NCBI RefSeq assembly: GCF_014196595.1
Contig: NZ_JACIEA010000002.1
Span: forward strand, 74,291 to 138,290
Direction: 5' to 3'
Length of the DNA: 64,000 nucleotides
DNA from: Sphingorhabdus rigui
Lineage (GTDB): Bacteria > Pseudomonadota > Alphaproteobacteria > Sphingomonadales > Sphingomonadaceae
Part shown: positions 1 to 64,000 of the stretch, one piece after another
How the letters are laid out: each line of letters starts with the position of its first letter
Numbering within the stretch: position 1 is the first letter of the stretch
Position numbers and translations under genes: made by a program
The notes under the pieces: generated by a model
Seen by the model: the letters and a program-made list of their open reading frames with translations, nothing else
The model's database searches: none
What the model was told of the DNA's origin: nothing

Positions 1-1
1 G

Positions 2-1246
2 GACCAATATGCAGGGGCGGCGGCGGATGAAGTTGCTGATCCGCGTCCTTGGGCAGAATTGCTGCGCCAATGGTCCACATTCCATCCTGAATTCAGCTAT
101 TTGCCACGCAAGTTCAAGATTGCGGTCATCGCATCCCCCGAAGATCGTGCCGCCATGCGCTTGCATGACATCGGGCTAGAGCTTGTCCGCCAAAACGGCG
201 AATTGGGTGCGCGCGTATTCGTAGGTGGCGGCATGGGCCGTACGCCAATGATTGCGCCAGAGATCAATCCGTTCGTCAAAGCCGACGACCTGCTCAGCTA
301 CATCGAAGCCTGCTTGCGCGTGTACAATCGCTACGGCCGCCGCGACAATATCTACAAGGCCCGTATCAAGATACTCGTGCACGAAATTGGTGCAGACGAA
401 TATCGCCGTCAGGTTGCGGAAGAATTCGCCCATGTCAAAACGCTGGGCATCGATCCGCCGCTGGCAGAGCTGGAACGCATCAGCGCCTTCTTTGCACCGC
501 CTGCATTTGATGCAGCCGACGTAGAGCCCGATCGCAGCGACCCCGATTTTGCAGTTTGGCTCGATCAAAACGTGAAGCCACATAAACAAGCCGGCTACGC
601 AATCGTCAACATCAGCCTGAAGCCCATTGGCGGTATTCCGGGCGATGCAACATCGGCGCAAATTGACGTGATGGCTGATCTTGCCGAGCAATATGGCTTT
701 GACGAATTGCGCGTCACCCATGCGCAGAACATCGTCCTGCCACATGTGGCCAAACGGGATCTGCACGCCGTCTGGCAAGCATTGCGCGAGGCCGATTTGG
801 CACATGCCAATCTTGACCTGATCAGCGATATCATCGCCTGCCCCGGTCTCGATTATTGCAGCCTTGCCAACGCCCGTTCGATCCCCGTCGCGCAGAAAAT
901 TGCGACGCGCTTTGCCGACATGGACCGGCAACGCGATTTGGGCGAACTGAAGCTTAAAATCTCCGGCTGCATCAATGCGTGCGGGCATCACCATGCGGGG
1001 CATATCGGCATATTGGGTGTCGACCGGAAGGGTGTGGAAAATTACCAGCTGACCTTCGGCGGCTCTGGCGCGGAAGACGTCAGCATCGGGAAAATCATTG
1101 GCCCCGGCTTTGATGAAGACGGCGTTGTCGACGCGGTCGAAAAGGCCACCGAAGTCTACAAGACCCTGCGTGAAGGCGATGAACGTTTCATCGACACATA
1201 TCGCCGTGTCGGCCTCGAACCATTTAAGGAGGCGATCTATGGTTGA
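2..1246 (+). CDS. cysI: Nitrite/sulfite reductase hemoprotein, 5'-truncated by window edge
   Basis: Siroheme/[4Fe-4S] reductase, most likely assimilatory sulfite to sulfide. The frame is open from base 2, so the N-terminus lies outside the window; about 414 residues are visible. Seen: the cluster-binding cysteines CPGLDYC (near base 839) and CINAC (near base 968), spaced as in ferredoxin-type sulfite/nitrite reductases, and the GGGMGRTP segment. The stop overlaps the DUF934 start by 8 bases, and cysH follows. That context favours sulfite over nitrite as substrate; this choice is inferred from the neighbours. Confidence 0.9.
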   Translation, partial: DQYAGAAADEVADPRPWAELLRQWSTFHPEFSYLPRKFKIAVIASPEDRAAMRLHDIGLELVRQNGELGARVFVGGGMGRTPMIAPEINPFVKADDLLSYIEACLRVYNRYGRRDNIYKARIKILVHEIGADEYRRQVAEEFAHVKTLGIDPPLAELERISAFFAPPAFDAADVEPDRSDPDFAVWLDQNVKPHKQAGYAIVNISLKPIGGIPGDATSAQIDVMADLAEQYGFDELRVTHAQNIVLPHVAKRDLHAVWQALREADLAHANLDLISDIIACPGLDYCSLANARSIPVAQKIATRFADMDRQRDLGELKLKISGCINACGHHHAGHIGILGVDRKGVENYQLTFGGSGAEDVSIGKIIGPGFDEDGVVDAVEKATEVYKTLREGDERFIDTYRRVGLEPFKEAIYG

Positions 1247-1661
1247 GTTTCGCTATCGCACGGACGAAGTCACTGAACAGCCATCGGTTACGCTCGATGC
1301 CTTTTTGGATCAGTCAAACGCCACCGCAGTCCGGCTTGAACCCGATGATGATGCACGCGCACTGATCCCGTTTCTGGATCGGCTGACGCTTATCGAAGTT
1401 GCCTTCCCAAAATATCGTGACGGGCGTGGCTACAGTTCCGCGCGCATCTTGCGTGAAGCGGGGTATACAGGCGAACTGCGCGCACAAGGCGATGTTCTGG
1501 TCGACCAAATTGCGTTCATGCGGCGCTGTGGTTTTGACAGCTTTGCACCCGAAGCATCGTTAAATCCCGAAGCCGTCGCGCGCGCGCTTTCAACCTATGA
1601 CCAATTTTACCAAAAGGCGGCGGACTCCGCGGCTCCCGTTTGGAAGCTACGGCATGGGTGA
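1239..1661 (+). CDS. DUF934 family protein of the sulfate-assimilation operon
   Basis: 140-residue protein of the DUF934 family, which is regularly found between sulfite reductase and cysH in proteobacteria; its biochemical role is not established. The ATG at 1239 follows AAGGAGG, a strong ribosome-binding site, and overlaps the reductase stop by 8 bases. An upstream in-frame extension to 1098 would lie inside the reductase and is rejected. The end overlaps cysH by 8 bases, so the three genes are translationally coupled. A role in electron delivery to, or assembly of, the reductase is a guess from context. Confidence 0.85.
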   Translation: MVEFRYRTDEVTEQPSVTLDAFLDQSNATAVRLEPDDDARALIPFLDRLTLIEVAFPKYRDGRGYSSARILREAGYTGELRAQGDVLVDQIAFMRRCGFDSFAPEASLNPEAVARALSTYDQFYQKAADSAAPVWKLRHG

Positions 1662-2424
1662 ACAGGTTCGCATCGCGGACCGTATCAACACCGCACCACG
1701 TTACACGGAGGCGGACGCCGTTCGCCTCAACAACATGTTCCGTGGGCGTGATACTGTCGAGATGCTGACCGTCTTGCTGCGTGAAAATATGTTGGGTGAT
1801 GCGGCGATAGTCTCCAGCTTCGGCGCAGAGAGCGCCGTTTTGCTGCATCTGATTGCCAGCATTGATCCCACAACGCCTATATTGTTCCTCGACACCGGGA
1901 AGCATTTTCCCGAGACGATTAGCTATCGTGAGGAACTGCGGAATATGCTTGGCCTATTGGACCTGCGCATCATCGCCCCCGACCCCGCGCATCTGGCGCA
2001 AAAGGACGGAACGGGCCTGCGCTGGTCTTATGACCCCGATGGCTGCTGCGAAATTCGCAAAGTCCTTCCGCTAAAGTCTGCGCTGGCCGGGTTTGATGCC
2101 CAGTTTACGGGCCGAAAAGCCTTTCAGTCCGCAACCCGCAAAGCGCTGCCGCGGTTCGAGATCGAGGAGGGCCGCCTGAAGGTCAATCCGCTTGCAGATT
2201 GGGACAAGGCTAGAATCGAAGCCTATATGGCCGAACACGCGCTGCCTGTGCACCCTCTGGTGGAACAGGGCTATCCGTCGATTGGCTGCTCACCCTGCAC
2301 CACCAAGGTTGCGCCAGGCGAAGACCCACGCTCAGGTCGCTGGAAAGGCTGGGACAAGGTTGAGTGCGGAATACATACGGCCGTTACGCCGCTGGATGAC
2401 AGCGCAAACGACCCGATCTTTTAA
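1654..2424 (+). CDS. cysH: Assimilatory adenylyl-sulfate (APS-type) reductase
   Basis: Reduces adenylyl sulfate (or PAPS) to sulfite with thioredoxin. The 256-residue protein has the PP-loop region SSFGAESAVLL (residues 54-64), the FLDTGKHFPET segment, and the catalytic cysteine in ECGIH (C238). It also has the paired cysteines CC (131-132) and CxxC (212, 215) that ligate a [4Fe-4S] cluster. Those four cysteines mark the APS-using bacterial and plant type, not the enteric PAPS reductase. The start at 1654 (ATGGGTGA overlap with DUF934) is preferred; a longer start at 1597 lies wholly within the previous gene. Confidence 0.92.
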   Translation: MGEQVRIADRINTAPRYTEADAVRLNNMFRGRDTVEMLTVLLRENMLGDAAIVSSFGAESAVLLHLIASIDPTTPILFLDTGKHFPETISYREELRNMLGLLDLRIIAPDPAHLAQKDGTGLRWSYDPDGCCEIRKVLPLKSALAGFDAQFTGRKAFQSATRKALPRFEIEEGRLKVNPLADWDKARIEAYMAEHALPVHPLVEQGYPSIGCSPCTTKVAPGEDPRSGRWKGWDKVECGIHTAVTPLDDSANDPIF

Positions 2425-2437
2425 CAAGCGATCGCAT

Positions 2438-2839
2438 TCAATCCTTCTGGAAAAAATAGGCCTGAATGTCCGCCGCAATACGCGCCGGACGAAGTGTTTC
2501 GGCGTCGATGCAACACCAGCTGGATTTAACCTCAGCCAACACGTCTTCACCGCGCTTGATGACCGTTTCGTAAAACGACCGGGCACCCTGCACTTTTTCA
2601 AGAACGACGGACGCGATGACGACATCATCGAGAAACGCCGGCTTCCTGTAGGTAATCTCATGCTTCAACGCGACCCACAGATATTTGGCAGCAGCCTCAG
2701 GCGGCACAAGCTTGTGCCAATGCGCCAAAACCGCATCCTGCACCCAGTTCAAATAGCGCGCGTTATTTACGTGCCCCATAAAGTCGATGTCTGCAGGCAA
2801 TACGCCTATTTGATGAAGGTGGGAGAGCGCTTTTGTCAT
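2438..2839 (-). CDS. Hotdog-fold acyl-CoA thioesterase
   Basis: 133 residues, the usual size of a single-domain 4-hydroxybenzoyl-CoA thioesterase-like enzyme. The helix motif DIDFMGHVNNARYLNW (residues 17-32) carries the family's catalytic aspartate and the HVNNARYL signature. Hydrolyses an acyl-CoA or acyl-ACP; the substrate cannot be read from the sequence. Convergent with cysH, with a 13-base gap, and divergent from the next gene. Confidence 0.82.
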   Translation of the reverse strand: MTKALSHLHQIGVLPADIDFMGHVNNARYLNWVQDAVLAHWHKLVPPEAAAKYLWVALKHEITYRKPAFLDDVVIASVVLEKVQGARSFYETVIKRGEDVLAEVKSSWCCIDAETLRPARIAADIQAYFFQKD

Positions 2840-2973
2840 GATGCTTCCAAGATAGTCTTAAGCCCGAAAATTACATCCCCATTGCGGATTAAACCGGAAT
2901 AAATAGATGCATTCATCGCAAAAATTCGCTGTCATGACTTGCCGCGGGATTTTTGGTTCCCCACATTATCGAC

Positions 2974-3315
2974 ATGCGTGAATCTGGATGGACATATTGG
3001 CGACAAACCAACGCCTTTCGCTGGACGATGCTGACAATTGGGTGGATATTGGTTTTGGGATCTCCTTTATTAGGCCCAATCCCCGGTCCGGGACCGCTGA
3101 TCATTTTACCCATTGGCCTTGCGTTCATCCTGAAAAACTCGCTTTGGGCCAAAAAGCGCTATGCGCGGCTTTCGCGGCAGCATCCCGAATATGCACGATG
3201 GGCCAATTGGGCACTGCGGCGGAGCAAGGTTACCCACCGCCCCGCGTTTCCGGATGTGAAAGGTGATTTCATGCACCTGTTCCGCCGCGACGACATAGAC
3301 ATGAAAATGCCCTGA
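2974..3315 (+). CDS. PGPGW-like small inner-membrane protein
   Basis: 113-residue protein with two likely membrane spans (about residues 17-35 and 40-56) around a PIPGPGP turn, resembling the putative transmembrane PGPGW family. A basic, tryptophan-rich tail follows, probably cytoplasmic. Function unknown. I chose ATG 2974; a TTG at 2953 would add seven residues. It lies just upstream of rpmH on the same strand. Confidence 0.6.
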   Translation: MRESGWTYWRQTNAFRWTMLTIGWILVLGSPLLGPIPGPGPLIILPIGLAFILKNSLWAKKRYARLSRQHPEYARWANWALRRSKVTHRPAFPDVKGDFMHLFRRDDIDMKMP

Positions 3316-3321
3316 CCTGTG

Positions 3322-3350
3322 TTGACTTTTAACCTTTCGGACCGTATCGG
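3322..3350 (+). promoter_or_regulatory. Possible sigma-70 promoter of rpmH-rnpA
   Basis: TTGACT (3322-3327) is followed after 17 bases by TATCGG (3345-3350), about 80 bases before the rpmH ATG. The -35 box is good and the -10 box weak. Read by eye only. Confidence 0.35.
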
Positions 3351-3430
3351 CCACTGCAACAGAAGCGGTCGCTGCGCAGATTCGGCGGCCCTTTTCATTT
3401 CAAGACGCAAAAAATTTAAGGATTACAGTC

Positions 3431-3565
3431 ATGAAGCGCACTTTTCAGCCGAGCAATCTCGTGCGTGCCCGTCGCCACGGTTTTCGTCTCCGTATGTCAA
3501 CCGCCGCTGGCCGCAACATCCTGAACGCACGTCGCGCACGCGGCCGCAAGAAACTGTCGGCTTAA
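3431..3565 (+). CDS. rpmH: 50S ribosomal protein L34
   Basis: Complete 44-residue L34, very basic. It begins MKRTFQPSN and contains the family signature [16 protein letters not shown]; it ends KKLSA. Its frame differs from the flanking open frames and it is short enough to be missed by length filters. First gene of the conserved rpmH-rnpA-yidD-yidC order. Confidence 0.98.
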
Positions 3566-3588
3566 TCCCCGAGCAGGCGGACCGCGAA

Positions 3589-3924
3589 ATGCGCGGTTAC
3601 AGCGTTATCAAAAAAAGGTCAGACTTTCTGGCCGCCAACCGGGGGAAGCGATATGCAACTCCCGGTTTTGTTTTGCTGGTTCGCGACAGGCGGGACGACA
3701 GCCCGGCGATCCGGTTGGGCATCACCATCACCAAAAAAGTTGGTAACGCCGTTATCCGCAACCGCATGCGCCGCCGCTTTCGCGCGCTTGCACAGGAAAT
3801 GCTCGCCGATAAGGGCAAGGCAGGCGCGGATCATATTCTGATCGGTCGCGACAGCGGCATCGAGCGCGATTTCGACGCCTTGAGGGCCGATATGGTCAAG
3901 GCGTTGGGAAAGCTGTGCGCGTGA
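3589..3924 (+). CDS. rnpA: Ribonuclease P protein component
   Basis: Protein subunit of RNase P, which trims the 5' ends of tRNAs. 111 residues from ATG 3589, 23 bases after rpmH. The family core [22 protein letters not shown], with the RNR-x-RR basic helix that contacts RNA, is present. An upstream in-frame extension to 3319 runs through rpmH and is rejected. The end overlaps yidD by 10 bases. Confidence 0.95.
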
Positions 3925-4133
3925 TCGCAAAGCTGCTCATCTTATGCGCACGGGCGTGGCAAATTGGCCCTTCACGCATTTTACCGCCGACCTGCCGATA
4001 CAGCCCCAGCTGCTCGGCCTATGCAATAACGGCACTTCAAAAGCATGGCGCAATTAAGGGTGGCTGGCTGGCCATCAAACGGCTATTGCGCTGCCAACCT
4101 TGGGGTGGGCATGGATATGATCCAGTGCCATGA
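3915..4133 (+). CDS. yidD: Membrane protein insertion efficiency factor YidD
   Basis: 72 residues. Small amphipathic factor that assists YidC-dependent membrane insertion. Family motifs: [14 protein letters not shown] with conserved cysteines, and the C-terminal [17 protein letters not shown]. Probable GTG start at 3915 inside the rnpA end (10-base overlap); GTG 3921 is an alternative. It sits directly before yidC. Confidence 0.95.
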
Positions 4134-4165
4134 CGCCCAATTGATTGATTAACGGGGATTTACAC

Positions 4166-5935
4166 GTGGACGATAAACGCAACCTGATTTTTGCAGTCTT
4201 GCTGACAGGCCTTATCCTGTTCGGATGGCCTTATGTCGCCAGCTATTTCTTTCCAACCCCCGCCCCTGTGACCAGCAGCGCGAAGACCGCCACCAGCCCC
4301 GCTGGCGCGGCAACGTCGGATGTACAGGTCGAGGCGGCCCCTGCAAAAACGCAGGCTGTTCCGCTGAGCAGCGCGCTTCAGTCCACAGCCCGCATCGTGG
4401 TGGAAACGCCAAAGTTGAAGGGCTCGATCAATCTTGAAGGCGCAAAAATTGACGACCTTTTGTTGCTTACCCACCGCACCGCACTCGCCAAGGATTCGGC
4501 GCCAGTGCGCCTGTTCGCGCCATCGGGCACAAAAGATGCCTATTTTGCGCGCTTTGGTTGGGCTGGCACCGGCGTAACGGTGCCCGATGATAAAACCGTC
4601 TGGACGCCAAGCGGCAATAAGCTGACGCCAACAACGCCCGTCACATTAAGCTGGACCAACAGCCTTAATCAGAAGTTTGATATCGCGCTGTCGATTGACG
4701 AAAACTACATGATTACGGCAAAGCAGACGTTCACCAATGGCGGCACTGCGCCAGTTGAGATCGCAAATTTTGCCTTGCTGAGCCGCACCGGAAAACCTGC
4801 CGACGCGACATCTGGTGGGTCCATATTTACGCATATCCACATCGGTCCAATGGGCGTTTTTGACGACAAGCCCAATTATGATTGGGGCTATGTCGACGTC
4901 GCGGAAAACAAAGGCGAGACATCGTTCACCAGCACGGGTGGATGGCTTGGCTTCACCGACAAATATTGGCTCGGCGCGCTTATTCCTGACCAAAAAACGC
5001 CCGTATCGGCCAAGTTCCGTGCCAGCGGCGATGTCTATCAGGCGCAAGTCATTCCAACACGCTATACCAGCGTTGCGCCAGGTGCGGTCCTCAACAGCGG
5101 CTCGCGTCTGTTCGCTGGCGCTAAAGAGATGGCCGTTCTTGACGCCTATTCAAAGAAGCTCGGCATTCCCTATCTCGATTATGCCATCGATTGGGGCTGG
5201 TTCTGGTTCATCGCCATTCCGTTCTTCTGGATCCTGCATTGGCTGTTCGGCCTTTTCGGAAACTTTGGTTTAGCCATTATTGGTCTCACCATTGTTGTGC
5301 GCGGGTTCATGTACCCCGTGGCGCAGAAGCAATTTGCCTCGATGGCGCAGATGCGTGCTGTTCAGCCTAAGCTGAAGGCGCTGCAAGAACGTTGGAAGGA
5401 TGACAAGCCACGGCTGCAGCAGGAAATGATGAAGCTGTACAAGGATGAAAAGGTAAATCCGCTCGCGGGCTGCCTGCCTATCGTGTTGCAGATTCCTATC
5501 TTCTTCGCGCTGTACAAAATTCTGCTGCTGTCGATCGAAATGCGGCACCAGCCGTTCGTGCTGTGGCTGAAGGATTTGTCGGCACCAGATCCGCTGACAC
5601 CGATCAACCTGTTTGGACTACTGCCTTTTGACCCGCCATCGTTCATTGCCATTGGCATATTGCCGATATTGCTTGGCGTGACGATGTGGCTGATGCAGCG
5701 CCTGAATCCGCAACCTATGGATGACGTGCAAAAGCAGGTATTCGCCGTGATGCCATGGTTCCTGATGTTCATCATGGCGCCATTTGCCGCTGGACTTCAG
5801 CTTTATTGGGTCATGTCGAACCTCGTGTCGATTGCGCAGCAAAAGTGGCTCTATTCTCGTCACCCGGCGTTGCGGGAGCAGATGGCGCGTGATGCGCAAG
5901 AGAAAGCGGCAGCGAAAGCCAAGGCGGGGTCGTGA
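4166..5935 (+). CDS. yidC: Membrane protein insertase YidC
   Basis: Inner-membrane insertase acting alone or with SecYEG. 589 residues from GTG 4166, behind a GGGGA ribosome-binding site and with the typical [14 protein letters not shown] beginning. There is one N-terminal span (about 8-27), an Ala/Pro/Thr-rich linker, a large periplasmic domain (about 60-330) and the conserved C-terminal 60-kDa insertase domain (about 345-565) with the remaining spans. The tail is basic, rich in Ala and Lys. The stop overlaps the engB start (GTGA). Confidence 0.96.
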
Positions 5936-6573
5936 GCGCGGATGTCATCGCGGGAATAATAGAACCGAACCGGATATTCTCCGGTCCGGTTACGTTCCTG
6001 AAATCAGCGCCGAAGCTTGAATTTCTGCCGGACCCAACGGTCCCAGAAATTGCCTTTGCGGGTCGGTCGAACGTCGGTAAGTCCAGCCTGATTAACGCGC
6101 TGGTGAACCGCAATAACCTTGCGCGCGCGTCCAACACACCGGGCCGCACGCAAGAGCTGAACTTTTTCGATGTTGGTGAACCGGCGTTGTTCCGCATCGT
6201 CGACATGCCGGGCTATGGCTATGCCAAAGCCCCCATCAAGACGGTGCAGCAATGGCGTTATCTGATTAACGATTATCTGCGTGGCCGCGCGGTGTTAAAG
6301 CGCGTGTTTGTGCTGATCGACAGCCGCCATGGCATTAAAGAAGTCGATCATGAAATCATGAAAATGCTCGATGCGGCTGCGATCAGCTACCGGATTGTGC
6401 TGACCAAGACCGACAAGATCAAAGCGTCCGAACGCGAGGCGGTTGAGGCGGACACCATGGCAAAGCTGCGCAAACATGTTGCCGCCTATCCCGAGCTTTC
6501 GGTGACATCGGCGGAAAAGCGCGGGGGCATTGATGAACTGCGCGCGGCTGTGTTGGAAGCCGTCGCTTCTTAG
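5932..6573 (+). CDS. engB: Ribosome-biogenesis GTPase EngB/YsxC (YihA family)
   Basis: 213 residues. GTPase needed for late assembly of the large ribosomal subunit. Visible G motifs: G1 [10 protein letters not shown]3 DMPGYGYA, G4 TKTDK, G5 SAEKR. GTG start overlaps the yidC stop as GTGA, so the two are coupled. The TAG stop forms the first three bases of a quasi-palindrome (6571-6585) described separately. Confidence 0.95.
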
Positions 6574-6585
6574 GGTCAAGACCTA
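6571..6585. repeat. Dispersed quasi-palindrome TAGGGTCAAGACCTA
   Basis: Imperfect inverted repeat joining the engB stop codon (its TAG) to the GST start codon (ATG at 6585). The same core recurs at 40841-40855 and at both ends of the element at 51757-51927. Role unknown. Confidence 0.5.
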
Positions 6586-7247
6586 TGAAACTGATTATCG
6601 GGAATAAAGCCTATTCAAGCTGGTCGCTGCGCGGCTGGCTTGCGGCCAAGCAATCCGGTCTGCATTTTGACGAAATCATTGTTCCTTTGTTTGCCGACGG
6701 CTGGGAAGAACGCAAACGCGAAGACGACCTTGCGCCATCATCGGGCAAGGTGCCGACCTTGTGGGATGGAGAGGCTGTGGTCTGGGACAGCCTTGCGATC
6801 ATCGATTATCTCGCCGACAAAGTGGGGCGCGACCGTTTTTGGCCCAAAAATGAAGTCGCGCGCGGCATGGCGCGGTCCATGGCGGCGGAAATGCATGCGG
6901 GCTATACCGCCCTGCGCCGCGAATTTCCGATGAATACGCGCAAGACCTTTCACGACGTCACGATATCCGAAGAGACCCGGAAAGACGCGGTCCGCATATT
7001 GCAAACATGGGCCGAAGCCCGCTCGCGCTTTGGCAAAGACGGGCCATATCTGTTTGGCACCTTCAGTGCAGCGGACATCATGTTCGCACCTGTCGTGACG
7101 CGTTTTGTGACGTACGGTTTCACCCTGCCCGGCTTTGCCGAAAGCTATGCAGAAACGATTATGGCGCATCCATGGATGGAAGAATGGTACGCCGCCGCCG
7201 CAAAGGAGCCATGGACGATCCAGCGGATTGAGGACGCGGTTACGTAA
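6585..7247 (+). CDS. Glutathione S-transferase family protein
   Basis: 220 residues with an N-terminal thioredoxin-like domain (about 1-80; KLIIGNKAYSSWSLRGWL carries the likely catalytic serine). The glutathione-binding SGKVPTLWDGEAVVWDSLAI stretch is followed by an all-helical C-terminal domain. Most like the zeta/YfcF-type bacterial GSTs. Physiological substrate unknown. Starts 12 bases after engB without a clear Shine-Dalgarno sequence. Confidence 0.88.
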   Translation: MKLIIGNKAYSSWSLRGWLAAKQSGLHFDEIIVPLFADGWEERKREDDLAPSSGKVPTLWDGEAVVWDSLAIIDYLADKVGRDRFWPKNEVARGMARSMAAEMHAGYTALRREFPMNTRKTFHDVTISEETRKDAVRILQTWAEARSRFGKDGPYLFGTFSAADIMFAPVVTRFVTYGFTLPGFAESYAETIMAHPWMEEWYAAAAKEPWTIQRIEDAVT

Positions 7248-7704
7248 TCCGCTCCGTGGGATAAGGCGTCCCGTCTTTGTGGAAATAGCCCACATCGCCG
7301 AATGTCATGTCAATATCGGCGTAGACGCCACCTGCACCGCGATCGCCAGCGCCAATGGCAATGAAAACACAATCGCAATCGCTGCGGTTAATCAGATGAT
7401 GGCCGTTTGGTTCGCCCGCCGCCCACGCCGCGATGTCGCCTGCCCGCAGAAGCGTTTCGGCATCATCCTCAATCAATACGGCTTCGCCCGAAAGCATGAT
7501 GACGATTTCGTCTTCTTTATGGTGCCAGTGCCGGTGCGATGACCATCCACCTGGTGTCAGTACGACATGACTTGCACCCAGTTGTGTTAGACCCGCTGCC
7601 GGTGCCAATCTTCGCCACCACCTGCCCTCAACTTCGCGGTCATATGGAGCGGGATAACCCGTTGCATTGCTTTGGGCGATTGCATCGAGGTTGAGTTTAG
7701 GCAC
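7240..7704 (-). CDS. Cupin-domain protein
   Basis: 154 residues with a conserved cupin barrel (about 50-120). Metal-binding motif 1 is SSHRHWHHKEDE (histidines and glutamates); motif 2 is around DIAAWAAGEPNGHHL. Such small cupins often modify or bind a metabolite and need a metal; no specific substrate can be assigned. Its end overlaps the GST end by 8 bases, tail to tail. Last gene of the minus-strand run below aroC. Confidence 0.8.
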   Translation of the reverse strand: MPKLNLDAIAQSNATGYPAPYDREVEGRWWRRLAPAAGLTQLGASHVVLTPGGWSSHRHWHHKEDEIVIMLSGEAVLIEDDAETLLRAGDIAAWAAGEPNGHHLINRSDCDCVFIAIGAGDRGAGGVYADIDMTFGDVGYFHKDGTPYPTERIT

Positions 7705-7713
7705 AGGCCACCC

Positions 7714-8790
7714 CTAGCCGCATTGTGCGCGGTGCAGCAGCTTCTGGTCGGCCAGCACAAGCGCCATCATAGCCTCAACCACTGGCGTACCGCGTATGCC
7801 CACGCAGGGATCGTGGCGGCCCTTTGTAATGATGTCGGTCGCATCGCCGTCGCGGGTGACTGTTTCCACGGGCGTGAGGATTGAGGAGGTCGGCTTGAAC
7901 GCGACCCGCACCAGCACGGGTTGTCCTGTGGAGATACCACCGGCAATTCCCCCTGCATTATTGGCTAGGAATTCGGGATGGTTTGATCCTTCCGAAGAGG
8001 GCCGCATCCGGTCGGCATTTTCTTCGCCACGCAAACGCGCTGCACCAAAGCCTGCGCCAATTTCGACGCCTTTAACCGCGTTGATGCTCATCATCGCCGC
8101 CGCAAGTTCGCTGTCGAGTTTCGCATATAAAGGTGCGCCCCAACCGGGCGGTACGCCGGTGGCGACGCATTCAATGACGGCACCCAGCGATGATCCCGCC
8201 TTGCGCGCCTCATCCACCAGTTTTTCCCACCGACCGGCAGCGGCTTCATCCGGGCAGAAAAAGGGGTTTTTGTCGATTTGTGCGGCTTCAAAATTGTTGC
8301 GGTCGATGGCATCTCCGCCGATCTCCGCAACATATGCGATGATGTTTACGTCAGGCATGACCGCCCTTGCCACCGCACTGGCGGCCACACGTGCAGCCGT
8401 TTCACGCGCACTCGAACGTCCGCCACCGCGATAATCGCGAAAGCCATATTTCGCGTCATAGCTGTAATCGGCATGGCCGGGGCGATAGGCCTTGGCCACG
8501 TCCGAATAATCTTTGGACCGCTGGTCAACATTTTCGATCATCAGCGAAATCGGTGTTCCCGTGGTCCGCCCTTCAAAAACGCCCGACAAAATCCGAACGG
8601 CATCGGGCTCCTGCCGCTGCGTTGTGAAGCGCGATGTCCCGGGACGGCGCTTGTCCAGAAATGGCTGAATGTCGGCTTCGGACAAGGCAAGTCCGGGAGG
8701 GCAACCATCGACCACCGCGCCAAGCGCCGGACCGTGGGACTCTCCCCAAGTGGTGAAGCGAAAAACGCGTCCGAAAGTATTAAAGCTCAT
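7714..8790 (-). CDS. aroC: Chorismate synthase
   Basis: Last common step of aromatic biosynthesis: 5-enolpyruvylshikimate 3-phosphate to chorismate, using reduced FMN. 358 residues, full length. Signatures: [20 protein letters not shown] at the N-terminus and [19 protein letters not shown] in the middle. Ten bases upstream of the cupin gene. Confidence 0.97.
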
Positions 8791-8856
8791 CTGCTAATTC
8801 CGACTTCTTCATATGTACCGAACGATAGTGCACCAGCCCGTTGCGATGCCCCGCGA

Positions 8857-9687
8857 TCATTTGGCAGTGTCAATATCAGGAGCATCCTCCTGCTTCATGC
8901 CGACGGTGTGGTAACCCGCATCAACATGGTGGATTTCGCCGGTAACACCTGCGCCCAGATCGGACAGGAAATACAACGACGACGCACCAACGTCATCAAT
9001 GGTCACGTTGCGGCGCAACGGCGTGTTCAGTTCATTCCATTTCAGGATATACCGGAAATCACCAATGCCCGACGCAGCGAGCGTTTTGATCGGTCCAGCC
9101 GATATCGCGTTCACGCGAATGCCCTGTGGCCCGACATCATTCGCCAGATATTTTACGGACGTTTCCAGCGCAGCCTTGGCCACACCCATGACGTTGTAAT
9201 GCGGCATCACCTTTTCTGCGCCATAATAACTGAGTGTCAGCATTGATCCGCCACCTTCACCGGTTTCGGGATCAAGCGGCTTCATCATCGCCGCAGCGCG
9301 CTTGGCGACGGCGGTAAAGCTGTAGACGCTGATGTTCATCGTCATCAGGAAGTCGTCCAAGCCTACGTCGAAATATTTGCCGCGCAGTGCTTCTTTGTTG
9401 GTGAAGCCAATCGCGTGGACCACAAAATCAATGGTAGGCCATTTGGCCGCCAGCGTGTCAAAGGCGCGATCAAGATTGTCCATGTCGGCAACGTCGCAAT
9501 CGATGAGAAAGTCACAACCCAGTTGTTCCGCCAATGGCCGGACGCGCTTTTCCATGACTTCGCCCTGATAGCTGAACGCCAATTCCGCGCCTTCGGCATG
9601 CAAACGCTTCGCAATGCCCCACGCCAGAGATTTGTCATTGGCGAGCCCCATAATCAGCCCGCGTTTGCCCGCCATCAATCCTGTCAT
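8857..9687 (-). CDS. fabI: Enoyl-[acyl-carrier-protein] reductase (NADH)
   Basis: Final reduction in each fatty-acid elongation cycle. 276 residues, short-chain dehydrogenase fold: GLANDKSLAWGIAK cofactor loop near the N-terminus and the catalytic Tyr-x6-Lys in YNVMGVAK. The C-terminal tail is slightly extended and acidic. This is the triclosan/isoniazid-target family. Sits between the BrkB-like gene and aroC on the same strand. Confidence 0.95.
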   Translation of the reverse strand: MTGLMAGKRGLIMGLANDKSLAWGIAKRLHAEGAELAFSYQGEVMEKRVRPLAEQLGCDFLIDCDVADMDNLDRAFDTLAAKWPTIDFVVHAIGFTNKEALRGKYFDVGLDDFLMTMNISVYSFTAVAKRAAAMMKPLDPETGEGGGSMLTLSYYGAEKVMPHYNVMGVAKAALETSVKYLANDVGPQGIRVNAISAGPIKTLAASGIGDFRYILKWNELNTPLRRNVTIDDVGASSLYFLSDLGAGVTGEIHHVDAGYHTVGMKQEDAPDIDTAK

Positions 9688-9694
9688 AAAATCC

Positions 9695-10675
9695 TCATTC
9701 GTCAGGTGAATTTTGTTCCCACTGCTTTAGTCCATTTTCATGGGCGTTGGCCAGTGCTGCGTTTAATTGCGCTCCTGTCACCAATCCCAGCCCAATAAGA
9801 TAGAAGAAAATGAGCGCCACCATAACACCGGCAAGGCTGCCATAGGTTAGGTCATAATTGCTGACGCTCGACAGGAAAACCGGCAAAAGCGCCGTGAGGC
9901 CAAGCCACCACATGCTCACCAAGGCTGGCCCTGGCCATTTGGGAAAGGCGGATGACCGATATTTGGACGGGGTTAGCCCCGCAAAGATGACATAGATTGC
10001 GACAAACAATGTAATGAATGGAATGATACGGCCCCACGCGAAATAGCCTGAAACCATCTGCGCGGTGGGAATGTATCGGTACACCAGATCCTCAACCGCG
10101 GTCACCACAACCTGCGCCGAAAAGGCAATCATCGCCAGAATAACCGAGGCGATGATCGCCCCGAGCGAACCCAATCGATAATGCCAGAACGCACGGCTGG
10201 GTGCCGCACCATAAGACCGATAAAGCACATCGCGAAAGGTTTCGATAAGGCTGGCCGCGGTCCAAAGACTGACCGCAGCGCTTAGCCATAGCAATGGCCC
10301 CGAACGTGCGGTCATGGCGGACTCGATGGGTTCTTTAAGCGCGGCTCCGACACTTGGCGGGACCGTCGTCAAAAACGCTTCAATCAGCGCCAGCCCGGAC
10401 TCGGTTTGTCCAAATGCGCCAGCGATGGCAGCGGCCACAATGCAGAATGCGAAAAGTGATACCAACGACAGATATGCGAAATTGCCCGCGTGAATAAACC
10501 CGTCGCTATACACACCGACGGCAACACGCTTGGTCACTTCCACTACCTGACCCGTCAACCCGAGATGCGCAAACCATGTCGCTTCGCTTTCCTCGGAATG
10601 TGTCGTCTCAGGAAGATGTGCCCGTGCCTCCGGTGACAGAGGCGAAATTTCAGACACCAAGATTTTCCCGGACAT
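9695..10675 (-). CDS. YihY/BrkB-family inner-membrane protein
   Basis: About 326 residues from the ATG ending at 10675. A longer frame begins at 10708 but overlaps the previous gene by 59 bases. About six membrane spans with the family segments HAGNFAYLSLVSLFAF and YGSLAGVMVALIFFYLIGLG. Once called ribonuclease BN, but the family has no proven nuclease activity; function unknown. Overlaps the co-chaperone gene by 26 bases, so probably co-transcribed with it. Confidence 0.85.
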   Translation of the reverse strand: MSGKILVSEISPLSPEARAHLPETTHSEESEATWFAHLGLTGQVVEVTKRVAVGVYSDGFIHAGNFAYLSLVSLFAFCIVAAAIAGAFGQTESGLALIEAFLTTVPPSVGAALKEPIESAMTARSGPLLWLSAAVSLWTAASLIETFRDVLYRSYGAAPSRAFWHYRLGSLGAIIASVILAMIAFSAQVVVTAVEDLVYRYIPTAQMVSGYFAWGRIIPFITLFVAIYVIFAGLTPSKYRSSAFPKWPGPALVSMWWLGLTALLPVFLSSVSNYDLTYGSLAGVMVALIFFYLIGLGLVTGAQLNAALANAHENGLKQWEQNSPDE

Positions 10676-11567
10676 TACTGTCCGACAGGACACCCGACAG
10701 ACGCGCAAGTTCCACAGGGTCCGATGGCAAGTGAATCATCAGCGTGACCAACTGGTCACCGCGTCCACCCGATTTGGTTGTGAACCCCCTGCCCTTTATC
10801 CGCAGAACGGCTCCGGAATTGGTACGCGGCGGAACAGTCAGCATGACTGCGCCATCGACGGTCGGAACCTTCACCTTGCCGCCATCGACCGCTTCTTTGA
10901 TCGAGATCGGCAGGTCAATCCGGATATGGTCGCCGTCGCGCGCCAAATCGGGGTGTTTGCCTAGCTTTAGCGTGACCATGGCATCGCCATTGCCGCCAGG
11001 CCCCGGCTGACCACGGCCGGGAATGCGGATCTGCTGTCCAGCGACGAGGCCGGCAGGCAGTTTGAACTCAACGGTCTTGCCATCGCCCAGCGTAATGCGC
11101 TGCGGCGCGAGCGTTGCCGCGTCGGTGAAGGACACCAAATGTTCGTACGCAATATTCGCGCCCTTGGGTGGCGGCGCTTGCTGCGGACGTGGGCCAGCAC
11201 CGGGACGGCCTCCGCCGCCGCCAAACAAGCCATCAAAAATGTCGCCAAGGTCGATGCCACCGCTGCCAAAGTCGAAATTGCCACCGCCGGGTCCGCCTTG
11301 GCTATATCCGCCGCCGCCAAAGGGGTTGCCACCGGCAAAGCGGGGTTGGCCGTTTTCGTCTATTTCGCCGCGGTCAAATTGCCCGCGCTTTTTGGGGTCC
11401 GATAACAAATCATACGCCTGCGTAATTTCGCTGAAGCGCTCCGAAGCTTTCGGATTGTCCTTGTTCTTGTCGGGATGCAATTCCTTCGCAAGCTTACGAT
11501 AAGCGGATTTAATCGCTTTCTCGTCCGCGCCTTTGGATACGCCTAATATCGAATAAGGATCAGCCAT
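10650..11567 (-). CDS. DnaJ-domain co-chaperone (CbpA-like, no zinc finger)
   Basis: 305 residues. J-domain at 3-70 with the HPD tripeptide (31-33) that stimulates DnaK ATPase. A Gly/Phe-rich linker (about 78-130, long runs of glycine) and a C-terminal substrate-binding domain with IRIPGRGQPGPGG follow. No CxxCxGxG zinc repeats, so it is class B (CbpA-like) rather than true DnaJ. The glycine-rich linker creates long spurious open frames on the other strand. Confidence 0.9.
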   Translation of the reverse strand: MADPYSILGVSKGADEKAIKSAYRKLAKELHPDKNKDNPKASERFSEITQAYDLLSDPKKRGQFDRGEIDENGQPRFAGGNPFGGGGYSQGGPGGGNFDFGSGGIDLGDIFDGLFGGGGGRPGAGPRPQQAPPPKGANIAYEHLVSFTDAATLAPQRITLGDGKTVEFKLPAGLVAGQQIRIPGRGQPGPGGNGDAMVTLKLGKHPDLARDGDHIRIDLPISIKEAVDGGKVKVPTVDGAVMLTVPPRTNSGAVLRIKGRGFTTKSGGRGDQLVTLMIHLPSDPVELARLSGVLSDSNVRENLGV

Positions 11568-11623
11568 TCTTGTCCCTGTTTACCCTGCTTATCCGTCTTA
11601 CATTGGTATTACAGTGCCCCAAG

Positions 11624-12091
11624 TCAACTCGGAAGCAGGGCGTCATCCTGTTTTTTACCGGTAATCAGGCGTAGCAGAAGATATAGCAGCAGGCCAATCG
11701 GCCCCGCCATCAGCGTAAAGAAGAGTATCGGGACCTGAAGCCAACGCGCAATCTGGTGCTGGTCTGCATTTCGCGCAATCCAGATGCCGACAAACAAATC
11801 GAACGCCAAATAATGGATCCAGCCAATCGTTGCGCCGCCCGGCGAGTCAAACAACGCCATGACCCCCGCTAAGGTTGTGAAGTCGGCAGAAGGTCGGCCT
11901 GCGGGACCGCCATCGGAGATGAGTCCCGCCATCAACGGAATGATAAGACCCGCATATAGGCAGGCGAGCAACACCGTTCCTGCGAAAAATACATATGGCA
12001 CAACCCGTTCGCGCTTCGGGCTGAGCGCCAAAACCACCCAAGCGAGCAGCGCACAAGCATTTGCGACACCGAATATCATTTCCCAGTTCAT
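11624..12091 (-). CDS. ABA4-like (DUF4281) integral membrane protein
   Basis: 155 residues with four likely membrane spans. The DSPGGATIGWIHYLAFDLFVGIWIARNAD and PILFFTLMAGPIGLLLYLL segments resemble the ABA4-like/DUF4281 family, which includes the plant neoxanthin-related protein ABA4. In a sphingomonad a carotenoid link is possible but not shown here. Divergent from pdxH. Confidence 0.72.
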   Translation of the reverse strand: MNWEMIFGVANACALLAWVVLALSPKRERVVPYVFFAGTVLLACLYAGLIIPLMAGLISDGGPAGRPSADFTTLAGVMALFDSPGGATIGWIHYLAFDLFVGIWIARNADQHQIARWLQVPILFFTLMAGPIGLLLYLLLRLITGKKQDDALLPS

Positions 12092-12142
12092 TTTATATTC
12101 TAGCCCCTTTTAACACGCATCAGTCTAGCCTATCGGTGGGCT

Positions 12143-12739
12143 ATGGAAAGACCTGATCCTTTTAGCCTGTTCGACGCATGGTTTGCCGAAGCGCGGACCA
12201 CCGAAATCAACGACTCCAACGCAATGGCATTGGCGACCACAGGCGCGGATGGACAGCCTTCGGTCCGCATGGTGCTGTTGAAAGGCCATGGCCCAGACCT
12301 TGGCGACCATGGTGGATTTGTTTTCTATACGAATTTTGAAAGCCGAAAGGCGATGCAATTGTCCGACAATGCGCAGGTCGCGTTGCTGTTTCACTGGAAA
12401 TCGCTGCGGCGGCAAATACGGATTGAGGGGGAAGCGAACCCCGTCGACGACGCGACCGCAGATGCCTATTTCGCCACCCGATCGCGCAATTCGCAGCTCG
12501 GCGCATGGGCGTCGGACCAGTCGCGTCCGTTGGCCGACCGCGCGACATTCGAAGCGCGTTTTGCCGAGGTAGAAGCCCGCTTTGAAGGCCAAGATGTTCC
12601 GCGCCCGCCGCATTGGTCGGGTTGGATGGTCAGCCCGCACCGCATCGAATTCTGGCAAGACCGCGAATTCCGCCTGCATGAGCGTTGGGTATATGAACGC
12701 GACGGCGACGGCTGGACGACGGGCATGTTGTATCCATGA
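12143..12739 (+). CDS. pdxH: Pyridoxamine 5'-phosphate oxidase
   Basis: FMN enzyme making pyridoxal 5'-phosphate. 198 residues. FMN-binding RMVLLKG segment, [17 protein letters not shown], and the diagnostic C-terminal block [15 protein letters not shown]. It ends GMLYP rather than the canonical RLAP, typical of related alphaproteobacterial forms. The cation efflux gene follows after 10 bases. Confidence 0.92.
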
Positions 12740-12749
12740 GGCACCGCAC

Positions 12750-13703
12750 ATGAGCCTTGGGCATAGCCACCATCACCATGCGCATGGTGAACTCACCAAA
12801 CGTGCGGCCATCGCCAGCGTATCCATGGCGCTGTTCCTGCTTGCACTTAAAATATTTGCGGCGGCAGAGACAGGGTCCGTTGCGCTGCTTGGGTCATTAG
12901 CGGACACAGGCTTCGACGTTCTCGCCTCGTTGCTCACGCTTTTCAGTGTCCGTTACGCCGCGATGCCCGCCGATGACGACCACCGTTTCGGCCATGGCAA
13001 GGCGGAGGCATTGTCCGCTTTGGTGCAGGTTGTGCTCGTCATACTGTCGGCCATTCTGATTGCATGGCGCGCGATTGTGCGGCTCGGCACGCAGGAACCG
13101 ACGTCCCATCCGGAATATGGCATTGGGGTCTCACTCATCGCGATTGTGGCAACGCTCGGGCTGCTTGCCTATCAGCGTTATGTTGTCCGCAAAACCGGCT
13201 CGGTCGCGATTCAAGCCGACCATGTGCATTATCAGAGCGACCTTTTGCTCAACATTGCGGTTATTGTCGCAATCGTCCTTGATACAATGTTGGGCGTGCG
13301 CGGTGCCGACCCATTGTTCGGCATCGCGATTGCAGCATGGCTGTTGTGGGGCGCTTACAAGGCGGCGCGTCTGGCGTTGGACCAATTGCTGGATCGCGAA
13401 TGGCCGCACGAAAAGCGCCAGCGCTTCATCGAAGTTGCCATGCGCCACCCGGAACTGCGCGGCATTCACGATATGCGCACCCGTTCAAGCGGCGCACATG
13501 ACTTTTGCCAGTTTCACGTCTGGGTCGACCCCGACATGACGGTCGCGGCGGCCCACCATATCATGGACGAAGTCGAACAAGCGTTGATGGATGAATTCCC
13601 CGGCGTCGAAGTGCTGATCCACCCCGACCCCGAAGGCCATAAAGACGAAATGGGCTATATCCCGTCCGAAACCATCGAACATCACGAGCATCCACATGAC
13701 TGA
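12750..13703 (+). CDS. Cation diffusion facilitator, FieF-like
   Basis: 317 residues from ATG 12750; an upstream in-frame stretch belongs to pdxH. Exports divalent metals (Zn, Fe, Cd or Co) against protons. N-terminal His-rich HSHHHHAHGE, six spans, transport-site motifs DTGFD (about span 2) and HYQSD (about span 5), and a cytoplasmic C-terminal domain. His-rich tail SETIEHHEHPHD. Overlaps the PhzF-like gene by 8 bases. Confidence 0.9.
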   Translation: MSLGHSHHHHAHGELTKRAAIASVSMALFLLALKIFAAAETGSVALLGSLADTGFDVLASLLTLFSVRYAAMPADDDHRFGHGKAEALSALVQVVLVILSAILIAWRAIVRLGTQEPTSHPEYGIGVSLIAIVATLGLLAYQRYVVRKTGSVAIQADHVHYQSDLLLNIAVIVAIVLDTMLGVRGADPLFGIAIAAWLLWGAYKAARLALDQLLDREWPHEKRQRFIEVAMRHPELRGIHDMRTRSSGAHDFCQFHVWVDPDMTVAAAHHIMDEVEQALMDEFPGVEVLIHPDPEGHKDEMGYIPSETIEHHEHPHD

Positions 13704-14493
13704 TTTGCCATATTATCACGTAGACGCCTTTGCGCAGCGGCCGTTCACCGGCAATCAGGCCGCCGTCATGCCGCTTACGCACTGGCTGGATGACGCCGTG
13801 CTGCAGGCCATTGGTGAGGAAAACAATTTCGCCGAAACCGCTTTTTACATCCCTGATGAAACCGGTGCCGCCGACTACGAATTGCGCTGGTTCACGCCAG
13901 AGGTTGAAATCCGCCTCTGCGGCCATGCGACACTTGCGAGTGGGCATATCGTCCTGAGCGAAAACCCTGCGCTTGACCGCGTGACGTTCCGGACGCGCAA
14001 AGCGGGCATATTGGAAGTGCGCCGCGAAGGTGATGGCTATGCCGTCGCATTGCCGGCAATCCCGACAGAGCCGGTGAATAACCCAGAAATGATGCAGGCC
14101 ATGGGCGGCAACCCCCTGTCAATGCGCAGCAACCCCGACAGCTATAATATGTTCGTTTATGCCACAGCGGCAGAAATTTTGGCGCTGAAGCCCGATATGA
14201 AGGCGCTTGCGGCACTTGGCGATGACAGCTTCACCGCCACGGCGCGCGGGGAGGACACCGACATTGTCAGCCGCGTTTTCGTTCCAGGTGCGGGCGTGGA
14301 CGAAGACAGCGTTACCGGCAGTGCCCATGCGGTTCTGACGCCTTATTGGGCTGCCGAGCTGGGATGTGACAATTTTACCGCCTATCAGGCATCGGCGCGC
14401 GGCGGTTATCTTGGTTGCCGCCTTGATGGCGAACGTGTGTGGTTGTCAGGCCATTGTTTTACGGTAGTAAAGGGTATGTTCAGCTTGGGCTGA
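13696..14493 (+). CDS. PhzF-family isomerase/epimerase-like protein
   Basis: 265 residues with the diaminopimelate-epimerase-like two-lobed fold. N-terminal YYHVDAFAQRPFTGNQAAV with the conserved glutamate in NNFAETAF; second lobe with SVTGSAHAVLTPYW. Homologues isomerise or cyclise small metabolites, and PhzF itself acts in phenazine synthesis. There are no phenazine genes nearby, so the role is unknown. Overlaps the cation efflux gene by 8 bases. Confidence 0.88.
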   Translation: MTDLPYYHVDAFAQRPFTGNQAAVMPLTHWLDDAVLQAIGEENNFAETAFYIPDETGAADYELRWFTPEVEIRLCGHATLASGHIVLSENPALDRVTFRTRKAGILEVRREGDGYAVALPAIPTEPVNNPEMMQAMGGNPLSMRSNPDSYNMFVYATAAEILALKPDMKALAALGDDSFTATARGEDTDIVSRVFVPGAGVDEDSVTGSAHAVLTPYWAAELGCDNFTAYQASARGGYLGCRLDGERVWLSGHCFTVVKGMFSLG

Positions 14494-14528
14494 CCATCAC
14501 AGTCATTCCATTGTTCAAAGGATTATTC

Positions 14529-14825
14529 ATGCGTACATCATTGGCCATTTTGGCTGCACTCGTCCTGTCCCCAGTTGCGATGGCTCAGGACGCGCCTCCG
14601 CCGCCACCCGCCGGTGGTGTGCCGCAGCCCGAGCAAATCTTTGCTTTTCTCGATGCAGATAAAGACGGCTTCATCGCTAAGGACGAAGCACAGGGACCAT
14701 TGGTCCAGTATTTCGGGATGATCGATACCGATAAGGACGACAAGATTTCGATGGTCGAGCTAAAGACCGCTATGGAAGCAATGCGTCCGCCTGAGCCTGC
14801 GCAAGGCCAGACCGAAGGCAAATAA
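14529..14825 (+). CDS. Exported EF-hand calcium-binding protein
   Basis: 98 residues from ATG 14529. Cleavable signal peptide (about 1-19, ending VAMAQ), then a proline-rich spacer and two EF-hand loops, DADKDGFIAKDE and DTDKDDKISMVE. Acts in the periplasm or outside the cell, likely binding Ca2+; partner unknown. A strong terminator follows. Confidence 0.82.
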   Translation: MRTSLAILAALVLSPVAMAQDAPPPPPAGGVPQPEQIFAFLDADKDGFIAKDEAQGPLVQYFGMIDTDKDDKISMVELKTAMEAMRPPEPAQGQTEGK

Positions 14826-14849
14826 ACTATCCTAAAATATTAGGATAAG

Positions 14850-14885
14850 ACGCGCGGGCAGCCATCGGGCTTCCCGCGCGTTTTT
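14850..14885 (+). terminator. Rho-independent terminator after the EF-hand gene
   Basis: Nine-base-pair stem ACGCGCGGG / CCCGCGCGT (14850-14858 and 14873-14881) followed by five T. A second small palindrome ATCCTA-AAATAT-TAGGAT lies just before it (14829-14846). Separates convergent genes. Confidence 0.85.
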
Positions 14886-14889
14886 AATG

Positions 14890-15339
14890 TCAGGCGACAG
14901 TTGCCTTGCGGATGACGCCTGGATTCGCAGGTGGCTCACCCTTTGGCAAAGCATCGATATGTTCCATGCCGCTGGTGACTTGGCCCCAGACCGTATACTG
15001 GCGGTCAAGGAAGGTCGCATCATCAAAGCAGATGAAGAACTGGCTGTTGGCCGTGTTCGGGTCATTGGTACGCGCCATGGAGCATACGCCGCGCACATGC
15101 GGTTCAGCGTTGAATTCCTGCGCCAGATTTGGCTTGGACGAACCGCCCATGCCAGTGCCGTTCGGGCAACCGCCCTGCGCCATGAATCCGGGAATAACGC
15201 GGTGGAACTTCACACCGTCGTAAAAACCTTCGCCAGCCAGTTCTTTGATACGGGCAACATGGTTTGGCGCCAGATCAGGGCGAAGTTTGATAACAACGTC
15301 GCCGCTGTCGAGCGAAAGGGTAAGCGTTTCATCGGCCAT
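14890..15339 (-). CDS. Cyclophilin-type peptidyl-prolyl isomerase, cytoplasmic
   Basis: 149 residues, no signal peptide, so the cytoplasmic PpiB type. Core motifs KFHRVIPGFMAQGG, SMARTNDPNTANSQFFI and the tryptophan-containing YTVWGQVTSGM. Catalyses cis-trans isomerisation of prolyl bonds. Divergent from mgtE. Confidence 0.93.
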   Translation of the reverse strand: MADETLTLSLDSGDVVIKLRPDLAPNHVARIKELAGEGFYDGVKFHRVIPGFMAQGGCPNGTGMGGSSKPNLAQEFNAEPHVRGVCSMARTNDPNTANSQFFICFDDATFLDRQYTVWGQVTSGMEHIDALPKGEPPANPGVIRKATVA

Positions 15340-15493
15340 ATATATAATCCTTTAGGCTGGGGAAATGTTGACGGTGCCCTAGGGGATGCATTGCGCGCGT
15401 GCAAAGCCAAAATCATTGCAATTTAACGCTGCACGCTTAGGAGGGGCGCAATTACAACGTTCAGGCACAAAATTGCGAATGGGAGGCCCGCAC

Positions 15494-16903
15494 ATGACAA
15501 GCGATATCGCCGACCCATTGACCATCGACACTGAAATTTTGGAGACGCTGGACGAAGACAACCGTCTGACCCGCGATTATGTCGATCGCGTGCTCGACGC
15601 GATGGAAGCGGGCGACGCCCAAGAAGTCTACCGGCTTGTTGAACCGCTCCACGAAGCCGACATTGCCGATCTGCTCGAGCTAACGCCATCTGAACGGCGC
15701 GGTGACCTTGCCATCAGCATGGGCGAGTTGATGAGCGCCGAAGTGCTGGCCGAGGTCAATGATTATGTCCGCGAGGATATCATCGACGCCTTGCCCGCAG
15801 CGCAAGTTGCCGGGCTGGCTGGACAGTTGGACACCGATGACGCGGTTGCGATCATCGAGGATATGGAGGAAGAGGACCAGCAGGCCGTTCTTGCCGAACT
15901 GGACCCCGAAGACCGCGCCGTCATCGAAGACGCGCTGTCCTACCCCGAAGAATCCGCTGGTCGTATCATGCAGCGCGAGCTTGTGGCGGTGCCCGAGCAT
16001 ATGACCGTGGGCCAGCTGATCGACTATCTGCGCGACCATCATGAACTGACCACAGAGTTCTGGGAAGTGTTCGTCGTCGACCCGCAGCATAAGCCCGTGG
16101 GTACGTGCAAGCTCAGCTGGATCATGCGAAGCCAGCGCAAGGTTCCTGTCAGCGACATTATGAAGCACGAACAGACGCTGATTCCTGTGGACATGGATCA
16201 GGAAGAAGTCGCGCTTCGGTTCCAGAAATACGCACTTATTTCTGCCGCTGTTGTGGATGGCGCGGGACGGCTCGTCGGCGTCATCACGGCCGATGACATC
16301 GTGCACATCATTCAGGAAGAAGCGGACGAGGATATCTTGCGCCTGTCCGGTGCCGGTGAAGGTGACATTAACGAACCTATTTCGGACAGTTACAAAGCAC
16401 GCGTGCGTTGGTTGATTGCCAATTTGGGCACCGCGATGGTGGCCAGTTTCATCATCGCGCAATTTGGTGCAGCGATTGAAACCATGGTCGCATTGGCTGT
16501 GCTTATGCCGATTGTTGCCTCCATCGGCGGTAATGCAGGCACGCAGACGCTTGCGGTTACGGTGCGCGCGTTGGCAACCAATCAGCTTACGCAATCGAAC
16601 ACGATGCGGTCGATCTGGCGCGAAATTCGCGTAGCCTTGCTCATTGGCGCAACGATTGCGGTGATTGCAGGCGTCGGCGCGGGTGTAATTTTCGACAATT
16701 GGCTGCTCGCGGGCGTCATTGCTGCGGCAATATTGTGCAATATTTCGCTCGCGGGATTGTCTGGCGTCGCCATTCCGGTGCTGCTGGACCGCTTGGATCA
16801 AGACCCCGCAGTTTCAAGCTCGATTTTTGTCACGATGATCACCGATTCGATGGGCTTTCTCATCTTTCTTGGCCTTGCGGTCTTCAGCGGCCTTGCCGGT
16901 TAG
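15494..16903 (+). CDS. mgtE: Magnesium transporter MgtE
   Basis: Mg2+ channel gated by its own cytoplasmic domains. 469 residues from ATG 15494, chosen because GGGAGG lies 7 bases before it. N-domain (about 30-130) with the PAAQVAGLAGQLDTDDAV superhelix, a CBS pair (about 135-260) and the C-terminal five-span membrane domain with PIVASIGGNAGTQTLAV. I see no magnesium riboswitch that I can support in the 150-base leader. Confidence 0.94.
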   Translation: MTSDIADPLTIDTEILETLDEDNRLTRDYVDRVLDAMEAGDAQEVYRLVEPLHEADIADLLELTPSERRGDLAISMGELMSAEVLAEVNDYVREDIIDALPAAQVAGLAGQLDTDDAVAIIEDMEEEDQQAVLAELDPEDRAVIEDALSYPEESAGRIMQRELVAVPEHMTVGQLIDYLRDHHELTTEFWEVFVVDPQHKPVGTCKLSWIMRSQRKVPVSDIMKHEQTLIPVDMDQEEVALRFQKYALISAAVVDGAGRLVGVITADDIVHIIQEEADEDILRLSGAGEGDINEPISDSYKARVRWLIANLGTAMVASFIIAQFGAAIETMVALAVLMPIVASIGGNAGTQTLAVTVRALATNQLTQSNTMRSIWREIRVALLIGATIAVIAGVGAGVIFDNWLLAGVIAAAILCNISLAGLSGVAIPVLLDRLDQDPAVSSSIFVTMITDSMGFLIFLGLAVFSGLAG

Positions 16904-16927
16904 CCGCACAGTCCCCAAATCGCGCCC

Positions 16928-17332
16928 ATGCCTCTTAACATGACCAAAATCGCGTTCGGCGCGGAAAGCCCGAAGCATTTGCGCGAGCGTCTCGCGGCTT
17001 ATGCGCAGGATGGTGAAGTGCGCTTGACCACGCGTTATTTGCCCAAGCGCGTTGACGAAATGGCAGGTGGATCGCTGTTCTGGATTCACACGCACACCAT
17101 CATCGGCCGAAGCCCCATTTTGGGCTTTATAGAAAATGGCGCCGGTCGCCATTGGATCCGGCTGCAACCGCGCCTGATCGCGGTGCGTTCAACGCCAAAA
17201 AGGGCGCATCAGGGCTGGCGCTATCTTGAGGAAGTGAACACCCCGCCGGATCTCGATTCTGTCGAAACCGATGGCCGTGACGAAATGTCACCAAAGATGC
17301 TGGGCGAACTTATGAAGATGGGGCTGGTTTAA
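16928..17332 (+). CDS. DUF1489 family protein
   Basis: 134 residues of the DUF1489 family, found almost only in alphaproteobacteria. Characteristic TRYLPKRVDEMAGGSLFWI and GWRYLEEVNTPPD blocks. No known function and no signal or membrane segment. Ends 4 bases into the FrnE-like gene, tail to tail. Confidence 0.82.
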   Translation: MPLNMTKIAFGAESPKHLRERLAAYAQDGEVRLTTRYLPKRVDEMAGGSLFWIHTHTIIGRSPILGFIENGAGRHWIRLQPRLIAVRSTPKRAHQGWRYLEEVNTPPDLDSVETDGRDEMSPKMLGELMKMGLV

Positions 17333-18003
17333 GCCGCTTCGCGTTTCGCGAGCACCTTTGAAATCACATCTGCAAACGTCTCGGCGCTTTGTGCGCCCGG
17401 AACCATGAATTTCTGGTCAAAGATGATCGCGGGGACGCCGGTGATATTCTGGTCGGTCCAATGCGCCATTTCCGCACGCACGCTTTCGGTCAACGCCGCG
17501 TCGGCAATCCACGCGGCGGCCACTGCGCGATCCATCCCCTGCGCCTCCGCAATGTCGCACAAGACTTCGGTGTCGCTCACATCGCGCCGGTCCTGAAAAT
17601 AGGCCTTGAACAGTGCCATTTTCAGATCCGTTTGCGCTTTCCAGCCGCGTTCGATCCCGAAAATCGTCAGCAGCTTATGCGCATTGAACGTATTGTAGAT
17701 GCGCATGCCCTCGCCATAGTTGAACGCAAAACCCAAGCTTTCGCCAATATCGCTCAGCCGTTGCCGGTTGGCGCGGCTCTGTTCGGGCGTACTGCCATAT
17801 TTGCGGGCAATATGTTCGGCGGTGTCTTCGCCCTCAGGGGGCATATTCGGGTTTAGTTGAAACGGATGCCAATGGGTTTCGACAGCCAGATCGCGGCCTA
17901 GCAGCGTCAGCGCTTTTTCCACCTGCTTTAAACCGATGATGCACCATGGGCACACGACATCGGACACAATATCAATACGCAGCGGAACGGCGGACGTGGT
18001 CAT
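17329..18003 (-). CDS. DsbA-family oxidoreductase (FrnE-like)
   Basis: 224 residues from the ATG whose last two bases begin the nudC stop (ATGA overlap); a start 12 bases upstream is less likely. Thioredoxin-like fold with an inserted helical domain. Active site CPWC near residue 20 (SDVVCPWCIIG) and cis-proline GVPAIIFDQKF. No signal peptide, so cytoplasmic, as in FrnE/polyketide-type DsbA relatives. Substrate unknown. Confidence 0.88.
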   Translation of the reverse strand: MTTSAVPLRIDIVSDVVCPWCIIGLKQVEKALTLLGRDLAVETHWHPFQLNPNMPPEGEDTAEHIARKYGSTPEQSRANRQRLSDIGESLGFAFNYGEGMRIYNTFNAHKLLTIFGIERGWKAQTDLKMALFKAYFQDRRDVSDTEVLCDIAEAQGMDRAVAAAWIADAALTESVRAEMAHWTDQNITGVPAIIFDQKFMVPGAQSAETFADVISKVLAKREAA

Positions 18004-18869
18004 TGTGAAACCCAATATTTCAATAGGCTATGCGCAATCGCAAAGGGCGGCGGCGCGTTGAAACGGCGGTCCGAAGCACCCTCCAGCGCAGCACGGGCTT
18101 CTTCTTTTGTGACCCACATGGCGTCTTCTATTTCAGTGGTGTCGAGGACCAGCGCGTCGCCTTGCGCGTCGGCGATACACGCCATCATCAGTTGCGACCC
18201 ACCAAATGGCCATGGCTGGCTGGTGACATAACGCACAGCGCCGCAGGTGACGCCGGCCTCTTCATGGATTTCACGACGCACCGCTTCCTCCATGCTTTCA
18301 CCGGGCTCCAAAAAGCCAGCGAGCGCCGAGTAATTGCCGGGCGGGAAGCGCGATTGGCGTCCCACGAGCGCTTTGCCTTCATATTCGGCGAGCATGATGA
18401 CCACAGGGTCCGTGCGTGGAAAATGCTCCTTTGCGCAATTGCCGCATTTGCGGCCCCAGCCTGCACGGAACAGCAAAGTGGCGTGCCCGCAACGTCCACA
18501 AAAACGATGGTTATTGTGCCATTCGATCAAGCTGCGCGCGGTGCCGTAAATTGCAGCATCTTCGGCAGGCAGCATGGACAAGGCACGCCAGATAGCGGGC
18601 GAACGAAATGCGTCCCCAGTTGCCTCAACGACGGCGACAAAATGCGGCTTATCATCGGAAAGGCCAAGTAAGATAAGTTCTTCCGAACCATCCAATTCTG
18701 CCATCGAATGCCAATGCAAGCCGCCTGCATCGCTGACGCGCGGATCTAGGCCATCGAGACCCAAAACCCGCGCACGCCAGTCAGCCAGCAAAGCGCCATA
18801 GGCTTCTGCATCATTGCGTACGCGGTCAGCGCGATCGAGCGGTGAGCCCGTAAATCCCGGCGACATCAT
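18000..18869 (-). CDS. nudC: NAD+/NADH diphosphatase (Nudix)
   Basis: Cleaves NADH (and NAD caps on RNA in studied homologues). About 289 residues from an ATG at 18869; a TTG at 18890 and an ATG at 18866 are alternatives. N-terminal domain, then a four-cysteine zinc ribbon (CGRCGH and CGNC), the Nudix box GFLEPGESMEEAVRREIHEEAG and the NudC-specific SQPWPFGGS. Coupled to the gene downstream by ATGA. Confidence 0.92.
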   Translation of the reverse strand: MMSPGFTGSPLDRADRVRNDAEAYGALLADWRARVLGLDGLDPRVSDAGGLHWHSMAELDGSEELILLGLSDDKPHFVAVVEATGDAFRSPAIWRALSMLPAEDAAIYGTARSLIEWHNNHRFCGRCGHATLLFRAGWGRKCGNCAKEHFPRTDPVVIMLAEYEGKALVGRQSRFPPGNYSALAGFLEPGESMEEAVRREIHEEAGVTCGAVRYVTSQPWPFGGSQLMMACIADAQGDALVLDTTEIEDAMWVTKEEARAALEGASDRRFNAPPPFAIAHSLLKYWVSQ

Positions 18870-18873
18870 CGGA

Positions 18874-20178
18874 TCAGGCTGGCAGGCCAAGGTCCTTCAG
18901 GACCCATTTTGCGAAATTCTCGTGGAATGGATAGGCGTTGCTTGGCATATACTGCGCCATGCAAACGGCGCGCAGCTTGCGCTTCGGGTCGACGAACGCA
19001 ACGGTGCCGGCAGCACCACCCCAGCCGTACACACCCTCGTTCGCGCCCTTGCCAACGCGTCCGCCCGCGCCAAAGCCTGCGCCATCCGCATACGTACCGT
19101 CGGTTGACACAGCAGGGGGCAACAGGTCGGACATTGCGAGCGCAGCCGTTTTTGGCGACATAATCCGCACGCCATCCAGCTCACCATAATTGGCAAGCAT
19201 GTTGAGGAACCGGTCATAATCGCGCGCCGAACAGACCACTCCTGCACCACCAAAGGCAAAGGCGGGCTTGTCGAGATAGATGCTCGTCGCCGCCGGATCG
19301 ATTGGGAACAGGACGCCGTTCACGGGCGCATAGTTTGAAACCAATCGCGGCGTTTCCGACTTTGGCACTTGGAAATAGCTGCTGTTCATTTTCAGCGGTT
19401 CGAAAATGCGTGTCTTGAGGAAGGCCTCAAAATCCATACCGCTGGCAACTTCAATAACGCGACCCAACAAATCGAGCGAGATTGAATAGCTCCATTTGGT
19501 TCCGGGTTCTGCAATCAACGGCAATTTTGCAAGCCGTTCCGAAAATGTCTTCAGATCAGGGGTCGGCTTGCTGGTTGGCTGACCGGGAATAGGAAAACGG
19601 CTGACGATGCCCGGCGTAATGCCGTTGTCCAGATAGGCCTGCAACAACGGACCCTTGGTGATGATGGAATATCCAAGGCCCGCAGTATGCGTCAACAAGT
19701 GGCGAACCGTAATCTGGTTCTTGGCCGGAACCGCATCCATGCTTTTTTCAGGGTCGGTCAGGACCGTCATATTGGCGAATTCAGGCAGAAATTCGGAAAT
19801 GGGTTGGTCGAGCTTCATCTTGCCTTCACCAACCAAAATCATCGCGGCCATGCCCGTGATAGGCTTCGTCATCGAATAGACGCGCCATAATGAGTCGATA
19901 TTGACAGGCGTTTTCTCGCCCAATCCTTGCGTACCAACGGCAATGACGTCTGGCAGACCAGACGCCCGGCCAATCGTTGCCAAAACACCCGGAAGCTTGC
20001 CCGACGAAACATAGCTGTCGAATTCGGCTTTAATCGTCGGATATTTTTCGGCAGCCTGCGCCCAAGCCATGCCGGGCAGGAACGCACCAACGGCTCCAGC
20101 GCCTGCCAGTCGCCCGCCCCATGCGAGTAATCCGCGCCGACCCAACATGATCTGGCCTGTTGCTTGTACGTCCATCAT
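18874..20178 (-). CDS. Serine hydrolase, class C beta-lactamase/esterase family
   Basis: 434 residues. N-terminal twin-arginine-like signal (GRRGLLAWGGRLAG, then AWAQA), so probably exported to the periplasm. Catalytic SxxK is SMTK (in WRVYSMTKPITG); the Tyr motif is in KWSYSISLD; the C-terminal GWGGAAGT takes the place of the KTG box. More like EstB-type esterases or DD-peptidase relatives than true resistance enzymes. The start overlaps the mutY stop (ATGA) behind GGAG. Confidence 0.85.
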   Translation of the reverse strand: MMDVQATGQIMLGRRGLLAWGGRLAGAGAVGAFLPGMAWAQAAEKYPTIKAEFDSYVSSGKLPGVLATIGRASGLPDVIAVGTQGLGEKTPVNIDSLWRVYSMTKPITGMAAMILVGEGKMKLDQPISEFLPEFANMTVLTDPEKSMDAVPAKNQITVRHLLTHTAGLGYSIITKGPLLQAYLDNGITPGIVSRFPIPGQPTSKPTPDLKTFSERLAKLPLIAEPGTKWSYSISLDLLGRVIEVASGMDFEAFLKTRIFEPLKMNSSYFQVPKSETPRLVSNYAPVNGVLFPIDPAATSIYLDKPAFAFGGAGVVCSARDYDRFLNMLANYGELDGVRIMSPKTAALAMSDLLPPAVSTDGTYADGAGFGAGGRVGKGANEGVYGWGGAAGTVAFVDPKRKLRAVCMAQYMPSNAYPFHENFAKWVLKDLGLPA

Positions 20179-21260
20179 CTCTCTCCTGCGTTCAAAACCG
20201 CCTCACTCACTTTTCTGAATAGGGTCGGCAGACCAGCATTGTCGAGCGATTTTAGCGGCCACCATTCGCCCTCACCGGGGCCGTCTGCGTCTGCTGGCCA
20301 TGACGTAACGGCAATGTTTACGGTCAGGGAAAAATGCGTGAATATATGCGCAACCTGCACCGACAAATTTTGCCAATTGGCTGCGGCGGGCGGGATTGCA
20401 TCACCGTCGATGCGCGCTGTCCATCCGTCATCCGGCAATGCCCGCATGCTCGCAAGCAAACCGCGATCATCCCGGCGCAGCAGCCAGACATGGCCATCAC
20501 GTTCAATCCAATACACATGCCCCACCCGTTGCGGTTTCGGGCTTTTCGGCAGTTTTGCAGGATATATTTCAGGGTTGCCTGCACGAAAGGCGGCACATGC
20601 GGATTGGATGGGACAAATCAGGCACGAAGGAGACCGTACCGAGCAAATACCCGCGCCCAGATCCATCATCGCCTGCGCAAAATCGCCTGCCCTTAGGTCT
20701 GGCGTGATGCTATCGGTAGCCGCGCGAATGTCTGGCTTTGCCTGCGGCAGTGGCGTTGATATCGCAAATAGCCGCGACACCACCCGCTCAACATTGGCGT
20801 CGACTACCACTGCACGCCGCCCAAATGCGATCGCGGCAATCGCCGCTGCTGTGTAGGGGCCGATGCCCGGCAGCTTCAGCAAATCTGCTTCATAAGACGG
20901 CAATTGCCCCTGATATTCGGAAACGACCACGCGTGCGCATTTTAACAGATTGCGGGCGCGGGCATAATAACCAAGCCCGGCCCATGCGGCCATAACATCC
21001 GCATCATCGGCCGCAGCCAGTGCCGAAAAATTGGGCCACGTCTGGGTGAATGTGCGGAAATAGGCACCAACGGCGGCGACCGTGGTCTGCTGCAACATGA
21101 TTTCCGACAACCAGACATGATATGGGTCCGCGAAACCCTGGCCCGGCAGTTTCCGCCATGGCAAGGTTCGGGCATGAACATCATAATGCGCCAGCAGACG
21201 CTCGGCGATATCCCCAGAATTCTGGTCAGTCTGTTGGACGGCAGGCATGTAAAATGGCAT
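20175..21260 (-). CDS. mutY: Adenine DNA glycosylase
   Basis: Removes adenine mispaired with 8-oxoguanine. Up to 361 residues (start 21260, or 21248 if shorter). Helix-hairpin-helix LLKLPGIGPYTAAAIAAIAFG, catalytic aspartate in VVDANVERV, [4Fe-4S] cysteines in the C-x6-C-x2-C-x5-C pattern (CSVRSPSCLICPIQSAC), and the C-terminal NUDIX-like domain that reads 8-oxoG. Only about 10 bases separate it from the divergent DUF721 gene. Confidence 0.95.
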   Translation of the reverse strand: MPFYMPAVQQTDQNSGDIAERLLAHYDVHARTLPWRKLPGQGFADPYHVWLSEIMLQQTTVAAVGAYFRTFTQTWPNFSALAAADDADVMAAWAGLGYYARARNLLKCARVVVSEYQGQLPSYEADLLKLPGIGPYTAAAIAAIAFGRRAVVVDANVERVVSRLFAISTPLPQAKPDIRAATDSITPDLRAGDFAQAMMDLGAGICSVRSPSCLICPIQSACAAFRAGNPEIYPAKLPKSPKPQRVGHVYWIERDGHVWLLRRDDRGLLASMRALPDDGWTARIDGDAIPPAAANWQNLSVQVAHIFTHFSLTVNIAVTSWPADADGPGEGEWWPLKSLDNAGLPTLFRKVSEAVLNAGER

Positions 21261-21270
21261 GGATTAGGTG

Positions 21271-21810
21271 ATGGATAAAGGCAAGCCACCAACAGCGCCA
21301 AAGGACCCGAAAAAGCCGGTAACGCCCAAGACGTTTCAGCGTCCACGCGGCGGTGAGGCCAAAGCGGTGTCCGCACTGATGCCCGAAATCGGCAGGGCCG
21401 CGTTCCGACGCTTTGGCTTTGTGCAAAGTTCGGTTGTCAGCCGTTGGGACGAAATTGTTGGCGCGCGCTACGCCGCTGTGTCTGCGCCGGAGGCGATCCG
21501 TTTTCCCATTGGTAAGAAATCCGACGGCACGCTTGAACTTACCGTTGAAGGCGCGCATGCCACGATGATCCAGCATGTGCTTCCCGAGATTATCGACCGG
21601 GTGAACCGCTTCTTCGGCTATGGCGCGGTCGCGCGGGTGAAGGTCCGCCAAGGGCCGGTGGCAAAGCCGCCCGCACGGCAACCAATAGCGCCGCCTTCGC
21701 TAAAGCCTATACCGATGGAACTGGGCGAATCTCTGCGCGAAATCGGTGATCCCGAACTGTTTGCCGTGCTCGAAAGTCTTGCAAAAAGCCTTGCCAAAGG
21801 CAGCGAGTGA
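21271..21810 (+). CDS. DUF721 protein, DciA-like replicative helicase operator
   Basis: 179 residues. Basic disordered N-terminus (many Lys/Pro), then the DUF721 domain (about 35-120) with FVQSSVVSRWDEIVGARYAA and a C-terminal Pro-rich tail. DUF721 proteins of the DciA type recruit or load DnaB in bacteria that lack DnaC. Whether this copy does so is inferred from the family. The gene lies between mutY and the DsbA-smc block, a common alphaproteobacterial order. Confidence 0.78.
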   Translation: MDKGKPPTAPKDPKKPVTPKTFQRPRGGEAKAVSALMPEIGRAAFRRFGFVQSSVVSRWDEIVGARYAAVSAPEAIRFPIGKKSDGTLELTVEGAHATMIQHVLPEIIDRVNRFFGYGAVARVKVRQGPVAKPPARQPIAPPSLKPIPMELGESLREIGDPELFAVLESLAKSLAKGSE

Positions 21811-21816
21811 TTCCAG

Positions 21817-22536
21817 ATGCACGGGATGGTTTCAATGGCTAAGGCTATGTTGATGTTGCGTGCAAAAAAATCCTTGTTTTTCATCTTGTTGGGCGCTGCT
21901 GCGCTTTCCACGACTCTGGCCGCGGCACCTGCGCCAAGCAAATGGCTTTCCACCGTTACGATGACCGACAAGGGCGCGCATGTTTTAGGCAATCCGGCAG
22001 CGCCCAATAAGGTTGTCGAATATCTTAGCTACACATGTAGCCATTGTGCGGATTTTGAGTTGAACGAGGCACCTGCATTCAAGGCGGAGTCGGTTGCAAC
22101 TGGCAAAGCGAGCTACGAAGTTCGAAATATGGTTTTGAACTCGGTTGACCTCACCGCTGCGATGCTTGCGCGTTGTGGTGGCAAGGGCAAATTCTTTGGC
22201 AATCAGCGGCATTTGTTCGCGACCCAATCCGTCTGGTTGGGCAAGACCAAAAATATCAATGCTGAAACGCAGGCAAAGCTTAAATCCGCAGATTATGCTG
22301 GTTTCATGATTGGCGCGTTTGACGCACTCGGGCTTGGGCCAATCATGCAACAGCGCGGCATCACGCCTGCTCAAGCAAAAGTCTGCCTGGCGGACAAAGC
22401 CGCACTGAAGGCGGTCATCGATATGACGGAGGCCGGAGCTGCGCTGGGCGTGCGCGGTACACCGTCATTCATGGTCAACGGCGTCTTGCAAGACCACGTC
22501 CATAATGCGGCCGAACTGAAAGCGGCATTGAAATAA
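21817..22536 (+). CDS. Periplasmic DsbA-like thiol-disulfide protein
   Basis: 239 residues; the true start may be one of three in-frame ATGs (21817, 21826, 21835). Hydrophobic signal peptide SLFFILLGAAALSTTLAAAPA. Thioredoxin fold with active site CSHC (YLSYTCSHCADF) and cis-proline GVRGTPSFMVNG. Likely catalyses disulfide exchange in the periplasm. A second family member follows after 28 bases, and then smc. Confidence 0.88.
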   Translation: MHGMVSMAKAMLMLRAKKSLFFILLGAAALSTTLAAAPAPSKWLSTVTMTDKGAHVLGNPAAPNKVVEYLSYTCSHCADFELNEAPAFKAESVATGKASYEVRNMVLNSVDLTAAMLARCGGKGKFFGNQRHLFATQSVWLGKTKNINAETQAKLKSADYAGFMIGAFDALGLGPIMQQRGITPAQAKVCLADKAALKAVIDMTEAGAALGVRGTPSFMVNGVLQDHVHNAAELKAALK

Positions 22537-22564
22537 CTCGACATCCAACATTGAAGGATATCCC

Positions 22565-23302
22565 ATGCGTATCAAGACACTCATTTCGACAACACTAGCG
22601 GTTTTGGCGCTCGCAGCCTGCAGCGGCGGTGACACAGCGGGTGCCCCGAAAGGCGAACCGATCGCTAAGGTAGCAGCCCCCGCCGGCACGGCATGGGTCG
22701 ATGTCGTTAGCAAAACCGAACTCGGTGGCTATAAAATGGGCAATCCGGATGCGCCATTGAAGCTGGTCGAATATGGCGCAATCACATGCCCCGGTTGTGC
22801 GCAATTCTCTGTACAATCATCGGAACAACTGCACGAAATCGTCAACAGCGGCCGCGTGTCGTTGGAATTCCGCCCCTTTCTGATCCATGGTATTCAGGAC
22901 GTTCCCGGTTTCCTGCTGGCGCAATGCAGCGGTCCTGAGGCATTTTTCCCACTGACCGATCAGCTGTATGCCGAACAGCCCACCTGGCTGAGCAAAATCA
23001 GCACGGTGACGGAGGCAGATCAGCAAGCCATGCAGAAAATGTCGCCGGGGCAAATTGCAACCCTGCTGGGAACGAAGATGGGCCTGATCGAATTCGTAAA
23101 GTCGCGTGGTATTAGCGAAGACCAAGCCAAGGCATGTCTGTCGGACAAAGCCGCAATCGATGCCCTGATTAAGACCACAGAGCGCGGTACAAAGGATGAC
23201 GGCGTAACGGGAACGCCATTCTTCATCCTCAACGGGGCAAAGCTGGACGCCAGTTCGTGGAACCAGGTGAAGACCAAGCTGATCGAGGCTGGCGCGCGCT
23301 AA
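22565..23302 (+). CDS. DsbA-like thioredoxin-domain lipoprotein
   Basis: 245 residues. Lipoprotein signal with lipobox LAAC (about residue 19), so probably anchored in the membrane on the periplasmic side. Active site CPGC (GAITCPGCAQF) and cis-proline VTGTPFFILNG. Paralogue of the gene before it but with a different active-site pair and a lipid anchor, suggesting the two have different redox partners or substrates. Confidence 0.87.
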   Translation: MRIKTLISTTLAVLALAACSGGDTAGAPKGEPIAKVAAPAGTAWVDVVSKTELGGYKMGNPDAPLKLVEYGAITCPGCAQFSVQSSEQLHEIVNSGRVSLEFRPFLIHGIQDVPGFLLAQCSGPEAFFPLTDQLYAEQPTWLSKISTVTEADQQAMQKMSPGQIATLLGTKMGLIEFVKSRGISEDQAKACLSDKAAIDALIKTTERGTKDDGVTGTPFFILNGAKLDASSWNQVKTKLIEAGAR

Positions 23303-23354
23303 GTATGGCTCGGGGGGGCACTGACATCGCCTCATACGCAACAGGAGCAGCCCG

Positions 23355-26300
23355 TTGCGTATAAAGAAGCTGAAACTGGTCGGCTTCAAAAGCTTTGTCG
23401 AGCCCGCCGAATTGCGGATCGAAAACGGCCTGACGGGCATCGTCGGGCCGAACGGTTGCGGCAAATCCAACCTGCTGGAAGCGATCCGCTGGGTCATGGG
23501 CGAAAGCAGCGCAAAATCCATGCGCGGCGCCGGCATGGAAGATGTGATCTTTGCGGGTACAGCGTCCCGCCCACCGCGTGACTTTGCCGAAGTTACCATC
23601 TTGGCGGAACGTAGCGATGATGGTGACGCTGCAACGGACGGTGATCAGGAACTGGAAGTTACCCGGCGGATTGAACGCGGCGCTGGATCGGCCTATCGCT
23701 CGAACGGCAGGGACGTGCGCGCCAAAGATGTCGCCCTCATCTTCGCAGACGCGGCTACAGGTGCGCATTCGCCTGCGCTCGTCAGTCAGGGCCGGATTGG
23801 CGCGATCATCTCTGCAAAGCCACAGGAACGGCGGCAAATGCTCGAGGAAGCGGCCGGCATCTCCGGACTGCATGTGCGGCGTAAAGACGCCGAACAAAAA
23901 CTTCGCGCCGCAGAAAGCAACCTTGCACGGCTGGCAACCATCCTCGCCGACATGGACGCCCGCGCGGGGCAATTGCGGCGGCAGGCCAAACAGGCCGAAC
24001 GCTACCGCACCTTGTCAAAAGACATATTGCAGGCCGAGGCACGGCTTATTTTCGTGCGTTGGCGCGAAGCCAAGGCTGCGGCTGATGCTGCGCGGGCTGA
24101 GGCCAATGCCGCGACTGCCGCCGTAGACAGCGCCGCCGCCACGCAGCGTGCTTTAACCGAACGGCAACAGGACGCCGTGACCCAATTGGCAAACGCCCGC
24201 GCCGTTGCAATGGCAGCACGCGATGCCGCCAATGACGTTTCCAACAAGCTCGTCCAACTAACGGGTGAGCAGGAACGGATATTGCAGCGGCAGTCGGATT
24301 TGTCTGCGCAAGCGTCCCGCATGGCCGAAGATGGCGCGCGTGAGGGCAAATTAACCCACGACGCGGCCGATGCGCTCGCGCACCTTCAGAGCGAGAGCGT
24401 GGCTTTATCTGAACAGATCAAAGCACAGGAAGAAGAACGCCCTGCCCTGTTGCGCGCGGCCGAAAATGTTGAACGTCAGGCCCGCGAAAGCGAAATTGCC
24501 TTGGCAAAGGCCGCCGCGGAACAAGCCAGAGCCGACGCCGAATTGCGCGTGGCCGACGCGGCTGTTGCGGCGGCAACCATGCGTGCCGAGCGGGCAGCAG
24601 GCGCAGTTGCGCGCATGGCGAACGAGCGGGACGCCTTGGGCGATGAAGCGGCATGTGAATCGGCCAAAAAATCGGCAGAAGCCAGCGTTGCCACCTTACA
24701 AAAGCATTTGCAGGAAAACACCGAAGCGAGCGTAGCGGCGGAAACGCGCAGGACCGAATTGATCGCCGCACGCGACGGCGCGCAGGCAAGCCTAGCCAGT
24801 GCCAAAGCAGAGCTCGCGGGTTTGCTGACCGAGCAAAATGCGCTCGAACGGTCCCTTGCCAAAGGGGACGGCGACAAGGCGATTAACCGTATCACAGTTC
24901 GGCCAGGCTACGAACGCGCATTGGCTACCGCGCTGGGTGATGATGCCGATGCCACCATTGGTGGGGATACCGGACGCCGTTGGCTGGGCGGGACGCCCGC
25001 GATGGATGCTTTGGCCGACAATGCCCTGATCCATTATGTCGACGCACCTGAGGAACTGGCTGCACGCCTTTCGCATGTGCGGGTTGTCGAACAAGATAAT
25101 GGTGCAGCACTGACACCGGGTGAGCGCGTGGTAACGCTTTCCGGGCAATTGCGCCGCTGGGATGGTTTCGCCACCGATGGCGACGGCGCGACGACCGCTG
25201 AGCTGCTGGTCCGGGCGAACCGACTGGCCGAACTGAATGCACTTATTCCGCCCGCCGAAGCGGCGTTGGCGGAACAGGCCGAGGCGCTTGCGCAAATGAC
25301 GGATGCTATCGGTACAGCACAAGATGCTGTTCGGGCGGCCGCCGCAGCGCGGGCAGAAACCGAAGGGCAATTGCGGCAAGCTCTGCGTGCCGTGGACCAA
25401 GCCGAAGATGCGCTGGCCCGGCTTAAATCTGCAAAGGCCGCGCTGCTGGACCGTATGGCGGCCAGCGAACAAGAGCTCGCCGAAGCAAAGTCCGAACAAA
25501 GCACCGCAGAAGCCGCCCGTGCCGCGTTGCCAGATGGCACGCATCATTCGGACCTCGTGCAAAAGCTCGTCGTCGCGAACGAAGCTGCGCGCGAGCTGCT
25601 GGCCCGCAATCAGGCGGATTTGTCGTCACTTGAACAGCGCATTGCGCAAATTCGCGAACGCCGTGCCGTCGCGCTTGCCGAAATCCGGGGATGGCAAGAA
25701 CGCGCTGGCGAAGCGGAACGCCGGATCGCCGACATGAACAAGCGCAGCGCGGATATTGCTGCCGAGCAGGAAGCGATGGAGGGGCGGCCCGATATTCTGG
25801 CACGCGAGATCGCGCGCCTGCGCGCGGACAAAGAACAGCTGGCCGAAAAGCTGAACGGCCTTCAAGTCACCGAAAGTGCCTGCGAAAAAACGCTTCGGGA
25901 ACTGGAAAACGAACTTGCGACCGCTGCAGAGGCGCTCTCCGTTGCCCGCGAGGCCCGCGCTGGCGCCGAAGCACGCGCGGAAAATCAGGAACATCGCCGC
26001 GTTGAAATGGGACGGATATCGGGCGAGCGTTTTGAATGCCCGCCGCCAGTGCTTCCCGAAAAGCTCGGGTTCGATGAACATGCAATGGAAGATGCGTCGG
26101 TAGAGTCCGCGCGGCTTGACCGGCTGCAGAATGAACGCGAGCGCATTGGGCCGGTAAATCTTATCGCAGCTGATGAACTCGCGGAGCTTGAGGCGCAACA
26201 GGGTGCAGGCGCGGCAGAAAGCGAAGAGCTCACGCTCGCAATTAACCGTCTGCGCGGTTCTATCGGCAGCTTAAATCGCGAAGGCAGAGCGCGCTTGCTC

Positions 26301-26771
26301 GCTGCATTTGAAGCAGTCGATGGACATTTCCGCCGGCTCTTCGCAACGCTGTTCAACGGCGGCCAGGCCCATCTCGCATTGATCGACAGCGAAGACCCAC
26401 TTGAGGCAGGCCTTGAGATATTTGCGCAACCGCCGGGCAAAAAGCTTCAGTCGCTGACCCTTTTGTCAGGCGGAGAGCAGGCGCTGACGGCGGTCGCGCT
26501 TATCTTTGGATTGTTCCTCACCAACCCGGCGCCGATATGTGTCCTTGACGAAGTTGACGCCCCACTTGACGATGCGAATATCGAACGCTTCTGCGATTTG
26601 TTGGAAGCGATGACGCGCGAAACCGACACCCGCTACCTGATTGTCACGCACAACGCCGTCACGATGAGCAGAATGCACCGTCTGTTTGGCGTCACGATGG
26701 TCGAACAGGGCATCAGCCGGCTGGTATCGGTTGACCTTGGTGGTGCCGAACAATTACTGGCTGCCGAATGA
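23355..26771 (+). CDS. smc: Chromosome segregation ATPase SMC
   Basis: 1138 residues from a TTG start behind AGGAG. ABC-type head halves at both ends: Walker A GPNGCGKS (31-38), signature LLSGGEQAL (about 1038) and Walker B VLDEVDAPLDD (about 1063). In between are two long Ala/Glu/Arg-rich coiled coils and a hinge (about 505-590) that looks short. Organises and helps segregate the chromosome with ScpAB. The alanine-rich coils produce many spurious frames. The stop overlaps the next start (ATGA). Confidence 0.95.
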   Translation: MRIKKLKLVGFKSFVEPAELRIENGLTGIVGPNGCGKSNLLEAIRWVMGESSAKSMRGAGMEDVIFAGTASRPPRDFAEVTILAERSDDGDAATDGDQELEVTRRIERGAGSAYRSNGRDVRAKDVALIFADAATGAHSPALVSQGRIGAIISAKPQERRQMLEEAAGISGLHVRRKDAEQKLRAAESNLARLATILADMDARAGQLRRQAKQAERYRTLSKDILQAEARLIFVRWREAKAAADAARAEANAATAAVDSAAATQRALTERQQDAVTQLANARAVAMAARDAANDVSNKLVQLTGEQERILQRQSDLSAQASRMAEDGAREGKLTHDAADALAHLQSESVALSEQIKAQEEERPALLRAAENVERQARESEIALAKAAAEQARADAELRVADAAVAAATMRAERAAGAVARMANERDALGDEAACESAKKSAEASVATLQKHLQENTEASVAAETRRTELIAARDGAQASLASAKAELAGLLTEQNALERSLAKGDGDKAINRITVRPGYERALATALGDDADATIGGDTGRRWLGGTPAMDALADNALIHYVDAPEELAARLSHVRVVEQDNGAALTPGERVVTLSGQLRRWDGFATDGDGATTAELLVRANRLAELNALIPPAEAALAEQAEALAQMTDAIGTAQDAVRAAAAARAETEGQLRQALRAVDQAEDALARLKSAKAALLDRMAASEQELAEAKSEQSTAEAARAALPDGTHHSDLVQKLVVANEAARELLARNQADLSSLEQRIAQIRERRAVALAEIRGWQERAGEAERRIADMNKRSADIAAEQEAMEGRPDILAREIARLRADKEQLAEKLNGLQVTESACEKTLRELENELATAAEALSVAREARAGAEARAENQEHRRVEMGRISGERFECPPPVLPEKLGFDEHAMEDASVESARLDRLQNERERIGPVNLIAADELAELEAQQGAGAAESEELTLAINRLRGSIGSLNREGRARLLAAFEAVDGHFRRLFATLFNGGQAHLALIDSEDPLEAGLEIFAQPPGKKLQSLTLLSGGEQALTAVALIFGLFLTNPAPICVLDEVDAPLDDANIERFCDLLEAMTRETDTRYLIVTHNAVTMSRMHRLFGVTMVEQGISRLVSVDLGGAEQLLAAE

Positions 26772-27637
26772 CTTTACATGGCCCGATCACAAACAGCTTT
26801 ATTTCGCAGCGCCTTCGGCTGAACTACGTCGATTGGGGCAACCCCGATGCGCCGCCATTGCTTTTGGTCCATGGCGGTCGCGACCATGCGCGCAGCTGGG
26901 ACTGGGTCGCCGAAGAGTTGCGCGATGATTGGCACATTATTGCACCCGACCTGCGCGGCCATGGCGACAGCGCGTGGTCACCCGACGGCAATTACGAAAT
27001 GTCTGCCTTTGTCTATGATCTGGCGCAGCTCATTCACCAGCTCAACCTTGCCCCCGTGAGCATCATAGCGCACTCGATGGGCGGCAATATCGCCACGCGT
27101 TATGCAGGGCTCTACCCTGAAAATGTCCGCAAGATGGTGAATATTGAGGGGCTTGGCCTCTCCCCCAAAATGCAGGCGGAACGCGACGCAATTGGCATAC
27201 AAAATCGTTTCCGGCAGTGGATTGACGATAAGCGCAATGCGGCTGGCCGGACCCCGAAACGCTATCCCAATATTGAAGCTGCCTATGAACGGATGAAGGC
27301 GGAAAACAGCTATTTGACCGATGAACAGGCGCGCCATTTGACCGTGCACGGCATCAGCCGGAACGAGGATGGCAGCTGGAGCTGGAAGTTCGACAATTAC
27401 CTCAACATCTGGGCAATATTCGACATGCCACGCGAAGATTTGCTCGCAATCTGGCAGTCGATCACCTGTCCGATGTTGATGATGTATGGTGCCGACAGTT
27501 GGGCATCAAATCCCGAAAAAGATGGCCGCATCGCGCATTTTCCCACGGCAAAAGTCGTCGAATATGAAAATGCCGGGCATTGGTTGCATCATGACCAGTT
27601 TGACCGCTTCATGGCCGACGTAAAGGCGTTCCTCTAA
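26768..27637 (+). CDS. Alpha/beta-hydrolase
   Basis: 289 residues, alpha/beta fold. Oxyanion region LLVHGGRDHARSWDW, nucleophile elbow AHSMGGN, and a C-terminal histidine in NAGHWLHHD. Cytoplasmic, substrate unknown. Overlaps the smc stop (ATGA), but this need not mean a shared role. Convergent with the DNA ligase gene (4-base overlap). Confidence 0.87.
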   Translation: MTLHGPITNSFISQRLRLNYVDWGNPDAPPLLLVHGGRDHARSWDWVAEELRDDWHIIAPDLRGHGDSAWSPDGNYEMSAFVYDLAQLIHQLNLAPVSIIAHSMGGNIATRYAGLYPENVRKMVNIEGLGLSPKMQAERDAIGIQNRFRQWIDDKRNAAGRTPKRYPNIEAAYERMKAENSYLTDEQARHLTVHGISRNEDGSWSWKFDNYLNIWAIFDMPREDLLAIWQSITCPMLMMYGADSWASNPEKDGRIAHFPTAKVVEYENAGHWLHHDQFDRFMADVKAFL

Positions 27638-29202
27638 TCGAACATCGCGCGCAACGCGGATATGGTGTCCGCCTCTTCAGCCGGTTTGTCCCTGCGTAAA
27701 CGCGAGATACGCGGGAAACGCATGGCCACACCTGATTTGTGCCGCTTGGATTCGTGCACCGCGTCAAACGCGACCTCAAGCACCAGCGACTTTTCCACTT
27801 CGCGGACCGGGCCAAAACGGGCGACGGTGTTATTGCGGACAAAGCGGTCGAGCCATTTCAGTTCTTCGTCGCTGAACCCGGAATAGGCCTTTCCAACCGG
27901 CAACAAATTGCCATCTTCGGTCCAGCAGCCAAAGGTGTAATCGGAATAATATGAGGATCGTTTTCCGCTGCCCCGTTGCGCATACATCATCACGCAGTCA
28001 GCCACGAGCGGTTCGCGTTTCCATTTGTACCACAAACCGACCTTACGCCCCGCCAGATAAAGCGAATCGCGCCGCTTGAGCATCACGCCTTCAATCGCCG
28101 CCTCACGTGCGGCCGCCCGGATTTCGGCCAGATGCTCAAAATCGCGCGCCGCGATGACCGCAGACAAATCGAAACGCGCAGGGTCAAGCTTCGCTGTGAA
28201 CAGTTCAAGCCTGTCGCGCCGCGCGGTCCATGGCTGACCGCGCAGATCTTCGGACCCATCGAACAATATGTCGTACAGGCGGACAAACACCGGATATTCC
28301 GCCTGCATGGCTGCGGTAACATTCTTGCGGCCCAGCCGTTGCTGCAACGCATTGAAGCTGGCGGCTTCGCCGCCCTGCACGTCGCCGCGCACCAGCAATT
28401 CGCCGTCGACCACGCCAATATTATTGAACGCCGCCGCTATTTCGGGGAACGACCCCGTCACTTCGTCACCGCCACGGCTGAATAGCCGCGTTTCGCCGCC
28501 GGTCGACGCAATCTGGATACGGATTCCGTCCCATTTCCACTCGGCGGCAAATTCATCAAGATGCACGCTGCCATCTTCAAGCGGGTGGGCGAGCATGAAG
28601 GGACGGAAAAAGGCGCTGTCGGCGGGGTCGGGCCGTTCGGTCCGCCCTTCGCCCCATACAAAAAGCTCGGTGTATGGCGGGCGAAGCGCGTGCCACACCT
28701 CCTCGACATCATCGACGGACACGCCAAAGGCTTGCCCGAAAGCGGTCTTGGCAAGACGCGCAGATATGCCAACCCGCATGCCGCCCGTTGCAAGCTTCAG
28801 CAGCGCATAGCGGCCATTGGCATCCAACCGGTCCATCAACTCCGCCAACACCGCCGGAGCGCGCGCGCGGCTGGTACTGTTCAGCAAGTCGATGACTTCG
28901 GACACGGTGGGCGCGGCATCGCCGCCGCTCTTGTCTGGCCACATCAGCGCGACAGTTTCGGCAGTATCGCCAACATAATCGCGGCTCATGCGGAACAGCA
29001 TGGGGTCGAAACGTTCCTCTGCCATCGCGCGAATGGCCGCCGATTTGACCGTGGCAATATTCAGCGTTCCGGCCAGTGCCGCCAAAGCCCAGCCGCGATC
29101 GGGGTCCGGTGTTATACGCAGATAATCCGCGATCAGCCGGATCTTCAAATCGCGCGACCGCGTGTAGATCAAGCCATCGATGAGCGCGGCAAATGCTTGC
29201 AT
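27634..29202 (-). CDS. ATP-dependent DNA ligase (ligase-associated repair cluster type)
   Basis: 522 residues from ATG 29202, overlapping the exonuclease stop by one base (TGATG); a longer open frame to 29274 runs back into that gene. N-terminal ligase domain (about 1-190), nucleotidyltransferase domain with the AMP-accepting lysine in EWKWDG (K about 223), and a C-terminal OB-fold. Seals nicks using ATP. This non-essential family travels with a metallo-beta-lactamase exonuclease, as here, and often with a helicase and a PdeM-type phosphoesterase; neither of those is in the window. Confidence 0.92.
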   Translation of the reverse strand: MQAFAALIDGLIYTRSRDLKIRLIADYLRITPDPDRGWALAALAGTLNIATVKSAAIRAMAEERFDPMLFRMSRDYVGDTAETVALMWPDKSGGDAAPTVSEVIDLLNSTSRARAPAVLAELMDRLDANGRYALLKLATGGMRVGISARLAKTAFGQAFGVSVDDVEEVWHALRPPYTELFVWGEGRTERPDPADSAFFRPFMLAHPLEDGSVHLDEFAAEWKWDGIRIQIASTGGETRLFSRGGDEVTGSFPEIAAAFNNIGVVDGELLVRGDVQGGEAASFNALQQRLGRKNVTAAMQAEYPVFVRLYDILFDGSEDLRGQPWTARRDRLELFTAKLDPARFDLSAVIAARDFEHLAEIRAAAREAAIEGVMLKRRDSLYLAGRKVGLWYKWKREPLVADCVMMYAQRGSGKRSSYYSDYTFGCWTEDGNLLPVGKAYSGFSDEELKWLDRFVRNNTVARFGPVREVEKSLVLEVAFDAVHESKRHKSGVAMRFPRISRLRRDKPAEEADTISALRAMFD

Positions 29203-30323
29203 CAGCCTTCGTCCTCGTCTTCGCGGCCAATCAGGTCCAGCGCGCGCGCCTTTAACTGATGCAGTTCGCACCACCGACCCAGCGCATCGGTGCGGCCATG
29301 GGTAATCCAGGTTTCTGACGGGCGCAGCTCAAGCAACGTATCGGTCAACTCGGTCCAGTCGGCATGGTCTGAAATGACCAAAGGCAGTTCGACATTGCGC
29401 TGTCGTGCGCGTTGGCGCACGCGCATCCACCCCGATGCCATGGCGGTTATGGGTTCGGGCAGGCGCTGTGCCCAACGGTCATTCATCGCAGACGGCGGCG
29501 CTATAACAATCGCGCCTTTCAATTCCGATTTGGCAAGGCCCGTTGCCATAATGAGGTCGCCCAGCGGCACATTGTGCGCGGCGTATAGGTCGCACATTTT
29601 CTGCATCGCGCCATGAATATAAATGGGGGCGTCGTATCCCGCCCTGCGCAGCTCAGCGATAACGCGCTGCGCCTTACCCAACGCATAAGCGCCCACAACA
29701 ATGCAGCCATCAACATTGGCGTCGCGGGCGGCAAGTAACTTAGCAATCTCGTCCTCAATCGGCGGATGCGTGAACACCGGAAGACCAAAGGTTGCTTCGG
29801 TAATCAAAACATCGCAGGCAACGGGCTCAAACGGGGTGCATGTCGGGTCAAAGCGACGCTTATAATCGCCGGTCACCACAACCCGCTCGCCAGCATGTTC
29901 AAGCAATATCTGCGCCGATCCAAGCACATGCCCAGCGGGGTGAAAGCTTATCTTCACGCCGCCATGTTCGAACCCGTCGCCATAAGGCACTGGCGTGCCC
30001 ATTTCGGTTCCATATCGCAGCGCCATGATCGCAAGCGTTTCAGGTGTCGCCCACACTGCGCCATGACCGCTGCGTGCATGGTCCGCATGGCCATGGGTGA
30101 CAAGCGCGCGTTCGGCAGGACGCGACGGATCAATCCACATGTCTGCAGGCTTCACATAAATGCCATGCGCGTGCGGCTCTATCCAATGTTGGGCGGCGGT
30201 TCGGGAGATGTCGGCTGTCCTTTTCGTAATCAGGATATGGGCAGTGGCAGGCGCGATGTAAACAGCATGTATCAGCGAAAGTTCATGGCGACCGGCGGCT
30301 AAGCCTGCCAACCGAACACGCAA
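29202..30323 (-). CDS. Ligase-associated metallo-beta-lactamase-fold exonuclease
   Basis: Up to 373 residues. Metal-binding HGHADHARSGH (about 77-87) and a beta-CASP-like C-terminal half. Matches the DNA-ligase-associated exonuclease family related to SNM1/Artemis nucleases. Start uncertain: no ATG or GTG occurs before YVKPADMW. Only TTG codons (30323, 30311) or rarer starts give the full domain, and none has a clear ribosome-binding site. Divergent from the radical-SAM gene; the LexA box lies 45 bases from this start. Confidence 0.88.
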   Translation of the reverse strand: MRVRLAGLAAGRHELSLIHAVYIAPATAHILITKRTADISRTAAQHWIEPHAHGIYVKPADMWIDPSRPAERALVTHGHADHARSGHGAVWATPETLAIMALRYGTEMGTPVPYGDGFEHGGVKISFHPAGHVLGSAQILLEHAGERVVVTGDYKRRFDPTCTPFEPVACDVLITEATFGLPVFTHPPIEDEIAKLLAARDANVDGCIVVGAYALGKAQRVIAELRRAGYDAPIYIHGAMQKMCDLYAAHNVPLGDLIMATGLAKSELKGAIVIAPPSAMNDRWAQRLPEPITAMASGWMRVRQRARQRNVELPLVISDHADWTELTDTLLELRPSETWITHGRTDALGRWCELHQLKARALDLIGREDEDEG

Positions 30324-30367
30324 TTAAAAACGATTTTGACCATTGCACATAGACACTGACATTTAAA

Positions 30368-30382
30368 GAACATATATAGAAC
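30368..30382. promoter_or_regulatory. LexA (SOS) box, alphaproteobacterial type
   Basis: GAAC (30368-30371), seven bases, GAAC (30379-30382). This is the reverse complement of the GTTC-N7-GTTC direct repeat bound by LexA in alphaproteobacteria. Both half-sites match exactly. It ends two bases before the radical-SAM ATG (30385) and about 45 bases from the divergent exonuclease start, so bound LexA would block at least the rightward genes and possibly both sides. Confidence 0.75.
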
Positions 30383-30384
30383 AA

Positions 30385-31626
30385 ATGTCCCAACTTCAGA
30401 TTTCAGAAAAGCTCGCGATTCTTGCCGACGCCGCAAAATATGATGCCTCCTGCGCGTCTTCGGGAACATCGAAACGGTCAAGCAGCAAATCGGGCGGCAT
30501 CGGATCGACCGAAGGCATGGGAATTTGCCATGCCTATGCGCCCGATGGCCGCTGCATTTCGCTGCTGAAAATTTTGCTGACCAACAGCTGTATTTTCGAC
30601 TGCCATTATTGCATCAATCGCAAGAGCTCGAACGTTCGCCGCGCGCGGTTTACGCCCAAAGAAGTGGTCGACCTCACGCTGAATTTTTATAAGCGGAATT
30701 ATATTGAGGGATTGTTCCTTTCGTCGGGGATCATCAAAAGCTCCAACTACACAATGGAGCAAATTGTCGAGGTCGCACGCAGCCTGCGCGAAGACCATGA
30801 CTTTCGCGGTTACATTCACCTCAAAACCATTCCCGATGCTGATCCCGAATTGCTGGAGGCAGCTGGACGTCATGCCGACCGGCTGTCGATCAACGTCGAA
30901 TTGCCGACGCGCGCTGGCCTGCAAAAGCTTGCGCCGGAAAAATCCGAAGAGCGGATTGAAGGCGCAATGGGGGGCCTGAAAGAATCGATCCTTGATGGTC
31001 GCGACGCGAAAAAGAAATACCGAAGCGCGCCCAACTTTGCACCAGCCGGCCAATCCACGCAGATGATCGTAGGCGCCGACAGCGCGACCGACAGCGATAT
31101 CGTAACGCGCGCCAACAGCCTTTATGACCGCTTTGGTTTGCGCCGTGTCTATTATTCGGCGTTCAGCCCAATCCCCGACGCCAGCGCCGTGTTGCCGCTG
31201 CAACGTCCACCGTTGATGCGCGAGCACCGGCTGTATCAATCGGACTGGCTGCTGCGTTTCTATGGCTTTGCCCCGCAGGAGGTTGTCGACGCAGCAGACG
31301 CCGATGGCATGCTGCCGCTCGATATTGATCCAAAACTCGCATGGGCGCTGAAGCATCGCGCGCACTTTCCATTGGATGTGAACAGCGCGCCAAAGGCCAT
31401 GTTATGGCGGGTTCCCGGGCTCGGGACGAAGGCAGTCGACGCGATTATTAAGGCACGGCGCTGGCGGCGGTTGCGGCTTGAGGATGTCGGCAGGCTTACT
31501 GTTTCCATCGCGAAAATCCGGCCATTCATCACCGCTGAAGGCTGGACCCCCGGTGCATTGACCGACATGGAGCATCTGCGCGCATCGGTTGCGCCCAAGG
31601 TGCACCAATTCGAGTTGTTTGCATGA
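30385..31626 (+). CDS. Putative DNA modification/repair radical-SAM protein
   Basis: 413 residues. Radical-SAM cluster motif C69-x3-C73-x2-C76 in NSCIFDCHYCINR and a TIM-barrel region up to about 300. Near the C-terminus a helix-hairpin-helix-like DVNSAPKAMLWRVPGLGTKAVDAI (about 333-356) suggests DNA binding. Matches the radical-SAM family known from its linkage to a uracil-DNA-glycosylase-like partner, here the next gene (ATGA overlap). The chemistry is unknown. The LexA box at its start points to DNA-damage induction. Confidence 0.88.
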   Translation: MSQLQISEKLAILADAAKYDASCASSGTSKRSSSKSGGIGSTEGMGICHAYAPDGRCISLLKILLTNSCIFDCHYCINRKSSNVRRARFTPKEVVDLTLNFYKRNYIEGLFLSSGIIKSSNYTMEQIVEVARSLREDHDFRGYIHLKTIPDADPELLEAAGRHADRLSINVELPTRAGLQKLAPEKSEERIEGAMGGLKESILDGRDAKKKYRSAPNFAPAGQSTQMIVGADSATDSDIVTRANSLYDRFGLRRVYYSAFSPIPDASAVLPLQRPPLMREHRLYQSDWLLRFYGFAPQEVVDAADADGMLPLDIDPKLAWALKHRAHFPLDVNSAPKAMLWRVPGLGTKAVDAIIKARRWRRLRLEDVGRLTVSIAKIRPFITAEGWTPGALTDMEHLRASVAPKVHQFELFA

Positions 31627-33011
31627 TTACCGCCCGGCTTGGGCATGAAGATGATTTCGACGGCTGGCGGGAACAATGCCGCGGCCTCTTACGTCTCGGC
31701 GCGCGTCCCGCGGACATTGTGTGGCAAATCGGCGAACAACGCACGGACCTGTTTGCAAATCCCGAAAGCAATATTGCGGCTGCACCCATCGGTGTTCCAA
31801 AGGGTTTTGCCGAATTGTCGCGTTCGGTCATCTGTCATTCCGACCCGGAACGTTTTGGCTTGCTGTATCAGCTGCTGATCGATCTGAAGGCGGGTAAGCG
31901 CCACATGGGCGACCGCGCAGATCCCTTGCTGCGCAAGCTTGACGTCATGGCCAAAACCGTGCGGCGGGACATCCACAAGATGCGCGCCTTCGTGCGCTTT
32001 CGCAGAATCGAGCAGGATGGTGACGAACATTTCGTCGCGTGGTTCGAACCCGAGCACCACATTGTCCGCGCCAACGCGTCATTCTTTGTGCGACGTTTTG
32101 CGGGCATGCGCTGGTCCATTTTAACACCGCAGTTGTCCATTCATTGGAACAAAGACAAATTGTTGGAGGGCCCCGCAGCGCAAAAGGACGATGCGCCCAC
32201 CGAAGACGCCATCGAGGAACAATGGAAAACCTATTATGGGTCAACCTTCAATCCCGCCCGCCTGAAGGTGAAGGCGATGTTGAAAGAAATGCCCAAGAAA
32301 TATTGGCACAATATGCCCGAGACGGCTTTGGTGTCAGAACTTATCCAGTCCGCCCGAAATCGCGAGCTGGCGATGATCGAAAAAGAGACCGCTGCCCCCG
32401 TTGCCGACACATTGCAGTCGCTGCGGGCAGAGGCGGCACGGTGTCGTCGCTGCCCCTTATCTGGTCCAGCCACCCAGATCGTTTTTGGCGATGGGCCTGA
32501 GCGCGCAAAGCTGATGTTTGTTGGCGAACAGCCAGGTGATCAGGAGGATATGCAGGGCCACCCCTTTGTTGGCCCCGCAGGACAGATATTCAACGCCGCG
32601 CTGCACGAGGCCGGAATTGACCGTGCGCAAGCGTACGTCACGAATGCGGTCAAACATTTCAAATTCAAGCAAGAGGGCCAACGCCGGATTCATGATCGCC
32701 CGAACGTCGGGGAGATCAACCATTGCCGATGGTGGCTGAAGCGCGAGATTGAGATGGTCCAGCCCGACCTGATCGTCGCACTCGGCGCTACGGCCGCGCG
32801 CAGCCTTACGGGCAAGAATGTGGCCATTAGCGCACGCCGGGGGGAAATGTTGGAGAGCATGGAAGGCGTGCCCGTTTTGATCACCATCCACCCGAGTTAT
32901 TTGCTGCGTCTGTCCGATGCCGAAGCGGCGGCCCGCGAACGCCGCAACTTCGTCGCGGACCTATCGCAAGCCCACGAAACTATCGGTGCCCGTCAGATGG
33001 CGTCGACGTAA
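31623..33011 (+). CDS. DUF4130 - UdgX-type uracil-DNA glycosylase fusion
   Basis: 462 residues in two parts. N-terminal DUF4130 (about 1-240; function unknown). C-terminal UDG superfamily domain (about 265-455) with Fe-S cysteines CRRC (274, 277), motif 1 GEQPGDQED (301-309), the UdgX loop RRIH (354-357) and motif HPSYLLR (423-429). In studied UdgX the loop histidine forms a covalent bond with the abasic DNA left after uracil removal. Coupled to the radical-SAM gene by ATGA. The DUF4130 fusion and pairing are known in this family; the joint function is not. Confidence 0.88.
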   Translation: MITARLGHEDDFDGWREQCRGLLRLGARPADIVWQIGEQRTDLFANPESNIAAAPIGVPKGFAELSRSVICHSDPERFGLLYQLLIDLKAGKRHMGDRADPLLRKLDVMAKTVRRDIHKMRAFVRFRRIEQDGDEHFVAWFEPEHHIVRANASFFVRRFAGMRWSILTPQLSIHWNKDKLLEGPAAQKDDAPTEDAIEEQWKTYYGSTFNPARLKVKAMLKEMPKKYWHNMPETALVSELIQSARNRELAMIEKETAAPVADTLQSLRAEAARCRRCPLSGPATQIVFGDGPERAKLMFVGEQPGDQEDMQGHPFVGPAGQIFNAALHEAGIDRAQAYVTNAVKHFKFKQEGQRRIHDRPNVGEINHCRWWLKREIEMVQPDLIVALGATAARSLTGKNVAISARRGEMLESMEGVPVLITIHPSYLLRLSDAEAAARERRNFVADLSQAHETIGARQMAST

Positions 33012-35155
33012 AACAGCAAACAGGTTTCGGGATGTGCATGCGGCAGTTGCAGCCCGCCGTGCATCAGCGCGGCACCGCTCAACGTCGCGCCGTCCTGATT
33101 TAGCCCAAGCCTCTCGATTGCCGATGGTCCCTTAATGGCTTGCCAGATTGTCGGCCAGATCAGCTTGACCAGATAATTTCGGTGTGGGTCCAAACCCGCA
33201 AACCGCAAGCGTTCAGGCAAAACCTGCGGATCGCTCAAGACATAAGCGACGGAATACAGCGCTTCGGACCGGTCACGCGCGATCACGCCGCTTACCAGTA
33301 TCTGCGGTGCCGTATCGATCCTGACCAGATCGCCATCATGCAGCAACGCACGGTGGCGCTTATGCAAGGCGATGGCAGCCTTTAACGTGTCGAGGTCGCC
33401 CTGCCGTTCGGTCAACAGGTTGAGTTCAAGCCCCATATGCCCCATGCATGCGGTCGCAGCGCGCATGTCCATCGACAGCCTGCGTCCACTCACATGGCAT
33501 CGCGCTGGCCCGACATGACATCCCATCACTTCGGGCGGCAGGAAGAAGCTTGCGCCGCGTTGGATATATTGCCGGTCAAGCGCATCATTGCTGTCGGAGG
33601 TCCAGACGCGGTCACTATGCGCCAGCACACCCATATCGGCGCGCGCACCACCCGATGAGCAGCTTTCAATTTCGACATCGGGATGCGCGGCGCGCACGCG
33701 ATCCAGCAGCGCGTAGAGCGCGGTTACCTGTGCGAATGCCTTCGCAGTGCCGGATGCACCCCCCGGATGGCTTAGGTCGCGGTTCATATCCCATTTTATG
33801 TAGCTGATATCGTGATCGCGCAGCACCGCATCGATTGCGTGGAATATATAGTCCGCAACCTCGGTCCGGCTGATGTCCAGCGCGAGTTGCGATCGGAACG
33901 GCACCTGATCTACGCCCTCCACACCAAGCACCCAATCGGGATGTGCGCGATATAGTTCGCTGTCGGGGTTGACCATTTCGGGTTCAAACCAAAGCCCGAA
34001 TTCCATGCCTAGCGACGTCACATGATCAACCAATGGCTTTAGGCCGCCGGGGTACACATCGGCGGACACAGTCCAATCACCAAGCCCGGCGCGGTCATGC
34101 CGCCTGCCGCCGAACCATCCGTCATCAAGAACAAAGCGTTCAACGCCAATGTCCGCGGCGCGGGTTGCCAGCTCTTTCAGCTTCTCGACATCATGGTCGA
34201 AATATACCGCTTCCCACGTGTTATAATGCACCGGCCGCGGCTTGGCGCGCATCGCTGGCCGCAGCAATTTTGTCCGCACATGTTCATGGAATTTGCGGCT
34301 TAGCGCGCTGAAACCATCGGCACTATATGCAGCAACAATTTCAGGGCTCGCGAATGTTTCACCCGGTGCCAGCCGAACCTCGCCGGGGAGCAACAGCGCA
34401 CCAAGGCTGGTCAACACCCGTCCATCGGTGAGCATGTCCACACGCAGGCGATGGTTCCCGCTCCACGCCAAATGAAAGCCATAAGCTTCACCCGCAGTTT
34501 CGTTCGTGCCGCGCGTCGCCAATAGCATGGCGGGATAGCTGAAATGCGAGGTGCGGCCGCTACGATTTTCCCGCAGATATGTTCCCGCGCTGCGTTTCAC
34601 CCGATCTTGGGTAAATTCCTGGGTCCAGCGGCCGGTAAATCCGGTAATCTCGGTCATGTGCTCGGGCACAGGCAGGCAGGCCGTCATCACCTCAGTGACA
34701 TCCAGCGCCGTCGCGCCGTAATTGGTCAAATGCGTGCGGATACGCAGAACGCCGGTGGCCGGATCGAAATCAATGTCATATACGAGCCCAAGCCGCGTGC
34801 GTTCATCACGGCATATGATCTTCGCGCCATGCGGTCGCGTCTCGACCTTGCCGACGTCGAACAGACTGCACCAATCCTTGCCCTCGCGATGTGCAGCAAA
34901 ACCCTGCACCATGGGGTGGCCTAGGCCGGGTTCCATGGCGAAGGAGAGCGGCAGCGCAACATCTGCCACGCCGTGCATAGCCTGCCGAAAAAACAGGCTT
35001 TCCATCTGCGCCGCATCGACATTTTCGGGCAATGCCGCGCCCCAATAGATCACCGACGGCGGCGCGCCCTTGGCACAGGCCAATATCAATGTCGCGTCCG
35101 GGGCATCAAATCGCAAATGGTCCAACTCATGCTCCCCAGAAATTCCGTTGGCCAT
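32993..35155 (-). CDS. GH36 alpha-galactosidase, cytoplasmic
   Basis: 720 residues, full-length GH36: beta-sandwich N-domain, TIM barrel (about 300-620) and C-terminal beta domain. Motifs: VLDDGWFGGRRHD, FGLWFEPEMVNPDSELY, nucleophile in KWDMNRD, and acid/base in ESCSSGGARAD. Releases alpha-linked galactose from small glycosides. No signal peptide is visible, so the substrate must enter the cell, fitting the divergent symporter. Ends overlap the UdgX gene by 19 bases, tail to tail. Confidence 0.92.
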   Translation of the reverse strand: MANGISGEHELDHLRFDAPDATLILACAKGAPPSVIYWGAALPENVDAAQMESLFFRQAMHGVADVALPLSFAMEPGLGHPMVQGFAAHREGKDWCSLFDVGKVETRPHGAKIICRDERTRLGLVYDIDFDPATGVLRIRTHLTNYGATALDVTEVMTACLPVPEHMTEITGFTGRWTQEFTQDRVKRSAGTYLRENRSGRTSHFSYPAMLLATRGTNETAGEAYGFHLAWSGNHRLRVDMLTDGRVLTSLGALLLPGEVRLAPGETFASPEIVAAYSADGFSALSRKFHEHVRTKLLRPAMRAKPRPVHYNTWEAVYFDHDVEKLKELATRAADIGVERFVLDDGWFGGRRHDRAGLGDWTVSADVYPGGLKPLVDHVTSLGMEFGLWFEPEMVNPDSELYRAHPDWVLGVEGVDQVPFRSQLALDISRTEVADYIFHAIDAVLRDHDISYIKWDMNRDLSHPGGASGTAKAFAQVTALYALLDRVRAAHPDVEIESCSSGGARADMGVLAHSDRVWTSDSNDALDRQYIQRGASFFLPPEVMGCHVGPARCHVSGRRLSMDMRAATACMGHMGLELNLLTERQGDLDTLKAAIALHKRHRALLHDGDLVRIDTAPQILVSGVIARDRSEALYSVAYVLSDPQVLPERLRFAGLDPHRNYLVKLIWPTIWQAIKGPSAIERLGLNQDGATLSGAALMHGGLQLPHAHPETCLLFYVDAI

Positions 35156-35189
35156 CGCGACCCATTTGTTACTTTGTGTTTTGTATATA

Positions 35190-35203
35190 GCCGTTTAACC
35201 GGC
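35190..35203. promoter_or_regulatory. Candidate operator palindrome between GH36 and symporter genes
   Basis: GCCGTTTAACCGGC, an inverted repeat with 12 of 14 positions symmetric, in the 102-base divergent intergenic region. Well placed for a repressor controlling both directions. No regulator gene lies next to it, so the assignment is tentative. Confidence 0.3.
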
Positions 35204-35257
35204 ATATTATCAAAAAAGCAAAAGCACAGCTTTGCAACGAAAATCATCGGGGGGCGG

Positions 35258-36784
35258 ATGTTCGAGACAACCAACAGCGCGGCGCAAATTGGCATATTTG
35301 TGTCGCTCACTCTGCTCATCGCCATCCTCACATACTGGAAAGTGCACGGCAAAGGTGCCCAGCGGGCGCAGGATGCAGGTTCCACCAAAGAGGTGTTCCT
35401 TGCAGGCGGCGGCCTAACATGGCTGTTCGTCGCAGGATCGATTACGCTGACCAACCTGTCGACCGAACAACTGGTCGGTATGAACGGTAACCAGATGCTG
35501 CTGCTCGCATGGTGGGAGATTTCGGGTTTCGTTGGCCTGCTGATCTTGGCCTATGTTTTTGTACCGATTTACTACCGCAACAATTGCACCACAGTGACAG
35601 AATTGCTGGAACGCCGGTACAAGGGCGGCAGCATACGCACCGTAATTTCGGCGCTGTTTCTGCTGGGCAATATCCTGATCTACCTTCCCGCTGCGCTCTA
35701 TTCGGGCAGCCTGTTTTTGAAATCGATGTTCGGGGTGGACTGGTCGCTGATCTGGTTTGCCGCGCCCATGGCGATTATCGCGGCCATATACACCATCACC
35801 GGCGGCTTACGCGCAGTTGCGGTTATGGACACGTATTCAGGTATCGGCGTGCTGGCGATTGCGTTTTTGGTGGTCATATTGGCACTGGCTGCGGTCGGGT
35901 TTGACCTGTCGACCGTGCCGGCCGAGCGCACATCGATGATTGGCAGTATCGATTCCCCCATCCCGTTCCACACATTGTTCACGGGCATGATTTTCATCCA
36001 GATATTCTATTGGTCGACCAACCAGAATATCACCCAGAAAGCGATGACCGCGCCGACCGTCAAGGAAGCGCAAAAGGGCGTGCTCGCCGCCGCCATTGTC
36101 CGTATCCTCATCATCCCCGCCATCGTCGTCATTCCGGGTGTCGTCGCCTATAAGCTGTTCGGCAGCTTGGGCGATGCGGCCTATGGAAAGCTTGTGGCGC
36201 ATGTGTTGCCGGGCTGGATGTCCGGCGCGTTTGCCGCCATGATGATGGCCGCCGTTATCGCGCATACCAGCGCGATATTGAACAGTTCGGTGGCATTATA
36301 CGCGGTCGATTTTCATGACAAATTCATCCGCCCTGTTGCCAACCACTGGCGGCTTGCGGCGATTGTGTCGATCATCCTGACCGTCACTTCGGTTTTACTT
36401 GTTCCGGTCTATGAAAATGCAAAAAGCATCATCAACCTGTTGCAGCAGCTCAACGGCTTGTCGTCGATGCCAATCCTATCGGCATTCATTACCGGGCTGC
36501 TGTTCCGGAATATGGATGCACGGGCCGCGATTGCCGGACTGGTTTGGGGCGTTGCGCTTTATGCGTTCCACAATTTCATTTTGTACGTGCCCGACACGCT
36601 TTATGCTGGCGAAACATTTTACCAGCATATGGGAATCGGCTGGCTGCATTATATCGACGTCATGGCGATTGTCCTTGTGACCTGTGTGTTGACCGCATTG
36701 ACGGTGAACCGCATCATCTTTGGCAATCGGGCCGTATTTATCTGGAGCAAGGAAGGACGCCGGCTTTCGGCGATTGAGGCATGA
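35258..36784 (+). CDS. Sodium/solute symporter (SSS/SLC5 family)
   Basis: 508 residues from ATG 35258 behind a G-rich ribosome-binding site (GGGGGGCGG); the in-frame extension to 34973 overlaps the GH36 gene and is rejected. About 13-14 membrane spans. SGLT-like features: TNLSTEQLVGMNGNQ early, YWSTNQNITQKAMTAPTVKEAQ in the middle. SLC5-type members import sugars, polyols or other solutes with Na+. Context (GH36 and glycerol kinase) suggests a galactoside or glycerol glycoside as cargo. Confidence 0.9.
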   Translation: MFETTNSAAQIGIFVSLTLLIAILTYWKVHGKGAQRAQDAGSTKEVFLAGGGLTWLFVAGSITLTNLSTEQLVGMNGNQMLLLAWWEISGFVGLLILAYVFVPIYYRNNCTTVTELLERRYKGGSIRTVISALFLLGNILIYLPAALYSGSLFLKSMFGVDWSLIWFAAPMAIIAAIYTITGGLRAVAVMDTYSGIGVLAIAFLVVILALAAVGFDLSTVPAERTSMIGSIDSPIPFHTLFTGMIFIQIFYWSTNQNITQKAMTAPTVKEAQKGVLAAAIVRILIIPAIVVIPGVVAYKLFGSLGDAAYGKLVAHVLPGWMSGAFAAMMMAAVIAHTSAILNSSVALYAVDFHDKFIRPVANHWRLAAIVSIILTVTSVLLVPVYENAKSIINLLQQLNGLSSMPILSAFITGLLFRNMDARAAIAGLVWGVALYAFHNFILYVPDTLYAGETFYQHMGIGWLHYIDVMAIVLVTCVLTALTVNRIIFGNRAVFIWSKEGRRLSAIEA

Positions 36785-38247
36785 GCGAATATATCATTGT
36801 TATCGACGAAGGCACGACATCAACCCGCGCCGTTCTGTTTACCGCCGACGGCACTGCCGTGGATAGCTGCCAGCGCCCGCTGACCCAGCATTACCCGGCG
36901 CCTGGCCTTGTGGAGCATGATGCCGAAGAAATCTGGAAACTGACGCTGGAATGCGCGCAGACCATGGTTGCAAAAGCAGGCGGTGCGGACCGCATTGCGA
37001 GCATTGGCATCACCAACCAGCGCGAAACCATTGTGTTTTGGGACAAGCGCACGGGCAAACCGCTTGCCCCTGCGATTGTATGGCAGGACCGTCGCACGGC
37101 AGACATATGCGCGGCACTGAAGGAACAAGGCGAAGAGTCCGTTGTTCAGGCCAAAACCGGCCTGTTACTCGATCCCTATTTCTCTGGGTCCAAAATCGGC
37201 TGGGCCTTGGAAAACTGGCCACAGCTAAAGGATGTCGGCGCGCATCTCGCGGTTGGCACGGTCGAAAGCTATCTTGTGTTTCGCCTGACGGGCGGCGGCC
37301 ATATCACCGATGCAACCAACGCATCGCGCACAGCGTTGATGGCGATTGGCAGCGGCGGATGGGACGACGGCCTTACCGACCTGTTCGGCGTGCCGCGCGA
37401 CATATTGCCCGAAATAACCGACTGCGCAGGCGATCTTGGCACGACATTGCCGGAACATTTTGGCGGACCCATCCGCATTGCGGGTATGGCGGGGGACCAG
37501 CAAGCCGCCACCATCGGCCAAGGCTGCTTTGCCGTTGGCCAGACCAAGGCAACTTTTGGCACAGGCGCGTTTGTGCTGACGCAAACGGGCACGACATTGC
37601 GCCAGTCGCGCAACCGTCTGCTGTCGACGATCTTATATCAATTGGGTGGCGAGCGGCATTACGCGCTGGAAGGATCGGTATTTGTGGCGGGCAGCCTCGT
37701 CCAATGGCTGCGCGATGATCTGGGCCTTATTGCACACGCGGCGGACACCGAAACACTGGCGCGCAGCGTTGCCGACAATGGCGGCGTATATCTTGTACCC
37801 GCATTGTCGGGCCTTGGCGCGCCACACTGGCGCCCCGATGCGCGGGCAAACATCAGCGGCCTCAGTTTCTCGGCGACCAAGGCGCATGTCGCGCGCGCCG
37901 CGCTGGAGGCAATGGCCCACCAGACCCATGACTTGAAAACAGCATTTGCTGCGGACGGTGCCGATTGGGCGGAACTGCGCATCGACGGTGGCATGGTTGC
38001 CAATGACTGGATGGCACAAGACCTCGCCGACATGCTCGCGATAGATGTTGAACGTCCGGCCTTTGTCGAAACGACGGCACTTGGCGCCGCAATGCTCGCC
38101 GCCGTTGGATGCGGAATATACAAATCGCTTGAGGATGCAGCTGTCATGCGCGGCGGCGTGCAGCGCTTTATACCCAATATGGAAAAGCATGCACGCGACG
38201 CGCGGCTGGCCGGTTGGTCAAACGCGCTTGCGCGTGTTCTTCAATAG
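36781..38247 (+). CDS. glpK: Glycerol kinase
   Basis: 488 residues, FGGY kinase family. Phosphorylates glycerol to glycerol 3-phosphate. Nucleotide/phosphate motif DEGTTSTRAVLF, substrate region TNQRETIVFWDKRTGKPLAPAIVWQDRRT, and the C-terminal LVPALSGLGAPHWRPDARANI typical of GlpK. Start overlaps the symporter stop (ATGA), so the kinase is translationally tied to the transporter. No glpD, glpF or glpR is visible nearby. Confidence 0.93.
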   Translation: MSEYIIVIDEGTTSTRAVLFTADGTAVDSCQRPLTQHYPAPGLVEHDAEEIWKLTLECAQTMVAKAGGADRIASIGITNQRETIVFWDKRTGKPLAPAIVWQDRRTADICAALKEQGEESVVQAKTGLLLDPYFSGSKIGWALENWPQLKDVGAHLAVGTVESYLVFRLTGGGHITDATNASRTALMAIGSGGWDDGLTDLFGVPRDILPEITDCAGDLGTTLPEHFGGPIRIAGMAGDQQAATIGQGCFAVGQTKATFGTGAFVLTQTGTTLRQSRNRLLSTILYQLGGERHYALEGSVFVAGSLVQWLRDDLGLIAHAADTETLARSVADNGGVYLVPALSGLGAPHWRPDARANISGLSFSATKAHVARAALEAMAHQTHDLKTAFAADGADWAELRIDGGMVANDWMAQDLADMLAIDVERPAFVETTALGAAMLAAVGCGIYKSLEDAAVMRGGVQRFIPNMEKHARDARLAGWSNALARVLQ

Positions 38248-38259
38248 TCCAAGTCGCAG

Positions 38260-38276
38260 TTCACAACATCTTAACC
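38260..38276 (+). promoter_or_regulatory. Weak CtrA-like site before the PAS gene
   Basis: TTCA-N7-TTAACC, one mismatch from the CtrA consensus TTAA-N7-TTAA, 57 bases before the ATG. A single near-match found by eye. Confidence 0.25.
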
Positions 38277-38332
38277 ATCTGACTGCAATGTACACCCGCC
38301 CATGTGGCGAACGACATCGACAGGACGAAAAG

Positions 38333-39664
38333 ATGGATAATTTGCACGGATTTGAACCGTTTGGATCGGACCTTGATGCTGATTTGCCCGCTTACACCCT
38401 CTATGAGGACGAAGACGCAGCAATCGAGCCGCCGCCATTCATATCTGGCGACGAACGCCGGATGCAGGTCCGCGCGTATAATTTTTGGACGTCGCAGCTG
38501 CACGACAGAAATTTCCCAAGCATCGAGGAACTCGATCCATCGGCCATCGAAGATTTCCGCGACTATAGCGTTCTTCTCGATTTTACCTCGGGCATCGAAA
38601 ATCCGTCCATTGACTATCTTGGCGATAAATTGCGCGCCGAATGCGGCTTAAGCGCGGGCATCACTTATTTGGATGAAGTCCCCCGCCGCTCGCTCCTGTC
38701 GCGCATTACCGATCATTATCTGCAAATCATTGCCAACCGCGCGCCCATTGGCTTCGAAGCCGAGTTTGTGAACGATAGCGGCAATGTCCTCATGTACCGC
38801 GGCATTTTGCTGCCCTATTCGTCCGACGACGACACGATTGATTTCATTTACGGCGTCATCAACTGGAAAGAAGCCGCGCCTGCAGACATTAGCGGCCCGT
38901 TGCAGACCGAAGTTGAACACGCGCTCGCAGCGTTGCCGCCGCGACAGGGGCATGTCCCTATCTGGGCAGATGCCCCGATGGCGGAGCAGCTTGACGATGC
39001 AGCGCCATGTGATGACGTTGAGGGCGATGAACCCTATCTGCTGCAGACGATAGCGCCCGATGAAAATGCAAGCCTTGCCGACTGGCTGGATGCCGCACGG
39101 CAATGTGCAGAACAGGCCCGCGATGCGGATCTGCGCACGCGCGATGCCTTGTATCAGGCGATTGGACGCGCATACGATTTTGCTTTGATTGCCGCCAATC
39201 ACCCTGCCGATTATGCAGAACTGCTTCATGATGCTGGTCTGAAAGCACAGGAACGCGCGCCATTTACGCCAATCGTTAAGCTGGTTTTTGGCACAGGCTA
39301 TGACAAGACCCGCTTAACCGAATTTGCCACAGCGCTTCAATATGCGCAGCACAATGCCGTTCCGATGGGAACGTTCGCCACTATTCTCGCTGGCTATGAA
39401 GGCGGCTTGAAAGCCATTGTCGCCGCCGAACGTCGCGCCAAGAAAATCGCTGCAGGCATCGAACCGGCCACGGCGGCAGCCGATGACCCACGTGGGCGTT
39501 TGCGTTCGGCGCGCAAGCGTGACCTCAGCGAATTTGCGGGCGCAGGCGACGAATTTGTTCTGCTCGTTGCCCGCCGCGATGCCGATGGTAGCGTTGCGAT
39601 TGTCGGCTCAGTTCAAGGCGACGCCATGTTCACCGAAAAGGCATTGCGTAAAGCCGACGTCTGA
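38333..39664 (+). CDS. PAS_5 (DUF1457) domain protein
   Basis: 443 residues from ATG 38333. N-terminal PAS_5-type domain (about 30-180) with YNFWTSQLHDRNFPSIEELDP and the GILLPYSSDDDTIDFIYGVINW strand pair. An acidic linker and a mostly helical C-terminal half of unknown fold follow. PAS_5 proteins are typical of alphaproteobacteria and some sit in signalling or motility circuits; ligand and output are unknown. Cytoplasmic. Confidence 0.75.
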   Translation: MDNLHGFEPFGSDLDADLPAYTLYEDEDAAIEPPPFISGDERRMQVRAYNFWTSQLHDRNFPSIEELDPSAIEDFRDYSVLLDFTSGIENPSIDYLGDKLRAECGLSAGITYLDEVPRRSLLSRITDHYLQIIANRAPIGFEAEFVNDSGNVLMYRGILLPYSSDDDTIDFIYGVINWKEAAPADISGPLQTEVEHALAALPPRQGHVPIWADAPMAEQLDDAAPCDDVEGDEPYLLQTIAPDENASLADWLDAARQCAEQARDADLRTRDALYQAIGRAYDFALIAANHPADYAELLHDAGLKAQERAPFTPIVKLVFGTGYDKTRLTEFATALQYAQHNAVPMGTFATILAGYEGGLKAIVAAERRAKKIAAGIEPATAAADDPRGRLRSARKRDLSEFAGAGDEFVLLVARRDADGSVAIVGSVQGDAMFTEKALRKADV

Positions 39665-39703
39665 CTTGTTTCACAGGGCATTAATGCTTAACGCGTTGGT
39701 CAG

Positions 39704-40843
39704 ATGACTGACGCCCTTGCCCTTAATTATGCCCAACGCCTGATATCATGCGAAAGCGTGACACCAGCGCAGGGCGCCGTATTTGACGCGCTGGAGGACA
39801 TGCTAAAGCCGTTGGGCTTTCGCGTTGACCGTTTTGTATCGGGCACGGGTGATGACAATCCAGCGCATGGTGCGCCTGTCGAAAATCTGTTTGCCATTCG
39901 CGAATCCGGTGGGCGTCACTTTGCCTTTGCCGGGCATCTTGATGTCGTGCCGCCGGGCGCTGGCTGGGCAAGCGATCCTTTCGTTCCGCAGATAAAGGGC
40001 GATTTACTTCACGGGCGCGGCGCCGTCGATATGAAGGGCAGTATCGCCGCATTCGTTGCGGCATTGCACGAGATACCGGCTGACGCAGGAACAATCAGCC
40101 TGATCATTACGGGCGATGAAGAAGGGCCAGCGATTTACGGCACCCGGGCCTTAATCGATCATATGCACGCGCTGGGCACGATCCCTGATGCCTGCCTTGT
40201 CGGCGAACCCACCAGCGTTAACCGGCTTGGCGACATGATGAAAATCGGACGGCGTGGGTCAGTGAATATGTGGATTTCGGTTGCCGGAACGCAGGGCCAT
40301 GTCGCCTATCCGCATTTGGCCGATAACCCCATTCCAAAGCTCGTGGCGATATTGTCCGAGATCGAAGCGATTTCATTGGACGCGGGCACAGACTGGTTCC
40401 AGCCAAGCAATATTGAGATCACGGACCTGGCTGTCGGCAATAAAGCGACCAACGTCATTCCGGCTAAGGCAGAAGCCCGATTGTCGATCCGTTTCAACGA
40501 CCTGCAAAACGGCGAGGCGCTTGTTGCGCGGATGCAAGAGCTTGTCGAAAAGGGCGGCGGCACTTTAACCGCCATGATTTCGGGCGAAGCGTTCTTGACC
40601 CCGCCGGGCGAACTGTCCGCGGCCATTTCGGAGGCTGTCGAGGGCGTTATGGGCATTACGCCTGAACCATCGACCACGGGCGGAACTTCCGATGCGCGGT
40701 TCCTGACGAAAATCTGCCCAGTTGTTGAATTCGGGCTGTGCAACGCAACGATGCATAAGTTGGACGAGGCGGTGGCCATTGCGGACCTCACCGCGCTTAC
40801 GGAAATCTACCGTCGCGTCGCGATCCGGATGCTTGGCAGCTAG
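39704..40843 (+). CDS. dapE: Succinyl-diaminopimelate desuccinylase
   Basis: Lysine and peptidoglycan precursor pathway: N-succinyl-LL-diaminopimelate to LL-diaminopimelate. 379 residues, M20 zinc peptidase family: metal-site blocks FAGHLDVVPPG and HGRGAVDMKGSIAAF, catalytic TGDEEGPA, C-terminal GGTSDARF. The TAG stop is inside the terminator stem. dapB is at 59.8 kb. Confidence 0.95.
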   Translation: MTDALALNYAQRLISCESVTPAQGAVFDALEDMLKPLGFRVDRFVSGTGDDNPAHGAPVENLFAIRESGGRHFAFAGHLDVVPPGAGWASDPFVPQIKGDLLHGRGAVDMKGSIAAFVAALHEIPADAGTISLIITGDEEGPAIYGTRALIDHMHALGTIPDACLVGEPTSVNRLGDMMKIGRRGSVNMWISVAGTQGHVAYPHLADNPIPKLVAILSEIEAISLDAGTDWFQPSNIEITDLAVGNKATNVIPAKAEARLSIRFNDLQNGEALVARMQELVEKGGGTLTAMISGEAFLTPPGELSAAISEAVEGVMGITPEPSTTGGTSDARFLTKICPVVEFGLCNATMHKLDEAVAIADLTALTEIYRRVAIRMLGS

Positions 40844-40861
40844 GGTCAGGCCCTAGCTTTT
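40839..40861 (+). terminator. Rho-independent terminator of dapE, with both stop codons in the stem
   Basis: Perfect seven-base-pair stem GCTAGGG / CCCTAGC with loop TCAGG, followed by TTTT. The left TAG is the dapE stop, and the complementary TAG is the stop of the convergent Smr gene. The core also matches the TAGGGTCA motif seen at 6571 and 51757. Confidence 0.75.
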
Positions 40862-41407
40862 CAGCATGATATACAGCGCGCCTGCCCCGCCATGCCGGGG
40901 ATGCGCGTTGCGGACAGCAGAGATGCTCCTTGCGTGTCGTGACGCCGCCAGCCAATCGCGCACAACCGCGGCAATCGCGCCCCTGCCCTGACCACTTGCG
41001 CGATCATGCGCGCGTTGCTTGCCAGTCACCAACAGGACGACCTTCATCCTTTGCGCTATCGCCTGTTCAAGCGCCCCGTCGAGCCGGGCATAGGCACCGG
41101 ACAATGACGCGTCATGCAAATCCACACTGACATCGGGCATGATACTGCCGCGCGTGATCCGTCGGTCCCAATGGCCATCCAGATTGTGCGGAACAGGCGC
41201 AATCTTGCTTTGCGGTGCCGGAGCAATCTTCGCAGGTTCGCTACGTATCGGCTTGGGCTTGGCATTCAGATGCTTGGCCAAGAGCGCTTTGTCCGACGCG
41301 GCCGCAACCACAGGCTGCGCCTTTGGCTTGGTTGCGTGCATGGGGCTAACTGTGGCGACAACTTTCCCCCACAGCGCCTTTTCATTGCTGTCCAAATGCC
41401 GCGCCAT
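40853..41407 (-). CDS. Smr-domain protein
   Basis: About 184 residues from ATG 41407, 7 bases after mltA; a TTG at 41425 is possible. N-terminal basic, Ala/Pro/Lys-rich linker (about 1-90), then a C-terminal Smr domain with the VDLHDASLSGAYARLD motif and TGKQRAHDRASGQGRGAI. Smr domains are DNA/RNA endonuclease-like (MutS2, SmrA/B); the role of this short alphaproteobacterial form is unknown. Confidence 0.88.
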   Translation of the reverse strand: MARHLDSNEKALWGKVVATVSPMHATKPKAQPVVAAASDKALLAKHLNAKPKPIRSEPAKIAPAPQSKIAPVPHNLDGHWDRRITRGSIMPDVSVDLHDASLSGAYARLDGALEQAIAQRMKVVLLVTGKQRAHDRASGQGRGAIAAVVRDWLAASRHARSISAVRNAHPRHGGAGALYIMLKS

Positions 41408-41414
41408 GGCGAAT

Positions 41415-42665
41415 TTATAGTCCAAGCCGGGTGACTGCCGCCTTGGGTAGGAAAATCAGCGCCGCGCCGCGTGCTGCCATACCGCCAGCGATGGCACGTG
41501 CCCGGTCACCGGCACCCCAAAATGTATCAATCCGGTTTGCGCCCTTAATTGCGCCGCCGGTATCTTGCGCCACCCAGATGCCATTTGGTTCGGCACGGTC
41601 CATCGACAGCCACAGTGGCGCGCCGAGCGGGATAAACTTGACGTCGACGGCGACGCTTGCTTCGCCCACGACCGGATAGCCCATTGCACCAAGCGGCCCA
41701 GCGCCGGTCAGTTCACGGAAAAACACGAAACTCTTATTTTCCTGCATGACTTTGCGGCCCTCTTCGGGATTGGCACGCAGATAGGCCACAATACCCTGCA
41801 TCGAACCATCGGTGATGAGGCCGCGATCCTTCATCAACCGGCCAATGCCGGTGTAACCACGCCCGTTTTGGCTTTCATAGCCAATACGCATCACGCCGCC
41901 ATCGGGCAGCCTGAGCCGCCCTGACCCCTGAATTTGCAGGAAGAAAAATTCGATGGCATCATTTGCATATGCGATTTCAAGGTCGCGACCCGTCAAAGAG
42001 CCACCTTCAATCGCGGCACGGTCATCATATTGCACCAACTTGGTGCCACTGACTTTACCCCGGATATTCTTGCCCTTTAAATCATCGGAAAACAGCCCAA
42101 GGTCGACATCAATCAGGTCCGATGGCCGTTTGTAGATCGGCACTTCACAACCGGCCTGCCGCGTGCGGCAACCTGCGATCTCGGGTTCATAATAGCCTGT
42201 GGCGAACGCCTTGCCGTCACCGACTTGCACAGCGTCCATATAGGCCGCGAAGAAGGATATCGCGTCACCCGTCCATGTTTTTACAGCGTCGCAGGCGGGA
42301 ACCCAGTCGGCACCTTGCGTAAGGCCGCTGCTGTCATTCCGCCCAACGAGGCCGGGGCAGCTGGTGCGAAAACTATCCATGGCAAGCGTTGCCTTGCGGG
42401 CATCGACCTGCAGCGATCCAATTTCTGGCCCACGCACGACGCCCAAGCTCGCCGCAGTCGAACCGTCGCCTGTCGGAACGGGCGCAGCCAACGTTGCCTC
42501 AGGCGTGGATGGAATAGGCTTAGCGGCCTTTTCCGGCAGACGGGCATCAGGCGATGGACGTGATGCGCCCGTCGATGCGGTCGGCACCCCATTTGGGATG
42601 AGGCCGCCCGAACAAGCGGACAGGGTAAGAGCGGATAAGCCTAAGGCAAAAAGGGCGCGTTTCAT
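41415..42665 (-). CDS. mltA: Membrane-bound lytic murein transglycosylase A
   Basis: 416 residues. Lipoprotein signal with lipobox LSAC (about residue 18), Ala/Pro-rich spacer, MltA domain with FATGYYEPEIAG, then the C-terminal 3D domain whose aspartates appear in VAQDTGGAIKGANRIDTFWG. Cleaves peptidoglycan glycan strands to 1,6-anhydro products at the outer membrane. Between Smr and the Tim44-like gene, a standard alphaproteobacterial order. Confidence 0.93.
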   Translation of the reverse strand: MKRALFALGLSALTLSACSGGLIPNGVPTASTGASRPSPDARLPEKAAKPIPSTPEATLAAPVPTGDGSTAASLGVVRGPEIGSLQVDARKATLAMDSFRTSCPGLVGRNDSSGLTQGADWVPACDAVKTWTGDAISFFAAYMDAVQVGDGKAFATGYYEPEIAGCRTRQAGCEVPIYKRPSDLIDVDLGLFSDDLKGKNIRGKVSGTKLVQYDDRAAIEGGSLTGRDLEIAYANDAIEFFFLQIQGSGRLRLPDGGVMRIGYESQNGRGYTGIGRLMKDRGLITDGSMQGIVAYLRANPEEGRKVMQENKSFVFFRELTGAGPLGAMGYPVVGEASVAVDVKFIPLGAPLWLSMDRAEPNGIWVAQDTGGAIKGANRIDTFWGAGDRARAIAGGMAARGAALIFLPKAAVTRLGL

Positions 42666-42677
42666 CGCCCGGGTGAA

Positions 42678-43337
42678 TCAGACCGAGTCGGTTTCGTCAA
42701 GCTTCCAGTTGCGGCCGGTTGACTTAACATCGCGCATAAAGGTCCAGACATCATGCGTTTCAACAGCGTCGGTCATCGAACCGCCGATGATGTTTCCATC
42801 GGCATCCTTCACCATCGCGGCTATGTCTGCATCAAACCGAACGGTAACACGTGCCATTGGATGGTCGTAGCTTGCATCCACAACACGCACTTCGTCGATC
42901 CGCACCAAGCGATTGGCCAATGTCTCACCGCGCGCTTCGCGACCATCAATGGCCTCCGCAAAGCTGTCAAATACATCATCGTCGCACAGGAAACGCAGCG
43001 CTTCCTTGTCACCACGCCAATAAGCCTCCAGCACCATTTTATAGGCGGATTTCGATCCTTCTACGAACAGCCCGAGGTCAAAGCTCCGGTCCGCATTGGC
43101 AATTGCCTTGATGCCGCTTTGCGCAGCCATATCGACATTTGAGATGTCATTCACAGGAATGGCCACTGCGGCATCACTGCCTGCCGCAGGCTGGCGCAGC
43201 ATAGGCTGGGCTGTCGTTTCAATCGGACGGCGGGCAACGGGCTCCTGTTCGTGACCCGTGCGTTTACCAAGCACCGAGTAAAGCCGAAGGCCGAGGAACG
43301 CTGCAACAAGAGCAAGCAATACAATAGTGAACGTCAC
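42678..43337 (-). CDS. Tim44/TimA-like membrane-anchored protein
   Basis: 219 residues from a GTG at 43337, placed just after GGAGG; a TTG at 43355 would add six residues. One N-terminal span (about 2-20) followed by LRLYSVLGKRTGHEQEP. C-terminal Tim44-like domain (about 80-218) with YWRGDKEALRFLCDDDVFDSF. Related to the matrix domain of mitochondrial Tim44; the bacterial role is unclear. Divergent from secB. Confidence 0.88.
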   Translation of the reverse strand: MTFTIVLLALVAAFLGLRLYSVLGKRTGHEQEPVARRPIETTAQPMLRQPAAGSDAAVAIPVNDISNVDMAAQSGIKAIANADRSFDLGLFVEGSKSAYKMVLEAYWRGDKEALRFLCDDDVFDSFAEAIDGREARGETLANRLVRIDEVRVVDASYDHPMARVTVRFDADIAAMVKDADGNIIGGSMTDAVETHDVWTFMRDVKSTGRNWKLDETDSV

Positions 43338-43536
43338 AACGCCTCCATGCGCCAAATAAGTCCGGCATATAATTTAGATGCTGGGGAATATCGCCCATCC
43401 AGCTCCGCCTCAATACCATATAAGCACTAATGCCGAGGGTTCAAAGGGCTTTACCCAAAGAAAAGTGCGGCTTGCCGCATGTGCAACAATGATTGCCCTT
43501 TGTCGGTCACCCTGCTAGGCGCGACGGCCATAAGGG

Positions 43537-43552
43537 GACGCCATTTGGCGTC
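43537..43552 (+). other. Hairpin in the secB leader
   Basis: Perfect six-base-pair stem GACGCC / GGCGTC with loop ATTT, 31 bases before the secB ATG and without a T run. It could be a leader structure or chance. Another hairpin TGCGGC-TT-GCCGCA lies further upstream. Confidence 0.3.
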
Positions 43553-43583
43553 TATGACAATCAATAGGAAAGCACGACATCAC

Positions 43584-44093
43584 ATGGCTGACGAAGCAGG
43601 CACCATCGTTTCCGAAAATGTAAAAGCCAATGGCGCAGATACCGCACCTGCAGTGGGTATGTTGAACCAGTATATCAAGGACTTGTCGGTAGAAAACCCA
43701 CATGCCCCGCATAGCTTTAACTGGGACGTGACCCCGCAAATCGACGTCCAAGTGAACATTCTGGCCAATGCCATCACGGATGAAGTGCACGAAATCACCT
43801 TGAAACTCGCGGTCAAAGCCGAAAGCGACAATGGCGTCCATTTCTCGGTCGAACTCGAATACGGCACGCTGTTTGGTTTGCGCAATGTCAGCGACGAGCA
43901 AGCGCACCCGTTCCTTTTCGGTGAGGCGCCGCGTTTGATGTTCCCATTTGCACGCCGGATTGTTGCCGATGCCGTTCGCGATGCAGGCTATCCGCCGCTC
44001 GTTCTCGAACCGATCGATTTCAACGCATTGTATATCCAGCAGCTCACGCAAGCACAGCAGATGGCAGAAACGCAGCCTGCAGGCGAAGCCTGA
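43584..44093 (+). CDS. secB: Protein-export chaperone SecB
   Basis: 169 residues from ATG 43584. Cytoplasmic tetrameric chaperone that keeps preproteins unfolded and passes them to SecA. Core YIKDLSVENPHAP and GLRNVSDEQAHPFLFGEAPRLMFPFARRIV match the family. Alphaproteobacterial-type N-terminal extension. Followed by murJ and trpS. Confidence 0.95.
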   Translation: MADEAGTIVSENVKANGADTAPAVGMLNQYIKDLSVENPHAPHSFNWDVTPQIDVQVNILANAITDEVHEITLKLAVKAESDNGVHFSVELEYGTLFGLRNVSDEQAHPFLFGEAPRLMFPFARRIVADAVRDAGYPPLVLEPIDFNALYIQQLTQAQQMAETQPAGEA

Positions 44094-44116
44094 AGCTGAA
44101 GGCACCAGGTGAACAT

Positions 44117-45721
44117 ATGAGCCTGGTTCGAAACAGCATTACCATTGGGGGGCTGACTTTGGTCAGCCGCGTGCTTGGTCTTGTGCGCGATATGTTGATG
44201 GCGCGCTACGTCGGTGCGGGGCTTGCGTCCGACGCGTTTCTGATTGCGTGGCGGCTGCCCAACCTGTTTCGTGCATTGTTCGCCGAAGGCGCCTTTGCTG
44301 CCGTTTTTGTCCCTCTGTTCAACAAGAAAATGACCGAGGCTGAACGCGAAAAGGCGCAATCGGGCCTTACCGCCGCGCGCACATTCGCGAGCCAAGTGCT
44401 GTCCGTGCTGTTTCCATTTCTGGTGCTGTTCACAGGCGTCATGATGTTGGCAGCGGGGCCGGTTGTCTGGGCCATGACCGGCGGGTTTCCCGATGGCGGG
44501 CCCGAGAAATTTGCGCTTGCACGCCATCTGACGATTATCACTTTTCCCTATCTCGCGCTCATCTCGTTGGTGTCGCTGCTTGGCGGCATATTGAATTCGC
44601 TGAACCGTTTCTGGGTCAATGCCGCCGCGCCGATATTGCTGAATATCTGCATGATTATCGCGCTCATCTTCTTCCGTGGTGACAGCGAAGTTGAAACGGC
44701 GGTTACCCAAGCCATTGCGGTTACGGTATCCGGCGCACTCCAATTGCTGTGGCTGATGTGGGCGTGCCACCGCGCAGGGGCTAGCCTGAAGCTTGCATGG
44801 CCGCGCCTAACGCCCGACGTAAAACTGATGCTCGCCTTGATTGCGCCTGCCGCGATTGGCCAAGGCGCTATTCAATTCAACCTTCTGATCTCAACATCGC
44901 TCGCGGCGCGGTTCTTGCCAGAAGGGTCGGTATCATGGCTCTATTATGCCGACCGTTTGAACCAGCTGCCATTGGGATTGATTGGCATCGCAATTGGTAC
45001 CGCGATCCTGCCTGCGCTTTCGCGGCAAATCGCCGGAGCCGATAGCAAGGCAGCGTCCGACACGCAAAATCGTGCCGTTGAACTGGCATTGTTCTTTGCC
45101 ATGCCGGCAACGGCGGCCCTGATCGTTTCGGCGATACCAATCGTCCATGGTATATTTGAACATGGCGCGTTCACCGCGGCCGACACGCGGGGGACAGCCG
45201 CTGTCCTGATGGCTTTTTCCGCCGGCGTACCGGCTTATGTCCTCATTAAGGTGCTGACACCCGGATTTTACGCGCGCAGCGACACCAAAACGCCGCTGCG
45301 GTTGGCGCTGTGGTCGATGTTGGTGAACCTTATCGGTAACCTCATTCTCATTTGGCCGCTCGCACATATCGGCGTTGGCGTTGCGACCGCGATATCAGCC
45401 TGGGTCAATGTCGCCTTGCTATGGTTCACCTTGCGCAAACGCGGGCATATCGCGGTCGATGCGCGGCTCAAGCAAAAGGCATGGCGCATTGTTCTGGCCG
45501 CAGCATTGATGGGCGTCGCACTGTTTTTCGGCAATGAAATCATTGAAGACCAATTGGGCACGGGATTGTGGCGACGCATCGCTGTGCTGTCAGTTCTCGT
45601 CAGCGCTGGCGGCGCTGTATATGCGCTGGCCATATTGCTTTTCGGCGCTTACCGAATTCAAGAATTAAAATCCCTGTTCCGCAGGCGTGCAGCATCGCCC
45701 GCGGCCAATATAAGCGAGTAA
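44117..45721 (+). CDS. murJ: Lipid II flippase MurJ
   Basis: 534 residues, about 14 membrane spans, MVF family. Moves lipid II across the inner membrane for peptidoglycan synthesis. Motifs: TLVSRVLGLVRDMLMA at the start, RLPNLFRALFAEGAFAAVFVP, and the SWLYYADRLNQLPLGLIGIA segment. 23 bases after secB and 5 before trpS. Confidence 0.95.
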   Translation: MSLVRNSITIGGLTLVSRVLGLVRDMLMARYVGAGLASDAFLIAWRLPNLFRALFAEGAFAAVFVPLFNKKMTEAEREKAQSGLTAARTFASQVLSVLFPFLVLFTGVMMLAAGPVVWAMTGGFPDGGPEKFALARHLTIITFPYLALISLVSLLGGILNSLNRFWVNAAAPILLNICMIIALIFFRGDSEVETAVTQAIAVTVSGALQLLWLMWACHRAGASLKLAWPRLTPDVKLMLALIAPAAIGQGAIQFNLLISTSLAARFLPEGSVSWLYYADRLNQLPLGLIGIAIGTAILPALSRQIAGADSKAASDTQNRAVELALFFAMPATAALIVSAIPIVHGIFEHGAFTAADTRGTAAVLMAFSAGVPAYVLIKVLTPGFYARSDTKTPLRLALWSMLVNLIGNLILIWPLAHIGVGVATAISAWVNVALLWFTLRKRGHIAVDARLKQKAWRIVLAAALMGVALFFGNEIIEDQLGTGLWRRIAVLSVLVSAGGAVYALAILLFGAYRIQELKSLFRRRAASPAANISE

Positions 45722-45726
45722 TCATC

Positions 45727-46725
45727 ATGCGCGTCGTTTCTGGCATTCAACCCACCGGCAATCTGCATTTGGGTAATTATCTCGGTGCGATCCGCAACTG
45801 GGTAAAAATGCAGGATGAAATGGAATGCCTGTATTTCCTTGCTGATTTACACGCGATTTCCATGCCGCATGTTCCGGCCGAATTGACGGCAAACACGCGC
45901 GAGATGGCCGCGGCCTTGCTCGCGTGCGGACTGGACACCGACAAGGCGATATTGTTCAACCAAGCGCAGGTCCCTGCCCATGCGGAGCTTCAGTGGTTGC
46001 TCACCGGCACTGCGCGCATGGGTTGGCTGAACCGCATGACGCAGTTCAAGGACAAATCGGGCAAGAACCGCGAAGGCGCGAGCATCGCGCTGTTCACCTA
46101 CCCCGTGCTTCAGGCCGCAGACGTCTTATTGTATCAGGCGACCCATGTTCCGGTCGGCGAAGATCAAAAGCAGCATTTGGAGCTGGCGCGCGACATTGCC
46201 CAGAAGTTCAACACGGACTTCGGAAACGGCACCGATATCTTCACCTTGCCCGATCCCATCATTCCCAAAGAAACCGCGCGCATCATGTCGCTACGCGACG
46301 GCAGTTCGAAAATGTCGAAGTCCGATCCAAGCGATATGAGCCGGATTAACCTGATCGACGATGCCGACACCATCCTGAGCAAAATCAAGAAGGCCAAGAC
46401 CGATCCTGAAGCACTTCCGTCGGAGCCTGCTGGCCTTGAAGGCCGCCCTGAAGCGAAAAATCTTGTCGGCATTTACGCCGCCTTTGCCGAAGAGACCGTC
46501 GAGGCAACATTATCGCGTTTTGGTGGTCAGGGCTTTGGCGCATTCAAACCGGCATTGGCAGAAATCGTCATTGAACATCTGCGCCCCATTTCGGAGCGCT
46601 TCGCTGTTCTGAAGGATGACCACGAACAGATCGACGCTGCGCTTGCCAAGGGGGCAGCGAAAGCGCGTGAACTTGGCGGACCAACGTTGAAAGCCGCCTA
46701 CGCTGCGCTTGGTCTTCTGCGCTAA
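45727..46725 (+). CDS. trpS: Tryptophanyl-tRNA synthetase
   Basis: 332 residues from ATG 45727; the frame extends upstream into murJ and is trimmed. Class I synthetase: HIGH-like HLGNYLGAIRNW, tryptophan pocket residues near MGWLNRMTQFKDK, and KMSKS as SKMSKSD. Charges tRNA-Trp. Confidence 0.96.
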   Translation: MRVVSGIQPTGNLHLGNYLGAIRNWVKMQDEMECLYFLADLHAISMPHVPAELTANTREMAAALLACGLDTDKAILFNQAQVPAHAELQWLLTGTARMGWLNRMTQFKDKSGKNREGASIALFTYPVLQAADVLLYQATHVPVGEDQKQHLELARDIAQKFNTDFGNGTDIFTLPDPIIPKETARIMSLRDGSSKMSKSDPSDMSRINLIDDADTILSKIKKAKTDPEALPSEPAGLEGRPEAKNLVGIYAAFAEETVEATLSRFGGQGFGAFKPALAEIVIEHLRPISERFAVLKDDHEQIDAALAKGAAKARELGGPTLKAAYAALGLLR

Positions 46726-46731
46726 ATTGTG

Positions 46732-46753
46732 CTGTGGTGCCGTTCAACCACAG
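46732..46753 (+). terminator. Possible terminator after trpS
   Basis: Seven-base-pair perfect stem CTGTGGT / ACCACAG, loop of 8. No T run follows, so termination is uncertain. Confidence 0.3.
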
Positions 46754-46825
46754 TTCAGCGAAACTATCCTAAACGAAACGCGTTATGCTATGGACGGCGT
46801 TCGGTCGCTGCTTTGAGGATGTGAA

Positions 46826-47482
46826 ATGATGAAAAAGGTCGCAACTTTTCTTGCCCCCATCGCATTGCTGGCACTTGGTGCCTGTGCAACGCCGTTTAAC
46901 GCGGATGTCTCGCGGTTTCAGCAATTGCCCGCGCCGCAGGGCCAGACATTCGTTATCCGCGCGGCCAACCCAGACAATGCAGGCGGCATTGAATTTGGCC
47001 AATATGCGGCATTGGTTGCAAGCGAGCTTCAGGAGATTGGTTATGTGCCCGCGACGGGCGCAAATGCAGATATGACCGTCTCGCTCGATTATGCGGTTGA
47101 TCAGGGCAAGGAACGCGACATCGTTCGCCAAGATCCGTTTTATGACCCTTATTGGGGTTTTGGAAGCTTTTATCGGCCCTATGTCGTGCGCACCCGTCGC
47201 GGCGCGCGTTACGTCGTCGGCTATTATGATCCATTCCTGTATAGCGGCTTCAACCGTCCCTATGAAATCGATAGCTTCACGGTGTATACCGCCAATCTCG
47301 ATATGAAGATTGACCGTAACGGCGACGGCAAGCGTTTGTTTGAAGGCAAGGCGGAAGCCAAGTCACGGTCAAACAAGCTGCCTTATCTGGTGCCAAATCT
47401 GGTTGAGGCGATGTTTACGGGATTCCCCGGCAATGGCGGTGAAACGGTCCGTATCTCGGTTGCGCCAGAGGAAAAGCGCTAA
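46826..47482 (+). CDS. DUF4136-type lipoprotein
   Basis: 218 residues. Lipobox LGAC (about residue 20). The body resembles DUF4136 lipoproteins: YAALVASELQEIGYVPATG and an unusually aromatic, Arg-rich middle (WGFGSFYRPYVVRTRRGARY). Probably in the outer membrane or periplasm. Function unknown. Confidence 0.75.
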   Translation: MMKKVATFLAPIALLALGACATPFNADVSRFQQLPAPQGQTFVIRAANPDNAGGIEFGQYAALVASELQEIGYVPATGANADMTVSLDYAVDQGKERDIVRQDPFYDPYWGFGSFYRPYVVRTRRGARYVVGYYDPFLYSGFNRPYEIDSFTVYTANLDMKIDRNGDGKRLFEGKAEAKSRSNKLPYLVPNLVEAMFTGFPGNGGETVRISVAPEEKR

Positions 47483-47525
47483 CCTTCTAAACTAAGCACG
47501 CCGCAAAATCGGCTAAGGTTACGGA

Positions 47526-48545
47526 TCAGACCCCGCAACTCAGCTCGGTTTGGCCATAGACCGTGCCCTCACCGCGGGTGCCCGATATCCCGGCGTAAAG
47601 TTCAGTTGCCTTGAATATGCCATCGGGCCCGATGTTAAATCCATTGTCGCGGAAAACGGCGATGACCTTGGCGGGCGGATCGGCGAAATACAGCGACTGC
47701 GATTCATAATGCTGGCCAAGCGCCGTGAGCGACAATCCATCAAATGAACGGCGCATGCGCGCATAGCTGCTTTTGCCTTCGACCTTGGCATAGGCTTTTT
47801 CGCGCGCAGCCTCGTCAGCATATTCTTTGGCTTCCAATGCTTGCCATTGCGCCCGAAGCCGCGCGCCAATTTTGGTAAATTCCGCGCCAATTTCACCGCT
47901 GAATGCGCATGTTTGCGGATTGAAGCCAATGGCAATCGGCTTACCGCCCAAACGCGCCAATATGGATTTTCCGTCGGCCAGATAGCCATAGCCATTATCG
48001 GGAAGCTTCACCTCAATGAAGTTGTCGGCGGTCAGACCAACCAGTTTTAGCGTGGTGTCTGCGCGCGCACGATCGATCAGCGCGCTGTCCGGCGCCGTCG
48101 TCGCCCACACATCAACGGGCATATCAACAACCCATGATTGATCGTTCAACAAGGTGACAAGCTCGGGTGGTTTCGACGGTGAAAGATTGACCATCGCGAT
48201 GAAGCCATTGCCGTCGCTCAATGCAATCCAGCCATCGCCGGGCGGTGAACCCGGCTGAACGACACCCGTCACTTGCGACCCGCGCGGCAGCTTGCCCAAT
48301 ATCACGCTGTCGGAAGTGGTCGGCTTGTCGCGAACATTCGCTTCGGTCATTGTGAAGAAAATCTGGGCTGCGGCAGGCGCGCTTGTGCTCTGATCGGCCA
48401 TTGGCGTTGCCGAACCGTTCTGCATGTCATCAAGGACGAACAGCCAGAAATACAAACCAACGAAAATCAGCAGAATAAACAGCGCCGCGACAGGCATCAC
48501 CCGTGAGCGTTTAGCGCCAGCCCGGGACACAAGTCGCGCTTTCAT
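47526..48545 (-). CDS. Membrane-anchored SH3b-domain protein, unknown function
   Basis: 339 residues. One N-terminal span (about 17-36), then a bacterial SH3 domain (about 62-125) with ANVRDKPTTSDSVILGKL and GWIALSDGNGFIAM. A periplasmic region with a helical YADEAAREKAYAK stretch and a cysteine-containing end follow. SH3b domains often bind peptidoglycan or peptides. Not recognised as a named family. Confidence 0.6.
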   Translation of the reverse strand: MKARLVSRAGAKRSRVMPVAALFILLIFVGLYFWLFVLDDMQNGSATPMADQSTSAPAAAQIFFTMTEANVRDKPTTSDSVILGKLPRGSQVTGVVQPGSPPGDGWIALSDGNGFIAMVNLSPSKPPELVTLLNDQSWVVDMPVDVWATTAPDSALIDRARADTTLKLVGLTADNFIEVKLPDNGYGYLADGKSILARLGGKPIAIGFNPQTCAFSGEIGAEFTKIGARLRAQWQALEAKEYADEAAREKAYAKVEGKSSYARMRRSFDGLSLTALGQHYESQSLYFADPPAKVIAVFRDNGFNIGPDGIFKATELYAGISGTRGEGTVYGQTELSCGV

Positions 48546-48681
48546 AGAGGCCCCGCAATGCGCACAAAATGGTGCGTGAAAGGCATTTTATGACCCGCAT
48601 GACGCACAAGATTGCCCATTACACCCTTTCCGATTCCCTATCAGTGGATAGGCTCTGGAAAGGAGGTTGAAAAGGGGTGGA

Positions 48682-50127
48682 TTAAGCTTCGAGCTGACGG
48701 AGCAGCGCGCGGACATCATTGTCCATATCGCTGTCCTGCTGACGTAAACCTTCGACCAAGCGCACGGCGTGAATTACCGTCGAATGATCGCGTCCACCGA
48801 ATTTGCGTCCGATTTCCGGATAGCTGCGTGGTGTCATGACCTTGGCGAGATACATGGCGACCTGACGCGGGCGGACAACGGCGCGCGCACGGCGCTTCGA
48901 TGACATTTCGCTCCGGTCGATGCGATAATATTCGCATACTGCACGCTGGATTTCGTCAATCGTGATACGGCGGCGGCACGCGCTCAAAATATCTTTCAGC
49001 TGCTCTTCCGCCAAGGTCCGGGTCACTGGCTTGCCAGTCAACTGGGCATATGCGAGCAGCTTGTTCAGGCCACCTTCGAGTTCACGCACATTGCGGCTGA
49101 TGGTGCGGGCCAGAAACTCAATCACATCTTCACCAACTTGCGCTTCAGGCATGTTGGCAAGGCGCTGTTCGAGGATCAGGCGGCGCAGCTCAAGGTCCGC
49201 TGGTTGAATGTCAGCGACCAGACCCATCGACAGACGCGACAGGATGCGCTGATCCACGCCGTCAAGCGCTTGCGGCGCGCGGTCGGCAGCAACGACGAGG
49301 CGTTTGCCGGCGCCGATGATGGCATCGATGGTGTGGAGGAACTCTTCTTGGGTCGATACCTTGCCGATGATGAACTGGATATCGTCAATCAACAGCACAT
49401 CGACGGCACGCAAGCGCGCCTTGAACTCCATGACTTCCTTGCGCCGCATCGCGGTTACAAATTCCATCATGAATTTTTCTGCAGACATATAAATGATCTG
49501 CGCATCGGGGTTCACTTCGGCATAAGCATGACCGATGGCATGCATCAGGTGGGTTTTGCCCTGACCCGTTGCCGCTTGAAGATACAGTGGATTGAAAAGC
49601 GGCTTGTCTTTCGACGCGACGCGTTCTGCAGCGCTGAGCGCGAGAACATTGGTTTGGCCTTTAACGAAATTCGCAAACGTCATCCGCGGATCAAGTGCCG
49701 AACGTGGCGGCAGAGCATCGTTCGCCTCTTGCGCGACAATGCGTTCGGCGTTTGTCGAAGCACGGAGCAATTCGACGCGTGGTGCACCGGGGCGTGTGCG
49801 GATCTTAAGCTGCTTAACGCTTTTATTGGTGCTCGACCAAGCCAAACGCAGGCGATCGGCATAATGATCAGACACCCAGCTTGCAGAAAAATCTGAGGGC
49901 AAAAGAAGTTCGAGCGTACCCGTCAGGTCACAAAAGTCGCCAAGGGTGATAGAGCGAATCCATTGGCCATATATTTGCGCGCCCAAATCGCGACGCAAGC
50001 CGGACGATATTGTCTGCCAATCGGCATCAAAACGGGATTTCAACGTCAGGCCGGCATTTTCGCCATGCGGTTGATCTAATGTGATCTGCGATACTGATTT
50101 ATATTCGGCCAACGTGCCTGCCCCCAA
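48682..50127 (-). CDS. dnaA: Chromosomal replication initiator DnaA
   Basis: 481 residues from TTG 50127; a second TTG at 50112 is possible. Domain I (about 30-110), linker, AAA+ domain with Walker A AATGQGKT and Walker B VLLIDDIQF, and domain IV with the DNA-binding signature GGRDHSTVIHAVRLVE. The Walker A begins with Ala where most DnaA have Gly. Two near-consensus DnaA boxes flank the upstream region. Confidence 0.96.
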   Translation of the reverse strand: MGAGTLAEYKSVSQITLDQPHGENAGLTLKSRFDADWQTISSGLRRDLGAQIYGQWIRSITLGDFCDLTGTLELLLPSDFSASWVSDHYADRLRLAWSSTNKSVKQLKIRTRPGAPRVELLRASTNAERIVAQEANDALPPRSALDPRMTFANFVKGQTNVLALSAAERVASKDKPLFNPLYLQAATGQGKTHLMHAIGHAYAEVNPDAQIIYMSAEKFMMEFVTAMRRKEVMEFKARLRAVDVLLIDDIQFIIGKVSTQEEFLHTIDAIIGAGKRLVVAADRAPQALDGVDQRILSRLSMGLVADIQPADLELRRLILEQRLANMPEAQVGEDVIEFLARTISRNVRELEGGLNKLLAYAQLTGKPVTRTLAEEQLKDILSACRRRITIDEIQRAVCEYYRIDRSEMSSKRRARAVVRPRQVAMYLAKVMTPRSYPEIGRKFGGRDHSTVIHAVRLVEGLRQQDSDMDNDVRALLRQLEA

Positions 50128-50557
50128 TTTTCCACCCCATCCAGATCAACACAACCGCGCGCTATCTGCCCACAAGCGAACCGAACACACGAACCCTGTG
50201 CATTTGTTGCCAAATGCAGCGGTCGTCCCGTCCAATTCTCGATGTGAGGCACTGCCCGACTGTCGTCATGCATTGCTGGAAACAGTTTCTTAGACCGCTC
50301 GAAACGAGTCGATCAAGTGCAGCGCTGCAAAAAAACTGAAATAAATGGCATTGACTCGGCAACAGCCAAGCAAATCCGTTGATTAATTTATAAGCGTTTG
50401 ATTTTAATGTATTTTTTCCAAAAATACCTGTGGATATCTTCCGAATCGCGGGAAATCCGTCGGCTTTGCCTTTGCGACAGTGGACAATAAAAAACCCGCC
50501 AGGATTATGGCGGGTTTCAAATTTTTAGGCTGGACCAGCCAGCCTGTAAAACATCGC
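50128..50557. other. dnaA-rpsT intergenic region, candidate origin/dnaA control region
   Basis: 430 bases with no gene. DnaA-box-like TTTTCCACC (50128-50136, 8/9) touches the dnaA start, and TGTGGATAT (50429-50437, 8/9 on the other strand) lies at the end of an AT-rich tract (about 50375-50427). Small inverted repeats occur at 50201-50216 (CATTTG-TTGC-CAAATG) and 50527-50545. The right part holds the rpsT terminator. Fits dnaA autoregulation, and possibly oriC. Confidence 0.4.
50487..50517 (-). terminator. Rho-independent terminator of rpsT
   Basis: On the minus strand, AAACCCGCC, loop ATAATCCT, GGCGGGTTT, then a T-rich run. A second hairpin (AGGCTGG / CCAGCCT, 50527-50545) lies between it and the rpsT stop. 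Confidence 0.85.
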
Positions 50558-50821
50558 TTAGGCGAGACCGCCAACCGCCTTTGTGAGGCGACCAAATTTG
50601 CGCGATGCTGTGTTCTTATGCAGAACGCCCTTGGATACGCCACGCGCCAATTCAGGCTGTGCAGCAGCGAGTGCAGCAGCGGCTGCCGACTTGTCACCGA
50701 GTTCAATCGCAGACTCTACCTTTTTGATGAAGGTACGGATGCGGCTGACGCGTGCGCCATTAACTTCGGTGCGACGCGCATTGCGACGGATACGCTTTTT
50801 TGCTTGCGGCGTATTGGCCAT
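50558..50821 (-). CDS. rpsT: 30S ribosomal protein S20
   Basis: 87 residues, Lys/Arg/Ala-rich, full length. Begins [17 protein letters not shown] and carries [16 protein letters not shown] near the end. Located between dnaA and mutM, as in Caulobacter and other alphaproteobacteria. Confidence 0.98.
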
Positions 50822-50885
50822 TTTTATCCTCGAATTTCGATATTTGCGGAGACGTCTTTATGAAACACGTCCGTTGAAGGTGCGG

Positions 50886-50914
50886 CCCTTAACCCTGCCT
50901 AACAGATTCGTCAA
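50886..50914 (-). promoter_or_regulatory. Possible sigma-70 promoter of rpsT
   Basis: Minus-strand TTGACG (50914-50909), 17-base spacer, TAAGGG (50891-50886). About 65 bases upstream of the rpsT start. Confidence 0.35.
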
Positions 50915-50929
50915 CCTCGAAATACCGCA

Positions 50930-51742
50930 CTATCGCTGACATTTCGCGCAGTAAAAGGTCGAGCGCCCCGAATCAACGCGCCGTTGAACAGGCGCGCCGC
51001 AACCACAGTCCTGCCCTTCGCGGCCATAGACGCGCCAATCCTTGGCAAAGTAGCCAAGTTCTCCGTCCGGTGCGGCAAAGTCACGCAACGTCGATCCGCC
51101 AGCCGCGATCGCTGCCGTCAGCACCTCTTTAATCGCCACAACGAGCCGGACAAGCCGGGGCTTGCTAATTGAGCTGGCGGGCGCCCGCGGATCGATGCCC
51201 GCCATATGCAGCGCCTCACACACATAGATATTGCCCAAGCCTGCGACGATATTCTGGTTGAGCAACATCGCCTTAATCGGGGCTTTCCGGTCATGCAGCG
51301 CGTCTCGCAGCACAGTTGCATCAAATGCCTGCGACAAAGGCTCCGGACCCATTTTTTCAAAAAAGCGATAGCTGTCCAATTTGTCCGAATCGATAATATC
51401 GAGCGAACCAAAGCGGCGGTGGTCATTCAAAGCGACAACCCGACCACTGGCTGTTTCCAGAATGAAATGGTCATGCTTTTCGATTTCCGCAGGATCAACA
51501 CGCCATCGTCCGGACATGCCCAAATGGAATATCAGCGTATCCTCACGGTCGGTATGGATAAGGCCATATTTGGCGCGCCGCCCGAGCGTATCGATTCGCG
51601 CGCCCGTCAGCCGCTGACGCAGATCGACCGGGATGGGCCAACGCAAGTCCGCACGGCGCGGTTCCGCGCGGACGATCATCTCGCCTTCAAGCACCGAACG
51701 CAGGCCGGCGACTGTGGTTTCCACTTCAGGTAATTCTGGCAT
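50930..51742 (-). CDS. mutM: Formamidopyrimidine-DNA glycosylase
   Basis: Excises 8-oxoguanine and FaPy lesions and nicks the strand. 270 residues. Catalytic N-terminus (M)PELPEVETT, conserved lysine in the GRRAKYGLI loop, C-terminal zinc finger ending STFYCAKCQR. The first zinc pair reads DCGCG (C-x-C) rather than the usual C-x2-C, an oddity. Third base-excision glycosylase in the window besides mutY and nth. Confidence 0.95.
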   Translation of the reverse strand: MPELPEVETTVAGLRSVLEGEMIVRAEPRRADLRWPIPVDLRQRLTGARIDTLGRRAKYGLIHTDREDTLIFHLGMSGRWRVDPAEIEKHDHFILETASGRVVALNDHRRFGSLDIIDSDKLDSYRFFEKMGPEPLSQAFDATVLRDALHDRKAPIKAMLLNQNIVAGLGNIYVCEALHMAGIDPRAPASSISKPRLVRLVVAIKEVLTAAIAAGGSTLRDFAAPDGELGYFAKDWRVYGREGQDCGCGAPVQRRVDSGRSTFYCAKCQR

Positions 51743-51756
51743 ATCGTTTTGTACCC

Positions 51757-51927
51757 AGGGTCAGGACCTATTGAATGCACCCTCGCGGCGTCCTTTGGAT
51801 TTGACCCATATTGTCCATATCTGCGTTGGCAAGCTTGGACTTAGAACCACTAAGTCCGGCGCTTACCGCCTTGCACGGAACAATATGGCCTCAAACCGCG
51901 AAGGCGCATTTAATAGGTCCTGGCCCT
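51757..51927. mobile_element. 171-bp MITE-like element with 32-bp inverted ends
   Basis: Left end 51757-51788 and right end 51896-51927 are inverted repeats matching at 28 of 32 positions, all four differences being transitions. Inside are nested inverted repeats: CCATATTGT (51806-51814) with ACAATATGG (51880-51888), and a perfect central hairpin GGACTTAG / CTAAGTCC (51837-51857). No open frame inside and no clear target duplication. The whole unit can fold as one long hairpin between mutM and ubiE. Confidence 0.6.
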
Positions 51928-51971
51928 AACAGCCTTTGCGGCTGGCGCAACAATCGGCTAGAGGCTGCAGA

Positions 51972-52703
51972 ATGAATGATACGGTATCCTTTGGCTATGA
52001 ACAGGTTAGCCCTGAAGAAAAGACAAAACGCGTAGGCGGCGTCTTTTCCAATGTCGCGCGCAAATATGACATCATGAATGATGCGATGTCCGGCGGCATG
52101 CATCGCCTTTGGAAAGACACTTTTGTCCGCCGTGTGAAGCCGCGCGAAGGCGAAGATATCCTCGATATGGCGGGCGGAACGGGCGACATCGCGTTCCGCA
52201 TGGAAAAATCAGGCGCGCAGGTCACGGTATCCGACATCAACGAAGACATGTTGGACGTCGGTATGGAGCGCGCGATGAAACGCGGGATCGACAGCCTGAT
52301 CTGGTCCCCACAAAATGCCGAAACGCTCAGCTTTCCCGATGCGCATTTTGATGCCTACACAATTGCCTTTGGCATCCGCAACGTCACCGACATTCCCAAG
52401 GCACTGCGCGAGGCACATCGCGTGCTGCGTTATGGTGGCCGTTTCTTCTGCCTCGAATTTTCGACCGTTGAATGGCCTGGCCTCGCACAAATTTACGACG
52501 TTTATTCGGACAAGCTTGTCCCTAAACTTGGAAAAGCCATTGCGGGTGATGAGGACAGCTATCGATATCTCGTCGAATCGATCCGCCGCTTCCCCGACAT
52601 GCAAAATTTTAAGCGCATGATTGGCGAAGCAGGCTTTGTGCAAACGAAGGTAGAACCCATTTTGGGCGGACTTGTCGCCATTCATAGCGGCTGGAAGGTT
52701 TAA
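51972..52703 (+). CDS. ubiE: Ubiquinone/menaquinone C-methyltransferase UbiE
   Basis: 243 residues from ATG 51972. SAM methyltransferase: glycine-rich DMAGGTGDIAFR, FGIRNVTDIPKALREAHRVL, and the N-terminal VFSNVARKYDIMNDAMSGGMHRLWK typical of UbiE. Methylates the quinone ring in the membrane-associated ubiquinone pathway; ubiB follows after 11 bases. Confidence 0.95.
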   Translation: MNDTVSFGYEQVSPEEKTKRVGGVFSNVARKYDIMNDAMSGGMHRLWKDTFVRRVKPREGEDILDMAGGTGDIAFRMEKSGAQVTVSDINEDMLDVGMERAMKRGIDSLIWSPQNAETLSFPDAHFDAYTIAFGIRNVTDIPKALREAHRVLRYGGRFFCLEFSTVEWPGLAQIYDVYSDKLVPKLGKAIAGDEDSYRYLVESIRRFPDMQNFKRMIGEAGFVQTKVEPILGGLVAIHSGWKV

Positions 52704-52714
52704 CTTCCGCGCTG

Positions 52715-54265
52715 ATGACACGTCCCGCAACCCATATTTTCCGTTTGCTCAAATGGGGCCGCATTCTCGCGCGGCACGGCGCGCTGCGCGCGATCGAAGC
52801 TGACCGGAACACGCCGCCGCAAGTAAAACGTCTTTGCCGCATCGCGCGCATCGGAACACGCCAGCCCAAGGTGCCCGATTATGCCGGCGCGTTTCGCGCC
52901 ATTGGCCCTGCGGCCATTAAGCTTGGGCAAACGCTTGCCACCCGTCCAGACATTATTGGTGAGGAAGCTACCCGCAATCTGCTGTCGCTACAGGATCAGC
53001 TTCCGCCCGCACCGTTCGATCTTGTGTACGCACAAATCGACAGCAGCTTAAATAAGCCCGCTGCAGAGCTGTTTGAATATATCGACCCGGTACCCGTAGG
53101 CGCAGCCTCCATCGCGCAGGTGCACCGTGCACGCACAACCGAAGGCACGGACGTCGCTGTCAAAGTCCTTCGTCCCGGTATTCGCGAACAATTTGCCCGC
53201 GATATCGAAACCTATGAATGGGCCGCAGCACATCTGGAAGCATTGGGCGGCGAAGCTGCGCGCTTGCGACCGCAGCTTGTCATTGCAAACCTGAAACGCT
53301 GGACCTTGCGCGAACTCGATTTGCGCCGCGAAGCCGCGAGCGCGTCAGAGCTGAAAGATGCCATGGTCGCCGTCGACGGCTATATGATCCCCACCATTGA
53401 TTGGGACCGGACGTCCGGCCGCGTGCTCACGCTGGAATGGGTCGATGGCGTTAAGATTGCCGATATAGATGCGTTAAAAGCCGCTGGCCACGATCTGAAT
53501 AAAATGGCCGAAAAGCTCGTGCTGACATTTTTACGTCAGGCGATTTCGGAAGGCTTCTTCCACGCCGACATGCATCAGGGCAATTTGTTCGTTCGCGCAG
53601 ATGGCACGATTGTCGCCATCGATTTTGGCATCATGGGCCGCATCAACCGGCAAGCGCGTTTCTGGCTTGCGGAAATCCTCTACGGATTGACCACCGGCAA
53701 TTACAAACGCGTCGCCGAAATCCATTTCGAAGCGCAATATGTGCCGAGCTATCATAATGTCGACGAATTCGCGACCGCCCTGCGCGCTGTTGGTGAGCCG
53801 ACACGCGGCAAGCCCGTGAGCGAATTGTCGGTGGGGCAAATGCTCGACAGCCTATTCGCCATCACCCGCGACTTTGACATGCAGACGCAGCCGCATTTGC
53901 TGTTGCTGCAAAAGACGATGGTCATGGTCGAAGGCATTGCGACTTCGCTGAACCCAAGCATCAATATGTGGGATGTTGCCGCCCCCTATGTGCGCGAATG
54001 GATTCGCGGAGAGCTTGGCCCTGAAGCCATGCTTGCCGACGGTATTCGCAAGCAAGCCGAAACCTTGCAGATGATACCCGACCTCATCCGCCGTTTGGAC
54101 GAACAACTTCCCCGCAAAGGCGGCGCGCCGGAACCACCCCCGCTTCCACCCGTACAGCTGATTTGGGAACGTAATGGCACGGGCAACGGCTGGCGCTACA
54201 TGATAGTGGCCTTACTCGCAGGCGCCATTGGCGCTGTGGGCATGTGGGTTGTTGGATTTTCTTAA
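52715..54265 (+). CDS. ubiB: Ubiquinone biosynthesis kinase-like protein UbiB
   Basis: 516 residues, ABC1/ADCK atypical kinase-like. KxGQ motif in AIKLGQTLATRPD; Ala-rich loop VPVGAASIAQVHRA; catalytic-like FHADMHQGNLFV and AIDFGIMGR. C-terminal hydrophobic anchor (about 494-514). Supports ubiquinone synthesis, probably by an ATPase role in releasing hydrophobic intermediates. Confidence 0.94.
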   Translation: MTRPATHIFRLLKWGRILARHGALRAIEADRNTPPQVKRLCRIARIGTRQPKVPDYAGAFRAIGPAAIKLGQTLATRPDIIGEEATRNLLSLQDQLPPAPFDLVYAQIDSSLNKPAAELFEYIDPVPVGAASIAQVHRARTTEGTDVAVKVLRPGIREQFARDIETYEWAAAHLEALGGEAARLRPQLVIANLKRWTLRELDLRREAASASELKDAMVAVDGYMIPTIDWDRTSGRVLTLEWVDGVKIADIDALKAAGHDLNKMAEKLVLTFLRQAISEGFFHADMHQGNLFVRADGTIVAIDFGIMGRINRQARFWLAEILYGLTTGNYKRVAEIHFEAQYVPSYHNVDEFATALRAVGEPTRGKPVSELSVGQMLDSLFAITRDFDMQTQPHLLLLQKTMVMVEGIATSLNPSINMWDVAAPYVREWIRGELGPEAMLADGIRKQAETLQMIPDLIRRLDEQLPRKGGAPEPPPLPPVQLIWERNGTGNGWRYMIVALLAGAIGAVGMWVVGFS

Positions 54266-54276
54266 GAATACTTTAA
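54262..54276 (+). promoter_or_regulatory. Candidate CtrA binding site
   Basis: TTAA (54262-54265), GAATACT, TTAA (54273-54276) followed by CC: an exact match to TTAA-N7-TTAAC. It overlaps the ubiB stop and lies 53 bases before the glycosyltransferase start. Confidence 0.4.
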
Positions 54277-54328
54277 CCATCTAAATTTAAGCCTAACCCT
54301 GCAATCAAGCAATTGAGATGGGGGAAGC

Positions 54329-55456
54329 GTGCGGCACGGCCGGATCGAAATTGAAAGCCCCCTGGCGGTCGACAGCCAACCGCTCGAGCTGGGTGTTATC
54401 ATCCCCACCTATAACGAACGTGTAAATGTTGAGATACTGATTGCACGATTATCGATCGTGCTTGCTGGAATCAGCTGGGAAGCCATTTTTGTCGACGACA
54501 ATTCCCCCGATGGCACGTCAGCACTCGTTCGTGATATCGCACGTCAAAATCGTAATATTCGGATCGTACATCGTATCGGTCGGCGGGGATTATCAACGGC
54601 CGTTGTCGAAGGTATGCTTGCAAGTTCCGCCCCCGTATTGGCTGTAATTGACGGCGACATGCAGCATGATGAAGCTATATTACCGCGGCTATTTTCCAAA
54701 GTTTTTTTGGGCGAGGCCGACATCGCGGTTGGCACGCGCTATTCGGAAGGCGGAGGTACCGGCGACTGGAGCTCGGGGCGTTTGCGGATGAGCCAGTGGG
54801 CGACAAAGATTAGCAAATTTACGCTTCGTGCCGATCTGACTGATCCCATGAGCGGCTTTTTCGTGATTTCGCGGTCAGTGTTGATGGATGCAGTACCCAA
54901 GCTGTCTGGCGTCGGATTCAAAATATTGCTGGATATCGTTGCATCGCTACAGACCAAACCAACGATCGCCGAAATTCCTTATGTTTTCCGATCTCGCGCC
55001 ATGGGCGAGAGCAAGGCAGGCGCGTTGGTAGCGGTGGAATATCTCGCCCTGCTTGCAGACAAAACAGTTGGCCGTTTCTTGCCAGTTCGGCTGTTAAGCT
55101 TTCTAGCGGTCGGCAGCATCGGTGTTGGTATTCATCTCACGGCACTCGCGTCCGCGCTGGCTATGGGTTACACATTTTTGTCAGCGGAAATAATCGCAAC
55201 AATGACTGCAATGACTGCGAATTTCACTCTCAATAACATATTCACGTATCACGACCGACGCCTTCGTGGGTGGAAAATTTTCCCTGGGCTGCTTAGCTAT
55301 TATGCGATCTGCGGCGTTGGCGGCGTTGCCAACATTGGCATCGGAACATGGTTAAATGGCCAAAACAGCAACTGGTGGGTTGCAGGGCTTGCCGGCGTTA
55401 TTGTGGGCGCTGTCTGGAATTTTGCCGCTTCATCATTTGTCACATGGCGCAAGTGA
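54329..55456 (+). CDS. Polyprenyl-phosphate glycosyltransferase (GT2) fused to GtrA
   Basis: 375 residues from GTG 54329 behind GGGGAAG. GT2 domain (about 15-240) like dolichyl-phosphate mannosyltransferase: VIIPTYNERVNVEILI, VDDNSPDGT, DGDMQHDE and the GTRYSEGGG stretch. C-terminal GtrA-like four-span domain (about 245-370). Likely loads a sugar onto undecaprenyl phosphate and helps flip it for envelope glycan modification. Visibly AT-richer than its neighbours. Confidence 0.87.
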   Translation: MRHGRIEIESPLAVDSQPLELGVIIPTYNERVNVEILIARLSIVLAGISWEAIFVDDNSPDGTSALVRDIARQNRNIRIVHRIGRRGLSTAVVEGMLASSAPVLAVIDGDMQHDEAILPRLFSKVFLGEADIAVGTRYSEGGGTGDWSSGRLRMSQWATKISKFTLRADLTDPMSGFFVISRSVLMDAVPKLSGVGFKILLDIVASLQTKPTIAEIPYVFRSRAMGESKAGALVAVEYLALLADKTVGRFLPVRLLSFLAVGSIGVGIHLTALASALAMGYTFLSAEIIATMTAMTANFTLNNIFTYHDRRLRGWKIFPGLLSYYAICGVGGVANIGIGTWLNGQNSNWWVAGLAGVIVGAVWNFAASSFVTWRK

Positions 55457-56529
55457 AGGGAATATCGCGATTTGCTGCGCTTGATCGCGCAAAAGCTGTC
55501 TTGTTGCTAGCCGCGCTTATGATCTTCCTCGTCGCTGCGATATTGCCACAGGCAACGAACACAACACCGGCCTCCTCGTCGATAAACACGACAGCAAAAC
55601 CGCCGATGACCGACGAAGATTTAGTGCTCTATGGGTCAATTGCGGCCCGCGTTGCAACAGGTGAATCATATTACGACGCTGCGGCAAAAGAGCTGCGTGC
55701 GGGTGTTTATCCCCTAAAACCATTCGTGACCTTTCGGCTACCGACCCTTGCCTATGTCAATGCGTATTTGGGCAAAACGGCTTCGTTCGGTCTTTTAAGT
55801 CTTATATTAAGTGCTGCGCTTTGGGCCTTCTGGAAGCGGCTGGACGGCGCATTTTTAAACCCGCATCGACGCGTTTCCGCAATACTGCTGATCATCTCTG
55901 GTGCGTTGATTGTTTTTGAGCCCAAATATGCCGCCCTACACGAACTATGGGCTGGTTTGTTGATAGCACTCGCCGTCGCTTTGAGAGGTTCGTCGCGCTG
56001 GTATCTAACAATTATCACAAGCTGCGCTGCTCTAATGATTCGGGAACTGGCTCTGCCATTTATAATGTTGATGGCCGCGTTTTCGCTATTTGAACGACAG
56101 TGGCGCGATTTGACTGCTTGGGTGATCGTGCTCATTCTGTTTGCGATAGTGATGTTGGCCCATGCCCATAACGTTGCAGTGGTCGTTAAGCCCGACGATT
56201 TATCATCACCCGGGTGGGTTGAAGTGGGCGGTTGGCATCGCTTTCTGGCAGCAATGCGCCTAACCTCCGCGTTGCGGGTCTTTCCGGAATGGCTTGGCAA
56301 TGCCGGCGTCATTTTAGCATTTTTTGGATGGATGTCATGGCGCTCAGTCACCGGCCTATTGGGAACATTGCTTTTGATCGGCTATGCAATAATCTTCATG
56401 ATCTTGGGTCGGCCCGAAAATTTTTACTGGGGTCTGTTGGTCGCGCCAGTGTTGCTCGTTGGTTGGGTGTTTTTACCTCAAGCAATGAGAGATTTAGGCG
56501 AAATATTGCTGCCTCGGAAAGCTAACTAG
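55444..56529 (+). CDS. Polytopic membrane protein of unknown function
   Basis: 361 residues from ATG 55444, overlapping the glycosyltransferase by 13 bases (GTG 55453 is the alternative). About nine to ten membrane spans with a periplasmic loop after the first containing PPMTDEDLVLYGSIAARVATGE. Topology and context resemble GT-C glycosyltransferases that use lipid-linked sugars, but I see no decisive motif. AT-richer than its neighbours, like the gene before it. Confidence 0.6.
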   Translation: MAQVKGISRFAALDRAKAVLLLAALMIFLVAAILPQATNTTPASSSINTTAKPPMTDEDLVLYGSIAARVATGESYYDAAAKELRAGVYPLKPFVTFRLPTLAYVNAYLGKTASFGLLSLILSAALWAFWKRLDGAFLNPHRRVSAILLIISGALIVFEPKYAALHELWAGLLIALAVALRGSSRWYLTIITSCAALMIRELALPFIMLMAAFSLFERQWRDLTAWVIVLILFAIVMLAHAHNVAVVVKPDDLSSPGWVEVGGWHRFLAAMRLTSALRVFPEWLGNAGVILAFFGWMSWRSVTGLLGTLLLIGYAIIFMILGRPENFYWGLLVAPVLLVGWVFLPQAMRDLGEILLPRKAN

Positions 56530-56563
56530 ACTTGAAAGCATTCTGAGGGCAAAGCGGTCGGCG

Positions 56564-57847
56564 ATGGCAACTAAATCTGTTCTCCTGATCGTTAGTGGCG
56601 GCATCGCCGCTTATAAAGCGCTTGAACTTGTTCGCTTGCTAAAGCGTCAGGGTGTTGCCGTTCGCGCGGTGATGACGAAAAGCGCGGCTGAATTTGTCAC
56701 ACCGCTTTCGATGGGCGTCATGACCGAAGACCAAGTATATGGCGACATGTTCGACCTGAAGGAAGAGCGCGAAATCGGGCATATTCAGTTGAGCCGTCAG
56801 GCCGACCTTGTGGTGATTTGTCCCGCCACTGCCAATATCCTTGCCAAGATGGCCGCTGGCATCGCGGATGATTTGGCGACCACTATTCTGCTCGCGACGG
56901 ATAAACCCGTTCTGGCGGTTCCGGCGATGAATGTCCGCATGTGGAACCATCCCGCGACACAGCGGAACTTGGCGCAACTGCGCGCCGATGGCGTGCACAT
57001 CATGAACCCCGACGAAGGGGCAATGGCGTGCGGCGAATTCGGCCCGGGCCGCCTGCCCGAACCACCGGCCGTTGCCGAACAAATTTGCAGCATGCTCGGC
57101 GTACCCTTCAATACGCAACTGGCGTCGGGTCGTTCGCCAACGACCATGCCAAGCGCAACGCCGCTTACCGCGCAACCCGATTTTGCCGATGTCGAACATC
57201 GTCCGTTGTTTGGCAAACGCGTGCTTGTGACCGCTGGCCCCACGCATGAGGCGATTGATCCTGTACGCTACATCGCCAACCGCTCATCGGGGCGTCAGGG
57301 TTTTGCCATTGCAGCGGCGGCGGCTGATCTGGGCGCTGAAGTTACGCTGATAGCTGGCCCCGTGCATCTGCCGACACCGCCCGGTGTCTTGCGCATTGAT
57401 GTCGAAACCGCGCTGGAGATGCAGGCTGAGGTGGAGAAAGCCCTGCCCGTCGACGCCGCTATCATGGTCGCCGCCGTCGCGGACTGGCGCGCCGCACAAG
57501 CGCCGGACCAGAAAATCAAGAAAGACGGCAATGCCATTCCGCCGCTCGCGTTGACCGAAAACCCTGACATCCTTGCAAGCCTGACCACCCATAAGCAACG
57601 TCCGAAGCTCGTAATCGGCTTTGCGGCAGAAACCGAAAATATCATTGCCCATGCGCAGGCCAAGCTTGCGAAGAAAGGCTGCGACTGGATTGTCGCCAAC
57701 GATGTGTCTGGCGATGTCATGGGCGGTGAGAATAACGCCTTTCATATCGTAACCAAAGCAGGCGTTGATAGCTGGCTGGAAAGTCCCAAGGACATTATCG
57801 CACGAAAATTGATGGAGAAGGTCGCAGATGAGCTCGCAAAAAGTTGA
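56564..57847 (+). CDS. coaBC: Bifunctional phosphopantothenoylcysteine decarboxylase/synthetase
   Basis: Two coenzyme A steps in one protein, 427 residues. N-terminal flavoprotein CoaC half (about 1-185) with [19 protein letters not shown] and [15 protein letters not shown]-terminal CoaB half (about 220-427) with [20 protein letters not shown] and the KIKK loop. A linker of about 30 residues joins them. Overlaps dut by 20 bases. Confidence 0.96.
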
Positions 57848-58277
57848 AGTGCGCGTCAAGCGCCTGAACCATGGCGCGGGCTTGGCTTTGCCCGCATATG
57901 CGACATCGGGCGCGGCCGGCATGGACATTTGCGCCGCCGAAAGCCTGAATCTGCGCGCTGGCAAGCGCCATGCCGTCGCAACCGGATTCGCCTTTGCCAT
58001 TCCCGATGGATATGAAGTGCAGGTGCGCCCGCGCTCGGGCCTTGCGCTGAAGCATGGGATTACCTGCCTCAACACACCCGGAACCATCGACAGCGATTAT
58101 CGCGGCGAAGTGAAGGTCATTTTGGCCAATTTGGGCGAAGATGATTTCATGATCAACAAAGGCGACCGGATTGCACAGATTGTGGTGGCGCCTGTCACCC
58201 ACGGCCACTTGGTCGAGGTTGATGACTTGGACGAAACCGTGCGTGGCGCTGGGGGTTTCGGCTCAACAGGCGTATGA
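57828..58277 (+). CDS. dut: dUTP diphosphatase
   Basis: 149 residues, trimeric dUTPase. Five motifs in order: [44 protein letters not shown], and the C-terminal [10 protein letters not shown] arm. Keeps uracil out of DNA and makes dUMP for thymidylate. The coaBC-dut pairing is widely conserved. Confidence 0.97.
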
Positions 58278-59038
58278 CGCTTAACGATCAACAGCTTGAC
58301 CGTTATGCCCGCCACATTGTGTTGCGGGATATTGGCGGCGCGGGTCAAAGCAAATTATTGTCGAGCCATGTCCTGCTGATTGGCGCAGGCGGGATAGGAT
58401 GTCCGGCGATCCAATATCTTGCGGCGGCAGGGGTCGGAACCATCAGCGTTGTCGATGATGATGATGTGGCGCTGTCCAATCTCCAGCGTCAGATTTTGTA
58501 TAGCGACCGTGATATTGGCACCGCCAAAGTGGAAGCGGCTGGCGCGGCAGCGGCGCGGCTAAACCCCGACATCACCTTCAACGCGCTTCAGCAGCGGATT
58601 GGCAAAGACACCCGCGCTGACATATTGGCGGGCGTTGATGTTGTGATCGATGGCAGCGACAATTTTATGACGCGCCTGATCGTCAATGACCTGTGCCTTG
58701 CGGCCAAAGTGCCGTTGGTCAGCGCCGCAATTGGGCAGTTTCACGGACAGATTGGCACATTCACCGGGTGGCAGGCAGACGCGCCATGCTATCGCTGCTT
58801 CGTTGGTGACGCCCACGACCCCGATGATTGCGACGATTGCGCCACACAAGGCGTTCTGGGCGCGATGTGCGGGCTTATGGGCAGTTTCGCAGCGATGGAG
58901 GCGATACGCGCGCTGACAGGCTTTGGAGAGCCGCAGCAGGGCAAGCTGCACCTGTTCGACGGACTGACGCCATCGATGCGGTCCATCAAATTGCCAAAAG
59001 ATCCGGCCTGCTCCAGCTGCGGCGGCTTAACCGCCTAA
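58274..59038 (+). CDS. ThiF/MoeB-family adenylyltransferase
   Basis: 254 residues, E1-like. ATP-binding [33 protein letters not shown], adenylation region [14 protein letters not shown], and the CxxC zinc pairs CYRCF and CSSC. Adenylates the C-terminus of a ubiquitin-like sulfur carrier (MoaD or ThiS); which one cannot be decided, since no carrier gene is in view. Coupled to dut (ATGA). Confidence 0.9.
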
Positions 59039-59734
59039 AAGTTCGTCCACCCATTGCGGAACAAGCTCCGTCGCCGGGCCATGGCGCGATTCCGTGAACC
59101 AAGAACTGCTATGCGACGGTTCAAGGTTCAGCTCCAATGTGGCTATGCCGTTTTGACGCGCTTCACGCACAAGGCCGGCGGCGGGATAGACTGCGCCGGA
59201 CGTTCCAATGCTGACGAACAAATCAGCGCGGTTGAGTGCGTGGTAGATATCACCCATGCGGTAGGGCATTTCGCCGAACCAGACGATATCAGGCCGCAAT
59301 TGGCCAGATATGCCGCACGATGGACAGGCTGGTCGGTCAATCAATGTGCCGCGCCAGCCATGGCGCACATCGCACGCGGTGCACCACGCATTCAGATGCT
59401 CCCCATGCATATGCAGCAGGCGTTTGGTTCCTGCCCGTTCGTGCAAATCGTCGACATTCTGGGTCACCAAAAGCAAATTGCCGCTCCATTCCGCATCGAG
59501 CCGCGCCAGCGCATAATGCGCGGCATTTGGCTCCACCTGCTGAATGCGTTCGCGGCGCATATCGTAGAAGCGCAGCACAAGGTCGGGGTCGCGGGCAAAG
59601 GCCTCCGGCGTTGCGACATCTTCAACCTTATGCTGTTCCCACAATCCACCCGCACTGCGAAACGTATCAATACCGCTCTCGGCACTGACACCTGCGCCTG
59701 TCAGAATGACGATGTTTTTGATTTGGCGATCCAC
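59027..59734 (-). CDS. cobB: NAD-dependent protein deacylase, class III sirtuin
   Basis: 235 residues from a GTG at 59734, chosen for GGAG 6 bases upstream and the usual family length; the open frame extends to 59872 without support. GAGVSAESGIDTFRSAGG, TQNVDDLHERAG, catalytic histidine in HMHGE, zinc cysteines CTAC and CPSC. The Tyr-x2-Arg pair in FYDMRRERI is the mark of sirtuins that remove succinyl and malonyl groups. Tail-to-tail with the ThiF-like gene. Confidence 0.92.
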   Translation of the reverse strand: MDRQIKNIVILTGAGVSAESGIDTFRSAGGLWEQHKVEDVATPEAFARDPDLVLRFYDMRRERIQQVEPNAAHYALARLDAEWSGNLLLVTQNVDDLHERAGTKRLLHMHGEHLNAWCTACDVRHGWRGTLIDRPACPSCGISGQLRPDIVWFGEMPYRMGDIYHALNRADLFVSIGTSGAVYPAAGLVREARQNGIATLELNLEPSHSSSWFTESRHGPATELVPQWVDELLGG

Positions 59735-59837
59735 ATTTGCTCCTTCACCGTCCCGCTGTGGCTGACGTCGTACACAGCACAACTTGTTTCGGCTCCCTAA
59801 TATAGTAAGACCCTCAAACAATATCAGGGTGACGGTT

Positions 59838-60563
59838 ATGAAAATAGGTATCATTGGCAGCGCGGGCCGCATGGGGCAGGCTTTGGTCGACGCAATTGCG
59901 GCGGATGGTCAGGAATATGCAGGCGGCGTCGACAAAGGCGATGACCTTGCCGCGCTGGTTGGGTCATCTGATGTACTTGTCGATTTTTCCAGCCCGCATG
60001 CGATTGAGGCGAACCTTGATGCATGCGTTGCTGCGGGCAAACCGATCGTCATTGGCACCACTGGTTTGGAGGAACGCCACCATTTCCTGATTGACGACGC
60101 AGCGCGCGACATTCCGGTTTTGCAGACGGGCAACACCTCATTGGGCGTAACCATGCTGTCAGCGCTCGTGCAGCAGGCCGCGCGCCAATTGGGTGAAGAT
60201 TGGGATATCGAAATATTGGAGATGCACCACCGGCATAAGGTGGATGCGCCATCTGGAACCGCGCTACTGCTAGGCGAAGCCGCAGCCAGCGGACGCGGCA
60301 TTGACCTAAAGCAACATAGCGACCGTGGCCGCGACGGCATCACCGGCGCGCGCAATGCCGGCGACATTGGCTTTGCATCCTTACGCGGCGGCAGCGTCGC
60401 AGGGGACCATCATGTCATTTTCGCATCCGAACATGAACGCATCGAGCTGGTCCATCGCGCAGAAACCCGCGCGATATTCGCGCGCGGCGCGGTAAAAGCC
60501 GGCGTTTGGTTGACCCGCCAAAAAGCGGGCCGGTTCACGATGCAGGAAGTGCTTGGCCTTTGA
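59838..60563 (+). CDS. dapB: 4-hydroxy-tetrahydrodipicolinate reductase
   Basis: Lysine/diaminopimelate pathway. 241 residues from ATG 59838. NAD(P) motif GIIGSAGRMGQAL, active-site EMHHRHKVDAPSGTAL, and C-terminal KAGVWLTRQKAGRFTMQEVLGL. Overlaps nth (TTGA). Confidence 0.95.
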   Translation: MKIGIIGSAGRMGQALVDAIAADGQEYAGGVDKGDDLAALVGSSDVLVDFSSPHAIEANLDACVAAGKPIVIGTTGLEERHHFLIDDAARDIPVLQTGNTSLGVTMLSALVQQAARQLGEDWDIEILEMHHRHKVDAPSGTALLLGEAAASGRGIDLKQHSDRGRDGITGARNAGDIGFASLRGGSVAGDHHVIFASEHERIELVHRAETRAIFARGAVKAGVWLTRQKAGRFTMQEVLGL

Positions 60564-61246
60564 AAAAGGCAGATATCTTCGAATTTTACCGCCGCCTTGC
60601 GGAGGCGAATCCTGCGCCTGAAACCGAGCTTGCATATGGCAATGCCTATCAATTGCTTGTTGCGGTCACTTGCTCTGCCCAATCGACGGATGTCGGGGTG
60701 AACAAAGCCACCAAGGCATTGTTTGCGGAGGTCAAAACGCCCGCGCAGATGGTGGCGTTGGGTCTTGATGGGCTGAAGGCGCATATCAAAACCATTGGGC
60801 TGTATAACAACAAAGCCAAAAACGTGATTGCCCTGTCGGAAATATTGGTGCGCGACCATGCAGGCGAAGTCCCGGCCGACCGCGACGCGCTTGAGGCGCT
60901 GCCCGGCGTTGGACGTAAGACGGCAAATGTCGTGATGAATACCGCTTTCGGCGCAGAGACCTTTGCCGTCGATACGCATATTTTCCGTGTCGGCAACCGG
61001 ACCGGGATCGCGCCAGGCAAAACCGTGCTCGCCGTTGAAAAGGCACTCGATAAAAAGACACCACAACCGTTTCGCGTTGGCGCGCATCATTGGCTGATCC
61101 TGCACGGTCGATATATCTGCAAAGCGCGCACGCCGGAATGTTGGCGCTGTCCGGTCGCGGACTTGTGCCGCTTCAAACCAAAAACGCCTCCGCCCAAAAT
61201 CAAGTCAGCTACAGTTCAGACTGACCCCGTTAAACCGGCCGCGTAA
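60560..61246 (+). CDS. nth: Endonuclease III
   Basis: Removes oxidised pyrimidines and cuts the abasic site. 228 residues from TTG 60560, overlapping the dapB stop. Helix-hairpin-helix LPGVGRKTANVVMNTAFG with the catalytic lysine, aspartate in FAVDTHIFRV, and [4Fe-4S] cysteines CKARTPECWRCPVADLC. A Lys/Pro-rich tail follows the cluster. Confidence 0.96.
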   Translation: MKKADIFEFYRRLAEANPAPETELAYGNAYQLLVAVTCSAQSTDVGVNKATKALFAEVKTPAQMVALGLDGLKAHIKTIGLYNNKAKNVIALSEILVRDHAGEVPADRDALEALPGVGRKTANVVMNTAFGAETFAVDTHIFRVGNRTGIAPGKTVLAVEKALDKKTPQPFRVGAHHWLILHGRYICKARTPECWRCPVADLCRFKPKTPPPKIKSATVQTDPVKPAA

Positions 61247-61261
61247 CATTGGAGAGCAAAC

Positions 61262-61651
61262 ATGCGTAAAATGCTGCTGATCATTCCTGCTGTGGCGCTG
61301 CTTTCGGGCGGCGGCGCGATTGCACTTTCCCGCGATAAAGCCCCCGAACCCGTCAGAGCGGTCGGCGAACCAAAAAGCTGCGTCACGATATCGCAGATAC
61401 GGTCAACGAAAGTCATCGATAGCCGCACTATCGATTTTCGCATGGCTGGCGGCAAGACCTATCGTAACACTCTGCCGCAAAGCTGCCCCGGTTTGAAATT
61501 CGAGGAGCGTTTTTCCTACCGCACGTCGATCAATCAATTGTGCAGCGTCGATATTGTGCGCGTTTTGCACGACGAGGGCGGCCGACTGTATGAAGGCGCA
61601 GGATGCGGCCTTGGCAAGTTTCAAGAGATTGAAAAGGTTACTGCCAAATAG
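61262..61651 (+). CDS. Small exported protein, DUF6491-like
   Basis: 129 residues. Signal-like hydrophobic N-terminus (about 4-20), then a compact domain with four cysteines (CVTISQIRSTKVIDSRTIDF, QSCPGLKFEERFSYRT, LCSVDIV, GAGCGLG), probably two disulfides in the periplasm. Resembles exported DUF6491 proteins. Function unknown. Confidence 0.65.
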   Translation: MRKMLLIIPAVALLSGGGAIALSRDKAPEPVRAVGEPKSCVTISQIRSTKVIDSRTIDFRMAGGKTYRNTLPQSCPGLKFEERFSYRTSINQLCSVDIVRVLHDEGGRLYEGAGCGLGKFQEIEKVTAK

Positions 61652-61681
61652 GTCAACCCGCACCATCACACGTCGATGGAG

Positions 61682-61700
61682 AGGGTAAAACTACCCTTTC
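61682..61700 (+). terminator. Weak terminator-like hairpin
   Basis: AGGGTA-AAAC-TACCCT followed by TT; six-base-pair stem and a short T run, 30 bases after the DUF6491-like stop. Confidence 0.3.
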
Positions 61701-61743
61701 TTGCACTACATGGTCTGTAATATCTCATCGATCCTAGCAACGC

Positions 61744-62436
61744 TCAGCTCTCAAAGCTCATGGTTCCAGTGTGGGTAATGCCCGGCCCAAGATACGCGTG
61801 AACATCGAAGCCTGCCTCCGTCACGCGCCGACAGAAACTAAAATCCTCTGAGAGTTCCGCACCGTTTTCATCAACAATATTGTTGAAGAACCCATACATC
61901 TTTTTATCAAAGTTATGCGTGGTTGTCCGCAATTCGGGGGCTAGCTCGCGTTCAATGATTGTTTCAAGCACTGTCCGCTGCACAATGTGAAAACCGGTGC
62001 CGATAAATTCCACCTTCCCGATAGTGCCATATTCGGGGTTTTTACTATTTGCGTAACAGCCGATATACGGTGCGACAGCAAACCTAGCGTTTTTGCCTCT
62101 CATGCCTGCTACAATAGCATTTTCGAAAGCGGTTAGGTCAATTGTACGTTGTGGCAGATAAACCCCCACAACGGGGGAATTATGATCCAAGAGCATTTGA
62201 AGAGCTATTGGACCAATGCCAACGTCGTCATCAATGCCTATGAAGGTATCGTAATCACCCTCCAAAAATTCGGCAGCAAGAATGTTCCGAGCCGCTGCTA
62301 CCTCCGCATATGAGACCCACGAGAATTTATAGCGGATTGATCGACTGTTTAAAATGGTGGTTAAACGCATCAAAGTTGCAGCGGTTGCACATGATATGGT
62401 GGCACGTACTGATGGAATACCAATTAAAACAGACAT
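61744..62436 (-). CDS. Orphan glycosyltransferase-like protein (GT-A-like)
   Basis: 230 residues behind a GGGAG ribosome-binding site. Begins SVLIGIPSVRA, carries an acidic DxD-like FIGIDDDVGI (about residue 70), VEFIGTGFHIVQR, and SEDFSFCRRVTEAGFD near the end. This pattern is that of nucleotide-sugar transferases, including ones seen in phages and capsule islands. Much AT-richer than its neighbours in codons and flanks, so probably a recent acquisition. Acceptor and donor unknown. Confidence 0.6.
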   Translation of the reverse strand: MSVLIGIPSVRATISCATAATLMRLTTILNSRSIRYKFSWVSYAEVAAARNILAAEFLEGDYDTFIGIDDDVGIGPIALQMLLDHNSPVVGVYLPQRTIDLTAFENAIVAGMRGKNARFAVAPYIGCYANSKNPEYGTIGKVEFIGTGFHIVQRTVLETIIERELAPELRTTTHNFDKKMYGFFNNIVDENGAELSEDFSFCRRVTEAGFDVHAYLGPGITHTGTMSFES

Positions 62437-62556
62437 TTATTACTCCCACCTACATGACCGCAATCGTTCGATAATCAATGTGGATGCTAAATATCGAATT
62501 TAACCGCCTGTAAATTACATATTGTCAAAATTGTTAACATTCCGAAGTTAAGCTGG

Positions 62557-62585
62557 ACAAAACCAGCCCAAGCGAGGCCGGCTGG
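62557..62585 (-). terminator. Terminator of the enoyl-CoA hydratase gene
   Basis: On the minus strand CCAGCC, a ten-base loop, GGCTGG, then TTTTG. About 30 bases after the stop. Confidence 0.5.
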
Positions 62586-62614
62586 GGAACCTTATCGCCA
62601 ATAATCGGATAAAT

Positions 62615-63388
62615 TTATTTCCCCGTCCAGTTGCCAGGACGCTTTTCGACAAACGCAGCCATGCCTTCCTTCTGATCTTCCGTACCAAACAGTCCATGGA
62701 ACAGGCGGCGTTCGAATATAACGCCTTGCTGCAATGTCGTTTCAAACGCGGCGTTGACCATTTCCTTGCAAGCGAGCGCAGCCAGTGGCGCCATCGCAGC
62801 GATCGCGGTTGCGGTCTTCATCGCCTCATCCACCAGTTCAGCCGCTGGAACAACCTTCGCGACCAACCCAGAGCGTTCAGCCTCATGTGCGTCCATCATA
62901 CGGCCCGTCAGGCACATTTCCATCGCCTTGGCCTTGCCAATCGCACGCGTTAGCCGTTGCGAACCGCCCATGCCGGGGGTGACCGCAAGTTTGATTTCAG
63001 GCTGCCCGAATTTTGCATTGTCGCCGGCAATGATAAAGTCGGCCATCATGGCAAGTTCGCATCCACCACCAAGCGCAAAGCCGTTCACGGCCGCAATCCA
63101 TGGCTTGCGTGTCGCGGTCACGCGATCATAGCCGGCGAAAAAGTTGTGGCCATACATGTCCGCAAAGGACTGGCTTTGCATTTCCTTAATGTCCGCGCCC
63201 GCAGCAAATGCCTTCTCGCTGCCAGTCACCACAGCACAACGTTGGCTGTCGTCGGCATCGAATGCAGCGAGGGCAGCAATGAGGTCCGCCAGAACCTGGC
63301 TGTTCAACGCGTTCAACGCCTGCGGACGATTGAGCGTGATTAAAGTCACCGCACCGCGTTGTTCGACCAATATCGTTTCGTAGCTCAT
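62615..63388 (-). CDS. Enoyl-CoA hydratase
   Basis: 257 residues from ATG 63388 (overlapping the previous stop as ATGA, behind GGAAG). Crotonase fold: oxyanion loops [11 protein letters not shown] and [16 protein letters not shown] with the two catalytic glutamates (GCELA and QPEIKL). Hydrates 2-enoyl-CoA; paired with 3-hydroxyisobutyryl-CoA hydrolase it fits valine catabolism, though a general short-chain role is equally possible. Confidence 0.92.
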
Positions 63389-64000
63389 AGCGGCTTCCAT
63401 TCTTCTTGAGCGGGTAATGGGGCAAAGATCGCATCGATGAGTGCGTCCGTAACGCCTTCAGCTGTCGCGGGATCCCATTTAGGGGCATTGTCTTTGTCGA
63501 CGATCACGGCCCGCACGCCTTCAGCGAAGTCAGGGCGCACAATCACGCGGCTGGCGATACGATATTCCATGGCCATGTTATCGGCAAAGTCAGTGAGCTT
63601 CAGGCTCTCCGACAATTGGCGTAATGCAACTTTACAGGTTTGTGGGCTTTTGGTCCGCAAAGTCGCGAGCTCTTTCATGGCCCATTCGCTTTCATCGCCT
63701 TCCAAGCTCGCGAGAATATCCTCTAGCCTATCAGACGCAAAATGGCGGTTGATCTGGACTATTGTCTCGATGATTTTGGAATCGGGCGGCGTTACCGACA
63801 AGGTTCCCAATATGCCGTCAATCCGTTCGACATCCTCGGTCGCGATCCGCGACTTCGCTTCGGCAAGAGCATTGCTCGTCAAATAATGTGTGGCCAGTCC
63901 AAGCGAGAGACAACCGGCCCCTGCGATACGCGATCCAGTTAACGCCAGAAACTGGCCAACACGTCCCTCAAGCCGCGAAAGATACCATCCGCCCCCGACA
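63385..64000 (-). CDS. 3-hydroxyisobutyryl-CoA hydrolase, 5'-truncated by window edge
   Basis: At least 205 residues; the frame stays open to the window end, and the start is outside. Upstream of the last internal TTG it reads [20 protein letters not shown] and then [14 protein letters not shown], the family signature. The C-terminal RADFAEG-like segment ([17 protein letters not shown]) also fits. Hydrolyses 3-hydroxyisobutyryl-CoA in valine breakdown. Coupled to the hydratase gene by ATGA. Confidence 0.9.

Follow-up and report, generated by a model that had tools for sequence, protein, structure and literature searches.

An exact match to the LexA operator GTTC-N7-GTTC, reading GAACATATATAGAAC on the forward strand, lies at positions 30368–30382 of the 64-kb stretch of DNA analysed here (the window) and very probably serves as an operator for the rSAM-udgX operon only. 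The assignment is a prediction from the exact match and its conservation, and these sequence comparisons give strong support to regulation of rSAM-udgX by LexA. Only bases 30383–30384 separate the box from the ATG of the radical-SAM gene at 30385. The preliminary description had given the site as GAAC-N7-GAAC, the reverse complement of GTTC-N7-GTTC, two bases ahead of the radical-SAM start, and its sequence, coordinates and spacing are all correct.

The first gene of the operon (rSAM; 30385–31626, forward strand) encodes a 413-residue radical-SAM protein that belongs to TIGR03916 (rSAM_link_UDG; 571 bits against a curated cut-off of 343.5) and contains the radical-SAM domain PF04055; we take COG4277 to be this same family. 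The second gene (udgX; 31623–33011, forward strand) overlaps the rSAM stop codon and encodes a 462-residue fusion of DUF4130 (TIGR03915; 209 bits, cut-off 112.25) and UdgX (TIGR03914; 308.6 bits, above the curated cut-off of 189.95 and so within the UdgX family), with matches to PF13566 and PF03167. An RRIH stretch, found by eye in UdgX, presumably has a role in the covalent capture of uracil-DNA.

The two GAAC half-sites appear to flank a −10 hexamer, and transcription probably starts at the ATG. With LexA in place here the −10 region would be covered, such that RNA polymerase could not open the DNA, and DNA damage would free the promoter through RecA-triggered self-cleavage of LexA. Derepression would yield a burst of both products, the radical-SAM protein and its partner the DUF4130-UdgX fusion, which presumably handle uracil or other modified bases; to our knowledge the biochemical job of this pair is unsettled. 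The divergently oriented exonuclease-ligase (exo-lig) operon is predicted to have its own promoter ~105 nt away, and the box is unlikely to repress it.

Conservation of the box and its exchange for another motif

Exact matches to the box are no more frequent than chance would allow, and an argument from motif counts alone was therefore rejected. The window contains two where 1.37 are expected, and the 2.47-Mb source genome contains 68 as compared with 85 for a reversed control pattern; 55 of the 68 fall within ORFs of at least 60 aa (a count that includes lexA, with its ORF extended upstream). Such frequencies are what one would expect of a short motif matched by chance in AT-rich sequence, but the relatives argue decisively otherwise. 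Of the 149 family genomes sampled, 100 (the source genome among them) encode a TIGR03916 protein scoring over the cut-off, and the footprint set of 100 loci takes the other 99 together with a partial gene from G116. At 98 of these loci an exact box is found no more than 150 bp upstream of the rSAM gene, compared with a mean of 0.39 boxed loci (maximum 3) when each upstream stretch was mononucleotide-shuffled 300 times. The chance explanation is already refuted by this conservation and is exceedingly improbable; the box is significant because of its position and conservation and not its bare count.

The family loci are also specific as to the form of the motif. Among spacers of 4–11 only 7 is enriched, with the others at zero to two loci each, and the reversed control pattern occurs at a single locus. 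The box is situated at exactly −17 in 81 of the 100 loci, is farther from the ATG in eight and is reversed in four, with both GAAC half-sites kept in these last two groups. The two boxless loci (L110 and L129) each have one damaged half-site. The preliminary description had held that absence of the site from close relatives with the same gene order would speak against it; seven of the nine other genus members with a full-length rSAM gene share that order, and all nine have the box. Its place, where the coding sequence of a repair gene begins, is kept in relatives.

The box extends well beyond the family, although all of these rows come from related genomes and are not independent events. A class sample contains 25 genomes (of 385) over the TIGR03916 cut-off, four of them from the same family and 21 from other alphaproteobacterial families; 20 of the 21 loci have an exact box, including a weak GGAAC repeat (L215), and L198 is the single locus lacking it. 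All 21 alphaproteobacterial loci of a phylum sample (L225–L245) have the box, three being from the same family and two of those already among the 100. It is also present in 78 of 80 named loci, which partly overlap the other sets and include Brevundimonas, Mesorhizobium, Rhizobium and Bosea; L336 and L394 are the two without an exact match.

A different motif takes this place elsewhere in the Pseudomonadota. The phylum sample has 84 genomes (of 398) over the TIGR03916 cut-off, 29 of them from other classes, and 21 of the 29 were examined. The alphaproteobacterial box is found at none of these 21 loci, and CTGT-N8-ACAG, which we take to be the LexA box of those genomes, is found a short way upstream of rSAM in 16. 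No CTGT/ACAG pair with a spacer of 4–7 or 9–12 occurs at the 21 loci, and CTGT-N8-ACAG is absent from the 100 family loci. Five of the 21 lack an exact copy, one of them (L257) by a single mismatch, and L224 and L246–L248 have neither type of LexA box upstream of rSAM. Replacement of one box by the other suggests that control is kept and that the sequence recognised changes with the LexA of the lineage. Persistence of a LexA box before rSAM-udgX despite the changed motif argues that the pair matters specifically in the SOS response. Related forms of the E. coli and Pseudomonas LexA boxes are listed in PMC9578287. Two of the other-class loci, L247 and L248, share a palindrome-like TCTCATCCAATGAGA before the rSAM gene, which may be a terminator or an operator of some other kind.

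Overlay of the probable operator on a putative promoter

The operator spacer seems to supply a leaderless promoter with its −10 element, the predicted transcript start being at or next to the ATG. The window has a putative −35 hexamer (TAGACA, 30350–30355, forward strand) followed after 17 bp by a putative −10 hexamer (TATATA, 30373–30378, forward strand) inside the spacer. When the window is aligned with the 81 relatives that share its box position of −17 (82 rows), T at −12 and A at −11 are invariant, and TATA occupies −12 to −9 in 57 rows. A second conserved block (C-T-T-G-n-C-like) is located 17 bp farther up at −36 to −31, with T.G at −35 to −33 in 72 of the 82. A generic sigma-70 promoter scan of 30150–30420, which demands a final T that is absent from TATATA, returned nothing. 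At the eight of 100 loci where the box is farther out, a short leader precedes the ATG, and six of the eight have a Shine-Dalgarno-like stretch as judged by eye; where the box is reversed (four of 100) a TATATC- or CTATG-like stretch follows it.

The overlap with the putative −10 and the position directly before the ATG in most rows would also be expected if the conserved GAAC-N7-GAAC were a core promoter or translation-start signature and not a repressor site. We consider this very unlikely. A Shine-Dalgarno GG is present in only 26 of the 82 rows, the box is moved or flipped relative to the ATG at 12 of 100 loci with both half-sites intact, and CTGT-N8-ACAG substitutes for it at 16 of 21 loci of other classes; the reversed and distant copies in particular show that the box is not a translation signal. 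For the favoured reading of the box as a LexA operator laid over a promoter, the overlay is kept across the family and, as judged by eye, beyond it, so that operator and core promoter would evolve as one unit; if this is true, the local LexA motif takes the place of the alphaproteobacterial box in the other classes. A broader proposal joins this overlay to the divergent operon, namely that the spacer is the −10 of a leaderless promoter and that an AUC/AUU start codon of the exonuclease gene is a translational brake replacing SOS control. We regard the chances of this combined proposal as evenly balanced.

The divergent exonuclease-ligase operon

The exonuclease gene (exo; 29202–30209, reverse strand) encodes a 335-residue ligase-associated exonuclease (TIGR04122; 449.5 bits, cut-off 325) and is followed by the gene for a 522-residue ATP-dependent DNA ligase (lig; TIGR04120; 27634–29202, reverse strand; 758 bits, cut-off 400), whose ATG at 29202, placed by inspection, overlaps the exo stop codon. 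The two thus resemble other TIGR04122/TIGR04120 pairs in being adjacent and both over cut-off, and differ in a start codon, AUC or AUU, that is conserved in the genus.

The exonuclease probably starts with AUC at 30209 (ATC at 30209–30207), 158 nt from the box. Comparison of 25 close genus loci, the window included and two divergent loci left out (L313, with its in-frame ATG, and L314, where the gene is in two pieces), shows ATC in 22 and ATT in three, 24 nt before a conserved Trp. A Shine-Dalgarno sequence (AAGGA, 30218–30222, reverse strand) lies 8 nt before the ATC and is kept as AAGGA in 24 of the 25 loci and as AGGAG in one. Substitutions at the three codon positions number 7/4/120 over 15 codons counted from the conserved Trp and 11/7/25 over codons 2–8. 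The 9 nt that precede ATC/ATT give 30/39/39 and show no codon rhythm. The start at 30209 is preferred because the ATC/ATT and the Shine-Dalgarno sequence are conserved and because the codon rhythm is present after this point and missing before it. An in-frame stop is situated six codons before the ATC/ATT in eight of the 25 loci. Three loci count against an AUC/AUU start in that a canonical start is available within ten codons upstream (an in-frame ATG two codons up in two, a TTG eight codons up in one). An internal candidate, the Met of PADMW, is ATG at all 25 loci and codon loss does not argue against it, but the stretch before it seems to be translated because substitutions there fall on third positions. 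TTG at 30323 was rejected as the start; the TIGR04122 match begins only at residue 47 of the resulting protein, and codon rhythm is absent upstream of the ATC/ATT. The interval of 45 bases that the preliminary description gave between the box and this operon relied on that TTG, and the probable gap is 158 nt.

The genus comparison further suggests a promoter belonging to this operon, TTTACA-N17-CATATC (30234–30262, reverse strand). Eight of the 25 exo loci adjoin rSAM, and the rSAM box is then 73 to 182 nt away from the exo start codon. At the 17 without an adjacent rSAM gene there is no exact box within 400 bp, and the TTTACA is kept in 16 of them as judged by eye. Likewise, none of the 30 best-scoring of the 122 family exo loci over cut-off has a box within 400 bp upstream, and at these genus and family loci no box was seen upstream of exo independently of rSAM. 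The two units are separable, with the box going with rSAM. G137 has exo-lig beside an alpha-galactosidase gene 96% identical to that of the window, and the 7 kb examined there contains no box and no rSAM-udgX, and G884 has rSAM-udgX without any exo match.

The preliminary description went further in proposing that a single operator makes all four genes inducible by DNA damage, one LexA dimer at the box repressing both divergent operons. The arrangement of the genes gives this some appeal. The divergent rSAM/exo order is present in the window and in seven of the nine other genus members with a full rSAM gene, although it occurs at none of the 100 family loci outside the genus (in flanks of 1.5–2 kb) and outside the genus at only one of the 80 named loci, L380 of Brevundimonas bullata (L318, the other divergent case among the 80, belongs to the genus). 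Box and exo start are only 73 nt apart in G888 and 101 nt apart in G916. By hand count, rSAM and exo are within ~20 kb of each other in nine of the 96 genomes having both over cut-off, the source genome included, which is more than random placement would give but comes from related genomes; a functional link between rSAM-udgX and exo-lig is plausible. Behind a boxed rSAM gene, G042 has udgX, exo and lig in a single operon. Against a shared operator are the distance of 158 nt to an exo start with its own putative promoter and Shine-Dalgarno sequence, the lack of boxes at the 17 genus and 30 family exo loci, and the occurrence of each unit alone in G137 and G884. Repression of all four genes from the one box in the window is accordingly unlikely, with perhaps a slim chance of being correct, and a common intergenic region does not by itself make the ligase-exonuclease pair a LexA target. 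The proposed LexA site thus stands for the rSAM-udgX operon, on the strength of 98/100 family loci, 20/21 loci of other families and the exchange at 16/21 loci of other classes, but not for the four genes together.

The G042 arrangement (L181, L146) is of interest in its own right. The udgX stop and exo ATG overlap as TGATG and the rSAM box is at −33, and it looks like a natural four-gene LexA operon.

Known systems and other LexA boxes in the genome

The comparisons with published systems draw on parts of the papers cited. Gene context has tied DUF4130 to SplB-like radical-SAM enzymes and uracil-DNA glycosylases (PMC3765255), a radical-SAM protein is included in the Streptomyces LexA regulon (PMC9380542), and Caulobacter has four UDG-family genes (PMC1839093). 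PMC8565304 infers for Bacteroidetes that a putative UDG-based repair system, COG1573-COG4277, is under SOS control, and states that such control has been reported in Verrucomicrobia and Alphaproteobacteria (citing Erill 2016 and Paes da Rocha 2008). In that operon and in the window alike, an SOS repressor would govern a UDG-family gene together with its partner; the window differs in its GTTC-N7-GTTC operator, its DUF4130-UdgX fusion and its orientation divergent to exo-lig. Since SOS control of such a UDG/COG4277 pair has already been published (PMC8565304), the box is a further, well-supported case of a known regulon member. The Caulobacter LexA regulon (PMC12700426, PMC9578287) uses the same GTTCN7GTTC operator, and a single box, as here, is found in about 97% of its SOS promoters (PMC12700426); the window differs in having the putative −10 inside the box and a promoter that is probably leaderless.

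A narrow search of open-licence literature found no paper linking LexA, UdgX and radical SAM by name, the regulation being described under COG numbers in PMC8565304, and none describing the operator-promoter overlay, the class motif exchange or the AUC/AUU start; for UdgX and SOS it gave two papers, with a single mention in each; a similarly narrow search on start codons and leaderless promoters gave no matching title. The fresh points are these same three, namely the overlay of operator and promoter, the exchange of LexA motifs between classes, and the exonuclease start that is AUC or AUU at 25 of 25 genus loci.

The source genome encodes one LexA (163 bits, cut-off 110.95), and two overlapping boxes at the start of its gene provide it with boxes of its own. 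Other boxes are located upstream of recA, ruvA, radA, rmuC and an MmcB-like gene, and the genomic sites as a whole look like a working regulon amid a background of chance matches; those near a di-heme enzyme gene (L015) and an oxidative-stress gene (L041) may belong to the latter. Identification of the L003 gene as imuA was dropped, there being no family match at the thresholds used.

Several of the individual sites are closely associated with predicted gene starts. The radA/sms gene (L045, 1526–1540) and the RmuC-like gene (L037, 1516–1530) each have an exact box 15 bp before the predicted start, and the box at L027 (1501–1515; GTTCTTTATATGTTC) overlaps the start of the longest ORF of a second radical-SAM gene, of the PA0069 family. 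The box at L021 (1501–1515) is ~40 bp ahead of homology to a UvrD/PcrA-type helicase and 84 bp from a divergent symporter gene. At L050 (1451–1465), GTTCTATATTTGTTC lies 55 bp upstream of a Peptidase_S24 repressor-like gene, possibly encoding a second damage-responsive regulator.
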